In this document: positions 1-64,000 of the stretch, one piece after another | Layout: every line of letters starts with the position of its first letter | Position numbering within the stretch: the first letter of the stretch is position 1 | NCBI GenBank assembly: GCA_016937975.1 | Contig: JAFGVN010000068.1 | Location: 1-64,000 of the forward strand | Length of the DNA stretch: 64,000 nucleotides | DNA from: Clostridia bacterium | Lineage (GTDB): Bacteria > Bacillota > Clostridia > Peptostreptococcales > Acidaminobacteraceae | Direction of reading: 5' to 3' | Notes under the pieces: model-generated | The model's input: the letters and a program-made list of their open reading frames with translations, nothing else | Told to the model about the DNA's origin: nothing | Databases searched by the model: none | Translations under genes and position numbers: made by a program

Positions 1-84
1 GAACTGGCGGGTTAGCTTAGTCCATTAAAAGCTGTTAGGCTTTTCTACCTAAGAATCTTATGACTTTAGTCGTGAGAGGTTCAA

Positions 85-741
85 ATGGTAACAGAAGTTG
101 ATCAAAACTCTGAAAAGATGCTCATTGAAAAGTTAAAAAATGAATTCCCTGACTTTGGATTTTTAGCAGAAGAATCCGGTAGCAGTGATGAAAAGGAATA
201 CATGTGGGTCATTGATCCTTTAGATGGTACAACAAATTTTTCAGTGGGTGTCCCTATCTTTGCAATATCAGTAGGATTAAAAAAAGGAAGTGAAACGATT
301 TTAGGTGCTGTCTATATGCCTTTGACAAATGTTATGTATACAGCCATTAAAGGTGAAGGAGCATATAAAAACAACAGTGCTATTAGGGTAAATGATAACA
401 AAACCCTTAGAGCTTCTGTATTGGCTACAGGTTTTCCCTATGATCGTGCAGAAAACCGAATCAATAATGTTACCGAATTTTCAAAAGTAGTACCCCATGT
501 GAAAGGGATCAGAAGATTAGGCGTTGCTGCTTATGATTTATGCTTGGTCGCTGAAGGTGTATTTGCAGGTTATTGGGAATTTGGGATAAAACCTTGGGAT
601 TTCACTGCAGGATTATTAATTGCTACCGAAGCAGGTGCTACCTTTAAAATGCTACCCCATAGAGATTATTCGATGATTGTATCGAACCCATTTATTTTTG
701 ATGAATTAGAAAATATTTTAGATTTAAAAAAGCAGAATTAA
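85..741 (+). CDS. Inositol monophosphatase family protein, N-terminally truncated
   Basis: EESG, WVIDPLDGTTNF and KPWDFTAGLLIATEAGA motifs; the ORF starts at the VTEVD motif, so the usual ~40 N-terminal residues are missing. Confidence 0.85.
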   Translation: MVTEVDQNSEKMLIEKLKNEFPDFGFLAEESGSSDEKEYMWVIDPLDGTTNFSVGVPIFAISVGLKKGSETILGAVYMPLTNVMYTAIKGEGAYKNNSAIRVNDNKTLRASVLATGFPYDRAENRINNVTEFSKVVPHVKGIRRLGVAAYDLCLVAEGVFAGYWEFGIKPWDFTAGLLIATEAGATFKMLPHRDYSMIVSNPFIFDELENILDLKKQN

Positions 742-752
742 TCTGCTTTTTT
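725..752. terminator. Rho-independent terminator (bidirectional)
   Basis: AGCAGA-ATTAA-TCTGCT stem flanked by A and T runs between convergent genes. Confidence 0.7.
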
Positions 753-1582
753 CATTGCCATATTTCTTTATGCTCATCAATAAACATTTCTATGGTTCTC
801 GGATCTCTTCCTAATAATGTTTTGGCAGTTGATGTCACGTCCTTCGCCATACCCATACGTGTTGTTAAATAAAGTACCATCATAACATTGGCAAAAGTTT
901 TATCTAGGCCATTCCTTATCATCTTTTTTCTAAACTTAAGAAGACTAGGATTTGAATAAATAATTTTCCGTTTCAGAATTCTACTCATATGTTCTGCTAC
1001 TTCATAATAGTCAATGGCTTCTTTTCCTGTTATAGTGTATTTTTGATACTTCGCCTCTTCATTTAGAAGACATCTTGCAATGATTTCACCGATGTCTTTT
1101 GCATCTATAAAACTAATTTTAGCCTTCCCTGAAGGTATGAAAATCTCATTTAATTCAATTATCTCTTTACCATGAGGCTCAATTAGATTTTGCATAAAAA
1201 AACTCGGTCTTATAAAGGTATAGGGCATTCCCGATGCCTCAATGTATTTTTCAATTTTATGGTGTGGTGGAAAAGGATTCTTTTCTACGCCAAGTAATGA
1301 TAAGAATACAATATGTTTTACCTGCTGCTTTTTACAAGCATCTATGAAGGGCTCGAAAATCCCTTTAACATCTGTTAGCTCAGGAGGTCTCACTAAAAAT
1401 ACAGCATCAATGTCCTGAAGAGCATTTTCGAAGGTCTCAGATTTCTCAAAATCTAGAATTCTGTATGTTTCAGTATTATGATGATTTCTACTACTTGTAT
1501 AATAACTTACTTGGAGTGCATCAAGATACGAGCAAACTGATTTGCCAACATTTCCTCTTGAACCTGTAATTAATATATTCAT
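752..1582 (-). CDS. NmrA-like/NAD(P)-binding SDR-type protein
   Basis: N-terminal MNILITGSRGNVGKSV Rossmann motif; NmrA-like length and pattern. Confidence 0.8.
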   Translation of the reverse strand: MNILITGSRGNVGKSVCSYLDALQVSYYTSSRNHHNTETYRILDFEKSETFENALQDIDAVFLVRPPELTDVKGIFEPFIDACKKQQVKHIVFLSLLGVEKNPFPPHHKIEKYIEASGMPYTFIRPSFFMQNLIEPHGKEIIELNEIFIPSGKAKISFIDAKDIGEIIARCLLNEEAKYQKYTITGKEAIDYYEVAEHMSRILKRKIIYSNPSLLKFRKKMIRNGLDKTFANVMMVLYLTTRMGMAKDVTSTAKTLLGRDPRTIEMFIDEHKEIWQ

Positions 1583-1993
1583 CTACCGCTCCAATTTCTC
1601 AACTAAGAACAACATCTGTTTTTCAAGTTTTTCTTTTTCTTCAATGGAAAACGCCTTAAAAAATTCACTACTTAGCGCATCTGCTATTTTTCTTGCTTCC
1701 TTAAGCTTCTCTTGACCCAGATGTGTAAGCTTTATAAACTCTGAGCGTCTGTCATAATCATTCTTAAACTTTTCAATATAACTTAACTTTTCCAGTCGTG
1801 ATATTATGCCTGATATTGTTGGTCGATCAGAACCTAATTGTTCCGCGATTTCATTGGCAACACCCCTATTTCCCATGAGATCAATTTGATTCATCACAGA
1901 AAATTGTGAAGAAGTTAATGCTATAGACTTTAAACTTTGATCCATCTTAGTTTTCATATATCGTGAAACTTTAATTAATAAATAAGTCAGCAT
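1583..1993 (-). CDS. MarR family transcriptional regulator
   Basis: Winged-helix pattern LGSDRPTISGIISRLEKLSYIEKFKNDYDRRSEFIKLTHLG. Confidence 0.85.
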   Translation of the reverse strand: MLTYLLIKVSRYMKTKMDQSLKSIALTSSQFSVMNQIDLMGNRGVANEIAEQLGSDRPTISGIISRLEKLSYIEKFKNDYDRRSEFIKLTHLGQEKLKEARKIADALSSEFFKAFSIEEKEKLEKQMLFLVEKLER

Positions 1994-2005
1994 AGTTTCT
2001 CCTTT

Positions 2006-2039
2006 TTAGTTAGCTTACTAATAGTTAGTGTACTAACTA
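2006..2039. promoter_or_regulatory. Probable MarR operator pair
   Basis: TAGTTAGT-GT-ACTAACTA perfect inverted repeat (2022-2039) next to a second copy TTAGTTAGCTTACTAA (2006-2021), directly upstream of the marR-like gene. Confidence 0.6.
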
Positions 2040-2067
2040 AAGTAATTTATGTCAATAAAAAAACTGC

Positions 2068-2370
2068 TTAAAGCAGTTCTTTCGTTTCAAAATATTTGAG
2101 TTCATAGGTTTTATTCACAGGTGCCTCCAGCAAATATTCACCAAAACTTGCCATTAAATCTTTAAAGACACCTGTTTTCATGAAAGCTTCAGCATAAGCT
2201 TTAGCTTCCCATGTGCCAATGGCCATCATTTCATTTTCACGGGTATAAAGCTGAACTCTTACAAAACCTTCAGCTCTAGTAATTTTGTTATAGACGCCTT
2301 CTTTCCATAGTGCGACCCCTTGTTCTAACATCCCTGGCTTAAACTTATATTCTATATGAGCATTATACAT
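2068..2370 (-). CDS. Monooxygenase-like dimeric alpha/beta barrel (YdhR/ABM-like) protein
   Basis: ~100-aa protein; pattern WKEGVYNKITRAEGFVRVQLYTRENEMMAIGTWE. Confidence 0.55.
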   Translation of the reverse strand: MYNAHIEYKFKPGMLEQGVALWKEGVYNKITRAEGFVRVQLYTRENEMMAIGTWEAKAYAEAFMKTGVFKDLMASFGEYLLEAPVNKTYELKYFETKELL

Positions 2371-2449
2371 GTTGCCTCCTTATTCTATACCATTTTAATA
2401 AACATTATATGAATATTATATAAGAAGGAACAATACATATCTACCTTTT

Positions 2450-2761
2450 TTAGAATATTCCTGTTAGTAACAACAAATAAACAATGCCTATGGTGCCTAT
2501 AACAGAGATGATTATGCCACCTTTAAAATAGCTATAGGCAACTGTGAAAATTATCCCAATTACACTTGCCGTGAGGTGCTCTGGTACAGCAGTCAAAGTG
2601 CCAGGTAAAACCAATACACCTAAAGCAGTATATGGGATATACTCCAGAAACTGTTTAACCTTATTGGGTAATCGTTCGTGATCAACCATAAAAAAAGGAA
2701 CTACTCTAGGCAGATAGGTAACAATCATCATACCAAGGATTATAAGATTAACACTACTCAT
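2450..2761 (-). CDS. azlD: AzlD family branched-chain amino acid export subunit
   Basis: TYLPRVVPFF and VKQFLEYIPYTALGVLVLP motifs; adjacent to azlC. Confidence 0.85.
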   Translation of the reverse strand: MSSVNLIILGMMIVTYLPRVVPFFMVDHERLPNKVKQFLEYIPYTALGVLVLPGTLTAVPEHLTASVIGIIFTVAYSYFKGGIIISVIGTIGIVYLLLLTGIF

Positions 2762-3449
2762 ACTTCTCCCCCTTTACAATGATTGTTGCTGTAAGTGAGA
2801 TTATAACGATGGATAAAACTATACTCCAACCACTGGACAAATGGATTACTTTTAACAAGAAGGTATTCAGAAGACCAGATGATATGGCCAAAAGTAGTCC
2901 TAATCTATTCCCTTTAATCTTAGGAACCAGTAACGCAACAAACATAGCATACAGACCTATACCCATACTCAGTTGAAGCAGCTTGGGCAGCACCCCGCCT
3001 AAAAGGTAGCCAAATGCAGTTCCTAGACACCAGCCCAAGTAACCTGTTATTGTCATAGTCATCATGTAGGAAGCCGTCAACTGTCCTTTTGCAAAGGAAG
3101 CAACAGAAAAGGTTTCATCAGTAATAAAAAAACCTATGAATCCTTTCACCCCTTTGTGCTTAACTTTTAATCGAGCAGACAAAGAAGCACTCATAAGAAA
3201 ATGTCTGAAATTTAAAAATAGAGTGGTCAGTATAATTGCAACAGGGCTTGCTGCAACTGCAATCATTTTTACAGCGATAAACTGCGACGCACCAGCAAAA
3301 ACAATAATGGAAAAACTTATGGTTTCGAAAAAAGTTAATCCTGTATTGGAGGATAAAATACCAAAAGTAATTGCAATTGGAAAATAGCCTAGAAAAATTG
3401 GAAAACCATCTTTAAAACCTTGCTTTTTATCTAATATTTCTAATATCAT
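2754..3449 (-). CDS. azlC: AzlC family permease
   Basis: FKDGFPIFLGYFPIAITFGILS, FAGASQF and LNFRHFLMSASLS motifs; overlaps azlD. Confidence 0.9.
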   Translation of the reverse strand: MILEILDKKQGFKDGFPIFLGYFPIAITFGILSSNTGLTFFETISFSIIVFAGASQFIAVKMIAVAASPVAIILTTLFLNFRHFLMSASLSARLKVKHKGVKGFIGFFITDETFSVASFAKGQLTASYMMTMTITGYLGWCLGTAFGYLLGGVLPKLLQLSMGIGLYAMFVALLVPKIKGNRLGLLLAISSGLLNTFLLKVIHLSSGWSIVLSIVIISLTATIIVKGEKYE

Positions 3450-3743
3450 AATTTACCTCTTTTGTAAAACTATTGTAGTGATTAAGTCTTGAAATGTCAA
3501 TGCATTGTCCCTTTATAAGGCAACAAAATACAGACAATTAGAATCCTAATCTTGCAGATACTCTATCAAATTTTACTGCATATATTTTACAAAAGTAAAA
3601 ATAATGATAGACAACGAAACAAACTCAATCCTAAGAACCTCTTTTTGTATACTTTACAGTAACATTCTTTTGAAATATGGCTTATTTCCTATTTGAAAAT
3701 TATTGCATCATATAAAGTTAATTTCAACAAATAATTCTAAATA

Positions 3744-3770
3744 CAAAAAAACTGTACCCAAAGATACAGT
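3744..3770 (-). terminator. Rho-independent terminator of Nramp gene
   Basis: ACTGTA/TACAGT stem followed by a T run on the minus strand. Confidence 0.65.
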
Positions 3771-3792
3771 CATGATTTTAAATGTTTTCTTT

Positions 3793-5052
3793 TTATCCTT
3801 TAAAAAAACTGATAAACAACATGATGTTCAGCACCGTAAGAATGAGACCGATGGACCATAGCATCAACTTTGTTAGCAGGTTGTTTTTATGTTTTCCCAT
3901 TACTTTTTCAGAGGAGGTTAAGTAGATCTGAAGAAATACAGTAATAGGTAACTGTATACTTAAAATCATCTGGCTGATAATTAAACCTCTAAAAGGATCT
4001 CCAATCAAGAATATTAATACTGTAGAAAAAGTTAAAATACCTATCACACCAATTTTTGAATGTATATCTTTGATGTTATAAGGTTCTCCAAACATACCTG
4101 CAAAAATGGAACCGCCTGCCATACCAGCTGTAATGGTTGATGATATCCCTGAAAACAATAATGCTACACCAAAGATAACCGCTGCACCACCACCCACTAA
4201 AGGCTCTAACATCTCTTTTGCCATGGAAAGTTCTTCTACGTGTATGCCACTAGCAAAAAATGTTGTGGCTGCTAAAATAATCATAGCACTGTTAATTGCC
4301 CAACCAACAATCATTGAAAACAACGTATCTGTAAACTCAAACTTCAATTGCTTTTTTATCACTCTTTCATCTTCCAAATTCCACTGTCTGCTTTGTATAA
4401 CTTCTGAATGTAAAAAAAGATTATGTGGCATCACGACTGCCCCTAATACAGACATAACGATGGTCATTGACCCACCTGGAATACTCACATGGGTCCATCC
4501 TCTTACCGCTTCAGACCAACTGATATCCACTAAAGTCAGTTCATATAAGAAAGATAATCCAATAATGGAAACAAAGCCAATAATCCACTTTTCAAGTTTA
4601 AAATAGGAATTGGACAAAAGCATATATATGATTAAGATTAAAACCATAACAGCCCCTAATTTCATAGGAACTTTAAACAATAATTCCAATGCTATGGCAC
4701 CACCCAAGATTTCTGCAAGGGCTGTTGAAATGGCTGCCATGATTCCCGTAATCAAAACACTCTTTGATAACCAAGGTTTTAAATGCTTCGTTGCAGCTTC
4801 AGATAAACAGTCTCCAGTAGCAATGCCTAAATGAGCAACGTTATGCTGTAAAATAATCAGCATCATTGTGGACAATGTCACCATCCATAAAAGTTTATAG
4901 CCGTAATCTGATCCTGCTGCAATGTTTGAAGCCCAGTTCCCTGGATCAATAAATCCTACTGTCACCAATAAACCTGGACCAATGTATTTTAAAATTTCGC
5001 TAATGCCAAATACTTTTTTATGATTTTTATTTTTTAACTCTTTTAAAAACAT
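3793..5052 (-). CDS. mntH: Nramp family divalent metal transporter
   Basis: GFIDPGNWASNIAAG and VVMPHNLFLHS motifs. Confidence 0.9.
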   Translation of the reverse strand: MFLKELKNKNHKKVFGISEILKYIGPGLLVTVGFIDPGNWASNIAAGSDYGYKLLWMVTLSTMMLIILQHNVAHLGIATGDCLSEAATKHLKPWLSKSVLITGIMAAISTALAEILGGAIALELLFKVPMKLGAVMVLILIIYMLLSNSYFKLEKWIIGFVSIIGLSFLYELTLVDISWSEAVRGWTHVSIPGGSMTIVMSVLGAVVMPHNLFLHSEVIQSRQWNLEDERVIKKQLKFEFTDTLFSMIVGWAINSAMIILAATTFFASGIHVEELSMAKEMLEPLVGGGAAVIFGVALLFSGISSTITAGMAGGSIFAGMFGEPYNIKDIHSKIGVIGILTFSTVLIFLIGDPFRGLIISQMILSIQLPITVFLQIYLTSSEKVMGKHKNNLLTKLMLWSIGLILTVLNIMLFISFFKG

Positions 5053-5149
5053 GTAATACCTTCTTTGCTATGTCTATGATTTAATGTTTGCTACTTATCT
5101 ACTTCATCCTTTAATTTGTTTGATGGTATAACCCAGCATAACTTGTACA

Positions 5150-5737
5150 TTATGCACAAGTTATGTGATCACAATATTTTTTACTAGAGATAACCGTGTA
5201 TTCTGTTACCTGGGTTTCTTCTTCCCTTCGAATAACCTTTGCAGGTATACCTACAACCGTTGCATTTGGAGGTACCTCTTTTAAAACTACAGATCCAGCA
5301 CCAATTTTAGCATTATCTCCCACTTTAAATGAACCCAATACCTTTGCACCGGCACTGATTAATACATGATTACCAATAGATGGGTGTCTTTTACCAGTTT
5401 CTTTTCCAGTACCTCCTAAGGTCACACCTTGATAAATGGTTACATGATCACCAATAACAGCGGTTTCTCCAATAACAACGCCTTGTCCATGATCTATGAA
5501 CAATCCTTTACCAATGACAGCACCAGGGTGTATTTCAATACCTGTTCGCTTAACACCACGTTGGGATATATAGCGAGCAATAAAGTATTTTTTCTTTAAG
5601 TAAAATCTATGAGCAACTCTATAATACAAAAGGGCTATAAATCCAGGATATAAAAAAACCTCCATTGGTGATTTAATCGCTGGATCTTTTGACATAATAT
5701 TATCCATTTCACTTTTTATATATTTTATAATTTTCAT
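5150..5737 (-). CDS. cysE: Serine O-acetyltransferase
   Basis: Left-handed beta-helix hexapeptide repeats; IEIHPGAVIGKGLFIDHGQGVVIGETAVIGD. Confidence 0.93.
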   Translation of the reverse strand: MKIIKYIKSEMDNIMSKDPAIKSPMEVFLYPGFIALLYYRVAHRFYLKKKYFIARYISQRGVKRTGIEIHPGAVIGKGLFIDHGQGVVIGETAVIGDHVTIYQGVTLGGTGKETGKRHPSIGNHVLISAGAKVLGSFKVGDNAKIGAGSVVLKEVPPNATVVGIPAKVIRREEETQVTEYTVISSKKYCDHITCA

Positions 5738-5930
5738 AAGATACTCCTATTCATTGATATTTCTATCACAATTAAAGTATACTAAATCGGTAGGAATAGT
5801 CAACATCTAACTATCATTCTACTAAAAATGATATCGTTTTCCCAAGAAAAATTACTTTACTGACTTCTTGAAACGCCATTTAAGGGAAAATTAATTTATT
5901 AAGAATATTTATGAAAATATCGGATAGACC

Positions 5931-5959
5931 AAAAAAGACTTTAGTTGAACTAAAGTCTT
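5931..5959 (-). terminator. Rho-independent terminator
   Basis: AAGACTTTAGTT/AACTAAAGTCTT perfect inverted repeat with T run on minus strand, downstream of the kinase-GH13 gene. Confidence 0.7.
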
Positions 5960-5966
5960 CAATAAT

Positions 5967-8570
5967 TTATTGATGAATTTTATATTTAAAAGTTTTAAAA
6001 TCAATTTCTATGCTGATACTAGCCAAATCATTGTGCCACTCGATTTTAAGTTCATGATCTTCACTTGGCAACAGATTTATACGTGAGTCTCCCGTAAAAG
6101 CAGGATGACTGTTTCTTAATTTAAGAAGGTCCAGTTGAGCAGTAACAACAGGCTCTGATATTTTACTATAAATCTCATCCATGGTGAAATTCGTTCTGTT
6201 AATTTCTTTATGAGCCAAGGAACCTGCTGCTTTAACGGCCTCATAATCATTCTTTCCACCAAACAAATCCAAATACCATACTTGGGGTTTCCCAGGCATA
6301 AACATCTGTAAAGCTCTCGCCAAAATTAATTTACTTTCATCTTCACCAATGGCACTGAAATACGTTGCATTTACCTGATAATATAAATTTTTCTTACCGT
6401 GTAAATCTTTTACGTGACCACCTCTTGCCACTACAACTTTAATTAAGTTTTCTATTTGCTCATCTGGCAGTAAACCTTTTAAGTCCAATAATGGTATGCC
6501 ATCATGACAACCTAACATATTGACAGTTTTTATATTCTCATCTAATATTTCGGTAATCCATCTTTTTAAGTAAGAGGCATCACTTCTTTCAAAGGCATCT
6601 ATAATTAAACCCGGTAAAAAGAAATCATATGTCATATAGCCTTGTTCTGCTATTTTTGAGTGAATCTTTTCATGATACATGGAATGTATTTCTGGCAAAA
6701 TACTTAAACCACGAGCTTGTGCCATCTCATTCACTTGATCAAGAACTTCCCAGGTTTCAGGATCATTTAAAAAGTTTCTTTTCCCTGGCGCTTTAGGTGC
6801 ATAGGCAAAAGCATCCAATCTAACAATCTCAGCACCATAACCTGCAATTTTATCCAATGTATTTTCATAAAACGCCCAGACCAAAGGTGATGCAATATTT
6901 AGATCCATTTGACCCAAATACTTTTTATTGGATTCCATATATTCAATGATCTTATTTTTATATGGCTCTGAGATATCAACATTCAAGTCATCTAAACATT
7001 GATGCTCATCCAATTGTTTGTTGAAAGCTTTCGCTAAAACTTCGGCTTTTCCATATTGTACTGGAATCAAAGCCATAATGTCTTGGGGATCCAACTTTTG
7101 ATATCTAATTTCCTGATAGAAAGTATTCCAGTAAGGAATATATGCTCCATTAGGCATTCTAACCCTTAGGATTGGTAATCCAGGTTTCCTAAAGAACATA
7201 TCTTTTGTATAACTTTCATCTGGAATTAGAACACCCTCTTCAACCTTGCCACATCCAGCCCAAAATTCATTCCAATTAATGAAAAAGTCCTTATATTTAG
7301 AATCTGTACCATGTTTCAATAAATCCTGAAATTGTGGGGATAACACTGAAGCATGATTCAAAATAAAATCCAATTTCAAGTTAATCTTTTCATTTTTTAA
7401 GTTTTCCAAGTCATGATAGCTGACGAGTGTTTCGTTTAAGTCATAATCTATAACTGAAAATCCTCTATCCAAATCTGTATTAAATAAACTTGGCAAAATG
7501 TAAAAAGATTCAAAGGCTCCACTTACTTCTTGACATGAAAGCAAATCAACTGAACCAGATAACTTGCCACCTAAACTATCAGGATATGCGTTAAACATCG
7601 GTCCCATCTTTACTGTTCTAGGTTTTGAAATTTTCAACAAAGTTTTATAATCAATTAACTCCCCTGATTTAGTCAATATTAATTTTGCTTTTTTACTTTG
7701 TAACAATAATTTTTCTTGTTCCAATTTTAAGACCATAGACGTAAAAGCACTGTCTATTTTACCGTCTCTGTTTCTGCTTGCTCGATGTGCTAAAGTTTCT
7801 TCAGGTGTGCTGTTCAGTAATATAGGAATATCTACACCATTTAAATAGTCGTTGTTACCATGGGTCCACTCAATAATCAACACTTTAATATCACCAAAAG
7901 AAACATGATCATACCACAAGTCATCGATGGTTCTTCCCATTCTCTTTAAGGCAATAAGGGTTTCATTGGACTTAAATTTTTCAATGATTTCATTGATCTG
8001 ATCAAAATCGATTTCATGTGGAGTGCCCAAGTAAGATTTAAGCCCTTTTATACCTTCACTTTGGTAAGCTGAAAGCCATGGGTATGTTTGACATAATGCA
8101 ACATCAGCATCTTTTTCATCTTTCCACAATTGAATCAATTGATCTTTTATTGATGATGTATATTGATTTTTCTTTATCAACCCTTTAAGTCCTGAAGTTC
8201 TAAAAACATTTAATCTTTCAGCATCATTATATTCAGGAATTCTTCTTGGATAATTATCACCCGATAAAATATAAGTATTAATTTTCATCTGATTCAAGTA
8301 ATACCCAATTAAGGCACCTGTTTCTGATTTGCCAACACCTGAACCGCCATGTATGGATATAACAATTTTATCCTGCACAAATAAAATTTCCTTCATAAGC
8401 TTCAGCAAAGGTTTAAAGAGATTATTGGTATTCACTATATGAGTTTCATTAATTTTAATCTTGTCACCCGGCATATCACCTTTAGGGATCGAATGTACAT
8501 CCTCTATAGATGGCGGTTGCCAAGTTTCTATTTGATTTTCAAGTATATTTAACAAATTATTTTTAACCAT
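5967..8570 (-). CDS. Bidomain protein: N-terminal uridine-kinase-like P-loop kinase fused to sucrose-phosphorylase-like GH13 enzyme
   Basis: Walker A ISIHGGSGVGKS near residue 80; GH13 catalytic motifs EIVRLDAFAYA (nucleophile Asp), LSILPEIHS (acid/base Glu), LGCHDGIPLLDLKG (HD), and PGKPQVWYLDLFGGKNDYE. Confidence 0.85.
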   Translation of the reverse strand: MVKNNLLNILENQIETWQPPSIEDVHSIPKGDMPGDKIKINETHIVNTNNLFKPLLKLMKEILFVQDKIVISIHGGSGVGKSETGALIGYYLNQMKINTYILSGDNYPRRIPEYNDAERLNVFRTSGLKGLIKKNQYTSSIKDQLIQLWKDEKDADVALCQTYPWLSAYQSEGIKGLKSYLGTPHEIDFDQINEIIEKFKSNETLIALKRMGRTIDDLWYDHVSFGDIKVLIIEWTHGNNDYLNGVDIPILLNSTPEETLAHRASRNRDGKIDSAFTSMVLKLEQEKLLLQSKKAKLILTKSGELIDYKTLLKISKPRTVKMGPMFNAYPDSLGGKLSGSVDLLSCQEVSGAFESFYILPSLFNTDLDRGFSVIDYDLNETLVSYHDLENLKNEKINLKLDFILNHASVLSPQFQDLLKHGTDSKYKDFFINWNEFWAGCGKVEEGVLIPDESYTKDMFFRKPGLPILRVRMPNGAYIPYWNTFYQEIRYQKLDPQDIMALIPVQYGKAEVLAKAFNKQLDEHQCLDDLNVDISEPYKNKIIEYMESNKKYLGQMDLNIASPLVWAFYENTLDKIAGYGAEIVRLDAFAYAPKAPGKRNFLNDPETWEVLDQVNEMAQARGLSILPEIHSMYHEKIHSKIAEQGYMTYDFFLPGLIIDAFERSDASYLKRWITEILDENIKTVNMLGCHDGIPLLDLKGLLPDEQIENLIKVVVARGGHVKDLHGKKNLYYQVNATYFSAIGEDESKLILARALQMFMPGKPQVWYLDLFGGKNDYEAVKAAGSLAHKEINRTNFTMDEIYSKISEPVVTAQLDLLKLRNSHPAFTGDSRINLLPSEDHELKIEWHNDLASISIEIDFKTFKYKIHQ

Positions 8571-8623
8571 TCACATCACCTCATCTAGTTTATACACAAT
8601 ATATTTGTTTTCAATCAACAGAG

Positions 8624-8643
8624 TATGTCAACCGCTTAACATA
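8624..8643. promoter_or_regulatory. LacI-family operator
   Basis: TATGTcAAcCGcTTaACATA near-palindrome with CG centre, between the LacI gene and the kinase-GH13 gene. Confidence 0.65.
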
Positions 8644-8738
8644 CAAGTTATAAAAACAAGCCATAGTGGCTTATTTGCATAATATCATAGTCTTAAAGAG
8701 TTTTCAATTGATTTCAATACAAACTTTTTTGTAAAATC

Positions 8739-9722
8739 TTACAACCCAGTAGATTCTCTTTCAATCAAAGATACAGGCAATAAAATTCTTTTTGAAGGTT
8801 CCTTATCCTTATTAGCCTTTATCAAAGTCTCGACTGCAAGACTTGCGATTTCATTGATAGGCTGAGCTATGGTGGTTATACCAGGGTAAAGATATCTAGT
8901 GAGATAGATATTATCATACCCAACAATTTTTAGCTGCTCTGGTACATTAATATTGAGTTTTTTACATATTTTTAAAACACTTGCAGCAATTAAATCACTA
9001 CCTGTGAAAATACCATCTAACGTTGGATTACTTTTCAAAATTTCTTCAATCATTTGATCTTCGTGATTATCTAAAAGTAACGAAGCATCCGTTCGAAGGA
9101 TTTTAAAAGGAATGTTTCGCTTTTCACATGCCGCTCTAAAACCATTTTCTCTGTCATCTGAAGGCATATAGGACTCATAAACTGCACTGATTTCCAATAA
9201 ATTCCTACATCCTTTATCCATTAAAATCTCAGCTGCCAATTTTCCACCTTCATAATTATCTACTTCAATGGACAACACTGCTTCTTTTTGATATCTTTCT
9301 AAAGCAACAACTGGAACATCAACTCTTGATAAATACTTGTTATCATCTCTTCCACTGAATAAAATGATACCAGCAACCTTACTGCCTCTGCATTTATCCA
9401 TATATTGCTCCTCCAAATTTAAATCCGCGTTGGAGTTAAATAGCAGAATTTTATAGTGCTTATCCTCAGCCACCCTTTCGAGAGCATGAATTAAGGATGC
9501 AAAGTATGGATGAGAAATACTGGGTACAATAAGACCTATGGTATCCGTCTTTTGTTTAGATAAGGATCTTGCAACTTCATTGGGTTGATAATTTAATTTT
9601 TTCATTGCTTCTTGTACTTTAATTCTTGCTTCTTCACTGATATAACCACGATTATTTAAAACTCTTGATACTGTTGTAACAGTTAACCCAGCTTCTTTTG
9701 CAACATCTTTTAAGGTAACCAT
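8739..9722 (-). CDS. LacI family transcriptional regulator
   Basis: N-terminal VTLKDVAKEAGLTVTTVSRVLNNRGYISEEARIKVQEAMKKLNYQPNEVARSL. Confidence 0.95.
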   Translation of the reverse strand: MVTLKDVAKEAGLTVTTVSRVLNNRGYISEEARIKVQEAMKKLNYQPNEVARSLSKQKTDTIGLIVPSISHPYFASLIHALERVAEDKHYKILLFNSNADLNLEEQYMDKCRGSKVAGIILFSGRDDNKYLSRVDVPVVALERYQKEAVLSIEVDNYEGGKLAAEILMDKGCRNLLEISAVYESYMPSDDRENGFRAACEKRNIPFKILRTDASLLLDNHEDQMIEEILKSNPTLDGIFTGSDLIAASVLKICKKLNINVPEQLKIVGYDNIYLTRYLYPGITTIAQPINEIASLAVETLIKANKDKEPSKRILLPVSLIERESTGL

Positions 9723-9924
9723 GTGCCCTCCTTCTGATATGGTAATGTTAACATAGGTAGTAAAATCTGTCTATGAAAGAGTAAACGCCTTCTTTATATA
9801 ACTTCATAGAATTCCTCGTAACAACAGCTTGGAAAATAACCATTATCATCATAAATCTTTCATGTAAGATTTATTTTAAAATTATAACGGAATGCATATA
9901 AACCCTTCACTCTGAAAAAAATGG

Positions 9925-9930
9925 TATAAT
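9925..9930 (+). promoter_or_regulatory. Candidate -10 element of the 9963-13499 operon
   Basis: TATAAT followed by leader and GGAGG SD before ATG at 9963; the -35 element is weak. Confidence 0.4.
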
Positions 9931-9962
9931 AGAAAATATAATATTTGATTTAGGAGGTATTC

Positions 9963-10853
9963 ATGAAAGTAGATTACATTGATAAAATCATAAACAAACC
10001 CTCTCTTAAAGAAATGGACCTAACGAAGCAGTTTAATTATGGTTATGACTGGAAGCAACAAAACAAATCTTCCCAACCCATTAAAGAAGAACATCTATTG
10101 CCATGGCTTTTTTTTACCCTAAAGCATGGTATTACTTCGATTCCTAAGAAAGCTAAAACACTTGCCATCTTCGGAAGTATTATTTTATTGGTCAATCTAA
10201 TCTTTTGGACCATCAATACATACATGTTGCCAACATACTTAAAGCCATTTAAAGGCCTGATTAAGGCTGTGGTTTATCTTACTGCTACATATAATGATGT
10301 TGTTCCAAAAACCATATTCTGGGTATTGCTCTTTACTTTTGGCAGGCGATTATTCAAACAAATTATACGTCGTGGTCCAGAGAAGACCTTTGGTTGTATG
10401 AAAAATACTTTGCCTATGTTTATGGATTCCATAACAACTTTAAAAGAAAAAGCACTGCCAATTATTACCTTTGGTATTGGTTTTGGGTTAGTCGTTGCCA
10501 ACAATTTCGCCAGTTATTCAAGATTTTCTCAAGCCAGAAATAAATCTGACAAATACTTTATTGTATTAATTATGGCTTTTACCATTAGCTATTTGTTAGG
10601 TGAAGCAAACAAAACAGGAATTTTCAAATTTGTGAAATTAGCTTCAAAGGATTTGTCGCTTCTTGTTCTTAAAAAAGAGGGCTTAACGGATGAAGGTGTC
10701 TTTCTTATTTTATCAGGCTTTATCCTTGGTCTTCTTCTGGACGCACCATTCATATGGATGAAAGCAATGTATGGAGGCTATATCAGCGGTTTAATTCTGA
10801 TCCTAATCGCTATAGGGCTCTGGTTTAAGCATAACTATATTAAGAAAAGTTGA
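9963..10853 (+). CDS. Multi-pass membrane protein of unknown function
   Basis: GGAGG SD; several hydrophobic segments; first gene of the rSAM cassette. Confidence 0.7.
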   Translation: MKVDYIDKIINKPSLKEMDLTKQFNYGYDWKQQNKSSQPIKEEHLLPWLFFTLKHGITSIPKKAKTLAIFGSIILLVNLIFWTINTYMLPTYLKPFKGLIKAVVYLTATYNDVVPKTIFWVLLFTFGRRLFKQIIRRGPEKTFGCMKNTLPMFMDSITTLKEKALPIITFGIGFGLVVANNFASYSRFSQARNKSDKYFIVLIMAFTISYLLGEANKTGIFKFVKLASKDLSLLVLKKEGLTDEGVFLILSGFILGLLLDAPFIWMKAMYGGYISGLILILIAIGLWFKHNYIKKS

Positions 10854-10861
10854 GGTCAAAT

Positions 10862-11983
10862 GTGATTACCTATCAAGATCCAAATTATCATTATCGTGTT
10901 GCCTTTAACCCTGATACAGGGGTTTATGTCAGAACATCTATTCTGGATGAAGATTTGAAACAAACAACCCTTGAACCCTTTAGAGGTTCTTATCCTCATT
11001 TATTGGATGTGGGCATTATGGGTCATTGCCTTCATGGTATAAGCGGAAAATGTGGAGCATCTGGTGTTCAATGTTATCAATCAGGGAACATTAAACAAGA
11101 ACCACATATGTCCTTCGAAAACTTTAAAAAGCTTATTGACGAAAGTGAGAATCAGACCTTTCAAATTGCACTTGGTGGCCGTGGTGATCCTGATCAACAT
11201 CCTGATTTTTTAAAAATGATCCGATATGCAAAAGAACATAATATAGTACCGAATTTTACAACTTCTGGATATGGCCTGGATTTTAAAATCTTGCCTGAAG
11301 TCAAAAAATATTGCGGTGCTGTTGCAGTAAGTTATTACAGAAATTATTATACTTCAAGAGCAATCGAAGCATTATTAGCCCATGGTATTAAAACCAATAT
11401 TCATTTTGTTTTGGGAAATAATACAATAGATGAAGCCATCGATTGGATTGAAAACAAAAAAATCCCAAGTGGTATCAATCGAGTGATCTTCTTACTTCAT
11501 AAGCCTGTCGGTAATGGAGAACAAAGCAATGTTTTATCCTTTGATGACCCAAAAGTTAAATACTTTTATTCCTTGTTTAATCAAGAAGAAAACTGCTTGA
11601 TGGCTGGTTTTGATACTTGTACTGCCCCTGCTCTAATTCATTTTGCTGACAAAATTGCTAAATCATCTTATGATACATGTGAAGGTGGACGTTTCTCAGC
11701 CTATGTAACACCCGATTTTAAACTTCTTCCCTGTTCATTTGATGGCAGACAAAAGTATGCTGTTGATTTAACAAAGTATTCTGTAAAAGAAGCATTTAAC
11801 AGTATAACTTTTGACCAATTTAGAGAAAAGTTTGTTCAAACAATAGACCGATCAAATGAATATAGCACCTGTTTGAACTGCAAACATCAAGAGCTTTGCA
11901 TGGGCGGGTGTCCACTCATGAAAGAAATCGTCTTATGTCATGATATTCAAAGAATCGATCCGACTAAGGAGGTAAGATTATGA
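10862..11983 (+). CDS. Radical SAM/SPASM-type protein with atypical N-terminal Cys spacing
   Basis: GHCLHGISGKCGASGVQCYQSG (C-X7-C-X6-C), GGRGDPDQHPDF, and C-terminal Cys cluster CEGG...LLPCSFDG...CLNCKHQELCMGGCPL. Start set to GTG 10862, 6 nt after the GAGG SD, rather than TTG 10850. Confidence 0.8.
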   Translation: MITYQDPNYHYRVAFNPDTGVYVRTSILDEDLKQTTLEPFRGSYPHLLDVGIMGHCLHGISGKCGASGVQCYQSGNIKQEPHMSFENFKKLIDESENQTFQIALGGRGDPDQHPDFLKMIRYAKEHNIVPNFTTSGYGLDFKILPEVKKYCGAVAVSYYRNYYTSRAIEALLAHGIKTNIHFVLGNNTIDEAIDWIENKKIPSGINRVIFLLHKPVGNGEQSNVLSFDDPKVKYFYSLFNQEENCLMAGFDTCTAPALIHFADKIAKSSYDTCEGGRFSAYVTPDFKLLPCSFDGRQKYAVDLTKYSVKEAFNSITFDQFREKFVQTIDRSNEYSTCLNCKHQELCMGGCPLMKEIVLCHDIQRIDPTKEVRL

Positions 11984-13290
11984 AAATAAGCGTAGATCAT
12001 GTTACCAATTCATCAAGTGAATCTTTTGGTACAGTCATTATAGATACTGCTATAGCAATCAGTGTGGCTATACCTTATATAGCAGCGACGTTAAATGGAA
12101 ATGTAGATGCGGAAACTGAAGTGGATATTCCAGAAGATGACTGGGGTTATCAACCCCATGATTCAACGGATCCAAAAGATCCTCCTGGTACGATTGTCCA
12201 AAACAATAGAGATGGTACCATAACAAAGACTCTACCTGATGGTACAAAAGGAACGCAAATGAAAGATGGGACCATTTATGTTACACAACCTGATGGAACA
12301 ACTGGCGTCATTGATCCTGATGGTCACCAAAGAATGACTTTGCCTGATGGTACCAAAATAGAGCAATATACCGACGGCACTGCATATGCCGAATATCCAG
12401 ATGGCACGACAAGAGTCGAATACCCTGATGGTACTGTAAAAGAACAAGATCCAAAAGGTGAAGTTGTACAGATGAATCCTGATGGCACTTTTGAAGTCAC
12501 TGAACCTAACCAAACATGGACAAAAGTATATGCTGAGGATGGTAAACTTCTAAAAGGAAAAACTGAAACTGGAAGTGAAATCATAGTTGATGATCAAGGA
12601 GAAATTACAGGTAAATTAGTGGATCAGGATGGCAACGAAATGAAAGTATCTGGTAATTTAAATGAAGGTTTTAAGGCTGAAGATACAAAAGGAAATTTTG
12701 TTGAAGTCAATGAAGATGGCGAAGTCTCTAAAGTCTCATACAAAGATGAAAATGGTCATTATCAAATAAATGATGATGGCACTATGGACATAAATTATAA
12801 AGATCCTACAAGTGGGGATGAAATAGCCATAGAATTTGATCCAAATAAAGGTCTAAACTATAAAGATTCAAAGGGCAATTACATCAATATTGATCAAGAA
12901 GGTAAAGGTGAAGCACATCTAGTAAAGGATGATATGGAACTTCAGATCAATAAAGATGGCAGTGGCTACTACAAAGATAAAGATGGTGAAATGAAAACAG
13001 ACGGTAAAGGTCGTTTGGAAGTCAAAGATTCTGATGGTAATTATGAAATTGTTCAAGAAAACGAAGATGGTACAGTAACCTATGAAAACGGTAATAAAGA
13101 GGGTCAACAAATGACTGCAATTAAGGATAAAGATAACAATTATATCTTTACCAAAAATGACGGCAGCCAATTAGTGATTAAGGATTCAGGTTTAACCATC
13201 ACGGACAAAGATGGTAATACAACATCTTACACGAAAGCAGATATTGAAAATATGGTCAGTGAATATCATCAGTTAGGAGGTCAATCATGA
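11980..13290 (+). CDS. DGT-repeat protein with N-terminal VTNSSSESF motif and one hydrophobic segment
   Basis: N-terminus MKISVDHVTNSSSESFGTVIIDTAIAISVAIPYIAATLNG, then many degenerate ~10-12-aa (Y/P)-PDGT-like repeats and DGN/DG repeats; GGAGG SD upstream; overlaps the previous stop. Confidence 0.75.
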   Translation: MKISVDHVTNSSSESFGTVIIDTAIAISVAIPYIAATLNGNVDAETEVDIPEDDWGYQPHDSTDPKDPPGTIVQNNRDGTITKTLPDGTKGTQMKDGTIYVTQPDGTTGVIDPDGHQRMTLPDGTKIEQYTDGTAYAEYPDGTTRVEYPDGTVKEQDPKGEVVQMNPDGTFEVTEPNQTWTKVYAEDGKLLKGKTETGSEIIVDDQGEITGKLVDQDGNEMKVSGNLNEGFKAEDTKGNFVEVNEDGEVSKVSYKDENGHYQINDDGTMDINYKDPTSGDEIAIEFDPNKGLNYKDSKGNYINIDQEGKGEAHLVKDDMELQINKDGSGYYKDKDGEMKTDGKGRLEVKDSDGNYEIVQENEDGTVTYENGNKEGQQMTAIKDKDNNYIFTKNDGSQLVIKDSGLTITDKDGNTTSYTKADIENMVSEYHQLGGQS

Positions 13291-13499
13291 ATAATTCCAT
13301 TCCAAAAGAACATGCTGAAATGATATTGGAAACTCTAAAGATCAAAAATAAAATGAGTGAGTCAAGCACTTTGAAAGCTGGAAAGGAAATGATGCTAAAA
13401 GCTAAGGAACACACTTCAACTGCTCATTATGACTATAAGGACTTAAAATACAAAATGGATATGTTAAAGGACTTTGTTAGTTTTTTTTCAAAAGATTAA
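13287..13499 (+). CDS. Small helical protein (70 aa) of unknown function
   Basis: Overlaps the preceding stop codon; GGAGG SD (tcagttaGGAGGtcaatcATG). Confidence 0.65.
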   Translation: MNNSIPKEHAEMILETLKIKNKMSESSTLKAGKEMMLKAKEHTSTAHYDYKDLKYKMDMLKDFVSFFSKD

Positions 13500-13520
13500 A
13501 GTAGAGATATTCTCTACTTT
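13497..13520. terminator. Rho-independent terminator (bidirectional)
   Basis: AAAGTAGAGA-TAT-TCTCTACTTT between convergent genes. Confidence 0.7.
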
Positions 13521-13521
13521 T

Positions 13522-14241
13522 CTATTTTTTGAGCCAATTATAATTTTCTTGATACATAATTGTTTCTTCCCATCGGTCATCATTATACGGACAGATTTCA
13601 AGACATAACTGACACCCTTTTATAAAAGGTAATTTAAAATTTACTTCTTTATTCTTCAACTGATCATGGATGATTTCTAACTCATGGTTTATACATAGGT
13701 TTTCATTTTTTTCATAGCCCTTTTCAAGGGCTTGTACAGGACAATTTCTAATACAACGACTGCAATGATCTGGACATGGTGGTGGCAAGTCGTCATTAAT
13801 AAATTCCATTTCCAGATCTGTAAACCACACATGTAAATAAACATGGGAACCTTCTTCTGTATAGAAATGCATGTTCTTTCTATATCGCCCAATTTTCATT
13901 TCAACTGCCAATTTCTCTATCGTCTTCAAATCCAAAGTCATACCATGAATAAACTGAATACCTTTGGATTCTAAAAAACTTTCAAAATCATGAGCAGTTT
14001 CATGTTCCAATGTATTTTCTATAAACCTGCTCTTAAAGGCTTCATAAAAATTCAAATGACTCACTTTTTCTTCGGGTAATTTGTATATATTATAATGAAA
14101 AGCACAAATTATAATGGATTTAATCCATGGAAATCCTTTAATTATAGTCCCTAACCCTTCAAGTTTTTCAGTTTTCAAGGTACCAAATCTTGTATAACCT
14201 ATATCCAATGCTTCATCATGTAAAATTTGTATCAAACTCAT
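13522..14241 (-). CDS. QueG-like double 4Fe-4S cluster protein (short form)
   Basis: CPDHCSRCIRNCPVQAL and GCQLCLEICPYND clusters. Start set to ATG 14241 (MSLIQIL) behind a GGAG SD; the ORF extends to 14313. Confidence 0.7.
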   Translation of the reverse strand: MSLIQILHDEALDIGYTRFGTLKTEKLEGLGTIIKGFPWIKSIIICAFHYNIYKLPEEKVSHLNFYEAFKSRFIENTLEHETAHDFESFLESKGIQFIHGMTLDLKTIEKLAVEMKIGRYRKNMHFYTEEGSHVYLHVWFTDLEMEFINDDLPPPCPDHCSRCIRNCPVQALEKGYEKNENLCINHELEIIHDQLKNKEVNFKLPFIKGCQLCLEICPYNDDRWEETIMYQENYNWLKK

Positions 14242-14383
14242 AAGCAACTCCTTTTTCATGAATAGTTTAACATGATTTATTAGGACTGCTCCATTCAAAT
14301 CCCTTATAAACATCCCGATGAACTTATAGCAAAATCTTTTTATTTAATTGATTTTTTGCTAGAATAAGGCAAAGGAGATATTT

Positions 14384-15493
14384 ATGAACACAAATCTAAC
14401 AAAATCTTATTGGCTCTATGGCGTTTTTATTGCATTTCTCATTTTAATGATTATTCATTTTAATGTGGTTATTGGCATCATAAGTGCAATATTAAGCGTC
14501 TTATCACCGCTTTTTATCGGTATAGCCATTGCTTTTATTTTAAAAGGTCCCCAGCAGTTCTTCCATAAGTTATTAAAAAAAGTAAAGAAACCTAAAATAA
14601 GGCAAGGTGTTAGTGTACTTTTAACTTACATCTCAGTAACCATCGTTATTGCCTTGTTACTCTACTTGGTCATTCCACGACTCATTGACTCTGTACAGCA
14701 ATTAATTGATAACATGTCCATCTATCAAGATAATTTAGAAGAAATTTTCAATGATGTCATAGGTTTTCTAGACATCGAAAAAATATCCTTTGAAAAAATC
14801 AGTGAAGCCTTTAATGCGCTACCTGAAGAAGCAACCAATTTCTTCAAAGGCGTATTTCCAGAAGTTTTTGATTTCACTACAGGTTTAATTGTCAGTCTCA
14901 TGAATGGTTTACTGGGATTAATCTTATCTATTTATATTCTTTTGGATTCAAAGCGAATCAAAGAGCAATATCATCGTATAAGCAGATACCTCTTCAGCAA
15001 AGAAAAACAAAAGCGCCTGTCCTATTATGGTCAAGTCTTTGACAAGAGTTTTTCAAACTTTATCAAAGGGCAAACCACTGAGGTCATTATTTTAGGAATT
15101 CTTACTTTCATTGGTATGGTTATTTTCGGATTTTCATATCCTTTATTAATCAGCGTGATTATTGCTGTTTCTAGCTTTGTACCCATTGTGGGACCCATTA
15201 TTGGTCTAGTTCCATCAGTCTTTTTACTCCTAATGATCAATCCCATGGAGGCATTATATTTTCTTATGTTTATTATTGTCTTGCAGCAAATCGAGGGTAA
15301 CTTGATTTATCCTAAAGTTGTTGGAGAAAATGTAGGTTTGCCACCCATGTTTGTTCTTCTAGCCATTATCATTGGTGGCGGACTCTTTGGCATATTAGGC
15401 ATGTTAATCGGTGTACCTACCATGTCTGCATGCTTTGTAATATTTAATGATCGAATGAAGGATAAAGAAACGCCTTCTCAAAGAAAAAGATGA
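14384..15493 (+). CDS. AI-2E family transporter (PF01594-like)
   Basis: Multi-TM; FVPIVGPIIGLVPSVFLLLM and QQIEGNLIYPKVVGENVGLPPMFVLLAIIIGGGLFGILGMLIGVP motifs. Confidence 0.92.
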   Translation: MNTNLTKSYWLYGVFIAFLILMIIHFNVVIGIISAILSVLSPLFIGIAIAFILKGPQQFFHKLLKKVKKPKIRQGVSVLLTYISVTIVIALLLYLVIPRLIDSVQQLIDNMSIYQDNLEEIFNDVIGFLDIEKISFEKISEAFNALPEEATNFFKGVFPEVFDFTTGLIVSLMNGLLGLILSIYILLDSKRIKEQYHRISRYLFSKEKQKRLSYYGQVFDKSFSNFIKGQTTEVIILGILTFIGMVIFGFSYPLLISVIIAVSSFVPIVGPIIGLVPSVFLLLMINPMEALYFLMFIIVLQQIEGNLIYPKVVGENVGLPPMFVLLAIIIGGGLFGILGMLIGVPTMSACFVIFNDRMKDKETPSQRKR

Positions 15494-15514
15494 ATCGAAG
15501 GATTCATCTTTTTT
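15485..15514. terminator. Rho-independent terminator
   Basis: AAAGATGAATC-GAAG-GATTCATCTTTTTT. Confidence 0.75.
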
Positions 15515-15516
15515 GC

Positions 15517-16413
15517 TTATTTGATTATTTCTAAAAACAAATCCACTAAATCAGAATCATATTTGACGCCTGAAAGCTTCTTGATTTCCAATAGTGCATC
15601 TTCTTTAGATTTTGAAAATTGATAGACACGATTTGAAGTCATGGCATCATAACTATCACAAATAGCAATAATCTTTGCTTCTTCCATTATTTCATCGGAT
15701 TTTAATCCTTTAGGATAACCTGTACCATCTAGACGTTCATGATGTTGACTTATAATATCATAAACATAGTCATTGTAATTACCTTTAATAAAACTTTCTG
15801 CATTTAATACATGTTCTTTAATATGTTCATATTCTTCTATATTTAAACTGCCAGGTTTATTTAAAACATAGTCTCTTATATGTATTTTACCGATATCATG
15901 GTACATAGCAGCTTTACAAATGGCATACAATCTTTCTGAGACATAACCTAATCTTAGTGCCATTTTTTTAGTCAAATCGTGAACATTTTCACAATGCACC
16001 TTTGTATATTGATCTTTATTTTGAATCTCTGTCAGTAGACCATCTAATTTTATTTTGCTATCCTTAATGGTTTCATAACTGGAATAAAAAGTGGTCACAA
16101 TTAAAAGTTCTGTATGATCCAAGGCTTGAACACTAATAACTTGGTTCAACTGATTGCAAACAATTATATCTCCAGGTAAAAGTTCTTCTTCAGTATCTAA
16201 AAGTTTACATTTCCCCTTTAGAACATAATAACATTTATGTGAGTTCTCATCTTGTTGTAAATCTATATACAATAATCTCGCTGGTGTCATGTTTAAAACA
16301 GTGACTTCAAACTGATTATCCTTGAATTTCCTCTGTACTAATCCTAAAGTATTTGCAATACTTGAAGCTTCCAGATGGTCTTCATTTTTTATTACACTGC
16401 ACCCTTTTATCAT
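15517..16413 (-). CDS. Cupin-like N-terminal domain + HD-GYP domain protein
   Basis: MYHDIGKIHI and HHERLDGTGYPKGL motifs; N-terminal beta-rich YYVLKGKCKLLDTEEELLPGDIIV resembles a cupin. Confidence 0.85.
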   Translation of the reverse strand: MIKGCSVIKNEDHLEASSIANTLGLVQRKFKDNQFEVTVLNMTPARLLYIDLQQDENSHKCYYVLKGKCKLLDTEEELLPGDIIVCNQLNQVISVQALDHTELLIVTTFYSSYETIKDSKIKLDGLLTEIQNKDQYTKVHCENVHDLTKKMALRLGYVSERLYAICKAAMYHDIGKIHIRDYVLNKPGSLNIEEYEHIKEHVLNAESFIKGNYNDYVYDIISQHHERLDGTGYPKGLKSDEIMEEAKIIAICDSYDAMTSNRVYQFSKSKEDALLEIKKLSGVKYDSDLVDLFLEIIK

Positions 16414-16662
16414 TGGTTTAAAGTACTCCTCTTATTCATTACTCAAATATTATAATAATAAAAAATACAATGTCAACTATTATGACGAAAACATTTTATT
16501 ATTTTAAACAAAATGTTCAAATATAAGATTCAACCATAAATTAATTTTAACATGTGTTTTCTTATAATACTAACCTTTAACATTTTGTATTTTTGTGCTT
16601 CAAGTTCTTCATAAGACAATTTTAATAAATTCATGAAATTAAAACCAACTAAAAATGAGGTA

Positions 16663-17127
16663 TTAGATATACCATATTTCATTCGTAAGTGTACTAAGAA
16701 TTTTTTTATAATCCTCTATTGTTATAATAATCGTAATTTCAGGTACCGCAGGTGAGAATATCAAACTTTTCTTCTCCAAGAGCTTTTGATCTACCAAGTA
16801 AATCACTTCATGACCAAAACCAAAGGGTGGTATACAGCCAGGTATACAACCCGTAGTTACTAAAGTTTCATCTCGACTGCAAAGTGATAGTTTTTCACCA
16901 ATTATACTTTTAACATACTTTTTATTAAATTGCTCTCCTGAAAAAGTCACATAGACATAATATTTGCCTTTGTTATCCTTTAATATCAGGTTCTTACTTT
17001 CAGTCCCATACCAGTTAAACTGTGCACCTATTCGATCAGCATCCTCATAGTTAAGAATTGGATCATGGTGATATACCTCATGAGAAAAACCCATCTTTTC
17101 AATGGTTTCAATAATATGAATATACAT
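16663..17127 (-). CDS. YbaK/ProX-like aminoacyl-tRNA deacylase domain protein
   Basis: YGTESKNLILKDNKGKYYVYV and CIPPFGFGHEVIYLVDQKLL pattern. Confidence 0.8.
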   Translation of the reverse strand: MYIHIIETIEKMGFSHEVYHHDPILNYEDADRIGAQFNWYGTESKNLILKDNKGKYYVYVTFSGEQFNKKYVKSIIGEKLSLCSRDETLVTTGCIPGCIPPFGFGHEVIYLVDQKLLEKKSLIFSPAVPEITIIITIEDYKKILSTLTNEIWYI

Positions 17128-17241
17128 TTGAAAACCTTTCCTTATTAGACCTTGATAATGTATGTAAATTTATATATTAATCATATGATATACTAAACAA
17201 TTTATAAAGTTATATCCTCAAATCATCAAATAAAAAACTGA

Positions 17242-17273
17242 ACAAAAAAAAAAAAACGATCCTAAGACCGTTT
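17242..17273 (-). terminator. Rho-independent terminator
   Basis: AAACGGTC-TTAG-GATCGTTT followed by long T run on the minus strand. Confidence 0.75.
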
Positions 17274-17286
17274 ATAAAATGAAAAT

Positions 17287-18228
17287 TCATTGATTGATAT
17301 TCATGTAAATATATTGGTTTCTGCCATTTCTTTTGGCATCAACCAATGCTCTTCCACTTAAATCATGTATCATTTTGTGATGTGCTGGCTTAAGCATTCT
17401 TACAGCACCACATGAAACCGAAACATCTTTTTTACAACCTATTTTAGTAAAATCGAAAGAACGAATTGCTTGGAATGTCGCTTCTATACAATTCTTAACT
17501 TCATTCTCCTCTGCATTTTTTAAAAAGATACTACACTCATCGCCACCTAATCTTGCAATCAAATTTGTATCTGAATTCATTTCCAGTACAGCTTTCATAT
17601 TGTCATAAATCATATTTACCACATTGATGATCACACGATCCCCAACATCATAGCCGTATTCATCGTTTATGGACATAAAACTATCGATATCAAAGGTGAT
17701 GAAATGATAGTGATCCTTTTGGTCTAATAACATTAACTCTTCTAATCTTTCTAAAAAAACTTCTCTTGATAATAAATTTTTAAATTCTACCTTTACCCTA
17801 TTTTGCCCAACTGTCATGGCTTTGCTCCTCTCTAAATCAAGTAATTTACTTACTGTAGGAAAGGATTCTAATTGGTTTGACTGTAATTTCAAAATAAAAC
17901 GTCTAAGCATCATAACACTGGTTTTTAACTCATCTGACTTTTGTGTCACTTCTACTTCTTTATCTTTTAGAAGTTCTATAAACTCAGAGAAATTTACAGT
18001 TTGATGCAAGAGTGACTTCACTTCTGATAAAGAAAATCCCATTTGCTGCAGCATTTGAATTCTAATTAGGTCTTCTTCCTGATCTTCGCTATAATAACGG
18101 TAACCATTCATCTCATTTATGTGTATAGGACACAATAAATTCAACTTATCATAATGTCTAAGCATTCTTTTAGAAACACCAGTTTTGTCCGAAAATTCTC
18201 CAATGGAGTATTGCTTCATTACAATCAT
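17287..18228 (-). CDS. MerR-type HTH fused to GGDEF (GGDEC variant) domain
   Basis: N-terminus YSIGEFSDKTGVSKRMLRHYDKLNLLCP; C-terminus FDIDSFMSINDEYGYDVGD...IARLGGDECSIFL. Start set to 18228 because the ORF start at 18288 lies in the promoter. Confidence 0.88.
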   Translation of the reverse strand: MIVMKQYSIGEFSDKTGVSKRMLRHYDKLNLLCPIHINEMNGYRYYSEDQEEDLIRIQMLQQMGFSLSEVKSLLHQTVNFSEFIELLKDKEVEVTQKSDELKTSVMMLRRFILKLQSNQLESFPTVSKLLDLERSKAMTVGQNRVKVEFKNLLSREVFLERLEELMLLDQKDHYHFITFDIDSFMSINDEYGYDVGDRVIINVVNMIYDNMKAVLEMNSDTNLIARLGGDECSIFLKNAEENEVKNCIEATFQAIRSFDFTKIGCKKDVSVSCGAVRMLKPAHHKMIHDLSGRALVDAKRNGRNQYIYMNINQ

Positions 18229-18257
18229 TTTGATTCCTTTCCTTAACCTTTGATTTA

Positions 18258-18288
18258 AGTTTAGGGCTTGACACTGTGTTAAGGTCAA
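18258..18288 (-). promoter_or_regulatory. MerR-type promoter with 19-bp spacer
   Basis: Minus strand TTGACC - 19 bp - TAAACT with dyad TTGAC...GTCAA within, upstream of the MerR-GGDEF gene. Confidence 0.6.
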
Positions 18289-18460
18289 TAGTTTTTTAAA
18301 TCATTCAATTTATATTTTATTCTATTGTAACAATTGTCGTATCAGTAAAAATTTATTGAAAATAGAAAGAGTCCTTTGACGGAATACATCAACAATCTTT
18401 GAGACACACCGACTTCACTTGTTAAAGAGGAGTAGAAATACCGTATTCATGCCATCAAAA

Positions 18461-19318
18461 TTACAAGTAGTTTCTCATCCCTGCATCTAGAGCTCTCTTG
18501 TCATTGTTCTCATATCCATATAAGGCCTCTTGTAAAGCAAAGGTTTTTGTGTAAAGAACTGCTCGCTTCAAGTAATTCTCTACATCAGGATAATTGACAA
18601 AATAATTTTCAATGAAAGCACTTGAAAAACCAAAGGGTCCAATAAGTGATGCAATATCTACCGCAGGATCTCCAATGGCTATAGAGCCAAAATCTATGAT
18701 GCCAGTTACCTTTGAATGTTCTTTGTCAATTAGGATATTACTTAAGCCAAAATCACCATGAATCACAGTTGTTTCAAAGTTTTTATCTCCTAGTGCAGCT
18801 AAAATTGCCTTAAAATCCTCTTGGACTTCAATTTTCTTTTCTTCTCGCATCATTGGCATGAGTTGCCTTTTAATTTTATCGTACATATGCTTCCAATAAA
18901 CATAGGGTTCTTCCACATCCAAATAGTTCTTTAACCCCTCTTTTAACTTGTTTTGATGTAACGTATATAAAAATTTAGAAAGGCTTTCTCCTATCTTTTT
19001 TAAATCCAGTACATCTAACATAGATTGATGCAAGGATTCACCTTCAATAAAATCATAACCCATGAAAAGTTCATCCAAAGCACCTTCTAAATTCAAATAC
19101 TTAACTTTTGGAATTTTCAATGTAAAATGGTTCTCCAATAAAGATAATGCATGAGATTCTTTCATCAACTCTTTATGATTAAGCTCATTCCTCGGACATC
19201 TCATAACAACTTTATGATTGAATTGAATAATCATATTATTTTGTCCTGCATCAATGACTTCATAGGGTTGATTTAAAAATTCAGGATATTTTTTGTATAT
19301 GGATTCGAGTTGTTTCAT
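18461..19318 (-). CDS. Aminoglycoside phosphotransferase (APH) family protein
   Basis: VIHGDFGLSNILID and GIIDFGSIAIGDPAVDIASL motifs. Start set to ATG 19318 behind a GAGGTG SD. Confidence 0.88.
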   Translation of the reverse strand: MKQLESIYKKYPEFLNQPYEVIDAGQNNMIIQFNHKVVMRCPRNELNHKELMKESHALSLLENHFTLKIPKVKYLNLEGALDELFMGYDFIEGESLHQSMLDVLDLKKIGESLSKFLYTLHQNKLKEGLKNYLDVEEPYVYWKHMYDKIKRQLMPMMREEKKIEVQEDFKAILAALGDKNFETTVIHGDFGLSNILIDKEHSKVTGIIDFGSIAIGDPAVDIASLIGPFGFSSAFIENYFVNYPDVENYLKRAVLYTKTFALQEALYGYENNDKRALDAGMRNYL

Positions 19319-19425
19319 TGCAATCACCTCATTTATATTATAACTTAAAAATTCTATCCTCATAGGGTTAACATTTATATAATAGATTGCACATGGATTT
19401 TGTTGAAAATTATTCTCATTAGTTA

Positions 19426-19486
19426 TTGACATATGCCAAAAACTAAGTATAATAGTATTTAGTTTTGAACATATGTCCAAAAGGAG
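19426..19486 (+). promoter_or_regulatory. Promoter of DUF134-BASS operon with duplicated ACATATG element
   Basis: TTGACA (19426) - 16 bp - TATAAT (19448); GACATATGCCAAAA and AACATATGTCCAAAA repeated; AAGGAG SD at 19481. Confidence 0.7.
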
Positions 19487-19491
19487 AAAAT

Positions 19492-19857
19492 ATGGGTCGA
19501 CCAAAAAAAAGAAAAAGAGTTTGTTCTGTACCAAAAGATAAATTATTTGGACCATTGTGTCATAATGATGACACAAAAGTTGTAGTTATGACTATTGAAG
19601 AATATGAAACCATTCGTTTAATCGATCACAATAATTTGACACAGGAACAATGTTGTCAACACATGAATATCGCTAGAACAAGCGTTCAGAGACTGTATGA
19701 TGACGCTCGGAAGAAAATAGCCGATGCATTGATTAATGATAAAGTCATTTCAGTTTCTGGTGGTGAATATGAAGAATGCAATGGACAAAATTTCTTAAGC
19801 TGTGGCTGCGAATGTGAAAAAAAAATTACTAAAGTTGATAAAGGAGCTCATTCATGA
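19492..19857 (+). CDS. DUF134 family DNA-binding protein
   Basis: MGRPKKRKRVCSVPKDKLFGPL, MTIEEYETIRLIDHNNLTQEQCCQHMNIARTSVQRLYDDARKKIADAL. Confidence 0.9.
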   Translation: MGRPKKRKRVCSVPKDKLFGPLCHNDDTKVVVMTIEEYETIRLIDHNNLTQEQCCQHMNIARTSVQRLYDDARKKIADALINDKVISVSGGEYEECNGQNFLSCGCECEKKITKVDKGAHS

Positions 19858-20855
19858 AAAAATTATTCTTTTTTCCATCAAAAAATTTAATTATCAGTAT
19901 ACCAATGGTATTAACCTTAGGCTTTGTAACTGGATTATTTTTCAACTTATCTATTTTGAAAGATTATATATTATTGTTTACTTTCTTGATGATTTTTCCT
20001 ACTATGATTGGATTTAAAATTAAAGAAGCGGTTGATTTATCTCATATGAAAGTCGTAATTGCCAGTGCTATTGTAAATTTTGCCATTATCCCTATTTTAG
20101 CAATTATCATGGGCAAACTTTTCTTAAACAGTCAACCTCAATTATACGCAGGACTTATTATGATTTCTTTATTCCCAACAAGTGGTATGACTATTTCATG
20201 GACGATGATCAGTAAGGGCAATGTCCCTGCTGCTATAAAAATTACTGCCATTAGCTTAATTCTAGGATCTTTTTTAGCACCAGTATACTTATATTATATT
20301 GTCGGAACGCTAATTGAAGTGGATGTTTTAGGTACTTTTATAACAGTTATTCAAATTGTTATTTTACCCATGATTTTAGGACAAATCACTTACAAATTAT
20401 TAATGACAAAAATGACGCCAGAGACTTTCAAAAACAAAGTGAAACCATATTTCCCTGCTTTCAGTATCTGGGCAATGATGTTTATCATCTTTACAAGTAT
20501 CAGCTTGAAATCCAAAATGATTTTAAAGAATCCTGAAATTATTTTAACTACAGCATTATTATTGATTGGTTTTTACTTCTTAAATTTCTTAATAAGTACT
20601 TTTATAGGTAGATTTTTCTTCAACAGAAAAGATAGTTTTGCATTTGTTTATGGGACAGTCATGAGAAATCTATCCATTGCTCTAGGACTTGCAATAGCAT
20701 CTTTTGGACCTGATACGGCTCTTATTATTACAATTGCATTTATCTTACAAGTACAAGGCGGTGCTTGGTATGGCAAGTTAGCGAATAAATTCAACTGGCT
20801 TGATAAAAAGCAAGCACTTGAAAACGATTATATAGTCAATGAAAAAGCATCTTAA
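19854..20855 (+). CDS. Bile acid:sodium symporter (BASS)/arsenical-resistance-like family transporter
   Basis: ~10 hydrophobic segments; FPTSGMTISWTMISKGNVPAAIKITAISLILGSFLAPVYLY. Confidence 0.75.
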   Translation: MKKLFFFPSKNLIISIPMVLTLGFVTGLFFNLSILKDYILLFTFLMIFPTMIGFKIKEAVDLSHMKVVIASAIVNFAIIPILAIIMGKLFLNSQPQLYAGLIMISLFPTSGMTISWTMISKGNVPAAIKITAISLILGSFLAPVYLYYIVGTLIEVDVLGTFITVIQIVILPMILGQITYKLLMTKMTPETFKNKVKPYFPAFSIWAMMFIIFTSISLKSKMILKNPEIILTTALLLIGFYFLNFLISTFIGRFFFNRKDSFAFVYGTVMRNLSIALGLAIASFGPDTALIITIAFILQVQGGAWYGKLANKFNWLDKKQALENDYIVNEKAS

Positions 20856-20893
20856 AAAACCACAGAATTGATATTTTTCAATTCTGTGGTTTT
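20855..20893. terminator. Rho-independent terminator (bidirectional)
   Basis: AAAACCACAGAATTG / CAATTCTGTGGTTTT long stem. Confidence 0.8.
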
Positions 20894-20895
20894 CT

Positions 20896-21903
20896 TCATT
20901 GATCTTTTAAGATTAATAATTCAATTTCATTTAAAGTTTCATTAAATCTTTTAGCATCATTAATGTTCGATACCATTGTGAGCATAATTTCATCATCAAA
21001 GTAGAAAATGTTCATTGCTCTAACCCCTGTACCTCCACCGGCATGATATGCTTTTATTCTTTTCCTTCCAACCAGCTCACAAGTTTGAATAAATACACCA
21101 TAACCTGAATAGACTTCTTCTGCGATTTCATATTGATGATGAAACATCATCTTCATAGAGTCTTCAGTGATCAGAACATGATTTAAAATACCTTTATTGA
21201 ATCGTTCTAAATCTGTAATTGAGGCATATAAACCTCCTCCTGCGCCTGCGATTCTCATGTCAATAAAATCAGCGTTGGTCATATGATCCTCTTTAAAATC
21301 ATAAGGTGATGCACGACCTTTAATAATTGCTTTGTAATGATCAAAACCACTGTTTTTCATATTTAAAGGATCAAATATATTGGCTTGCAAATAAGCTTCA
21401 TAGGACATCTGAGAAACCTGTTCAATGATATATTGTAAAATAAGAAAACCTGAAATTGAATAAGAAAACTGACTTCCAGGATTAAATTGTAAGGGCTCAA
21501 ACTTAAACAGATCTATTAAAGCTTCTAGAACACTGTCACTGTTAAGTACCTCATAAAAATCATAGGATAACGGAAAATTGCTTATCCCAGATGTGTGCGT
21601 TAACAAATGATGTATCGTGATCTCATCGCCTCTTGGATAATCAGGTATATATTTTTTTATGTTGTCTTCTAAATGCAACAAACCTCTTTCAAAGAGTTGC
21701 ACAATAGAGATGGCAGTAAATTGCTTTGTGATAGAAGCAATTCTCATAGGGGTGTCCACAGTCATTTGAATGTCATGTTCCAAATTAGAGTAGCCATATC
21801 CCATAACCAACAAATTTTCTTTAAAATCGTCAATTAAAATTACCCCATTATAATGGTGTTTCTCAGTAATTTCATTCACCTGTTTCAAAAGATTACTTAT
21901 CAT
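20896..21903 (-). CDS. Serine hydrolase (class C beta-lactamase family)
   Basis: MRIASITKQFTAISIVQL (SxxK), YSISGF (YxN-like), HAGGGTG. Confidence 0.9.
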   Translation of the reverse strand: MISNLLKQVNEITEKHHYNGVILIDDFKENLLVMGYGYSNLEHDIQMTVDTPMRIASITKQFTAISIVQLFERGLLHLEDNIKKYIPDYPRGDEITIHHLLTHTSGISNFPLSYDFYEVLNSDSVLEALIDLFKFEPLQFNPGSQFSYSISGFLILQYIIEQVSQMSYEAYLQANIFDPLNMKNSGFDHYKAIIKGRASPYDFKEDHMTNADFIDMRIAGAGGGLYASITDLERFNKGILNHVLITEDSMKMMFHHQYEIAEEVYSGYGVFIQTCELVGRKRIKAYHAGGGTGVRAMNIFYFDDEIMLTMVSNINDAKRFNETLNEIELLILKDQ

Positions 21904-21923
21904 ATCAACCTACCTTTCAACCC

Positions 21924-22757
21924 TTAAATCAATTGCATCATTTCATGTTGTTCTATTCTTAATTTAAAATCACGTCGTTTTAAAAAACCTTCAAACGCCA
22001 TGTTATTGCTCGATATAGCATAACATTTAGTTAAGTTTAGAGCTTTCAATCCATGATATAGCAATGCCGCTCCATAACCTTTATTTCTCAGTTCATTTCT
22101 TACCCAAATAAATTGAATTCCACCATTTCTCTTTAATGCTATTAATCCAGAAACTTCATGTTCTCCCATCACTGCATAAAATACTTGATCTTCAAGTTGG
22201 TCTTTTGTGAATATTTCATTTTGCCAATTGATATAGATTTCAGGCAAGTTCTTCCTCAAATCATATACGGTGTCTAAATCTACAGGCACAATTGCTTTGG
22301 AAATCTCAATATCTGTATGAATACATTCATTGACGTACATTCTGTAATCATGTATATCACTGTAACCGACTTTTTTATAGAATTTATAGGCTTTTGTATT
22401 CTCTTTTAAGACTTCTAAAAACAATTGCTTACATCCCAAATCAAGAGCCAAAGCTTTGTGTGCCTCATAAAGCATTTGTCCAACGCCTTTATTCCGATAT
22501 TCAGGAACAACAGCAAAAGCACCACATCTCATGGTTTTAATCCCTTGAAAGATTTTTACATCACCTAAAATAACACCTACAGGTTTCTCGCCATCACATG
22601 CTAAAAAAGAATATTCCTTTTTTGCGTCTTTTTCAAGAAAATGCTTTTTGAATATCTCAAGAGACATTTCCAATTTCATAAAATAGTCGGAATAACCTTC
22701 ATTGAATACTTTAAATATGGCTTCATCAGTAACCTTTAAACAAGATATAATCTTCAT
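21924..22757 (-). CDS. Tandem-GNAT-domain acetyltransferase
   Basis: VVPEYRNKGVGQMLYEAHKALALDLGCKQLFLEVLKEN and a second ELRNKGYGAALLYHGLKAL. Confidence 0.85.
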   Translation of the reverse strand: MKIISCLKVTDEAIFKVFNEGYSDYFMKLEMSLEIFKKHFLEKDAKKEYSFLACDGEKPVGVILGDVKIFQGIKTMRCGAFAVVPEYRNKGVGQMLYEAHKALALDLGCKQLFLEVLKENTKAYKFYKKVGYSDIHDYRMYVNECIHTDIEISKAIVPVDLDTVYDLRKNLPEIYINWQNEIFTKDQLEDQVFYAVMGEHEVSGLIALKRNGGIQFIWVRNELRNKGYGAALLYHGLKALNLTKCYAISSNNMAFEGFLKRRDFKLRIEQHEMMQLI

Positions 22758-22771
22758 TTGGACCTCCTTGG

Positions 22772-23368
22772 TTAACTCAAATACATGCTGAATAGATCAA
22801 TAAGCATATCAATTTTATTTTCATTTAATGTACGGTTTAAAACAACATCTGTAAAAATCAAGCCATCTATTGTAGCAATCATTAAATCTATAAAAGTTTC
22901 CAATTTAACGTCATCCTGCTTAATTTTATGACTATGGCTAATCTCAAGAATACTTTTAATGTCTTCTTTAAATTCTTGATACCTTTTCTCCAAATCTTTC
23001 ATTTGATTTTTTGTTAAAGTTGTACTGGTCCAGAATTCGAAAGTATATTTTGCTCTCATGCGATTTTCTTCATTGAAATATCTTCTCAATCTATATTCAA
23101 TGTAATTTTTCATCCAATCGCCTTTATTTTCTTTTTTTAAAAGACTGCCATAATGAATAATACTTTGATCTGCATTATGAATCATTTCAAAAAACAAAGC
23201 TTCTTTAGATTCAAAATATGTGTAAAATCCACCTTTACTTACCTTTGCAACTTTTACGATATCATTCACAGAAGTTTTATTGTATCCTCTTTCAATAAAT
23301 AAGCTTTCTGCTGTTTTAACTAAATGTTCTATATTCTCTCTTCTTGTTTCTGGATTTATTTTAGGCAT
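22772..23368 (-). CDS. TetR family transcriptional regulator
   Basis: AESLFIERGYNKTSVNDIVKVAKVSKGGFYTYFESKEALFFEMI. Start set to ATG 23368 behind a GGAGAG SD. Confidence 0.9.
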   Translation of the reverse strand: MPKINPETRRENIEHLVKTAESLFIERGYNKTSVNDIVKVAKVSKGGFYTYFESKEALFFEMIHNADQSIIHYGSLLKKENKGDWMKNYIEYRLRRYFNEENRMRAKYTFEFWTSTTLTKNQMKDLEKRYQEFKEDIKSILEISHSHKIKQDDVKLETFIDLMIATIDGLIFTDVVLNRTLNENKIDMLIDLFSMYLS

Positions 23369-23380
23369 ACTTCTCTCCTT

Positions 23381-23407
23381 ATTAAAGCGACCACTGGTCG
23401 CTTTAAT
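23381..23407. promoter_or_regulatory. TetR operator palindrome
   Basis: ATTAAAGCGACCA-C-TGGTCGCTTTAAT perfect 13-1-13 inverted repeat just upstream of tetR. Confidence 0.7.
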
Positions 23408-23506
23408 AATATCAAATTTATATTTTTCTGTCAATTCTCATTGTTTAGTGAAAAAACATGTGGGTATGTTATTAACACTGAATAAGTATAGTTTAAGGAG
23501 GCAATT

Positions 23507-23932
23507 ATGGCACTAAATATCTATTTGAATTTTAAGGGAAACGCTTTGGAGGTAATCAGATATTATCAAAATATATTTTCAGCGCCAGAACCTGAAATTA
23601 TGTATTTTAAGGATATCCCACCCTCAGAGCAATTTCCTGTAACAAAGGAAATTGAGCAAATGGTGATGCATGGCGAATTGAAAATAAATGAAGCCTATAT
23701 GATGTTTTCTGATGTACCACCTAATAACCCACAACAAGTAGATTTTGGAAACAACATGTCGATCATGTACAGCTCAAAAGATTTCGATGAATTAAAAGCC
23801 TTATATGAAAAAATGTCTCAAGAAGGCAATATCATTATGCCTTTCCAATCTACATTTTGGTCAAAGGGCTATGGTATGCTTGTTGATAAATTTGGTATAT
23901 GTTGGCAATTCAATTGCAATTCCAATGACTAA
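23507..23932 (+). CDS. VOC/PhnB-like glyoxalase-fold protein
   Basis: LNFKGNALEVIRYYQNIFSAPE...GMLVDKFGICWQFNC. Confidence 0.9.
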   Translation: MALNIYLNFKGNALEVIRYYQNIFSAPEPEIMYFKDIPPSEQFPVTKEIEQMVMHGELKINEAYMMFSDVPPNNPQQVDFGNNMSIMYSSKDFDELKALYEKMSQEGNIIMPFQSTFWSKGYGMLVDKFGICWQFNCNSND

Positions 23933-23943
23933 TAAAGAAATAT

Positions 23944-23981
23944 AAAAAACGACCTTCTACAATTTGTAAAGGGTCGTTTTT
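23944..23981. terminator. Rho-independent terminator
   Basis: AAAACGACC...GGTCGTTTT stem with flanking A/T runs. Confidence 0.7.
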
Positions 23982-24136
23982 AGGTATAAAGAATCTTTTA
24001 TTGGGCTGATTAAGTATTTCAATTTGATTTTATTTCCAAAAATTGTTGCCTGCCGATTTCTTAACTTCAAAGAAAAAAAGCTTAGAGAATACCCAAAATT
24101 AATCTTAATTTGTCTCATTATGGATACTTTTATCGT

Positions 24137-25192
24137 CTAATCGTGAGCATGTCGATGATGCATATCTTGTGTGTGTTTATGGTGATGTTCTAAGTATTCA
24201 TGAAGATGTTCATGACTATGTTCACCTGAAAAATGATCCTCGTGATGATCATGATGACCATCATCATGACTATGGAGGTGATTATGACTTACTTTTTCAT
24301 GTATATGAAGATGATTATGTTCTTCAGACACTGCAAAATAGGTTCCAATGAGCATTACAAATAAGGCTACAATAAAAGTTATCGTTATATCCTCCCCTAT
24401 TACCAACCATGACGCTAAAACACCTATAAAGGGTGCAGCAGCATAAAAAGTACTCGTTCTTGATGCACCTAAATCTCTCTGCGCTCTAATATAGAAATAG
24501 ATACTCAAACCATAAGCAACAAAACCTAAAAATAGTGCTGCCAGTAAGTAAGAAAGATTATAGGTAAACTGATGACTTAGGATTGTAATAATCAAGGCCC
24601 CTAAGCCAGAACCAAAGCCTTTAATCATGACAATTTGAATTGGATTTTTGAGAGAAAGCATACGGGTGCAATTGTTTTCAAGACCCCAACTTATTGTCGC
24701 CAAGATTACCAATATTGATCCCATGGAGAATGAAAACTGACTTAAGTCATTCAAAGAAAGTATTAGACTTGCTATTGTAATGAAGCCTATGGAAATCCAC
24801 ATACTCTTACCAATAGTTTCTTTAAAGAGAAATAAGGCTAGTATTGAAGTTGCAACAATTTCAAAATTATTAAGTAAAGCAACACTTCCTGATGTCGTCA
24901 TCGTTAAGCCAAACATCATTAGCACTGGAGCAACAATATCTAGAATAATCATACCCATTACATATGGCAAATCATTTCTTGATAATTTGGCCTCCTTTAT
25001 ATGATCTTTAGATTTCAACTGAATCAAGTTTACAAGGAACATACCAAAACCCGCCCCTAAATACAATGATGCAGCCATTAAAGTTGGTGAAATGTGATTT
25101 AAAAGTATTTTAGAAACAGGCGTACTGATGCCATACAATAGTGCTGCTAAAAAAGCAAATATCATTGCATTTTGTGGATTATTCTTTTTCAT
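24137..25192 (-). CDS. EamA/DMT superfamily transporter with His-rich C-terminal tail
   Basis: ~10 TM EamA pattern; the last ~60 residues contain about 25 His. Confidence 0.88.
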   Translation of the reverse strand: MKKNNPQNAMIFAFLAALLYGISTPVSKILLNHISPTLMAASLYLGAGFGMFLVNLIQLKSKDHIKEAKLSRNDLPYVMGMIILDIVAPVLMMFGLTMTTSGSVALLNNFEIVATSILALFLFKETIGKSMWISIGFITIASLILSLNDLSQFSFSMGSILVILATISWGLENNCTRMLSLKNPIQIVMIKGFGSGLGALIITILSHQFTYNLSYLLAALFLGFVAYGLSIYFYIRAQRDLGASRTSTFYAAAPFIGVLASWLVIGEDITITFIVALFVMLIGTYFAVSEEHNHLHIHEKVSHNHLHSHDDGHHDHHEDHFSGEHSHEHLHEYLEHHHKHTQDMHHRHAHD

Positions 25193-25209
25193 AAGGCCCC
25201 TTTTTGCTC

Positions 25210-25854
25210 TTAATCTAAATTGCCTTGATGTGCATTTACAACATCCTCTGATTCAAACATGGCAACTTCAATGGCTTTGATCAAACCATCCTTAATCATA
25301 TCCAGACCCATGTGGGCTACTTGTCTTTTGCCAATCACCTGGGCTGGAATAAAGGGTACATGTACAAAACCGCCTTTAATTTCAACATCACTGGTTTTAA
25401 TATAATGCATGAGACTATAAAGTACATGATTACAGACATATGTTCCTGCCGTATATGAAACACTGGCAGGTATATTTTCTTTTTCTAGAGCCTCTACAAT
25501 TTTAAAAATAGGTAAATTAGAAAAATAGCCATCATCACCATCTTCTCTAATTTTTTTTCCTAAAGGTTCATTGCCTTCATTATCAGGTATTCTTCCTAAG
25601 TCCTTATTAATACCAATACATTCAAAGGAAAGGTCTGTTCGGCCGCCAGCTTGTCCAACACAAAATACAATTTGCGGCTTTTCTTTCTTGATGGTCTGTA
25701 TTAATAAATCAGACGATTTCTTAAATACAGTTGGTAATTCAAGCTTAATTATTTTTCCGTGATGAATAAAATCAGGCAATAATTTAACCGCTTCATATGA
25801 AGGATTAATGTTTTCTCCACCAAAGGGGTTAAAACCTGTTACTAATATTTTCAT
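25210..25854 (-). CDS. pcp: Pyroglutamyl-peptidase I
   Basis: MKILVTGFNPFGGENINPSYEAVKLLP; YVCNHVLYSLMHYI (catalytic Cys); GFVHVPFIPAQV. Confidence 0.95.
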   Translation of the reverse strand: MKILVTGFNPFGGENINPSYEAVKLLPDFIHHGKIIKLELPTVFKKSSDLLIQTIKKEKPQIVFCVGQAGGRTDLSFECIGINKDLGRIPDNEGNEPLGKKIREDGDDGYFSNLPIFKIVEALEKENIPASVSYTAGTYVCNHVLYSLMHYIKTSDVEIKGGFVHVPFIPAQVIGKRQVAHMGLDMIKDGLIKAIEVAMFESEDVVNAHQGNLD

Positions 25855-25966
25855 TTAAACCTCCTATCATATTCATTTCTATTTTACACCATAAGAGCTA
25901 AAAAACGGATTAAATTATCCTTAACTCTAACAATGCAGAGATTTCTCTCTGCATTTGTTAAAAGGT

Positions 25967-27247
25967 TTAATTTTTTAGTTCATATATCCTTCTATACAAA
26001 AACATACTTAAAGATCCAACAAAAATTATTGAACCTGCTAATGTAAGAACAGCTCCCATACCAGCTCCTTGACCAACACCAAAGAGAAATACCAAAGGGT
26101 GATCCTTCATCATCTTCGGTTCAAACAATTGATCCACCAATGGGCCAACAATTAAGAAAGATAAAGGTGCTGTGCCATAGGCAATCTGATATGCAATTGA
26201 AAAGACACGCCCTTGTAAATCTTGAGGTACCAAATGTTGTAGCATAGACTTGAATAAAGCACTTACCATTGGTAACGGCATCATTAAAAAGAAAAGTGAT
26301 GAGGCTAAGAAAAATGTCTGTCTAAAAATACCAAACAAAATCATCATAAAACCAGATAACGTTGTCAAAAGTAAAATACTTTGTATTCTTTTTCCTACAA
26401 AAATAAATCTTGTCATTAAATAAGCACCTATCGCTGTAGCAATCCCCATCATACTGAGCATGGAAGATACCATGACTTCATTTTCAGTCAAGCTGTAAAC
26501 ATATGGAATGACTAATTCCAATGGACCATTTAAAAGAAAATTAATAAACCCAAAATAAACGATAAAAATGAGTAGTGGCTTATTTTGACATAAAAAGTTA
26601 AAACCAATCTTTAACTCCTGGTGGATTTTTGTTTCTACATAAGAATTTTGAATCGCTTTGTTGGGTAATCGAATTGCAAATATAATCAGTACTGCTAAAA
26701 CAAAGGTAATTAAATCCAAGGTTAAGATTCCTTTAAATCCTATAAAAGGATATAACGCACCTGTTAATGCAGGACCTAAGAAGCTTGCCACTGGAAATAA
26801 CATTTCCTTAAAGCCATTGACTTTATCTCTCTTATCATTTTCAGCCAATTCACTTATTAAGGTATCAGCAGCGACAGTTTGCAAGCTGGCAAATATACCT
26901 TGCAATGCCACAACAGAATATAAAACTACAGGCATAAAGCCTTTATTAAATAAACTGATTAAAAGAATTAATGAGCCAAGTACTTGACCAAAATCACCTA
27001 AAATCATGGATTTCTTGTATTGCCATCGATCCACTAAAACCCCTGTTAATGGACCTACAAACAAATTCGGTAGCTCATTAAAAAATGGAATTAATAATAA
27101 ATAGGTTACATGTCCTGTTGTTTTAAATAACCATATACCCAAAGCAGTAGAAGTCATTCTACTGCCTATAAGTGAACTACCTTGTGTCATTAATAATATT
27201 GTAAGTGTTCTATTATGATTAGAACTCTGTATTTTTTTCTTTTTCAT
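25967..27247 (-). CDS. MFS transporter
   Basis: 12-TM pattern; GPLTGVLVDRWQYKKSMILGD. Confidence 0.88.
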   Translation of the reverse strand: MKKKKIQSSNHNRTLTILLMTQGSSLIGSRMTSTALGIWLFKTTGHVTYLLLIPFFNELPNLFVGPLTGVLVDRWQYKKSMILGDFGQVLGSLILLISLFNKGFMPVVLYSVVALQGIFASLQTVAADTLISELAENDKRDKVNGFKEMLFPVASFLGPALTGALYPFIGFKGILTLDLITFVLAVLIIFAIRLPNKAIQNSYVETKIHQELKIGFNFLCQNKPLLIFIVYFGFINFLLNGPLELVIPYVYSLTENEVMVSSMLSMMGIATAIGAYLMTRFIFVGKRIQSILLLTTLSGFMMILFGIFRQTFFLASSLFFLMMPLPMVSALFKSMLQHLVPQDLQGRVFSIAYQIAYGTAPLSFLIVGPLVDQLFEPKMMKDHPLVFLFGVGQGAGMGAVLTLAGSIIFVGSLSMFLYRRIYELKN

Positions 27248-27984
27248 TTTAACCTGATTACTTTCTTGCGATTGACTTCAAAAGCATCCTTAGGACACTT
27301 GTGAACACAACGCATACAGCTATTGCATATTTCATGGTTTATTTCTATTTTCTCATCTATTAAAGACAAAGCTTCTACTGGACATTGACGCATACAAATT
27401 TTACATCGAATGCATGCTTCATGATTGACTTGAATCTTGCGACTTTGCTGTGTCCAAATTTTTCTTCCCTTTGAAATGCTTCTCATCCAATCCGATAGAA
27501 TAGGCACTCTTCTCCAAGTTGTTTTGCCTTCTAGTAACTTTTCTAAAAATATGCCTACTTGATTTAAAGCCTTTGCATTTTTCAATTCGAGTTTAGTCCT
27601 ATTTATTGATTTCGTAAGCATACTGCTGCTCATTTTTAATTCAATTGCACCAACACAATCAAATCCTTTACTTTCTAATACTTTTTTCATCGGACCTACA
27701 ACACCACCTGAAAATTGATCCATGGTATCTACCATAAAAATTTTTTGATTTTCCTGCTTTGGAAGTCCTTCAATGAAATCCCAAACAATGGGATATGTGG
27801 ATTGTATTGCAACAGGGAAAAACAGGCCAACAAACGCTATATGATCCCAATCATAGTTTTTTACTGACTCCATAGCTTCCAGTGAAACCTCGTAGTTCAT
27901 TTCTTCAAGTTTTTGTTTTGAATACTCAGCAATTTTCAAGGTATTACCTGATCCGGTAAAGTAATAAAGTTGAATCTTTTTCAT
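27244..27984 (-). CDS. EFR1-type flavodoxin/2x[4Fe-4S] ferredoxin
   Basis: LYYFTGSGNTLKIAEY; CIRCKICMRQCPVEAL; CNSCMRCVHKCPKDAF. Confidence 0.92.
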   Translation of the reverse strand: MKKIQLYYFTGSGNTLKIAEYSKQKLEEMNYEVSLEAMESVKNYDWDHIAFVGLFFPVAIQSTYPIVWDFIEGLPKQENQKIFMVDTMDQFSGGVVGPMKKVLESKGFDCVGAIELKMSSSMLTKSINRTKLELKNAKALNQVGIFLEKLLEGKTTWRRVPILSDWMRSISKGRKIWTQQSRKIQVNHEACIRCKICMRQCPVEALSLIDEKIEINHEICNSCMRCVHKCPKDAFEVNRKKVIRLK

Positions 27985-28159
27985 AAGACCTCCTACCTAC
28001 AAACTTATAGGATAAGATTGTACTATTCTCATCATAAAATGATTACAAAAATTTTTCTACATGACGAAAGTCATTTTCCTCTCTTACTATAATAAAATGT
28101 ATTTTCCAAAAGTGATTGTAAAAAATAAGCAAAAAAAAAGAGCTTCTAGCTCTAATTCT

Positions 28160-29206
28160 TTAAGCAGTTACTTTATTCAAGACTTCAATGTCTATATTTT
28201 CATCAAGTGCATAACCTTCTCTGTGGTTACATTCACTTAAATACTTACCACACAAAGGACATACTTCTTTTTCACAATAAGACTGATGAAATTCTCCTTT
28301 TTTAGAACCACATGCCTGACAGTCTTCAAAAGCCAAATCCCTTTTCATTTGCTCACCATTCACCAGTACAATTTCAGAATAATGTTTACCTTTCATTAAT
28401 TTGATCTCCTTCTCTAAGATTTTTATGGTTTCTCCTATTTGAGCACCTAAATTTACTTTTGCAACTTCAATAACACCATAGCCTTTAAAATGTTTTAAGT
28501 TAAAGACACTTTTGATGAAGGCATCGGTGATTTTAATATCTGTACATGTGCCATTTAATTGATGATCAGACTCTTCATTCGCATCGTGAATATGAATATT
28601 CCCAACCCTCTCCATTTGTAATGGTGTCAATTGATATGCTAACGCATCTGAAACAACATGTCCAAAATCCAAACAAAATTTTAAGTGAGGATAGTGTATT
28701 AATATTTCATCTATACGATTGATGTTTATCCGTTCTCTTCCAACAATATTTCTATACTTGTCATGTACTTCCTTCGGAAAAATCGATAGATTTCGTATCT
28801 GATTCAGATTTTCGAGATGAAGTACAATGTTCAAACGATGATCCTGAATATACTGATACATGGCATCCAACATCTCAAAGGTCATTTGAATGTCTTCTTC
28901 AATGGAAGTACCTAATGCATGATGTACAACCGCATGCACTGAACTTCCTGTTATTTCAGCGACGCGATTTAATTGGCTTAAAAGAGATAAATTATTTTTA
29001 TCCATTTCTGGTAAATGCACTTGATAGATCTTTCCTGCTTTTTTCAATCTTCTTGCCATTTCCAAATTGTATGATAAGTAATCCGTTCCTTCCAATTCAG
29101 AAAAACTTACTTCCACACCATGAATTTCTTCAGAATTTAAGACGTAATCAAGTATATTTCGTTCTGAATCAACTTCTGAAGGTCTATATCCAATTAGATA
29201 TTTCAT
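28160..29206 (-). CDS. Xylose-isomerase-like TIM barrel protein with C-terminal Cys-rich (zinc-ribbon-like) extension
   Basis: LKFCLDFGHVVSDA and GNIHIHDANEESDHQLNG typical of AP-endonuclease-2-type TIM barrels; tail CQACGSKKGEFHQSYCEKEVCPLCGKYLSECNH. Confidence 0.75.
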   Translation of the reverse strand: MKYLIGYRPSEVDSERNILDYVLNSEEIHGVEVSFSELEGTDYLSYNLEMARRLKKAGKIYQVHLPEMDKNNLSLLSQLNRVAEITGSSVHAVVHHALGTSIEEDIQMTFEMLDAMYQYIQDHRLNIVLHLENLNQIRNLSIFPKEVHDKYRNIVGRERININRIDEILIHYPHLKFCLDFGHVVSDALAYQLTPLQMERVGNIHIHDANEESDHQLNGTCTDIKITDAFIKSVFNLKHFKGYGVIEVAKVNLGAQIGETIKILEKEIKLMKGKHYSEIVLVNGEQMKRDLAFEDCQACGSKKGEFHQSYCEKEVCPLCGKYLSECNHREGYALDENIDIEVLNKVTA

Positions 29207-29502
29207 TAAGGTGATTACTCCTTATTAAGGTTATTTAATTCTTCACAACAGGAACATTTTAACTCAGTGTCAAAAGTCTGTAAACAATTATTTTGTTAAT
29301 TTAATACTAAAATCAGAAATATTTTTTTCTTCCCTACGCATTCTTACAACACTGTAAATAACTGGATTCATTTTGGTTTTAGATTTGCTCAACTAAACAC
29401 TTGTTTTCTCCCAACAAAGATATTAAATTTTTCTGTACACTTTAATTTAAATGTAGGTACTTCCTAAAGTATTCGATATAATGTTCCTGGGAGGAAAGAA
29501 AA

Positions 29503-31026
29503 ATGACTAAATTAGATAAAATATTTGAACTGATGAAAAAATTGGATGCCCTAAGCGTAGAGTCCAGTCGCTTGGGTTGGGTCCAATATACAACAGGATA
29601 TGATTTCGGTGTTGTTGAAAATGACAAGAAAATCAATGATTTCTTAATGAATAAAGATCATTTTGAATTGGTGAAATCTCATTATTCTATGGACTTGGAT
29701 GAAAAAGACCGTAGAAGAATGGATTTGGTTTTTAAGATGTTTGAACCTTATCATAAATCCGACGAAATTAATGCTCTCAATGAAAAAATACAGGAAAAAG
29801 TAAACGAACTGTCTATGATTTTAAATACATTTAGATTTAAATTAGATGGTAAAGAAGTTACCTCTGTAGAACTTTCACAGATTCTAAACAACGATAATGA
29901 TCGTGAAAAGAGAAAAAAAGCATATTTAGCTCGAAATCAAATCAACAAACCAATGGTTGATGCAGGATTTTTAGATTTAATTGAGATGCGTAAGGAAATG
30001 GCAAAATTGAATGGTTTTAACTCTTTTGTTGAATTGAAACTTTATGAAGAAGATTTGACACCAGATATTTTTAAATCATGGAAAGATGAAGTCAATGAAA
30101 TGTTGCCAAAAATGAATGAAAAAAGAAAATATTATGCACAAAAGTTTTTAAAGGATGATCAATTGCATCCGTGGGATGCTGCATATGTTTCTAACAAAAT
30201 TGCACCTTCCTTATCAAAGCAAGTGAATATGCTTGAATACTATAAGCATCTTTCTGATCTTTTTATGAAATTTGGCTTTAATTTGGATGAATACAACATT
30301 ACTTATGATGTGTTTTCAAGACAAAACAAATCTGAATGGGGTTACAATTTCCCTATTGAAACAGCTAAAGACTCTCGTATTCTAGCGAATGTAAAAGATC
30401 GTTTTTACGAATATGGTGTTTTGCTTCATGAGACAGGGCACGGCGTTCATTCCTTCCTTCAAAGTCCAGATGAACCTATTCTTAATATGGGCATCAATGG
30501 TATTGTTACTGAAGGTATTGCGAACTTATTTGGTTCACTTATGTTGAATGAAACCTTTTACAGTACATTCTTTGATACGGATCTTGAAACTGCTCGAGAA
30601 GAGTTCAAGGAAATAAAAGAATGGGAAAAACTAAATGCTTTAAGAAGTGTATCTCGTATTTTATTTGATCAAGCTTTCTACACTACAGAAAATAAAAATC
30701 TTGAAGACATTTATGAAATGTACTGGAATAACGAAAAAGAGATCTTAGGAACTGAAAAAGGTGATTATGAGCCACCATGGGCTTTCTTAATTCATCACAC
30801 CACTCATCCTATATATCTTCACAATTACTTTATGGGCGATGTTACATGTGAAATGCTAGCTGAAGTTTTCAATAAAGCCCATGGTACAAAATCCATTACA
30901 GACAAACCATTGGCATTCGGTAAGTTTTTGTATGAAAAAGTTATTCAGCCATCAGGCTTGTATGATTATAAGACGCTCTTCGAAAAAATTAGTGGTGAGC
31001 CTTTTTCATTAAAGTATATCAAATAA
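29503..31026 (+). CDS. M3-like zinc metallopeptidase (oligoendopeptidase F-like)
   Basis: HETGHGVHSF (HExxH) with downstream GIVTEGIANLFGSLM. Confidence 0.85.
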   Translation: MTKLDKIFELMKKLDALSVESSRLGWVQYTTGYDFGVVENDKKINDFLMNKDHFELVKSHYSMDLDEKDRRRMDLVFKMFEPYHKSDEINALNEKIQEKVNELSMILNTFRFKLDGKEVTSVELSQILNNDNDREKRKKAYLARNQINKPMVDAGFLDLIEMRKEMAKLNGFNSFVELKLYEEDLTPDIFKSWKDEVNEMLPKMNEKRKYYAQKFLKDDQLHPWDAAYVSNKIAPSLSKQVNMLEYYKHLSDLFMKFGFNLDEYNITYDVFSRQNKSEWGYNFPIETAKDSRILANVKDRFYEYGVLLHETGHGVHSFLQSPDEPILNMGINGIVTEGIANLFGSLMLNETFYSTFFDTDLETAREEFKEIKEWEKLNALRSVSRILFDQAFYTTENKNLEDIYEMYWNNEKEILGTEKGDYEPPWAFLIHHTTHPIYLHNYFMGDVTCEMLAEVFNKAHGTKSITDKPLAFGKFLYEKVIQPSGLYDYKTLFEKISGEPFSLKYIK

Positions 31027-31053
31027 AAAATCAGGTTGAATACCTGATTTTTC
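31025..31053. terminator. Rho-independent terminator
   Basis: AAAAATCAGG-TTGAATA-CCTGATTTTT. Confidence 0.7.
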
Positions 31054-31088
31054 TTCTGAAGAAATCCCTTATGCAACAAGGGATTTCT

Positions 31089-33050
31089 TCATGATACTGG
31101 TCTTATAATTTTCATGGTATCTTCCAGACGACTGTAAAAAACATCCATAAGTTTATCATACAATTGATCTTTTTCAACCAAGTCTTCTACATCATGATCA
31201 ATATTCGGATTATCATTAACCTCAATGACATAAATTTTCCCATCTATTTCCTTTAAATCTACGCCATATAAACCGTCACCAATGACATGCGCTGAATCTA
31301 AGGCTGCCTTTATTACACCTTCTGGTACATCACACTGCTTTAAGGTTTCAGAATCACCTTCTGTAACACTCTCATTATTCCAGTTCATAATTTGCCAATG
31401 ATTGTTTGCCATAAAATATTTACAAGCAAAAAGAAATTTACCATCCAGTACACCAATACGCCAGTCAAAATCTGAAGGCATAAATTCTTGCCCTATGATT
31501 AATTCTGATCGCATAAATAATATTTCTAATTTTTCTTCTAATTCATTAAGATTTTCTACTTTATAGACATCTGCAGAAAACGCACTATCTGGCAATTTAA
31601 GCACCAATGGAAATGGTAAGTGTTTTATTTTATCCTTCCACGAATGTTTTTTATTAAAAATCCAACTCTTAGGCATGGCTACATGTGCCTTTTTCAGGGC
31701 ATCATATAAATATACTTTATTGGCACATCTCAAAATAGACCAGGGATCATCTATAACCACTAACCCTTCTGCATAGGCGAATCTGGAAAATTCATAAGTA
31801 TAATCATTCACACTCGTCGTTGTACGAATAAATAAGGCATCAAACTCTGGTATTCGACTGTAATCTTTTTCAGTAATAAAAGTAACAGCAAACCCTTTCT
31901 TCTCTGCAGCTCTTACTATAGCATTTAAAGCTTCTTTATCTGAAGGAGGTGTTTGTTCATCAGGATCAATGAGTATAGCCATATCGTAATCGTAATTTTT
32001 TAGAGAACCTTTACCATATTGATGCTTAAGAAAATAATCTGAAATCCAAGGTTTTATCATTATTTTTTCTTCTTCACTTAAATCCAATAAAGACTTCAAC
32101 TCGATTTGATTTAAAACCCAAATATCCTTTTTTAAAAATGAAAAGGTCAACAGAGGACCATGATACAATTGATTCAGTTGTCTTACCAAATGTTGATATT
32201 TTATATTTTCATTTTGGCCAAAATAACTATGAATTATAATTTCCTTTTCCGTCTCGTCCTTGAAAGTCTTTTGAATCAGATCATCAATTTCTTCACCAAT
32301 ACTTTGTAATACTTTTTTATTATTAATATCTCGAATCATACTGGCACTTGGATATGCTACCTGTTTTCTAGCTAAAGCTAGTAATGACACATAGTATCCA
32401 ACGGATTGGTAATTGTAATTCAAACACAAATTGAATACCTTCATAGATTTCGAGTATTGATAATGGGCATTTTCAATGAAATCGTTAGCTCTTGTCTGTA
32501 TAACATCTGTCATGTCATCAAAAAAATCTGTATCAAAATCCGTAACAATTAGACATTTGGGCTTATGCCTCTTAAGAATCATTTTTAAAGCATGTTTTGA
32601 AGTCTCATAATAATTCTCAAGATATTCTCGTTGTTCAAATCCCAACATTTCATACCATTGAATCAAACTTTTATTAGAGGCATCAACTTCTAAGAATAAC
32701 TGTGAAACTTGTAACTCGTTGCCATAATTTATTGCAAGTTCCATTAATTTTTGTCCAAGGCCTTTCCCTTTTGCCGATTTTAAAACCGCAATCGAATAAA
32801 TCCTAAGACTATGTTTATGAACTTTTAAAATCAAACTCCCAGCAGGCTCATTATTTTCATCATCAATAATGACAACAACTTGATGGTCGCTATGAATACT
32901 TCTTTTTAACATATCACGATTTGAGGCTCTATAGGGTTCAAAAGCTTCGTTTTCTAATGTAACAAGAAAATTCAAGTCATCATTGGTTGCAATACGCATT
33001 TTTTCTTCGAGTAACTGCTGAAGTATATTAATTTCCATTATATTCACCAT
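31089..33050 (-). CDS. GNAT acetyltransferase fused to RimK-like ATP-grasp ligase (with RLAN-like middle region)
   Basis: GNAT motif AVLKSAKGKGLGQKLMELAINYG; ATP-grasp FPLVLKLPDSAFSADVYKV...LIIGQEFMPSDFDWRIGVLDGKFLFACKYF...YGVDLKEIDGKIYVIEVNDNPNIDHD. Confidence 0.85.
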   Translation of the reverse strand: MVNIMEINILQQLLEEKMRIATNDDLNFLVTLENEAFEPYRASNRDMLKRSIHSDHQVVVIIDDENNEPAGSLILKVHKHSLRIYSIAVLKSAKGKGLGQKLMELAINYGNELQVSQLFLEVDASNKSLIQWYEMLGFEQREYLENYYETSKHALKMILKRHKPKCLIVTDFDTDFFDDMTDVIQTRANDFIENAHYQYSKSMKVFNLCLNYNYQSVGYYVSLLALARKQVAYPSASMIRDINNKKVLQSIGEEIDDLIQKTFKDETEKEIIIHSYFGQNENIKYQHLVRQLNQLYHGPLLTFSFLKKDIWVLNQIELKSLLDLSEEEKIMIKPWISDYFLKHQYGKGSLKNYDYDMAILIDPDEQTPPSDKEALNAIVRAAEKKGFAVTFITEKDYSRIPEFDALFIRTTTSVNDYTYEFSRFAYAEGLVVIDDPWSILRCANKVYLYDALKKAHVAMPKSWIFNKKHSWKDKIKHLPFPLVLKLPDSAFSADVYKVENLNELEEKLEILFMRSELIIGQEFMPSDFDWRIGVLDGKFLFACKYFMANNHWQIMNWNNESVTEGDSETLKQCDVPEGVIKAALDSAHVIGDGLYGVDLKEIDGKIYVIEVNDNPNIDHDVEDLVEKDQLYDKLMDVFYSRLEDTMKIIRPVS

Positions 33051-33159
33051 ATCCTCTAATCACCTTTGAAATTGGTTGGCATAATTGAATCTTAAAACGA
33101 TTATCTTCTTCATTATGTTTTTCTGATATTTGTTTTTTTTCTTTCTTTTTCTTTCCCAT
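33028..33159 (-). CDS. Unannotated 43-aa basic peptide overlapping the start of the GNAT/ATP-grasp gene
   Basis: Reading minus strand: TGAGGTT SD, then ATG...TAA encoding MGKKKKEKKQISEKHNEEDNRFKIQLCQPISKVIRGYGEYNGN; its stop lies inside the downstream gene. Confidence 0.5.
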   Translation of the reverse strand: MGKKKKEKKQISEKHNEEDNRFKIQLCQPISKVIRGYGEYNGN

Positions 33160-33211
33160 GTTTATAACCTCAATAGGAAACTATAAGTAAGCCCAGTGCT
33201 TATTATAATCA

Positions 33212-33228
33212 AATCCAATATATGGATT
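33212..33228. promoter_or_regulatory. Short inverted repeat upstream of the 43-aa ORF
   Basis: AATCCA-ATATA-TGGATT near a TATAAT on the minus strand. Confidence 0.35.
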
Positions 33229-33475
33229 ATGATGACAATATTATACTCCTAATATGATTAAAAGCAAGAAATTTATTTCCATTTATGAAGAATGTTTTGC
33301 GATTTCATTTTAGTTCAAAACAATTCCCAAATCCAGTTCATTTTGGTGTCTATTATTTTTCTTTAACAACCAATAATTTACTTTCTAACTATCTTATATC
33401 AAGACTTTCACAATGTTTATCTCATTTTTTTTAGGGTAGAATACTGATAACTATACACTTTAAGCGAGGTTACAT

Positions 33476-35749
33476 ATGAACAAAAAAATTCTAACCATAC
33501 TTATTATAATTCTCCTTTTTAACTTCCCAATATGGTCAGATTCAAAACTTCCTGATGAAATTACTGTTGTAATGGATAACAACTATCCACCCTATGTTTT
33601 TTTTGACGAAAATAATGAGTTAAAAGGAATTTTAATTGATGAATGGGCATTGTTTGAAGAAAGAACAGGCATAAAAGTAAAGCTAAATGCAATGAACTGG
33701 AATGATGCCTTGATCGCTATGGAAAATGGAGAATATGATGTTATAGATACCATTTTTAAAAATCCACAGAGAGAAAAAATATATGCTTTTACAGATTCCT
33801 ATGCAGAAATTGATGTTTCCATTTTCTTTCATAAGAATATTTCTGGTATCAATACCGTTGAATCAATTAAAGGCTTTGCCGTTGCTGCAAAAAGAGGAGA
33901 TCAAGCCGTTAATGTCTTACGTGAAGCTGGCGTAGAAAACATTACTTTGTACGATAGTTATGAGGCGATTATTCAAGCAGCAAAAAACAATGAAGTTGTG
34001 ATTTTTGTTATTGATAACCCTCCTGCAAAATATTTTCTTTATAAATATGGTATTCAAGATACCTTCAACTATACAAGTCCACTTTATACAGGATATTTCC
34101 ATAGAGCAGTCCAGCTGGAACATGCTGATTTAATCCCTATCATTGAAGATGGATTTTCAAGAATTACAGCCAAAGAACGCGAAGTGATCCAGGAAAAATG
34201 GTATGGTAAGACTTCCAGTAACATAAATCAATTTACTAAATACTTAGTGTCTATTGGTTTTGTTGCTTTACTGATTGTACTGGGATTATTCATTTGGAAT
34301 CGAGCATTGACTCGATCAGTTCACAAAAAAACAAAAGAGCTTTCTGATGCGATTCATACACTAAGCTATAACAAGTCAAAACTCAATGCGATTATAGAAT
34401 CTTTACCGGACTGGGTTTTTGTCTCAAACAAGAACGGTACTTTCATAGATTTTCTAACACATAAGGATACGGATAATCTTCTTGTCCAACCCCAACAGTT
34501 TATCAGTCACAACATGTCAGAATTCTTTAACCCAGACTTAACTCAAGTGTTTTTTGACGCCATTACAAATACAATTCATAACAACGAGACGATCACTATT
34601 GAATATAACTTACAGCTTGATACATTAAATTATTATGAAGCTCGATTTTCTAAATTAAATGATGAGGAAGTTGTTATTGTAGTGAGAGATATTTCTGAAA
34701 GAATTATTGCTCAAAAGAAAGTAATCAATTTAAGTATTATGGATACACCAACAGGTGTTTACAATCGTAATTACTTTGAAGAACAAATTGCCCTTTATAA
34801 AAAAACATCTTTAGAAGGTTTAGGATTATTGATGGTCGATTTTGACGGTTTAAAGTTGGTCAATGATACTTTGGGTCATGCTACTGGGGATCGTTATTTA
34901 AAAACTGTGGCAAACTTGTTGAAAGAGGAATTTAAACAGGCTGATTTTATTGCCCGTATTGGTGGTGATGAATTCGTTGTTGTGATGCGAGATTTAAATG
35001 AAATGGAAATACTCATACTTAAAAAATCTCTACAAGAAAAAATTAGGTTGATGAATAATGATGAGCTCACTATACCCTTTAGTATTTCCATTGGTTTTGC
35101 CAATTACGGAACAGATGCATTCTCCATTGAAGATATGATAAAAGTCGCTGATGATTTTATGTATAGAGAGAAACTTTTTCATCGACAAAGCACTAAAAGT
35201 AAAAACATTGAAACCCTTGTAACCATGCTTGATGAAAGAGATTTTATCACGCAAGGTCATGGTTCAAGAATGACAAGACTTGTCGTTGATTTGGCAAAAG
35301 CCCTTAATGTACCTGAATCACAAGTAGAATCCTTAACGCTGTTTGCTCAGTTTCATGATATTGGAAAGATAGGGATCAGTGATGCCATTTTGTTTAAACC
35401 AGGTAAACTTTCTGATACAGAATATATTGAAATGAAACGTCATACCGAAATTGGTTTTAGAATTGCTGAATCTTCTCCAGATTTAATTCACATTTCTGAG
35501 TGGATTTATAAGCATCATGAATGGTGGAATGGTAAAGGTTATCCTTTCGGACTATCCGGAGAGGAAATTCCATTAGCATGTAGAATATTAACTTTAGTTG
35601 ATGCCTATGATGCCATGACAAACGATCGTCCATATAGAAATGCCCTTTCACACAATGATGCAATCAAAGAAATTCTTAATCATACAGGTAGCCAGTTTGA
35701 TCCAAACATTGTGCCAGTCTTTATTGAAATGTTAAATGAAATGTCATAG
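33476..35749 (+). CDS. Periplasmic-binding (SBP_bac_3)-PAS-GGDEF-HD-GYP sensor
   Basis: Signal peptide; SBP3 domain (DNNYPPYVFFDENNELKGILIDEW); TM; RIGGDEFVVVM; FHDIGKIGI and HHEWWNGKGYPFGL. Confidence 0.92.
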   Translation: MNKKILTILIIILLFNFPIWSDSKLPDEITVVMDNNYPPYVFFDENNELKGILIDEWALFEERTGIKVKLNAMNWNDALIAMENGEYDVIDTIFKNPQREKIYAFTDSYAEIDVSIFFHKNISGINTVESIKGFAVAAKRGDQAVNVLREAGVENITLYDSYEAIIQAAKNNEVVIFVIDNPPAKYFLYKYGIQDTFNYTSPLYTGYFHRAVQLEHADLIPIIEDGFSRITAKEREVIQEKWYGKTSSNINQFTKYLVSIGFVALLIVLGLFIWNRALTRSVHKKTKELSDAIHTLSYNKSKLNAIIESLPDWVFVSNKNGTFIDFLTHKDTDNLLVQPQQFISHNMSEFFNPDLTQVFFDAITNTIHNNETITIEYNLQLDTLNYYEARFSKLNDEEVVIVVRDISERIIAQKKVINLSIMDTPTGVYNRNYFEEQIALYKKTSLEGLGLLMVDFDGLKLVNDTLGHATGDRYLKTVANLLKEEFKQADFIARIGGDEFVVVMRDLNEMEILILKKSLQEKIRLMNNDELTIPFSISIGFANYGTDAFSIEDMIKVADDFMYREKLFHRQSTKSKNIETLVTMLDERDFITQGHGSRMTRLVVDLAKALNVPESQVESLTLFAQFHDIGKIGISDAILFKPGKLSDTEYIEMKRHTEIGFRIAESSPDLIHISEWIYKHHEWWNGKGYPFGLSGEEIPLACRILTLVDAYDAMTNDRPYRNALSHNDAIKEILNHTGSQFDPNIVPVFIEMLNEMS

Positions 35750-35812
35750 CTGATGAAGCTTACATATGATATAAGTTAAAATGAATCAATGATATTACAC
35801 AAGGAGTTCATC

Positions 35813-37498
35813 ATGCAAATTAAGTTAAAAAGAAAGATACTTGTAATTTTCATATTTATTTTCATTTTCTCATTATTTTGCATTATTGCCTTTTTTGAAA
35901 ACAGAGAGAATATTTCGGATTACAAGAAAATTGTAAAACATGATGAAGACTTGCTTATTGAGCGTATCAATACATTACTTAATTTTAGTATTGGTAGTGC
36001 TGAAGGTGTTGTATCATTTGTAAGAACATATCCCAATCTAAATCAAGAAGATTTCAGCAATTACGTTTCAAAGGTTTTAGATAATAATAATCTGATTGTT
36101 AGTCATATGGTTGCAATTAAAGATACCACCATTGCTTTTTCTTATCCTTTAGAAGGCAATGAATCCGGTATTGGTATTGATTTAACAGCAGTAGACGATC
36201 AAAGAGATGAAATATTAAAGGTTAAGAATGAAAATATGAGTATGCTCGTAGGACCTGTTAATCTCGTTGAAGGTGGTATTCGATTAATAAACAGGATTCC
36301 AATATTTATTGACCCTATGGATGCTTCAACCTATTGGGGTCAGCTCTCAGTCATTATACGTTATGAAGAATTATTAAACAATGCAGGTATTGTTGATTTA
36401 GATGAGCTCTATCATATACGAATAGAACAAATCAACGAAGATCAAACAAAGGGTTTAATTTACGAAAATCATTCAATTTTCACTGATGATCGTATAGAAT
36501 CCATTGTCAACGTACCCAATGGTAAATGGATTATTACTTTGGAACCGATTCATGGTTTTCATGAAAAAAGCATGACTTTTTATTTATTCTTAGTCCTAGG
36601 GTTCGTTTTTTCTCTTGGTTTATCAGGTATGGTTCGCTATATTCTGAAGATTAATGAAAATTTAAATGAGAAGGTTGAAATTAGAACGGAGCATCTTAAA
36701 AATGCAAATATTCAATTAGAAGAATCCCTTGATGTTTTAAAAACGACTCAATTTCAACTCGTTGAAAAGGAAAAGCATGCTGCTTTAGGGAGTTTAGTAG
36801 CAGGCGTAGCCCACGAAATCAACACGCCTCTGGGTATATGTGTCACAGCAAATTCTTTTTTAAATAGCTTATCCTCCACGCTGCTTGAAGACTTGGAGTC
36901 AGGACAATTAAAAAAATCGAAACTCATTGAAAGCTTGAATCGCATAAATGATTCTACTAATATTATTGATCATAATTTAACTCGCACCAATAATCTAATT
37001 ACAAGTTTCAAACAGCTTTCAGTAGATCAGCATTTAGAAGAAAAACGAATCATTGATGTTCAAGAATATTTTGAATATATTATTCATACGGTTCAACCTA
37101 CTTATGATGCTGGCAATCATACTATCCATTTAAATGTTATTGAGAATAAGCGTATCATTACTTTCCCTGGTGCATTGGCGCAGGTTCTTACAAATCTTTT
37201 GATCAACAGTTTGACCCATGGGTTTAATGAAACTATTGAAGGTACTGTTAACATTGATGTCTCCATTCATGATCAGACCTTGTTTGTAGACTATTATGAT
37301 AATGGCAGTGGCATAGAATCTGAAATTGCAGATAAAATCTTCAATCCGTTCTTTACAACCAAAAGAGAACTTGGTAACACTGGATTAGGTATGCATATTA
37401 TTTTTAATATTGTAACCCAGCAGCTGCAAGGAACCATTCAGCTTATTCACGATCAGGAGAAAGGAGTTCACTTTCAAATTGAAGTGCCAATTTCATAA
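35813..37498 (+). CDS. CHASE-domain sensor histidine kinase
   Basis: GVVSFVRTYPNLNQEDFSNYV (CHASE-like), VAGVAHEINTPLGI (phospho-His box), YYDNGSGIESEIADKIFNPFFTTKRELGNTGLGMHI. Start set to ATG 35813 behind an AAGGAG SD. Confidence 0.88.
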   Translation: MQIKLKRKILVIFIFIFIFSLFCIIAFFENRENISDYKKIVKHDEDLLIERINTLLNFSIGSAEGVVSFVRTYPNLNQEDFSNYVSKVLDNNNLIVSHMVAIKDTTIAFSYPLEGNESGIGIDLTAVDDQRDEILKVKNENMSMLVGPVNLVEGGIRLINRIPIFIDPMDASTYWGQLSVIIRYEELLNNAGIVDLDELYHIRIEQINEDQTKGLIYENHSIFTDDRIESIVNVPNGKWIITLEPIHGFHEKSMTFYLFLVLGFVFSLGLSGMVRYILKINENLNEKVEIRTEHLKNANIQLEESLDVLKTTQFQLVEKEKHAALGSLVAGVAHEINTPLGICVTANSFLNSLSSTLLEDLESGQLKKSKLIESLNRINDSTNIIDHNLTRTNNLITSFKQLSVDQHLEEKRIIDVQEYFEYIIHTVQPTYDAGNHTIHLNVIENKRIITFPGALAQVLTNLLINSLTHGFNETIEGTVNIDVSIHDQTLFVDYYDNGSGIESEIADKIFNPFFTTKRELGNTGLGMHIIFNIVTQQLQGTIQLIHDQEKGVHFQIEVPIS

Positions 37499-37616
37499 AG
37501 AATTGGCAGTTGCTGATTTTTATTGATCCCCTTCTGCCTTTTACATTTCAATATATTTTGAGATTATATGCTTTTTTAAATGGGCATAGTATCATAAACG
37601 AAAAAGGAGTCTAAAT

Positions 37617-38273
37617 ATGTATCAAGAAGAAAATTATCTAGAATTTAAGCATGCATTAAAAACTTTTGAAAAGGAAAAAGCTTATTTACACATCAAATCT
37701 TTATTAGACAACCAAACACTTACAATCATTGAAATCTATGAATTATATCTGGCTAAAAGCCTGTCTGAAATTGCAGGCAATAATTTAGAACAGCAGATTC
37801 CCATTTGGCAAGAACATCTTATAAGTAATATTGTACGTTCTATTGTTGAACTCACCTATCCTTACGTTTTAATTGAAAAAGGGAAAACCAGAGCAATCAA
37901 ACAATCTGTTGTTATATTGTGTCTTGAAGAAGAATATCACGACCTTGGGGCAAGAATGGTTCAAGATTTTTTTGAAATTGCTGGATTTACAGCATACTTT
38001 ATTGGTGCAAATACACCAGATAGTGAAATTGAAAGCGCTCTTCAAGTTTTAAAACCTGAAATTTTATGCATTAGCGTTACAAATTACTATCATTTGTCAA
38101 AATTACATAAACTTTTAAATCATATAAATGAGTTATTCCCGAATCATGATTTTAAAATTGCTGTAGGCGGTTACGCTATTCAAAATAGCAGCAAAGTTGA
38201 AAGTCAAATACAAGCAGATTATTATTTGAAATCCTTTGAAGACATTACAAATTTAAAGGAGGTGCTTTCATGA
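37617..38273 (+). CDS. Cobalamin (B12)-binding domain protein
   Basis: Helical cap followed by EEEYHDLGARMVQDFFEIAGFTAYFIGANTPDSEI...CISVTNYYHL...IAVGGYAI; DxHxxG-like motif is ExHxxG (EYHDLG). Confidence 0.75.
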   Translation: MYQEENYLEFKHALKTFEKEKAYLHIKSLLDNQTLTIIEIYELYLAKSLSEIAGNNLEQQIPIWQEHLISNIVRSIVELTYPYVLIEKGKTRAIKQSVVILCLEEEYHDLGARMVQDFFEIAGFTAYFIGANTPDSEIESALQVLKPEILCISVTNYYHLSKLHKLLNHINELFPNHDFKIAVGGYAIQNSSKVESQIQADYYLKSFEDITNLKEVLS

Positions 38274-39430
38274 AACTTTCCTTTAGAATAGCATTACGCT
38301 TTTTGTTTTCCAGTAAAGGTCAGACCCTTTTGATTTTATTAGGCATTGCCATAGGCATATCTGTTCAAATCTTTATAGGATCACTCATCCAAGGTCTACA
38401 AAGTAGCCTTTTAGATGCAACCATTGGTTCATCACCACATATAACGATTAAGGCAGTTGAAAAAAATGAACCTCTCAATCATCCAGAAACCATCATAAAT
38501 ACAGTTAAGAAAGATGAGCAATTAGTCGCCTTGTCTTCTTCTATCACTACTGGTGCTTTTCTACGTGTAGATGATCGCACGGAGCAAATTCTCGTAAGAG
38601 GTTTTAATTATAGTGATGCCAATAAGATATACAAATTTAATGATAAACTCATAGAAGGTCAATTACCCCTTCAAGAAAATGACATTATCATCGGTAAAGC
38701 ATTAGCCGAATCCTTTAAGCTAAAAATAGGCGATGAAGTCGACATACAATCCGTCAATGGTCATATCATTAAAGGTAATATTACTGGACTTTTTGATTTG
38801 AAGGTAGCGGCTATAAATGAGTCCTGGGTATTAAGTTCTATAGATTTTTCACGTCAAATTTCAGATTATTCTGCTGATCAAATTAGTGAAATTGAAATGC
38901 AAGTTATAGAACCTTTCGATGCAGATCTTATAGCAATTGAATTAAGCAAACTTATTAACCAAAATGAAATCTCAACTGTAGATTGGAAAACAGAAAACCA
39001 ACAACTTCTCAGTGGTTTAAATGGACAAAGTACATCAAGTCTCATGATTCAAGTTTTTGTTGTTATTTCAGTTGTTCTAGCAATTGCTAGTGTTCTGGCC
39101 ATATCAGTTATGCAGAAATCACGTCAACTTGGTATTTTAAAAGCCATGGGCATTAATGATACGATGGCAAGTTATATTTTCTTATCTCAAGGTTTCATTC
39201 TAGGCGTTATTGGTGCCATTTTAGGCATACTTTTTGGATTGGGATTACTTTATAGTTTCACTACATTCGCACTTAATCCTGATGGTACACCGGTTGTGCC
39301 TATACTCATTAATCCAGGTTTTATTTTACTATCTGGTGTAATTGCCATGTCAGCTTCCACTTTGGCATCACTCATTCCAGCATTAAAATCTAAAAAACTC
39401 TCTCCAATGGAGGTAATTAAAAATGGCTAA
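38270..39430 (+). CDS. ABC transporter permease (FtsX/LolC-like)
   Basis: N-terminal RIALRFLFSSKGQTLLILLGIAIGISVQIFIGSL; SRQLGILKAMGIND. Confidence 0.9.
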   Translation: MKLSFRIALRFLFSSKGQTLLILLGIAIGISVQIFIGSLIQGLQSSLLDATIGSSPHITIKAVEKNEPLNHPETIINTVKKDEQLVALSSSITTGAFLRVDDRTEQILVRGFNYSDANKIYKFNDKLIEGQLPLQENDIIIGKALAESFKLKIGDEVDIQSVNGHIIKGNITGLFDLKVAAINESWVLSSIDFSRQISDYSADQISEIEMQVIEPFDADLIAIELSKLINQNEISTVDWKTENQQLLSGLNGQSTSSLMIQVFVVISVVLAIASVLAISVMQKSRQLGILKAMGINDTMASYIFLSQGFILGVIGAILGILFGLGLLYSFTTFALNPDGTPVVPILINPGFILLSGVIAMSASTLASLIPALKSKKLSPMEVIKNG

Positions 39431-40112
39431 TTTAATAGAACTCAATAAAGTCTCTAAAATATATGGCACACAAGTACAGACTAAGGTCCTTCATGAGATT
39501 GACTTAGAAATAGAAGAAGGTTCATTTAATGGTATTATTGGAGCATCAGGCAGTGGTAAAAGTACGCTTTTAAATATTATTGGTACTTTAGATCAGCCAA
39601 CAAGTGGGATCATCAAAATCAACAATATTGAAACCCATTTAATGAGAAACAAGGCTTTAGCAAAACTAAGAAATGAAACCATTGGATTTGTTTTTCAATT
39701 TCACTATCTTCTACCTGAATTCACAGCTCTCGAAAATGTGTTAATGCCCTATTACATCAAAGGGAAAAAAATAGATAAACATATGAATGAACGCGCTCAA
39801 GAACTTTTAGAACTTGTAGGATTAACCAAAGTTATGAATAATCTGGCTGGTAACATGTCAGGGGGACAACAACAAAGAACTGCCATTGCTAGGGCTTTAA
39901 TCAACAATCCAAAGCTTATATTGGCAGATGAACCTACTGGGAATTTAGATAGTGAAACAACAGAACAAGTATATGAGCTCCTTAGAGAGATTCATCGCGA
40001 CTATAAGACTACTTTTGTGATTATAACCCATGACCGTAGAATTGCAGAAAAAACAGATCGTATTATAGAAATAAAAGATGGTCGTATTTTCAGTGACTTT
40101 TCTAAAATTTAA
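39423..40112 (+). CDS. ABC transporter ATP-binding protein (LolD/MacB-like)
   Basis: GASGSGKSTLLNIIG, MSGGQQQRTAIARALINNPKLILADEPTGNLD. Confidence 0.96.
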   Translation: MANLIELNKVSKIYGTQVQTKVLHEIDLEIEEGSFNGIIGASGSGKSTLLNIIGTLDQPTSGIIKINNIETHLMRNKALAKLRNETIGFVFQFHYLLPEFTALENVLMPYYIKGKKIDKHMNERAQELLELVGLTKVMNNLAGNMSGGQQQRTAIARALINNPKLILADEPTGNLDSETTEQVYELLREIHRDYKTTFVIITHDRRIAEKTDRIIEIKDGRIFSDFSKI

Positions 40113-40148
40113 AAATGTTGTTACGATTTTCGTAACAACATTTTTTTT
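40113..40148 (+). terminator. Rho-independent terminator
   Basis: AAATGTTGTTACG-ATTTT-CGTAACAACATTT + T run. Confidence 0.85.
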
Positions 40149-40150
40149 AA

Positions 40151-41926
40151 TTAAATAACACCATAATTTTTCAAAATCACTTCTATATCCGTACCTTCTA
40201 TTTGTTTCATAGCTTTCTTGAAAATAAATTTTTCCTTCCAGGACATCTTCATTTCTGTAATTTTCTTCCCATCTCTCATTTTTACACTGGCATCCAGTAA
40301 ATCTCTTGCATCATAAGTGCTTCCCCACACCTCAGGAACACCACGATCTACATTTAACAAGGTATAAACGGCCTCCATTCCAGTTCTCATGGAATACTCC
40401 GTTGTAAAAATTGTGTCTCTTTCTGTTTCAGCAAATTGACCTAAGAAAGCAAAATTAACGGCATTTTCAGGTACAACTTGAGGTCTGTCACCTTTTTCCC
40501 TTGGCATGAAAAATGCTGTAATATATGGCATCATACAAGGAATGGTATTGGCACTATTTGAAGCCAAATCCTTAATTTCATTTTCAGGCACGCCCATATG
40601 GTACAACCATTCAGCACAGATTTCCTTACCTGTACATTCACGCATCGGTTTTTTTATATAGTTTCCTGGTTGATCACTGAAAAGACCGTATATCCAGCCT
40701 ACCAATTGATCTTTAGGTTGATCTCTGAACTGAGGTTGTCTATTAAAGGTCCAACTTAATAACCAATTGGAATCTTTTGCAGTTACAATACCTCCTGTTA
40801 CAACACCACCTGAGAAAGGATCCCTTTGACAAATTTTTTCTACATATGGCGGGATTTTCATGTCTAAAGTTGTCACTGTAGCACTCATCCAATTGCTTTT
40901 TTCAGGATCATGGCAGAATTTTTCTGGATTACCAAAGGCAGGATCTTGTGCTGCAATTTTCCGCCACATGTCCCAACCACCACCTTCTTTAATGCCTTTG
41001 CTATAAGGTGCAGGTTTGTCTTGGGAGCCATAGGTTGAATTTTCTACACACCCACCATGAGTGATAAACACTAAATCATTTTCAGTCAGATCAATGCAAT
41101 CCTTTTTACCGTCTTTTATGATCACAATGTTTTTCGCTTGTTTCTTATTCTTTTTAATATCAAATTCTACATTCACTACTTTTGTATTGTAATGGAATTG
41201 TACATCATGTGATTCCAAATATTTAATCATCGGTAAGATCATGGATTCGTATTGATTATATTTTGTGAAACGAAGTGCTTTAAAATCTGGAAGACCTCCA
41301 ACATGGTGAACAAATCGTTTGATATATAATTTCATCTCCAATGCACTATGCCAGTTTTCAAAGGCAAACATAGTTCTCCAGTACAACCAGAAATTTGAAT
41401 TTAAGACTTCCTCTTCAAACACTTCATCAATTTGCTTATTGTATAACTTTTCATCTGGTGTGAAAAAAAGTTTCATAATCTGCATAGCTGCTTTGTCAGA
41501 CAAATCAAATTTTCCATCTGTTTTGCCATCTTCACCTCTATTTTGTGTCGCACGCATCAAGGAAAAATTGGGATCTTTTTTGTTTAACCAATAATACTCA
41601 TCTAAAACGCTGATCCCTTCTGTTTCAATAGATGGAATTGAACGATAAAGATCCCACATAACTTCAAAATGGTTGTCCATTTCTCTTCCACCACGCATAA
41701 CATAGCCCAAACCGTCATAATGAAAACCATCACAAGCACCACCAGGAATAGGATCCTTCTCTAAAATATGTATTCGCTCACCTTTCATTTGACCATCTCT
41801 AACCAAATAACAAGCTGCAGCAAGCGAAGCCAAACCTGAACCTACTAAGTAAGCTGATTTTCTGTCAACACCTTCTGGTTTTAAGGGTCTTGCAAAAGCT
41901 TCATAATTTCCACTTGAATAATACAT
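40151..41926 (-). CDS. ohyA: Oleate hydratase (MCRA family)
   Basis: YLVGSGLASLAAACYLVRDG, GRPxxMDNHFE-like GREMDNHFEVMWDLY, FLGQFAETERDTIFTTEYS. Confidence 0.93.
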   Translation of the reverse strand: MYYSSGNYEAFARPLKPEGVDRKSAYLVGSGLASLAAACYLVRDGQMKGERIHILEKDPIPGGACDGFHYDGLGYVMRGGREMDNHFEVMWDLYRSIPSIETEGISVLDEYYWLNKKDPNFSLMRATQNRGEDGKTDGKFDLSDKAAMQIMKLFFTPDEKLYNKQIDEVFEEEVLNSNFWLYWRTMFAFENWHSALEMKLYIKRFVHHVGGLPDFKALRFTKYNQYESMILPMIKYLESHDVQFHYNTKVVNVEFDIKKNKKQAKNIVIIKDGKKDCIDLTENDLVFITHGGCVENSTYGSQDKPAPYSKGIKEGGGWDMWRKIAAQDPAFGNPEKFCHDPEKSNWMSATVTTLDMKIPPYVEKICQRDPFSGGVVTGGIVTAKDSNWLLSWTFNRQPQFRDQPKDQLVGWIYGLFSDQPGNYIKKPMRECTGKEICAEWLYHMGVPENEIKDLASNSANTIPCMMPYITAFFMPREKGDRPQVVPENAVNFAFLGQFAETERDTIFTTEYSMRTGMEAVYTLLNVDRGVPEVWGSTYDARDLLDASVKMRDGKKITEMKMSWKEKFIFKKAMKQIEGTDIEVILKNYGVI

Positions 41927-41994
41927 TCTTACACCTCCGTAAATACTCTAATTTCACATTAAGGATAACAAGAATAATTTATTCAAGATATAAA

Positions 41995-42039
41995 CAAAAG
42001 ACCTCAAATGATTAAAAATTAATCATATAAGGTCTTTTG
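41995..42039. terminator. Terminator-like hairpin
   Basis: CAAAAGACCT...AGGTCTTTTG with inner ATGATTA/TAATCAT stem. Confidence 0.6.
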
Positions 42040-42044
42040 TATAG

Positions 42045-42608
42045 TTAAAACTCAACTATTTCATAATTATTTAAAGCATGAATAATATCACCACGTATTA
42101 ATGTATTTATACGATCCACGATTCTCTCAGGATTCTCTTTCATACCATTTTTTATCCAATCCAACATTAATCCCACAAAAGCAAATTTGAAAAAGTCTGC
42201 AATAAATTTTTTCTCTTCAGTTTTCACTTGCATCCCCTTGGCTTTTTCTTCTACTACATCAATTAATAATTTATAAGTAACTTCATACAAGTATCTTTCT
42301 ACTTGTTCTCGACTGACAGAATGATAAACATTCATAATAAATGGTTTATTTTCAAGAACTGCATCAAAGATCTGTAAAAAACCTTGTTGCCAAGTATCAT
42401 AAGTCTTTTTGCCATCTAGTGCTTTCGCAGCATCTTCAATACATGACCATTCCACCAAATCAAAAATATCTTTAAAATGATAATAGAAAGTCATCCGATT
42501 GACACCGCATTCTTGTGTCAAATCATTTATGGTGATTTTATCTAAAGGTTTTTTTAACAATAACGCCTTTAATGCATTTTCTAAAGCTTTCTTTGTTGGT
42601 TGCGACAT
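42045..42608 (-). CDS. TetR/AcrR family regulator
   Basis: KITINDLTQECGVNRMTFYYHFKDIFDLVEW. Confidence 0.9.
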   Translation of the reverse strand: MSQPTKKALENALKALLLKKPLDKITINDLTQECGVNRMTFYYHFKDIFDLVEWSCIEDAAKALDGKKTYDTWQQGFLQIFDAVLENKPFIMNVYHSVSREQVERYLYEVTYKLLIDVVEEKAKGMQVKTEEKKFIADFFKFAFVGLMLDWIKNGMKENPERIVDRINTLIRGDIIHALNNYEIVEF

Positions 42609-42772
42609 GAGTACTCCCTCTATGTTTAATCTTTTCTAATTTATTTTATACTACTTTTCCATGAAAAAAAAGATAACAAACAGTATCCGAAGGCACTTAT
42701 TCATAATTATAATGTTTATTGCTTCAATCATAATAAACATCTCATGTCGTCAAATTTCGAAAATTTCTGTTA

Positions 42773-43729
42773 TCATATATGATAAATTTTCTGATCATGG
42801 GACCAGTCATAATCCCCTGTTATGTGTATACTCCAAAGATCATATTTCTTCTCAAAGGTTAAAGTGATTGGAAAACTAAATGCTTCTAAAGTATTTTCAC
42901 TTGTTGAATACAAATACATTTTCTCCCACCAATGAACTGAGATGTAGTATCCCTTTTCATCTTTGTTTAAAGACAAACCACTTTCTAATCCCTCTTCAGT
43001 AACTAATATTCCAGTAGGAAAAGTAAATTTGAGTGACTTATTTTCATGATGAATTAAATTCAAGTGTTTATAGATAATTTCCATATTTATTCGCCATGAA
43101 ATATTGTCGGAAACTTTAATCATCATCTTATCCAAAGTTGATGCCTGAAAAGCTTTATTCGACAAATCACGATAATGAGTCCACATATGATAAATACTTT
43201 GATCGCCTTCATAATGGTGTTTATGAAAATACAAATGATCTGGTGATAAAATAATATTTTTCCATCTTTCCCCACGCATTGAAAAAGCATTTTTTAAAGT
43301 AGATTCGGGATTTTCTGGATATAAGAACACTAATGTTGTGTTCAACTCAAAAAATAATTTAAAGAACTGTTGATAAAATGATAAAATTTGTTCATCACTG
43401 TAATAGCTTTCAAAAAAATATCTAATAATCGGCTGAAAAATGCAGCCTTCCAAAATGTATGTTTTGTGCTCTTCTTTTATGTTGTTGAGAAAAGTTTCCC
43501 ATCTAAGAAAATAGTCCTGGATGTTTTTTAGCATGCCCTCTTCACTTTCATAAGAGCCATTATTAAATTCACCACCATTCGCCCACCTTATAGGATGATT
43601 TTGACTTTCCTCATGTAACCACACCGCATCATAACCATTTTTAATATAATGATTATATATTAACTTTGAAGTTGTTGATTTACCAGAACCACTCATACCT
43701 GCGACTAAAATTAATTTCATGAACATCAC
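42773..43729 (-). CDS. P-loop kinase-like protein of unknown specificity
   Basis: KLILVAGMSGSGKSTTSKLIYNHY Walker A; ILEGCIFQ. Confidence 0.7.
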   Translation of the reverse strand: MMFMKLILVAGMSGSGKSTTSKLIYNHYIKNGYDAVWLHEESQNHPIRWANGGEFNNGSYESEEGMLKNIQDYFLRWETFLNNIKEEHKTYILEGCIFQPIIRYFFESYYSDEQILSFYQQFFKLFFELNTTLVFLYPENPESTLKNAFSMRGERWKNIILSPDHLYFHKHHYEGDQSIYHMWTHYRDLSNKAFQASTLDKMMIKVSDNISWRINMEIIYKHLNLIHHENKSLKFTFPTGILVTEEGLESGLSLNKDEKGYYISVHWWEKMYLYSTSENTLEAFSFPITLTFEKKYDLWSIHITGDYDWSHDQKIYHI

Positions 43730-43959
43730 CTCATTTTAAGTATATGATTTTTTATTAGATTCTAATATAACTAAAACAATATAAAATAAAGGGTAATATT
43801 TTTAGTAAATTAGTACAAGGACTTATTTGTGACCTATATTTTTTTTACAAAACTACAATTTATATGATTTTTAAATCGCTGAGCGCTATATTTTTGATTA
43901 ATTGCAGTAAAAAATATGTTATGATTATGTATCGGTGTTATTTATTTAAAGGAGGATAT

Positions 43960-45462
43960 ATGAAATTAGGATTCGATTCGCAAAAGTATTTGGAAGAGCA
44001 ATCGAAATTTATACTTGAGCGTGTGAACAACTTTGACAAATTATATTTGGAGTTTGGTGGAAAATTAATATTTGATAAGCACGCTAAAAGATGTTTGCCT
44101 GGATTTGATGAAAATGCTAAGATCAAACTTTTACAAAAGCTAAAAGACAAGCTTGAAGTAATCATTGCATTTTATGCTGGCGATATTGAAAGAAATAAAA
44201 TTAGAGGCGATTTTGGTATTTCCTATGATATGGACGTCCTCAAACTTATAGATGACTTAAGAACCCATGGTCTTGAAATTAACAGTGTTGTGATCACAAG
44301 ATACGAGAATCAACCTGCAGCTACAGTTTTTATCAACAAACTAGAGCAAATGGGTATAAAAGTTTACAAACATTCAAAAACAAAAGGTTATCCAACAGAT
44401 GTGAACACAATTGTTAGTGATGAAGGTTATGGTCAAAATCCATATATTGAAACGACTAAACCCATCGTTGTTGTAACCGCTCCTGGTCCAGGTAGTGGTA
44501 AATTGGCGACTTGTTTAAATCAACTTTATCATGAAAACAAACTCGGTAGAAAAGTAGGTTATTCTAAGTTTGAAACCTTCCCGGTTTGGAATATGCCATT
44601 AAAACACCCTTTAAATATTGCATACGAAGCTGCTACAGTTGATTTAAAAGATGTCAATATGGTTGACTCATTCCACCTTGAAGCATACAATGAAGTGACT
44701 GTGAACTATAACAGAGATATTGAAACTTTCCCTGTTCTAAAGAGAATCATTGAAAAAATCACAGGTGAAGAATCTATGTACAAATCACCTACAGATATGG
44801 GTGTGAATAGAATTGGTTTTGGAATCATTGATGATGAAGTGATTAGAGAAGCTTCAAAACAAGAAATCATCAGAAGATATTTTAAAACTGGTATTGAGTA
44901 TAAAAAAGGTTTATGTGATTTAGATACTTTTGATCGCTCGAAGCTAATTATGGAAGAACTTGATCTAAAGCCTACTGATCGTGCTGTTGTAGAACCAGCT
45001 AGAACTTATGCAGTAGAGCTTGAAAAAATAAAGGAAGCAACAATTCCAGTTATGGCTTTAAAACTCGAAAACGGTGAAATTGTACTTGGAAAAAACGGTT
45101 CAGCTATGGATGCCATTGCAGCTTGTGTCATTAATGCTCTAAAGAAATATACAGGTATTTCAGATGATATTCATTTATTGTCACCAGCAATATTAAATCC
45201 AATCATTGATTTAAAAACAAAGAAACTTGGCGACCAAAAATCCTTATTGGATTTAGAAGAAGTTCTTATCGCTTTATCGGTCAGTGCAGCCTTTAATCCA
45301 ATCGCTCAAGAAGCATTAGATGCTCTTGCTAGTTTAAAAGGTTGTCAAGCCCATTCAACGGTTATGTTAAGTACGAGTAATGAAAGTACATTAAGAAATC
45401 TTGATATTGATTTTACAGCTGATAATGTTTTTGCTTCATCTAATCTATTCTATGATAAGTAA
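43960..45462 (+). CDS. DUF1846 domain-containing protein
   Basis: [22 protein letters not shown]...[20 protein letters not shown]...; start set to ATG 43960 behind a GGAGG SD. Confidence 0.88.
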
Positions 45463-45602
45463 TTTTTAAATGTTTCAATTCTAACTTTATGTGAGTTAAT
45501 TTCATACCTTTATCTGTAATGAAAAATATCAGTAATAAAGTTAAAGGTGTGCTTGTTATAATAAGCTTTATGCTTTAGAAGATGCTATATTAGATACAAA
45601 AT

Positions 45603-45629
45603 AAAAGAGTACTTATTGTACTCTTTTTC
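45603..45629. terminator. Rho-independent terminator
   Basis: AAAAGAGTAC-TTATT-GTACTCTTTTT. Confidence 0.7.
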
Positions 45630-45636
45630 TTTGCAC

Positions 45637-45984
45637 TTAAAAGTGTTCACCATTTTCAAAATAGTGTTCCTTATTTAAATTTGTAAAGTATACGGTTACA
45701 TCATTATAAGGATAAGCTTTGATTGCTTTTGTAATGATCTCCGCTGCAGCTTGCATGGTTTGTACGCCTCTGTCAAACCACTCTACATTAACAAATGGAT
45801 AAGCATTCTTGTGTAATTCACCATCATGGAAAAATGTGCTTTCCTCTAATTCTAAAGTAAAATGATCTCTAGGAACATTGATTAAATTCACCAATGCATT
45901 CAAGAGCTCTGTAGACATTTCTTGAACCTCATCACGTTTCATACCTCTAAACTTAATATGTGGCATAATTAACTCCCCTTTCAC
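45637..45984 (-). CDS. DUF1904/tautomerase-like protein
   Basis: MPHIKFRGMKRDEVQEMSTELLNALVNLINVPRDHFTLELEES (from ATG 45966). Confidence 0.7.
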   Translation of the reverse strand: MKGELIMPHIKFRGMKRDEVQEMSTELLNALVNLINVPRDHFTLELEESTFFHDGELHKNAYPFVNVEWFDRGVQTMQAAAEIITKAIKAYPYNDVTVYFTNLNKEHYFENGEHF

Positions 45985-46013
45985 CTTTCATTATATCAAA
46001 ATTCCAGTTAGAT

Positions 46014-46727
46014 TCAATCGATCATGCCCTTTAAAGCAGATAACAATGCATTAACATGTTGTCCGTCACCATGAATACAGATGGTATCTGCACGCAAGAG
46101 CACTTTATTGCCTTCTTCTGTGACAGCATAACCTGCCTTCAAGTTCATTATTTGCTCTAATGAATCTTCCAAACTTAATAACGCACCTTGCTGTTGTCGA
46201 CTCATGAGCTGTCCGTTACTTTCATATCGCCGATCGGCAAAAACTTCGTGAAGAGTTTTTAAACCATTCGATTCAGCAATAGATAAAAACTTACTGCCAC
46301 TTAAGCCCACAACAACTAAATCTTTATTTACATCTTTTATTGCCCTTACAACGGTTTCAGCAAGCTGTTCATCCTCGGCGCATTGGTTATATAACGCACC
46401 ATGTGGTTTTACATGATACAGCTTTGTCCCTAAAACCTTACATATGCCTTCAAGAGCACAAAGTTGATATACCAAATCAGAATAAAGAATCTTCATGGGT
46501 AGATGCATTTCAATTCTTCCAAATCCTCTTAAATCATAATAACCTGGATGTGCACCTATTTTTAAATCATGTTTCATACCTCTTTTTATGGCTTCAATGA
46601 TTTTTTCAGGATCTCCACCATGAAAACCACATGCAACATTGATTAAATCCAACTGATTGATTACATTTTCTTCAAGGTGAAAATCATAATTACCATAACC
46701 TTCCCCGAAATCACAATTGATCTTCAT
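46014..46727 (-). CDS. pxpA: 5-oxoprolinase subunit A (LamB/YcsF family)
   Basis: MKINCDFGEGYGNYDF, INVACGFHGGDPEKI, VKPHGALYNQ, ICIHGDG. Confidence 0.95.
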   Translation of the reverse strand: MKINCDFGEGYGNYDFHLEENVINQLDLINVACGFHGGDPEKIIEAIKRGMKHDLKIGAHPGYYDLRGFGRIEMHLPMKILYSDLVYQLCALEGICKVLGTKLYHVKPHGALYNQCAEDEQLAETVVRAIKDVNKDLVVVGLSGSKFLSIAESNGLKTLHEVFADRRYESNGQLMSRQQQGALLSLEDSLEQIMNLKAGYAVTEEGNKVLLRADTICIHGDGQHVNALLSALKGMID

Positions 46728-47661
46728 GCATTACCTCCACACAATAGGATTTACCTTTCAATGAAAGATCTAAAGTTAAACTTTGTATTTCTTTATAATA
46801 AATAATTGAGCTTGGTTCAAGCTTTTCTATTGTTACAAAAACAAAGGTAAGTTTATCCTTTGGTTTTGCTTGAGCGAGTTGCCACAAATCTTCTTTTGAC
46901 ACTGTCCCCATCACCGTATAGCCACCAGTTGGTTGGTGATCTGACATCATAATAATGGGCTGTCCATTATGTGGCACTTGTATTGTTCCCATAACAATTG
47001 GTGTTGAAAGGATATCAGCGCCTCCCAAATGTGAAATGCTTTCTCCCCTTAGACGTATTCCCATACGATTTGCTTGCTCTGTTACCTCATATGATTGATT
47101 TGTAAAGATTACCTGCCCCTCTGTCGTGAAGCGATAAAAATCCATCCCTTTAAAGACACGTATGACACCTTTTTTTCTCTTTACAAAACCAAGTCTGTTT
47201 ACAGGATTCATTCCGCCTTCAAGAATCATATTTTTAATAAGTTTTACGCCAAACTTGGTTTTATCTTCATAGGTCAACGATCCTAGAAAAGTGGCATCTG
47301 TTTTTAAACCATAAATACCAATATATCCTCTACAACCTTGAGCAAATGGGCCAATGCTCACAAAATCATCTTTTTTTAACTGAAGGGTTTTATTTTTCCC
47401 AAATTTATAACCATTGATCTCAACATATGAGACATCCCCGGTTACCGATATGGTCACATCAGACTGCGAAACGAACTCTGGACCTGAATACATGAATTCA
47501 ATTGCTGGACTAAATGGCGGATTACCAACGAGTTCATTGGCTAACATAAATAACCCTTCGTCCATAGGAAGTCCTGGACTCACCCCTGTATAGCCATATG
47601 ATTTTCTACCTTGATCCTGGAAAATGGAATAAAATCCAGGATTTATTATGCGTAGGGCCAT
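46711..47661 (-). CDS. pxpC: 5-oxoprolinase subunit C (biotin-dependent carboxyltransferase family)
   Basis: IINPGFYSIFQDQGRKSYGYTGVSPGLPMDEGLFMLANELVGN; MMSDHQPTGGYTVMGTV. Confidence 0.93.
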   Translation of the reverse strand: MALRIINPGFYSIFQDQGRKSYGYTGVSPGLPMDEGLFMLANELVGNPPFSPAIEFMYSGPEFVSQSDVTISVTGDVSYVEINGYKFGKNKTLQLKKDDFVSIGPFAQGCRGYIGIYGLKTDATFLGSLTYEDKTKFGVKLIKNMILEGGMNPVNRLGFVKRKKGVIRVFKGMDFYRFTTEGQVIFTNQSYEVTEQANRMGIRLRGESISHLGGADILSTPIVMGTIQVPHNGQPIIMMSDHQPTGGYTVMGTVSKEDLWQLAQAKPKDKLTFVFVTIEKLEPSSIIYYKEIQSLTLDLSLKGKSYCVEVMHEDQL

Positions 47662-48341
47662 GAAATCACCTTCACTTTAGGTTTGTCGTCATAATTCTTA
47701 AAGTCATCCTTCGATATTGGAACAAACTTTACAAACATACCTGCTCTAATTAAGGTATCTTCCTGATTGTATAGCTGGAGTGGTGTTCTTCCAATCACTT
47801 GCCAACCTCCAGGCAACTCACTTGGATAGATACCCGTTTGTTCACCTGCAATGCCTACAGATCCTTTTTCAATTTTTAACCTTGGTACTGTTTTTCTTTT
47901 TACTGCAATGGTATTATCCAAACCACCTAGATAAGCAAAACCATAGGTAAAACCCAGGAAATATGTAAAATAAATAGGTGTTGTATGTCTCTTGACAACT
48001 TCATCAAAAGAAAGATTCGTTTCTTTAACAACCTCTTCTTTGTCTAAAGCATACTCATCGTCATAACACACGGGGATTTCTATTAAATTAAATGCATCTG
48101 GTTTGGATAAATCCATTTTATAATCTTTCAACCATTCATGTATACGGTGATAACAAGAAAGGTTCTTTACGGTCAACATTAAGTCTACATAACCGAAGGA
48201 AATTTCTGTTATCTCATCAAAATTTGCTTTTAATGCCTCCTTTAAATGTTTCAAAAGAAAGTAATTCTCAACCATGATGTTGTCCGCTACATGAATCATC
48301 AAGGTATCTTCATTCACAACACTCAATTCCATGCTCTTCAC
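47646..48341 (-). CDS. pxpB: 5-oxoprolinase subunit B
   Basis: FTYGFAYLGGLD, VPRLKIEKGSVGIAGEQTGIYPSELPGGWQVIGRTPLQLY. Confidence 0.95.
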   Translation of the reverse strand: MKSMELSVVNEDTLMIHVADNIMVENYFLLKHLKEALKANFDEITEISFGYVDLMLTVKNLSCYHRIHEWLKDYKMDLSKPDAFNLIEIPVCYDDEYALDKEEVVKETNLSFDEVVKRHTTPIYFTYFLGFTYGFAYLGGLDNTIAVKRKTVPRLKIEKGSVGIAGEQTGIYPSELPGGWQVIGRTPLQLYNQEDTLIRAGMFVKFVPISKDDFKNYDDKPKVKVISWPYA

Positions 48342-48621
48342 CTCTATCCGATTATATCACATTCATTGAGAGAATGTTTCAAGTTCAGGATTTCATTTAC
48401 AAATCTTTACAAAGTTTTGATTCATTACTTTGTGAATACCTAAATTTAATCATCCTTGAATATCCCTGGTAGGTTTTTCACTTCATTTTGGTAAAAAATA
48501 GACAAATACGGAATCCTTGACAATAGATTTTTCTTGTGCAAAGATTAAGCTATAATCATTTCATCGAAACCATAAGTAAAATAAATAGAGAAAAAGTTCC
48601 CTAATCACATAGGAGGATCAT

Positions 48622-48996
48622 ATGACCATTACCCAATTTGACCCTTTAAGCTTCATTGCTTCACAGCCTGAAGCTTCTCAAAACTATCTGCTTTTAATTC
48701 GTCAATACATCTTAGAAGTTGTTCCTGAAGCAACAGAACTTCTTAATTATGGTACTTTAGCCTTTTCACTCATTGAAGGTGGAAAAAGAGATCAGCAAGT
48801 CATGGTGGCTGGTTTCAAAAAATATATCGGCTTTTATCCACACCCAGAAACTATAGAACAGTTCAAAGGATCACTTGTGGGTTACAAACAAGGAAAGGGT
48901 TCTCTTCAATTTCCACTCAATGAACCTTTACCAAAGACATTAATTCAAGAAATGGTTTTGTTTAGAAAAAATATGCTTTTAAAAACCGATAAGTAA
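48622..48996 (+). CDS. DUF1801/YdhG-like protein
   Basis: VPEATELLNYGTLAF...KKYIGFYPHPETIEQFK...KGSLQFPLNEPLP. Confidence 0.85.
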   Translation: MTITQFDPLSFIASQPEASQNYLLLIRQYILEVVPEATELLNYGTLAFSLIEGGKRDQQVMVAGFKKYIGFYPHPETIEQFKGSLVGYKQGKGSLQFPLNEPLPKTLIQEMVLFRKNMLLKTDK

Positions 48997-49015
48997 AAAA
49001 CTTATCGGTTTATTT
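48983..49015. terminator. Rho-independent terminator
   Basis: AAACCGATAAGT-AAAAA-ACTTATCGGTTT. Confidence 0.7.
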
Positions 49016-52000
49016 CTATTTTTTAAGTAGAAAATCTTTGATCATACCTATATTATCCGTAAGATCACTTAAGGTTACCACGGCTTGTCCAAGCTTGTCG
49101 TCCCCTTTAATTAACTTATTCTTATTGTAAATCGTTTTTATTTCATGATAACGCTTGGCTTCAGATTCAGACAAACATCCAACTATTTCTTTCCATTTCA
49201 AAATATTGGATTCAGCATCAGTTGTTAAGGTTTGACAATCATTTTCATAACTTGCCAAAATTTCACTAAACAACTCTTCTTCATTCATGACAGAAACCAC
49301 TTTTTCTGCAATTTTATTCATGTTACGATAGGATCCCTGTAATTTAAACGGTGGTTCATTTCTGTACTCATCCGCTTGAGCGGCAGAATAGATATAAGCC
49401 ATATTTACTTTAAGAACGATATCTCTAACTGTATTAAGCTTTTTAAGGACTTCAATGTATTCGCTCAATTCATCAGAAGAATAACTGCTTTCTAATGACA
49501 CATCTTCCCTTTCAGCACCTGATGCCAATTCTATTAAGCCATATAAATCTTTTGGAGATTTATTGGTCAATTTAGACAATACTGGATTGGATGTAACAGC
49601 ATTTTCAATATAACTGAGTTTAAAGGCCTTTTCATTCTCCCTGAGCATATCACCAAGATTGTAAACATCTGCTCTGTTGGCTAACATATCAGGTATTTTG
49701 AATTTGTCACCACTTTCAGTATAAGGGTTACCAGCCATCACCACGGCTATTTTTTTACCTCGCAAATCAAAGGTCTGACCTATACCCTTATAAACACCTT
49801 CAATTTTCCTCTGCCCATCACACAATGAAATAAACTTTTGCAAGAACTCTGGATGACAATGCTGAATATCATCAATATAAAGCATGACATTATTCCCGAT
49901 TTTAAGGGCTAGGTTTAACTTTCTTAATTCTTCCCTTGCACTTGAATGCGTTGCCTTTTCTGGATCAAGGGATGTGACTTCATGACCAAGTGACGGTCCG
50001 TTTACTTTCACAAGTATGAAACCTAATCGACTTGCAATGTATTCCATTAATGTGGTTTTACCATAGCCAGGTGGAGAAACCAATAGCAATAGACCCATTA
50101 AATCTGTACGTTTGTTGTCACCAACAACACCCATTTGCTTGGCTAAGTTGTCACCAATCAAGGGTAAATAGACTTCATCAATGAGTTTGTTTCTCACGAA
50201 AGATGAAAGCACTCTAGGCTTGAAATCATCTAGCCTCAACTGACCTTTAAAGTCATCCAACAAGCCTTTTTTTATGGTATGAAGCCTATTAAACTCTTTT
50301 ACAGTTCCTTCAGAGAAGTTTTTAAGTTTATCATTGAATCTTGTGTAAGCCAAAGTATAAGTGCCTTCATTAATTTGACCATGTGATCCAACTAAATCCG
50401 TAATAGCCTTAGTCGTTGAAGTCGCTACGACGCCACTGGTATCCAAAGTTTCATCAAATAGCAGTACCACCGTTTCAACAAGAATAGCTTCAGCTTCTTC
50501 AGGTTTTAACGTACTGAAGACTTCTTCCAGTTCTGCATGAATAAACCCTTCTAACCATGATTTAATTAAGAAATATTGTCCTTCCAAATCTCCAGCCATA
50601 TGCTTTCTTGAAGCTTCAAAGGCCTCTCTTGCACTTTTTACAAGTAAGTATTCCATGAACTGATCATAAAGATGCTTCGCTTCTAAACTGATCACAAAGG
50701 CATCGTTTTTCATGATTTCCTTTGTTAAATATTCTGAAACACCATGAAGGTCATCGCTATCAATGAATTTTACTTCTTCAAGTTTTTCTTCTAAGATGTT
50801 CATAATGAAAGGCAAGTAATCATCTAACTTAGGTGCATTTTCAAAGAATGCACTCATGGTGGCTAAATGTGTTAATCGCCTACTGATTTTTTCTTTTGAA
50901 ACGTCATCAATGAGTCGATACCAGAACAGTCTACCTAGGGCACGCGTCTTATGTCCATAGGTTAACAAGTTGACTGAATAATAAAGTTCCAACATAGAAA
51001 AGAGTATTTTCGTTGCATCTAAATCATGTACGCCTTTTGTATAACCTTCTTGATATTTGGTTTCCATGTCACTTCTAACGACTTCCAAAAGTTCCTCTTC
51101 AGAAAGTGTTTTTAATTGTTCCAAATCCTTCTGACCTTTACACTTATATGCATTGAATACAGAATAAGCCAAGTATTCACCACGATAGACTTCATAGTTT
51201 TCTGATACAATACTTTGATTGAACAAATGCTTGTAGGTCATTATTTCACTGGAATTTACCTCATCCCAGAAATCTGTACCAGTAATATGATAATAAAATC
51301 GATCATCTTTAAAAATCATGGACAAGTCTACTTCTTTTCTGTTTACTGAGAAATGATGTGCACCTAACTTAATGACATCCTCACCATTTAAATAAAGCTC
51401 TTTTTTGTCTTTTAACTGTCTTAAAGTGTCTTCTTTTAATAGTTTGAGTTTGGAACTAATTTCATCGGCCTTTACATTATCGCCTAAGGATCTTAACTCA
51501 GAAATAATATCTCTAACCTTTTCAGCCATAAGATCTGTTGCCAGATAACCATTGATTTCTTCAGCTGAATCCAAATTGGAAAGACGATTTTCTATGCCTG
51601 ATAAAATCCTTTGAGAGGAATCAAAGAGCACGACTAACTTCTTGTTCAATTTATCAAGAATGGTCTGCTTTTTTGTTTCAAAGGTATTGTAGATTTCTTC
51701 TCTTTTTTCACTTAACTGAATGACATAATCATCAAACTCTGAAAACTTACCTTCCAACTCTTGAATCTGAACCATGATTTTATTAAGATAAGTATCACAT
51801 TTTTCATCGGTATCAGAGATTTCTAGATAATTGACAACCGCCTGCCCCAACAAATTAATTTGAGCATTAAATTGAATGGACATTTCACTTTTAGTAAAAG
51901 ACTCAATTTTAGTCTTTAACCTTGCTTTTGCGTTGTTCAACAAAGAAAATTGTCCTGATATCTTTTCAATGATTTCAGTGGTAACCGTTGGATCCTCAAT

Positions 52001-53896
52001 CTTAAAGTTACTGACAATATCCATCAACAGCTCTAAATCGGATGAAGTTTTATCCATGCTTTCAGCTAACACTTTGCCTTCTTGGGACTTTTCAACATTC
52101 TGAATAGCATTTTGTAAAGATTCGACTTGTTCCTCATAAGGCTTCAATCCAGTTGGACCAATGATGAAATCAACACATTTTTTTGAAAACTCTTCGTTTT
52201 TGCCTTTTACTTTTTCATCGAGCGCATTCACGAGATCTAAATCTGTATACATCAAATCTCTTAAGGAAACAATTTGACCTCTTAGTTTTCTGATCTCACT
52301 TAAAACATCCACATATTCATAAACAGAATCCAATGAACCAAATTCAATGTGTTTTAGTAACGCATCTGTTTGGTCTTTAGTGATATTAATCTGCTCTTCT
52401 GTTGCTTTTTTTATTCTTGAAACTTTCTCAAATTCACCAATAGCAAAGGTAGCCGTTTCTTTGACTGCTTTAAGTTCTTCAGCAAGGTTAAAGGTTTCTT
52501 CCTTACTCACCCAGAAATAGGAATCGATAATCGTTTGAGTTTCCTTAACAATATCCATATAGACGCTTTGATAGCTGTCACCTTTTTGAATTAACTTTAT
52601 TACACCCTGACAAGCTGCAATACAATCTACAACCTCTTTGTTACCGATTTTAAACAACATGGAATCACTGCTTTGTTCAATGATATAGTCTTTTCCGACA
52701 TAAGGTGTAGACCATTTTTGTAAGGTGTGATTTCTTCTCGGTTCGTTTTCATGACGAAAAACCACCATTTCTCCATCATTGAAGTGAGAATATCCACTAC
52801 AAATAATTGGTGTATCTATGGATTGTTCAATAACATTGTAGGAATAGATCAAGTAAATCCCTGTATCCATATTATAGAAGATATACTGAAAATCCTCACC
52901 ATTTGGAGACTGAATCATTTGATCAAAGACTGGGTTATCAATAGGTACATCAAATAACTTATACTCACCTGTTCGTAAATAATAGCCTTGTGGAAAAATT
53001 AAACCATGTCCTCCAGGCAGTAATTTACATGAATGTTCCACTGAGTCGATTCTAACAATATTTTTTAACTTATCATTAAAGATAAAGTAACGATAACGTT
53101 CTTCCTTGTAAGGCAAAATCTTAAGCACGATCATCTGACCAAGATCGGCATAATAAATTTCTGCATCATCTAAGGTCTGATCAGGATCCATAACTTCCTC
53201 TGAATAAATCCCTTTTCCAGAAGAAGTATTGTCTTCAATCTTGACTGTTAAATCGCCACCAATGGTTTCCACAAACAAGCGATCCAAGATTGAAACATGT
53301 GGATGTAAGCCTGTACGCTGATGGTCTCGAGTTGCTCTTTCAAATTTAAAGTCGTTTCCTACATTGAACTTAACTTCATGATCACTACGATTATCTAAAT
53401 ATCGTAAAGTGTCCCCTTCGATTTGCCATTTGAAGGTCTTAATATTTCTTGCATCACTTGAAGTTTGAAAAACCATATAAAAATAAGGTTCAATTATCGT
53501 AAATTTTGAAAAGAAAGTATTCTTATAATACAAATATAAATCTTCAAAATCCTTCTTAAAAAGATCATCATCAATGAGTGAGAGGGATTCCTTCGAAAAA
53601 CCCTCATCACTATGTTTATAAATTGAGAAAACATCCTTTAACTCAACTTTTGATTTTAATCCAATGTGTACGTTGTAACCAAATATAAAACAACTATCTA
53701 CTGGAGCCATATCCCTTGGAATACAGTTATTTTCAGTAAGAACCCGATCACTTGATAACAGCTTAGTCTCTATTGAACCAAAAACTTCTTTCCTAAGAGT
53801 ATTCAGCTTTCCAGTTTTAGTTTGTAAGTCTTTTCCCTGTTTTTCGAGACGACTCTTTATAACTTCATAGGTTCCGTTATCCATTTTATTCTCCAA
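49016..53896 (-). CDS. Giant coiled-coil AAA-type ATPase (1626 aa; resembles proteins labelled 'DNA repair ATPase')
   Basis: Walker A LLLVSPPGYGKTTLMEYIASRLGF and Walker B NVMLYIDDIQHC in the C-terminal third; long helical/coiled-coil middle. Confidence 0.8.
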   Translation of the reverse strand: MENKMDNGTYEVIKSRLEKQGKDLQTKTGKLNTLRKEVFGSIETKLLSSDRVLTENNCIPRDMAPVDSCFIFGYNVHIGLKSKVELKDVFSIYKHSDEGFSKESLSLIDDDLFKKDFEDLYLYYKNTFFSKFTIIEPYFYMVFQTSSDARNIKTFKWQIEGDTLRYLDNRSDHEVKFNVGNDFKFERATRDHQRTGLHPHVSILDRLFVETIGGDLTVKIEDNTSSGKGIYSEEVMDPDQTLDDAEIYYADLGQMIVLKILPYKEERYRYFIFNDKLKNIVRIDSVEHSCKLLPGGHGLIFPQGYYLRTGEYKLFDVPIDNPVFDQMIQSPNGEDFQYIFYNMDTGIYLIYSYNVIEQSIDTPIICSGYSHFNDGEMVVFRHENEPRRNHTLQKWSTPYVGKDYIIEQSSDSMLFKIGNKEVVDCIAACQGVIKLIQKGDSYQSVYMDIVKETQTIIDSYFWVSKEETFNLAEELKAVKETATFAIGEFEKVSRIKKATEEQINITKDQTDALLKHIEFGSLDSVYEYVDVLSEIRKLRGQIVSLRDLMYTDLDLVNALDEKVKGKNEEFSKKCVDFIIGPTGLKPYEEQVESLQNAIQNVEKSQEGKVLAESMDKTSSDLELLMDIVSNFKIEDPTVTTEIIEKISGQFSLLNNAKARLKTKIESFTKSEMSIQFNAQINLLGQAVVNYLEISDTDEKCDTYLNKIMVQIQELEGKFSEFDDYVIQLSEKREEIYNTFETKKQTILDKLNKKLVVLFDSSQRILSGIENRLSNLDSAEEINGYLATDLMAEKVRDIISELRSLGDNVKADEISSKLKLLKEDTLRQLKDKKELYLNGEDVIKLGAHHFSVNRKEVDLSMIFKDDRFYYHITGTDFWDEVNSSEIMTYKHLFNQSIVSENYEVYRGEYLAYSVFNAYKCKGQKDLEQLKTLSEEELLEVVRSDMETKYQEGYTKGVHDLDATKILFSMLELYYSVNLLTYGHKTRALGRLFWYRLIDDVSKEKISRRLTHLATMSAFFENAPKLDDYLPFIMNILEEKLEEVKFIDSDDLHGVSEYLTKEIMKNDAFVISLEAKHLYDQFMEYLLVKSAREAFEASRKHMAGDLEGQYFLIKSWLEGFIHAELEEVFSTLKPEEAEAILVETVVLLFDETLDTSGVVATSTTKAITDLVGSHGQINEGTYTLAYTRFNDKLKNFSEGTVKEFNRLHTIKKGLLDDFKGQLRLDDFKPRVLSSFVRNKLIDEVYLPLIGDNLAKQMGVVGDNKRTDLMGLLLLVSPPGYGKTTLMEYIASRLGFILVKVNGPSLGHEVTSLDPEKATHSSAREELRKLNLALKIGNNVMLYIDDIQHCHPEFLQKFISLCDGQRKIEGVYKGIGQTFDLRGKKIAVVMAGNPYTESGDKFKIPDMLANRADVYNLGDMLRENEKAFKLSYIENAVTSNPVLSKLTNKSPKDLYGLIELASGAEREDVSLESSYSSDELSEYIEVLKKLNTVRDIVLKVNMAYIYSAAQADEYRNEPPFKLQGSYRNMNKIAEKVVSVMNEEELFSEILASYENDCQTLTTDAESNILKWKEIVGCLSESEAKRYHEIKTIYNKNKLIKGDDKLGQAVVTLSDLTDNIGMIKDFLLKK

Positions 53897-55910
53897 TTGT
53901 TGAATGAATCATACTTGCAGGTAAATTCTCAACACCAGCCTTTTTCACCGTGTCCAATAATTTGTTTAGCATTGGCTTGTCACTGCTGTCAGCAGAACCC
54001 ATCATCTTATGAATGGCACCAGCAATGGATAAATGCATTAAATCTTGAGATGAAAGGTTAAATCTACCCATTAAGTTTTTAAGTTGATTTTGGAAATAAT
54101 CTGCATCGCCAATAATTAAAGTTTCTTTGATATCTGTCATGACTTGAGAGTTGTCAACAAATCGATCTACAGACTTACCCTTTGCAATTGAACCAATAAT
54201 TTTATCAAAGAACATTGTTTCACCACCAACGATATCAATCTTAGCGGATTTAAGCGCTTCATTGATAACTGATGCCTGTGCCATGGCAATATCCTTTTGA
54301 ATGTTGATTTGTGCAAGGTCGATTTGCTTTTCTTTATCCAATTTAAGTTTGAACTCTTCATGTTCTTTACCAACTGAGTCAAGAAGTTTCATGCTGTTCG
54401 CTTTTTCTCTAATACCCTCTGCTTCAGAAACATATTTTTTCTTAAGGTTATCTGCAATAACAGTGCCCTCTTTTTCAAGAACTTCAACTTTAGCTGTTTC
54501 TCCTCTTGCTTCAGCCATTGCTTTAGCTTCAATAATTTTCGATTCAGCAATACCCTCAACAGAATTCTCTTGAATACGAGCATCAACTAATACTTTAATT
54601 GCATCTGCTTCTTTTTGTGATGCTTTCAATTTCGCTTCAGCATCAATAACAACTTTTTCTGCATCCTTTTCAGCCGCCATCTTAGCTGCTTCTGCTGCCT
54701 TAACTTGTCTAATTTGTTGGGTTTCAGCATCTTCTTCTGCTTTTCTTAAAGCGACATTCTTTGTTCTTTCTGCTTCTGCAAGTGCACGTGTATCTTTGAT
54801 TTTTTCTTCTTCAACAACCGTTTCTTTTTCAACAGCAACTCTTTCCCGAATAACCACTTGTACATTTTTCTTTTCAACTTCAACTAACTTTTCTTTGTCA
54901 ATGACTGCCAGTTCTACTAATTTATCTTTCTCTGTTCTTTCTAACAGACGTTTTCTTTCTACACGTTCAGTTTCAACTGCTTCAGTACTTTCTTTTGCTT
55001 TAGAGGCAATGATAATTTGTCTTGCTTTGTTTTCTTCTGCAATACCAATTTCCTCTTCTGTTTTAACACGAGCCATTTCAGATTTATAACGTTCCTCTTG
55101 AGCAACTTTTTCAGCTTCTGCCTGTTCACGAGAATTGATAATGGAAATTTCTTTTCTTTGTTTTGCTTCAGCCGCTTCTCTTTGCTTGTCCAATTCTAAT
55201 ATAGCTTCCGTTGCCGCTACGTCTTGTTTCTTGATGGTTTTCTCTTTTTCTCTTTCTATTTCATTGGCTAAAATTCTTTGAGCAGCAGTCAACTCTGTAA
55301 TTTTTTTGATACCTTCTGCATCTAAGATGTTCTCAGCATTTAATAAACGGATATCTGTTTGCTCCAAATAATCAATTGCAGCGTCATCGAGTACATAACC
55401 ATTTAAATCTGTACCAATGATTTGAAGGATCTCTTCCTTGAATTTCTCACGATCCGTATAAAGTTGAACGAAATCAAACTTTTTACCTACAGTTTTTAGG
55501 GCTTCAGAAAATTTCGCATCAAAAAATTCCATAAGTGTTTTAGGATCTGATGCCTTTTGACAACCTAACAATTGAGCAACTTTTAATACGTCTTGTGTGG
55601 TCTGATTTACCCTTACAAAAAAAGCAACTCGAATATCAGCTCTTAAGTTGTCTTTACAAATTAAACCGTCTTTACCTTCTCTGGCAATTTCAACGCGCTT
55701 AACTGAAATATCCATGATTTCATATCGATGAATAATTGGAACAACCATGATACCACCAAAGCTTACCACTTGGTTACCTACACCATTTCGGATAATAACC
55801 TTTGACTGTTCAACTTTGTGATAGAATTTTGCAAATAATGCAAGTAGTCCAATAATTATAACGATGGTAACACCAGCTGTTACGAAAGTTACTTGTGATA
55901 AAAAACCCAT
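53886..55910 (-). CDS. Flotillin/YqiK-like SPFH-domain protein
   Basis: N-terminal TM, KVIIRNGVGNQVVSFGGIMVVPIIHRYEIMDISVKRVEI, Ala/Glu/Lys-rich coiled coil. Confidence 0.93.
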   Translation of the reverse strand: MGFLSQVTFVTAGVTIVIIIGLLALFAKFYHKVEQSKVIIRNGVGNQVVSFGGIMVVPIIHRYEIMDISVKRVEIAREGKDGLICKDNLRADIRVAFFVRVNQTTQDVLKVAQLLGCQKASDPKTLMEFFDAKFSEALKTVGKKFDFVQLYTDREKFKEEILQIIGTDLNGYVLDDAAIDYLEQTDIRLLNAENILDAEGIKKITELTAAQRILANEIEREKEKTIKKQDVAATEAILELDKQREAAEAKQRKEISIINSREQAEAEKVAQEERYKSEMARVKTEEEIGIAEENKARQIIIASKAKESTEAVETERVERKRLLERTEKDKLVELAVIDKEKLVEVEKKNVQVVIRERVAVEKETVVEEEKIKDTRALAEAERTKNVALRKAEEDAETQQIRQVKAAEAAKMAAEKDAEKVVIDAEAKLKASQKEADAIKVLVDARIQENSVEGIAESKIIEAKAMAEARGETAKVEVLEKEGTVIADNLKKKYVSEAEGIREKANSMKLLDSVGKEHEEFKLKLDKEKQIDLAQINIQKDIAMAQASVINEALKSAKIDIVGGETMFFDKIIGSIAKGKSVDRFVDNSQVMTDIKETLIIGDADYFQNQLKNLMGRFNLSSQDLMHLSIAGAIHKMMGSADSSDKPMLNKLLDTVKKAGVENLPASMIHSTIGE

Positions 55911-56555
55911 CTACTCTTCCTCCATCTCTTTCATAAAAAACTCATCTTTTGATAGTGATTTCGCAATGTAATAAACATCCTTTGCATCTTTTCTAAAAAC
56001 AAAAGCAATATCGTTTTTTAGAAAATTTTCTTCTTCAAATTCAGCTTTTACATTAATGACGTACGCAGCACCATTTGTATTCACCTTTGCTTGACCTAGG
56101 CGTCCTTTACTTAAATCCGTAATCAACACACATCTTCTCTTTAAAATTTTCTCTTGAATATCATTTTTAGAATCATCCCTTTTAAAAACTTTTTTCAGTG
56201 GCTTAATTTCCATGCGTGTGATCACCATACTCAATATAAGTTCAGGTACAAGTAAAATCCCTGCCAATAACCCTTCAACACTGATTGGTAAATAATGTGT
56301 CAACATAGCAATAATCCAGAAGTTTAAAATGATTAAACTAAATGCCAATGCAACTGGCACTTCACCAAGATTAATAAAAACTGCCAAAGCATCTAATGGT
56401 CCTGTGGCATCACCAGCATCAATATCAAGATCAACATCAAAAAAGTCAAAATCGAAAAGGCCAATAATTGCCAAAACCCAATACAAGAGCATCATTAAAA
56501 GCATGACTGTTGGTATGACATTTACACCTGAAAATGCAAATCTTAATAGTTCCGT
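55911..56555 (-). CDS. YqiJ/NfeD-like membrane protein with C-terminal OB-fold-like domain
   Basis: LLRFAFSGVNVIPTVMLLMMLLYWVLAIIG, then KRRCVLITDLSKGRLGQAKVNTNGAAYVINVKAE. Start proposed at ACG 56555 behind GGGGGAGG; the ORF runs to 56633. Confidence 0.75.
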   Translation of the reverse strand, partial: TELLRFAFSGVNVIPTVMLLMMLLYWVLAIIGLFDFDFFDVDLDIDAGDATGPLDALAVFINLGEVPVALAFSLIILNFWIIAMLTHYLPISVEGLLAGILLVPELILSMVITRMEIKPLKKVFKRDDSKNDIQEKILKRRCVLITDLSKGRLGQAKVNTNGAAYVINVKAEFEEENFLKNDIAFVFRKDAKDVYYIAKSLSKDEFFMKEMEEE

Positions 56556-56733
56556 AAAATCCTCCCCCTTATTACTATAATTGGTATACTTACTCCAGTA
56601 TTCATAATTATAACAATAAAAAAAGCACATCAAAATGAATTAAAATCATACTTAATATAATTTAAATAAAACTACATTTATTGTGCGCTTTAATAGCACA
56701 AAGTTAAGGAATTCTTAATATTTGAAGGGACAT

Positions 56734-56758
56734 TAAAAAAGACTGGTTATCACCAGTC
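56734..56758 (-). terminator. Rho-independent terminator
   Basis: GACTGGT-GATA-ACCAGTC + T run on minus strand. Confidence 0.8.
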
Positions 56759-56762
56759 CAAA

Positions 56763-57809
56763 TTATATCGTCAAATCATTTGTTATTAAGTTCAATAAAT
56801 CTCTTAATCTTTTTTTGTCCAGTTCAATGTACAATTTGTTCTGTTCACCTTGTTCAAAGGTAATTAATCCTAAACCATACAATTTGTTAACATGATAACT
56901 CATGGTTGCTGGTGTAATTTTAAATTTCTTTGCCAATTCATTAGCATACCATTTTTCTTTAGAAAGCATTTGGATCATTTCGTATCTTTTAGGATCTGAC
57001 AGGAATTTTAGAAAAGATTGCATTAAATCCTTTTCAAAATCCTCTTTGTTCAACTGTTCAAGCTTGTCACTGTAAATGATAAAACCATCGTTCTTCATGC
57101 TAATCATCAGATTATAAGGTGAGAAGAATGTAATATAAGGTTGATAATCTACTTTTAACAAATCTTCTTCTTTCAGCATACCCGTTGAAATATTTATCAT
57201 AAACTCAATTGGATTATTGCTATACTTTTCGTTATGATCCGCTAGTTTATTTTCAAAGTATGCCTCTGAAGGTTTATATTTATGTTCAATGAAAGCTTCT
57301 CGTAAAGACGCAATGGCGTTCTTAAAAATAGAATTAAACAGTCTTTCATCCTTTAAGGTCTCAAAAATCATTTGAGCTTCCTTACTATAATCATTGAAAA
57401 AATGTGGTTGATCGTAATGATCCTTTATGGCTTTATGAAGCTTTTCAATTTTCAAATCCTTCTCTTCTAGCTCCAACACCTTTAATACGAAAGCCTGAAA
57501 ATCCTCAAGATTTTCCTCTTCCAAGGATTTATTATGTATGGTAATCGACATTAAATAGTCCATAAACATGGAAACCTTTTTGAAGAACATATCCAATTCA
57601 CTTTTTTGAATATAAGAAAGTTTTTCATTATAATAAATTTCAGCTTCGTCATAATATTCATCATAACTTTTCTTCAAGTCTTTAGAACTTATGGCTGGAT
57701 GTTGTTTCATTTCTTGATTAGACATTTTTCTCATATCATGTACATTCGCACAAGTATGGCAATAACCAATAAAATCAAAATCCAATTTGTATATAATCGT
57801 CGGTTTCAT
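56763..57809 (-). CDS. ArsR-like winged-helix transcriptional regulator (348 aa)
   Basis: C-terminal LSDPKRYEMIQMLSKEKWYANELAKKFKITPATMSYHVNKLYGLGLITFEQGEQNKLYIEL. Confidence 0.85.
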   Translation of the reverse strand: MKPTIIYKLDFDFIGYCHTCANVHDMRKMSNQEMKQHPAISSKDLKKSYDEYYDEAEIYYNEKLSYIQKSELDMFFKKVSMFMDYLMSITIHNKSLEEENLEDFQAFVLKVLELEEKDLKIEKLHKAIKDHYDQPHFFNDYSKEAQMIFETLKDERLFNSIFKNAIASLREAFIEHKYKPSEAYFENKLADHNEKYSNNPIEFMINISTGMLKEEDLLKVDYQPYITFFSPYNLMISMKNDGFIIYSDKLEQLNKEDFEKDLMQSFLKFLSDPKRYEMIQMLSKEKWYANELAKKFKITPATMSYHVNKLYGLGLITFEQGEQNKLYIELDKKRLRDLLNLITNDLTI

Positions 57810-57825
57810 AACAAGCCCTGTCTTT

Positions 57826-59151
57826 CTATAATTCCATCATTTTTTTATCTGTAAGCATTAAAAATGCTATACTTACAATCATTATACCACTAATAACTGG
57901 AAGAAGGTAGCTACTCATATGGTCTATCATAAAACCAAATAGAATTAAGCCTAATGGCGAAATGGATTGAGCGGCCATGGAGATGACTCCACCGACTCTT
58001 CCTCTGTATTGATCATCAATGCTTTTCTGCATCATCACTTGTAAAGGAATGTTAATGGCAATAATTACAGTACCCATAACAAATGAAATTACCCCTATAG
58101 CTAATAAATTCATATGCCTTGTAAAGCTCATCATGATAGGACTTGACGGTAGACCGAACAACATGAAAATCACGCCAAACAACAAAGTATTCTTTGCAGT
58201 CTTTTGAAAGATCTTATCATGATCCTTCTTGAAAATACCATATAAAATTGACATCACAAGCATGCCTAGTGGAAATCCCATTTGTACAATGCCATATTCC
58301 TGTGGTGTAGCTTTTAAAACCTCAACAGATGTAAAGGGCAACGAAATCGTTAAACTCATAGCGATAAAATTTAAAAATAATACATATTTCATAATACCTT
58401 TAATCAGTTTGTGTTCTTTAAGATATAAGATACCTTCCTTCATGGATGCCAACATGCTTTGAGCTTTTACATTATGATTTACAGGGCGATTATAGATGTT
58501 GAAATCAATAAACATTTCTGAAATCCCCGAACAAACAAAGGATAGCCCATTTAAAAGTAAAAAGTATTGAATGCCGATAGCTGCATAAACGATACCACCA
58601 AGTAATGGACCAACCAGTGAAGTTGATGAGTCTATGGTGGATCGAAATGAGTTTATTTTCATCAATCTCTTTTCATCCACTAAATTTGGAACACTGGCTC
58701 CTAAAGCTACTCCAAAGAAAGTGTTAAAGATGGTCAGCATAGCTGAAGAAAAGTATACAATTGGTAAGGTCAGTGCCGTAACCCTCGTTAATAGAAACAC
58801 ACCTAACATTAAGAATCCACTCAACAAATCCATAATGACAACCATTTTTTTACGATCCAACTTATCTGCCAAAGCCCCAGCAAAAGGAGAAAGTATGATT
58901 CTAGGTACCATACCAAATAGGATGGCCAATGCAAACGAAGCACCTGAGCCTGTTAGTTTCAGTACAAATAATCCAATTGCAAAATTATACATATAGGTTC
59001 CCAAAGAGGATACCGCACTGCCAGCCGTATATAAACCCATATTTCTTTTTATGTTTCTTTCCTTGACCTTCGTAATCCTTAGATTTTCGTCTAACTGTAT
59101 TTTTTCAGCCATATTTCCCCCATTTTGTACTGGCTTGAAAAAAGCAGACAT
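57826..59151 (-). CDS. MFS transporter (macrolide-efflux-like)
   Basis: 12-TM; MVPRIILSPFAGALADKLDRKKMVVIMDLLSG. Confidence 0.9.
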   Translation of the reverse strand: MSAFFKPVQNGGNMAEKIQLDENLRITKVKERNIKRNMGLYTAGSAVSSLGTYMYNFAIGLFVLKLTGSGASFALAILFGMVPRIILSPFAGALADKLDRKKMVVIMDLLSGFLMLGVFLLTRVTALTLPIVYFSSAMLTIFNTFFGVALGASVPNLVDEKRLMKINSFRSTIDSSTSLVGPLLGGIVYAAIGIQYFLLLNGLSFVCSGISEMFIDFNIYNRPVNHNVKAQSMLASMKEGILYLKEHKLIKGIMKYVLFLNFIAMSLTISLPFTSVEVLKATPQEYGIVQMGFPLGMLVMSILYGIFKKDHDKIFQKTAKNTLLFGVIFMLFGLPSSPIMMSFTRHMNLLAIGVISFVMGTVIIAINIPLQVMMQKSIDDQYRGRVGGVISMAAQSISPLGLILFGFMIDHMSSYLLPVISGIMIVSIAFLMLTDKKMMEL

Positions 59152-59176
59152 TCGTCCGCTTGTATCAAAACCTATG

Positions 59177-59293
59177 TTATTTTATTGATCTTCTTAAACT
59201 TTCAAGAATGATCTTTTCTTTTTGATTGTTCATGCTTAAATCATTTTTCTTAACCAATTTTTCAATCGATCTTTTCATTTTATGCCTCCTCAT
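59177..59293 (-). CDS. Unannotated basic micro-peptide (38 aa, or 33 aa from the inner ATG)
   Basis: AAGGAGGG SD then ATG; encodes MRRHKMKRSIEKLVKKNDLSMNNQKEKIILESLRRSIK. Confidence 0.6.
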   Translation of the reverse strand: MRRHKMKRSIEKLVKKNDLSMNNQKEKIILESLRRSIK

Positions 59294-59460
59294 AAAATCC
59301 CTCCTTAATAGTAGCCCCATAGTGTTCCTCATAATATTCTTGTCATTTAGCGAACTTCATCACATTCATTGCACACACTAGAACATTTAAGTACTATATC
59401 TATTTCATGGATTACGCATTGAAGGATTCCAAATATGTTTCAACTTAAGGTTTAATCTTG

Positions 59461-59559
59461 CTATTTAAGTAAACCAATAAACATGTCTTTTTCTTCTTTA
59501 TAGTTGTGTGTACTTGCTTTCAAAGCTCTTTCAATTCTTTTTTCTTGATGTTTTGTCAT
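59461..59559 (-). CDS. Unannotated basic micro-peptide (32 aa)
   Basis: ATAGGAGGTAAAGTTTATG SD/start; encodes MTKHQEKRIERALKASTHNYKEEKDMFIGLLK. Confidence 0.6.
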   Translation of the reverse strand: MTKHQEKRIERALKASTHNYKEEKDMFIGLLK

Positions 59560-59603
59560 AAACTTTACCTCCTATAACCAAGTGAATTAACTCATATTTA
59601 TAA

Positions 59604-59666
59604 GTTAGAAATTCATCTAACGACCTTTCTTAATTATATAATAAGATATACATCTAACATTGTCAA
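59604..59666 (-). promoter_or_regulatory. Promoter and two dyad operators of the micro-peptide/MFS/ArsR-like operon
   Basis: Minus strand TTGACA - 17 bp - TATTAT (59666-59638); GTTAGA-TGAATT-TCTAAC perfect dyad (59604-59621) and related GTTAGATGTATATCTT (59643-59658) inside the spacer. Confidence 0.65.
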
Positions 59667-59812
59667 TAGTTTTAAACATTTTAATACTTTTCTAATCTTA
59701 TTTTAATCTTCATAAAGTTCGATAAATTTCTAACAAAAAAAAGAAGCATTGCTTCTTCTCAATGGATACATGAATCATGTCTCTAAATGCATCCCCTTTA
59801 GAGAAAATAAAA

Positions 59813-60340
59813 TCATAGGCTGATATGCCAAATATAATGATCTGCTCCCTCACCCCAATAATTTTTAACAATATATTGTGGCTCTCCGAATTTTTTGACC
59901 CATATCTTTTGTGCAGTGGCATAGCCACTGTCTAAACAAAACATTTCTTCTCCGCGACTTTTTAAATCCTCGATGACAACTGATATTAACTTGCTGGCTA
60001 TGCCATTACCATGATACTCAGGAAAAACAAATACTGAAGCAAGCTCATAAAGGGATGCCAATTTATTTTCTGTACAACTGTTGATTAATTCACTTACTGG
60101 ACAGATCTCTGCAGTACCTACAATTTGATCTTCAATTTCTGCAACGTAGAAAGTTCTAATTTCACCATTAGAATCATAATACTCTTTTAAATGATTGTAC
60201 TTTTCATGTATTTCATCAAAGATGGCATTGGACATGTCCACTAAACCTTCTTGTAAAAATGCAAATTCAACTACGGTATTAAAGAGAGCCTCCAAATACT
60301 TTTGATCCTCTTTTAATGCTTTTCTGATTTTTATATTCAT
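59813..60340 (-). CDS. GNAT family acetyltransferase
   Basis: ASVFVFPEYHGNGIASKLISVVIEDLKSRGEEMFCLDSGYATAQKIWVKKFGE. Confidence 0.88.
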   Translation of the reverse strand: MNIKIRKALKEDQKYLEALFNTVVEFAFLQEGLVDMSNAIFDEIHEKYNHLKEYYDSNGEIRTFYVAEIEDQIVGTAEICPVSELINSCTENKLASLYELASVFVFPEYHGNGIASKLISVVIEDLKSRGEEMFCLDSGYATAQKIWVKKFGEPQYIVKNYWGEGADHYIWHISL

Positions 60341-60352
60341 TCTTGTCTCCTG

Positions 60353-60913
60353 TTACAAATTATTCTTTTCACCTTTTAAGATACTTACTATTTTAAAACA
60401 TCGTCTTATGCGCGTTTTTTCTTGCTTAGCTGCTAAAATGTATCCAAGGTAATTTTTCTTCATAGAAGGTTTTTCTTGATGAAATATTTCTAGTACACCC
60501 TCTTGTTTAAAAAATGCTTCAAGATCCTCAGGCAATGTCTTTAGTTTTTCTTTATAGGCTTCCTCGTTGGCTTTTAATTGATCAATTTGATGTATCAAAC
60601 GGATATCAAAATATTTTAAGCCCGCCTCTGTCATTTTACCAGATTCAATTAAGGATTTCATTATAATAATATTTCTTAATGACCAGTTACTCTCTTTTCT
60701 TCTTGGTGCAAAATACTGTAGAAACTTCTCTTAATCAATCCATCCATAGCACAAAGCAGCTGTTAAGGCATCTTGATAAGTGAGACCTTTTGTTTCATAA
60801 CCTTTTTTATATAAAAATATAAAATGACCTTCTTCATTTTGATGATTTTCTTTTAACCATTGTATAAAATCTTTTTGATTTTTGAATGTTAAGCCTGTTG
60901 TTGGTTTATCCAT
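60353..60913 (-). pseudogene. YdeI/OmpD-associated family protein, interrupted by in-frame TAA
   Basis: Two ORFs (60731-60913 and 60353-60661) are in the same frame; reading through gives ...AALCYGWID*EKFLQYFAPRRKESNWSLRNIIIMKSLIESGKMTEAGLKYF... Confidence 0.8.
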
Positions 60914-60971
60914 ATGAACTCCTTCATTACTTCAATTATAACATTTATTCCAAACATTCAACTTTCAAAAT

Positions 60972-61005
60972 AAAAAAAACTCCAAACAAAGCAAATGTTT
61001 GGAGT
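60972..61005 (-). terminator. Rho-independent terminator of the aminotransferase gene
   Basis: ACTCCAAACA-...-TGTTTGGAGT with T run on minus strand. Confidence 0.8.
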
Positions 61006-61012
61006 AATCCGA

Positions 61013-62257
61013 TTACTTATAACGATCCATAACTTCTTTAATGACTTGAGGTGCTTTTCTACATTTATCTTCTGAAACAGCACAAACTGCAAAACGAATA
61101 CCTTTTGCAAGTGGTACCATGAATATATTCTTTTCAGTTAAAGCTTCACTGATTTCATATGGTTTTTCACATGGTAAGCTTACAAAGAAACCATCTCTAT
61201 AAGGTAAAATTTCCAAATCAATTTCATTAGCAGCTTCAACAAAAGCTTCTGCTCTTTTTCTTAACATTGCCTTATATTGATTTTTTTCTTCAGTATATCT
61301 TTCAAATAAAGCTTTGTCGTTGTAAATCTCAGAAACAACCATCATGCCGCCTCTGTTACCATTTGACCAGTTTGCTCTACCTGAATGTAAACTGGATACT
61401 CTGAATTCATCTGCAATTTCTTGGTTTGAAGAAATACCAATAATTGCACCTAATCTCAAGCCATACATTGTAAAACCCTTTGATGTACTATATGCAGCCA
61501 TCACAAATAGATTTTCAGGTAAATTAGAGAATTTAGTAAAGAAAGCTCTTCTTTCGTCACCTTCACCTGCAAAATCAATGTATGCAGTATCTACTAATAA
61601 GATGATTTTTTTCTCAGGATCTTTTGCCTCTTCTTTTAAGAAGTCTAAGATTTCATCCCATTCTTCATCTGAAACACTGTATCCTGTTGGATTTTGAGCT
61701 GGTGTATTCAAAATCGTCATAATACGATCTTGCTTGTTTAAAATTCTTTTAAATTGATCTTTGAAATCTTGAACATTGAAGTTACCTTCTTCAGAGAAGA
61801 ATTTAAATGTAGATACTTTTCTACCGGCTTCTTCAGAAATTGTTTGGTATGGTGACCAGAACCAGTCAGAAGTTAGGATTTCATCACCTTCTTCAGTATA
61901 GTTCCACATCGCTACTTTTAATGCACCTGTACCACCTGGTGTTGCTACAACTCTAATATGAGCATCTGGTTTGTAACCAGCAAAGAAAGTTTCTTCTACA
62001 GCTTCTAAATATTCAGGCATACCTGCAATTGGTGCATATGCTGAAATTTCTTCATTAGGCATATTTTTAAAAGTACCAAAAACAGAATCAAAAGCAATAA
62101 GCTTACCTTCATCATCCATTAAAGCACCTAATGTAGAATTCGTAACATTCTCTTTTCCATAGGCTTTAATTGCTTCTTGAGCTTTTCCTGCAATTGCAAA
62201 AATAGCATCAGCTTTAGCAGGCCACTTTGCATGTTTCGCCACCATACTTATTGTCAT
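61013..62257 (-). CDS. Class I/II (aromatic-type) aminotransferase
   Basis: NTPAQNPTGYSVSDEEWDEIL, LLVDTAYIDFAG, AAYSTSKGFTMYGLRLGAIIG. Confidence 0.93.
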   Translation of the reverse strand: MTISMVAKHAKWPAKADAIFAIAGKAQEAIKAYGKENVTNSTLGALMDDEGKLIAFDSVFGTFKNMPNEEISAYAPIAGMPEYLEAVEETFFAGYKPDAHIRVVATPGGTGALKVAMWNYTEEGDEILTSDWFWSPYQTISEEAGRKVSTFKFFSEEGNFNVQDFKDQFKRILNKQDRIMTILNTPAQNPTGYSVSDEEWDEILDFLKEEAKDPEKKIILLVDTAYIDFAGEGDERRAFFTKFSNLPENLFVMAAYSTSKGFTMYGLRLGAIIGISSNQEIADEFRVSSLHSGRANWSNGNRGGMMVVSEIYNDKALFERYTEEKNQYKAMLRKRAEAFVEAANEIDLEILPYRDGFFVSLPCEKPYEISEALTEKNIFMVPLAKGIRFAVCAVSEDKCRKAPQVIKEVMDRYK

Positions 62258-62414
62258 AATATACTCCTCTTTTAATTAGGTTATTTAATCCTCGAATCTC
62301 TGAAATAAACGTTTTCTCATCGAAATAAAAGTTATTCTACTGACATTATAACAAATTCAAATCATTTGAAAACACTTCTTTCAAAAAAATCATATTTTTT
62401 TTCAAGAAACCTAA

Positions 62415-62473
62415 TTTTTTGCAGTTTTTTGCAAGAATTTCAATCATAATATGCAAATTTGTCATTTTTTGCA
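62415..62473. repeat. Three phased TTTTTTGCA repeats upstream of the aminotransferase gene
   Basis: Copies start at 62415, 62425 and 62465 (10- and 40-bp spacing). Confidence 0.6.
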
Positions 62474-62518
62474 ATAATTTATGCATTTACAATACTTATA
62501 TATTATATGATTTCCATA

Positions 62519-64000
62519 TTACTCCATTGTATAGGACCATACATCATTGATTAAATTAAAAACAATCTTCTTTTTGATATACGTCTCAACGCCTATTGCA
62601 TCAAATTCAAAGGAAGTGTTAGATGTCCAACGACCACCTATAATTTCCCATGCTCCAAATCCTTTCTCAAAAACCAACTCAATGTTTTCACTGGTCATTT
62701 TATAAACACTGACACTAGAAGATATTTCATAATAGCCATTATTGTATGAGAAGAAATACTTCCCATTTGGAGATACTACAGGATGACCATCAGTACGGAA
62801 TACCTCTTTTGTCGTCATATTGTAAAAACTTCCTCCAGGAGGTCCTTCCCATGCATAATAGGATGTAAAGTATCCATAAGGACTTAACTCATCCGTTACA
62901 TAGTTGTAAACGCAATCACCTGAAATTTCAATGGTTTCCTTAGACCCATCCTCATAGATCAAATCATAGGTATCATATTGATAGCCTATACTGTCAGCCG
63001 CTCTAAAAGGTTTATAAGCATAACCAACAAGATCCTTAGTTGTTAACTTATACCACATGACCATTTGATCATCAATCAACTCATAAGTATTTAGAAATTC
63101 AAGGGATGCCTCTGTATCTACGGGTAAATACATCACAATTTTATTTTCCTCGCCAAGTCCATCATATACAGAAATGCCTGTATCAGTTAAATCCGGGTAA
63201 ACGGATATCAATTGATTGTCTTTGACTTCAAGCACAATAGATTCCACGAGGTAATTGTCCAATGTGATTTCTTCACTTGGATCACAATGAATAAATACCT
63301 TTTCATCTCCCGAGTAGAACAGATCATATGTTATACCCTCAAAACGTAATTCATCCAGTACATTTAAAGTATCTGTTTCATATAGTTTTACAACCAATTG
63401 ATTATTACTTTTTTCAGAGGCAATGATATACTTACCCTCATGCATCACACCATAGTACGCCCCTAAATAGACAAGGTCATGATTTTTGCCATGATAAGCA
63501 TAATAGCCATAATCTTTCTCTAAAATATAAATATCTTGATCTTCCAAAGTTGAACGTTGAATTCTGAAATTGACAAATTCGTTGTCAATAACGTTACCTT
63601 GTCCATCCAACAGGAGATCAAACCTTCTAGAAGAATATGGGCTATAAGCGTAGTCATTTCTTTTTTGATAACCCAAGTATTCTTTCTTCAAATAACCCTG
63701 CTCGACTTTCGCCCATGCTGTCATATGAGCATCTGATAAGCTCAAAGCCAAACTATAAGCATTATTTTTTTGATCATAACTCGATAAAGTATCAAAGGGA
63801 ATTGCATCGTCTCCTATATGATCATAAACCGCCACATATTCTGAAGCATTAGGGTCTAATTTTACGCCTCCTGAATCCAAGGTGAAAAATAATCTTCCAT
63901 TGAAAGATTCAAGATAATCATAGTACTTTTCTCCCAACTCAATAATCATCTGATCAGACTCCCAGAAAACATCAGCAATATTGCCTTCTGCTTTTTTATC
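62519..64000 (-). CDS. Hypothetical protein, partial (open to the window edge)
   Basis: ORF remains open upstream of the listed ATG at 63949 (...DKKAEGNIADVFWESDQMIIELGEK); Tyr/Asp-rich, beta-repeat-like. Confidence 0.6.
   Translation of the reverse strand, partial: DKKAEGNIADVFWESDQMIIELGEKYYDYLESFNGRLFFTLDSGGVKLDPNASEYVAVYDHIGDDAIPFDTLSSYDQKNNAYSLALSLSDAHMTAWAKVEQGYLKKEYLGYQKRNDYAYSPYSSRRFDLLLDGQGNVIDNEFVNFRIQRSTLEDQDIYILEKDYGYYAYHGKNHDLVYLGAYYGVMHEGKYIIASEKSNNQLVVKLYETDTLNVLDELRFEGITYDLFYSGDEKVFIHCDPSEEITLDNYLVESIVLEVKDNQLISVYPDLTDTGISVYDGLGEENKIVMYLPVDTEASLEFLNTYELIDDQMVMWYKLTTKDLVGYAYKPFRAADSIGYQYDTYDLIYEDGSKETIEISGDCVYNYVTDELSPYGYFTSYYAWEGPPGGSFYNMTTKEVFRTDGHPVVSPNGKYFFSYNNGYYEISSSVSVYKMTSENIELVFEKGFGAWEIIGGRWTSNTSFEFDAIGVETYIKKKIVFNLINDVWSYTME

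Follow-up and report, generated by a model that had tools for sequence, protein, structure and literature searches.

A four-gene operon in the window, the whole 64,000-nucleotide stretch of DNA analysed here, is best read (probability about 0.7) as a two-part system in its bacterial form, which includes a membrane protein; in this system an enzyme would dock on and modify tags carried by its client proteins. The system would consist of a radical SAM (rSAM)/SPASM enzyme and one or more clients bearing the sequence MK[IV][RK]xD[FY]VTNSSSxS[FY]. This tag is a peptide under strong protein-level conservation, located N-terminally on unrelated domains and found almost only alongside the enzyme family. 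The analysis strongly supports the core idea of an earlier note on this DNA, that an rSAM maturase is encoded next to the protein on which it acts. The tag/rSAM system is far wider than the window cassette, occurring in phage arrays and Avs-like antiviral cassettes as well.

The window operon and its bacterial relatives

The operon comprises four forward-strand ORFs (9963-10853, 10850-11983, 11980-13290 and 13287-13499) with 4-nt overlaps, confirming the co-directional, overlapping arrangement described in the earlier note. The first (9963..10853), characterized by ORF listing, family search, hydrophobicity and cassette comparison, encodes a 296-aa membrane protein with at least four hydrophobic segments. 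The second frame is open from TTG 10850 (377 aa). The rSAM start is probably GTG 10862 rather than this TTG; the protein read from the GTG (MITYQDPNYHYR...) aligns with the starts of the nearest rSAM homologues, and GAGG lies upstream. With this start (10862..11983), the rSAM gene would overlap the tag gene only, and not the membrane-protein gene.

The third gene (11980..13290, +) encodes the 436-aa client, in which the features previously noticed were all found: a VTNSSSESF start, one hydrophobic segment and a DGT-type repeat with 21 DG dipeptides, spaced mostly at 9-residue intervals over the first half. Its 16-residue N-terminal tag, MKISVDHVTNSSSESF (11980..12027, +), is the sole copy within the window, and the hydrophobic segment, TVIIDTAIAISVAIPYIAA (12031..12087, +), covers residues 18-36. 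The only family match of the client was the repeat model Tcp10_C. The last gene (13287..13499, +) encodes a 70-aa protein. Neither this protein nor the membrane protein matched a known family in the libraries searched, and the gene set as a whole matched none there, in agreement with the statement that no named system has this composition.

A Shine-Dalgarno sequence (AGGAGG or GAGG) precedes every start in the operon, and TATAAT is present upstream at 9925-9930, as had been claimed. However, no sigma-70-type site with a -35 element was found around this TATAAT and promoter-like sites there were fewer than in shuffled sequences, so that no operon promoter is established. The proposed terminator proved real, with T-rich sequence following a 10-bp stem (13498..13520, +) that reads on both strands (z = -5.3). 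A gene convergent with the operon (13522-14313) encodes a protein with a 4Fe-4S double cluster that is similar to the C-terminal portion of epoxyqueuosine reductases. Elsewhere in the window, an 867-aa protein (5967-8570) adjoining a LacI-type regulator combines an N-terminal P-loop GxxGxGKS with a weak mid-protein alpha-amylase match, an odd kinase/glycosidase-like fusion.

In all 14 bacterial cassettes of the window type, the membrane protein is conserved directly upstream of the rSAM gene, a constant partner there, and it is absent from phage cassettes. The DGT repeat occurs in only 4/14 of these cassettes, the others carrying coiled-coil or other unrelated domains, including coiled coils of 470-500 aa and a 717-aa protein with HELVH. 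The repeat as a substrate feature was therefore rejected, and of the proposed maturase/substrate pair it is the pairing that stands. The 70-aa protein, for which a chaperone or recognition role had been considered, has homologues detected in DGT-type cassettes only, and in just 3/4 of them (including F. bizertensis and one more relative); it is an accessory, neither a core part nor a general recognition element. Downstream of the coiled-coil client in locus L336 (7608-8546), with equivalents in L029, L335 and L337, lies a protein of about 310 aa that in L336 has a sub-threshold EspG-family match. Type VII secretion was rejected despite this neighbour, with EssC above cut-off in 0/14 genomes.

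What is conserved in the client is its first 16 residues, MK[IV][RK]xD[FY]VTNSSSxS[FY], not the DGT repeat, and enzyme homologues in relatives adjoin proteins starting MK[IV]xx[DG][FYH]VTNSSS whatever the tail. rSAM homologues thus do occur without the repeat protein, beside coiled-coil or other tails, an outcome that the earlier note had named as counting against its proposal. Yet the maturase/client idea is unharmed, because the conserved part is the VTNSSSxSF N-terminus.

A portable tag and its enzyme

A pattern search of bacteria and phages yielded 230 distinct tag-bearing proteins, whose tails fall into 51 clusters (about 50 unrelated families); the tag is portable. All 233 distinct tag occurrences lie exactly seven residues past the start, every one N-terminal. 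Positions 10-13 (NSSS) are nearly fixed in the 230 proteins by construction of the search; conservation also extends to K2, D6, F7 and the I/V that follows the tag, some of these lying outside the search pattern. All six Ser codons are in use at each invariant tag Ser, indicating that selection acts on the tag peptide. In a model of a phage client (pLDDT 91 overall), tag residues 1-10 fall below 50 and are predicted to be disordered, and a folded domain begins at residue 13; such an end, conserved yet unstructured, is what would be expected of a peptide that another protein reads. The modelled fold matched no PDB or viral structure at E <= 0.001. The tag corresponds to no named family in Pfam, NCBIfam or PHROGs; PHROG 7397, of unknown function, matches 9/51 tail representatives. 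Searches of open-licence PMC papers for the motif and for phage rSAM enzymes turned up none on the tag, and none with VTNSSS in this sense.

Tag and enzyme are partners. The rSAM family and the tag pattern matched identical sets of genomes, 11 of 100 among the relatives and 10 of 399 in the phylum; pooled, 20 of about 497 bacterial genomes hold both and none holds just one (Fisher p about 4e-36, a nominal value that overstates the independence of these genomes, which share ancestry). An N-terminal VTNSSSxS[FY] tag and a family rSAM occur together in the window genome, 19 others, and phages. Two surplus pattern matches in bacteria were chance, one reading VTNTTSGMF and the second interrupted by an in-frame stop, and no tag was found in 16 further relatives that hold only weak matches from other SPASM-type enzymes. 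A scan of wider genome contigs with a single protein gave one locus only, and the spread beyond the phylum thus rests on viral contigs, phages and plasmids.

These data bear on whether the conserved start is instead a DNA or translation element, or an artefact of the motif search, as might be feared where phage contigs were partly selected by the motif itself. Such an explanation is already contradicted by the use of all six Ser codons and by enzyme-first searches, which find the tag adjoining the enzyme in bacteria, and the reversed tag pattern gave zero matches as a control in the bacterial genome searches; we give it almost no credence.

The window enzyme lies directly upstream of the client, as had been noticed, and is indeed of the SPASM type, with PF13186 (22.2 vs 21.5 bits) and TIGR04085 (33.8 vs 27 bits) above cut-off. 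Its seven SPASM cysteines are present, and the cysteines are invariant in alignments. PF04055 (Pfam Radical_SAM) scored 22.4 bits, below the gathering score of 29.5, probably owing to the cluster motif, which reads CX7CX6C in place of CX3CX2C; the three cysteines are kept with changed spacing. Members with CX3CX2C and the same tag occur within the family, in which CX5CX3C with an extra Cys, CX7CX2C and CX7CX8C are also seen, so that a single enzyme family tolerates four or more different cluster-cysteine spacings. The modelled fold class is that of rSAM enzymes: the model (pLDDT 81) matched rSAM structures with probability 1.00, the nearest solved structures being SuiB (8.5e-11), anSME, CteB, PqqE, TigE and SkfB. 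Membership of a named maturase family was rejected, every equivalog score being far under its cut-off: the best NCBIfam equivalog reached 46.7 bits against 380 (known RiPP maturases: ranthi-, sacti-, streptide, mycofactocin), and TIGR03942 (anaerobic sulfatase maturase) 16.7 against 349. The enzyme also matches PHROG 7293, of unknown function.

In the enzyme tree, whose drawn root is uncertain, 13 bacterial membrane-protein cassettes form one clade within a larger clade that includes phage CX7CX6C enzymes, and the Avs-like, ABC-linked and pseudo-T-even groups form separate clades. No natural enzyme-tag fusion was found in the bacterial cassette comparison. Phage rSAM genes of the same family can have frames of 753-786 aa (L119:3795-6131, L188:22-2283, L168:3159-5519); that of L188 is split by an intein-like insertion immediately before the conserved ALGG motif. 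In another phage contig (L173:724-2583), the rSAM frame is joined to an N-terminal GIY-YIG/NUMOD-type homing endonuclease.

Phage, antiviral and transporter contexts

An enzyme-first search found the enzyme in 24 viral contigs, and the strict tag was present in 91 stretches. In large phages, the enzyme is adjoined by arrays of small tagged genes, two to seven in number and unrelated to one another. Of 50 tag-bearing phage contigs, a set picked in part via the tag motif itself, 43 contain the enzyme, as do all 18 of at least 100 kb; the seven without it are all under 66 kb and are probably fragments. As a control, 40 large phages were fetched by an unrelated motif. Four of them (KP15, RB16, an RB43-like phage and Lw1) hold the enzyme, and the same four hold the tag, about 20 kb away; one extra pattern match, reading FIRNSSSNNF, is no tag. 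The KP15 enzyme, KP15_135, is separated by about 20 kb from KP15_97 and KP15_102, two unrelated tagged proteins that both begin MKIRSGFVSNSSSSSF. Across 50,697 phage records, the enzyme was found in 174 and a KP15_102 relative in 175, forming one related group. KP15_102 itself adjoins proteins of 106 aa and of 738 aa, the latter with a vWA domain (KP15_100 to KP15_102; L215:7827-10886), an arrangement common to other pseudo-T-even phages.

In a putative antiviral context (L031, L330, L331), an MBL nuclease, a trypsin-STAND protein and a small protein are followed by a tagged protein of 132-138 aa and the enzyme, and the trypsin-STAND/MBL nuclease genes give Avs1a/Avs1b/Avs2 matches. A SMEK/NACHT variant of this context occurs on Agrobacterium and Rhodobacter plasmids. 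In three further loci (L332, L333, L334), the pair adjoins a FecCD-type ABC importer, Peripla_BP_2 (metal-type) binding proteins and a BioB-like radical SAM protein, and the tagged client has a C-terminal Cys-containing tail; this context is possibly metal related.

Of the partners, the enzyme alone recurs in the bacterial, phage, Avs-like and ABC-transporter contexts, with no other common factor seen. This speaks against the tag being a targeting, assembly or degradation signal for some other factor, merely co-inherited as a module with an enzyme that has another substrate. The conserved membrane protein of bacterial cassettes would fit such a signal, as would the hydrophobic segment after the tag, which is typical of bacterial cassettes and mostly absent from phage clients; on balance we regard this explanation as very improbable.

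The proposed modification and known systems

We propose that the flexible tag enters the enzyme, which would use a 5'-deoxyadenosyl radical, a putative activity modelled on its structural neighbours SuiB, anSME, CteB and PqqE, to change a residue in the invariant N-S-S-S-x-S-[F/Y]; a crosslink, Ser oxidation and epimerisation are candidates. Given the tag-enzyme partnership, we somewhat favour a modification within this stretch, but the tag may serve for docking alone, the modified residue lying elsewhere. In the latter case, the tag would be a leader-like recognition handle and the enzyme would modify the variable part of the clients, as a RiPP maturase does. The phage arrays, in which a single enzyme accompanies many tagged proteins, do resemble a leader with variable cores, and conservation also covers the tag's first half, MK[IV][RK]xD[FY]. 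However, the approximately 50 tail families share no residue pattern above shuffles (15/51 vs 11-16 in shuffles), at least one tail is a well-folded domain in the model, and the clients, at 60-717 aa, are not the short leader-plus-core precursor peptides of known RiPP maturases, making modification of the tails unlikely. In the window operon, the modified tag and the hydrophobic segment might, more speculatively, enable anchoring or export of the DGT-repeat protein by the membrane protein; this role is a guess, as phage enzymes do without the membrane protein. Whether one rSAM family modifies the portable 16-residue tag in phages, membrane-linked operons and Avs-like cassettes alike, as a general N-terminal tagging system, appears to us evenly poised.

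The window enzyme shares with anSME, SuiB, CteB and PqqE the modelled fold and a SPASM domain with seven cysteines, and anSME resembles the proposed enzyme in acting on full proteins. It differs from these enzymes in its 14-17% identity, below every named equivalog cut-off, in its CX7CX6C loop, in a tag that lacks the C/S-x-P/A-x-R target motif of the anaerobic sulfatase maturase, and in its proposed substrate, an N-terminal tag common to unrelated proteins. In RiPP systems such as those with Nif11/NHLP leaders, one enzyme acts on several substrates with a common N-terminal segment and a variable remainder. The tag system is similar in this respect, and in its phage arrays, but its clients are folded and reach 717 aa, its 16-aa segment opens the protein, and genes for a separate core, a protease or export do not recur. 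In PEP-CTERM/exosortase and LPXTG/sortase systems, a short tag on unrelated proteins is found only alongside a dedicated enzyme. The present system shares this logic; its tag is N-terminal rather than C-terminal, its enzyme a radical SAM protein rather than a transpeptidase, and its phage clients mostly soluble.

Maturation of partner proteins by rSAM enzymes is already known; the chemistry of a portable tag would be categorically new if shown, and a system of a fixed N-terminal tag with an rSAM enzyme is apparently undescribed. If the proposal is true, it would provide a function for an rSAM gene that about 170 phage records (KP15, RB16, RB43 and Lw1 relatives) list as hypothetical or 'putative radical SAM' and, at once, for dozens of anonymous phage protein families, which large phages would use as a suite of modified proteins. 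Beyond this, the protein modification would itself be new, engineering might gain an N-terminal modification tag, and phage biology would be linked to Avs-like immunity.

In VMAP-ternary conflict systems, an rSAM-SPASM enzyme is predicted to modify a small FxSxx partner in a putative immune cassette (PMC7159879); there, in contrast to the tag system, the FxSxx motif is C-terminal, a peptidase is present and no tag of the VTNSSS kind was described. AVAST (Avs1-like) nuclease/protease-STAND cassettes (PMC12799240), in whose description radical SAM is not mentioned, are similar to L031, L330 and L331, where the tag/rSAM pair follows the MBL nuclease and trypsin-STAND genes; the window cassette has none of those nuclease/STAND genes. 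The five-gene cassette of these three loci (L330:2553-8549, L331:2490-8344 and L031), with a protein of about 140 aa encoded by its third gene, looks like an undescribed Avs1-like antiviral variant.
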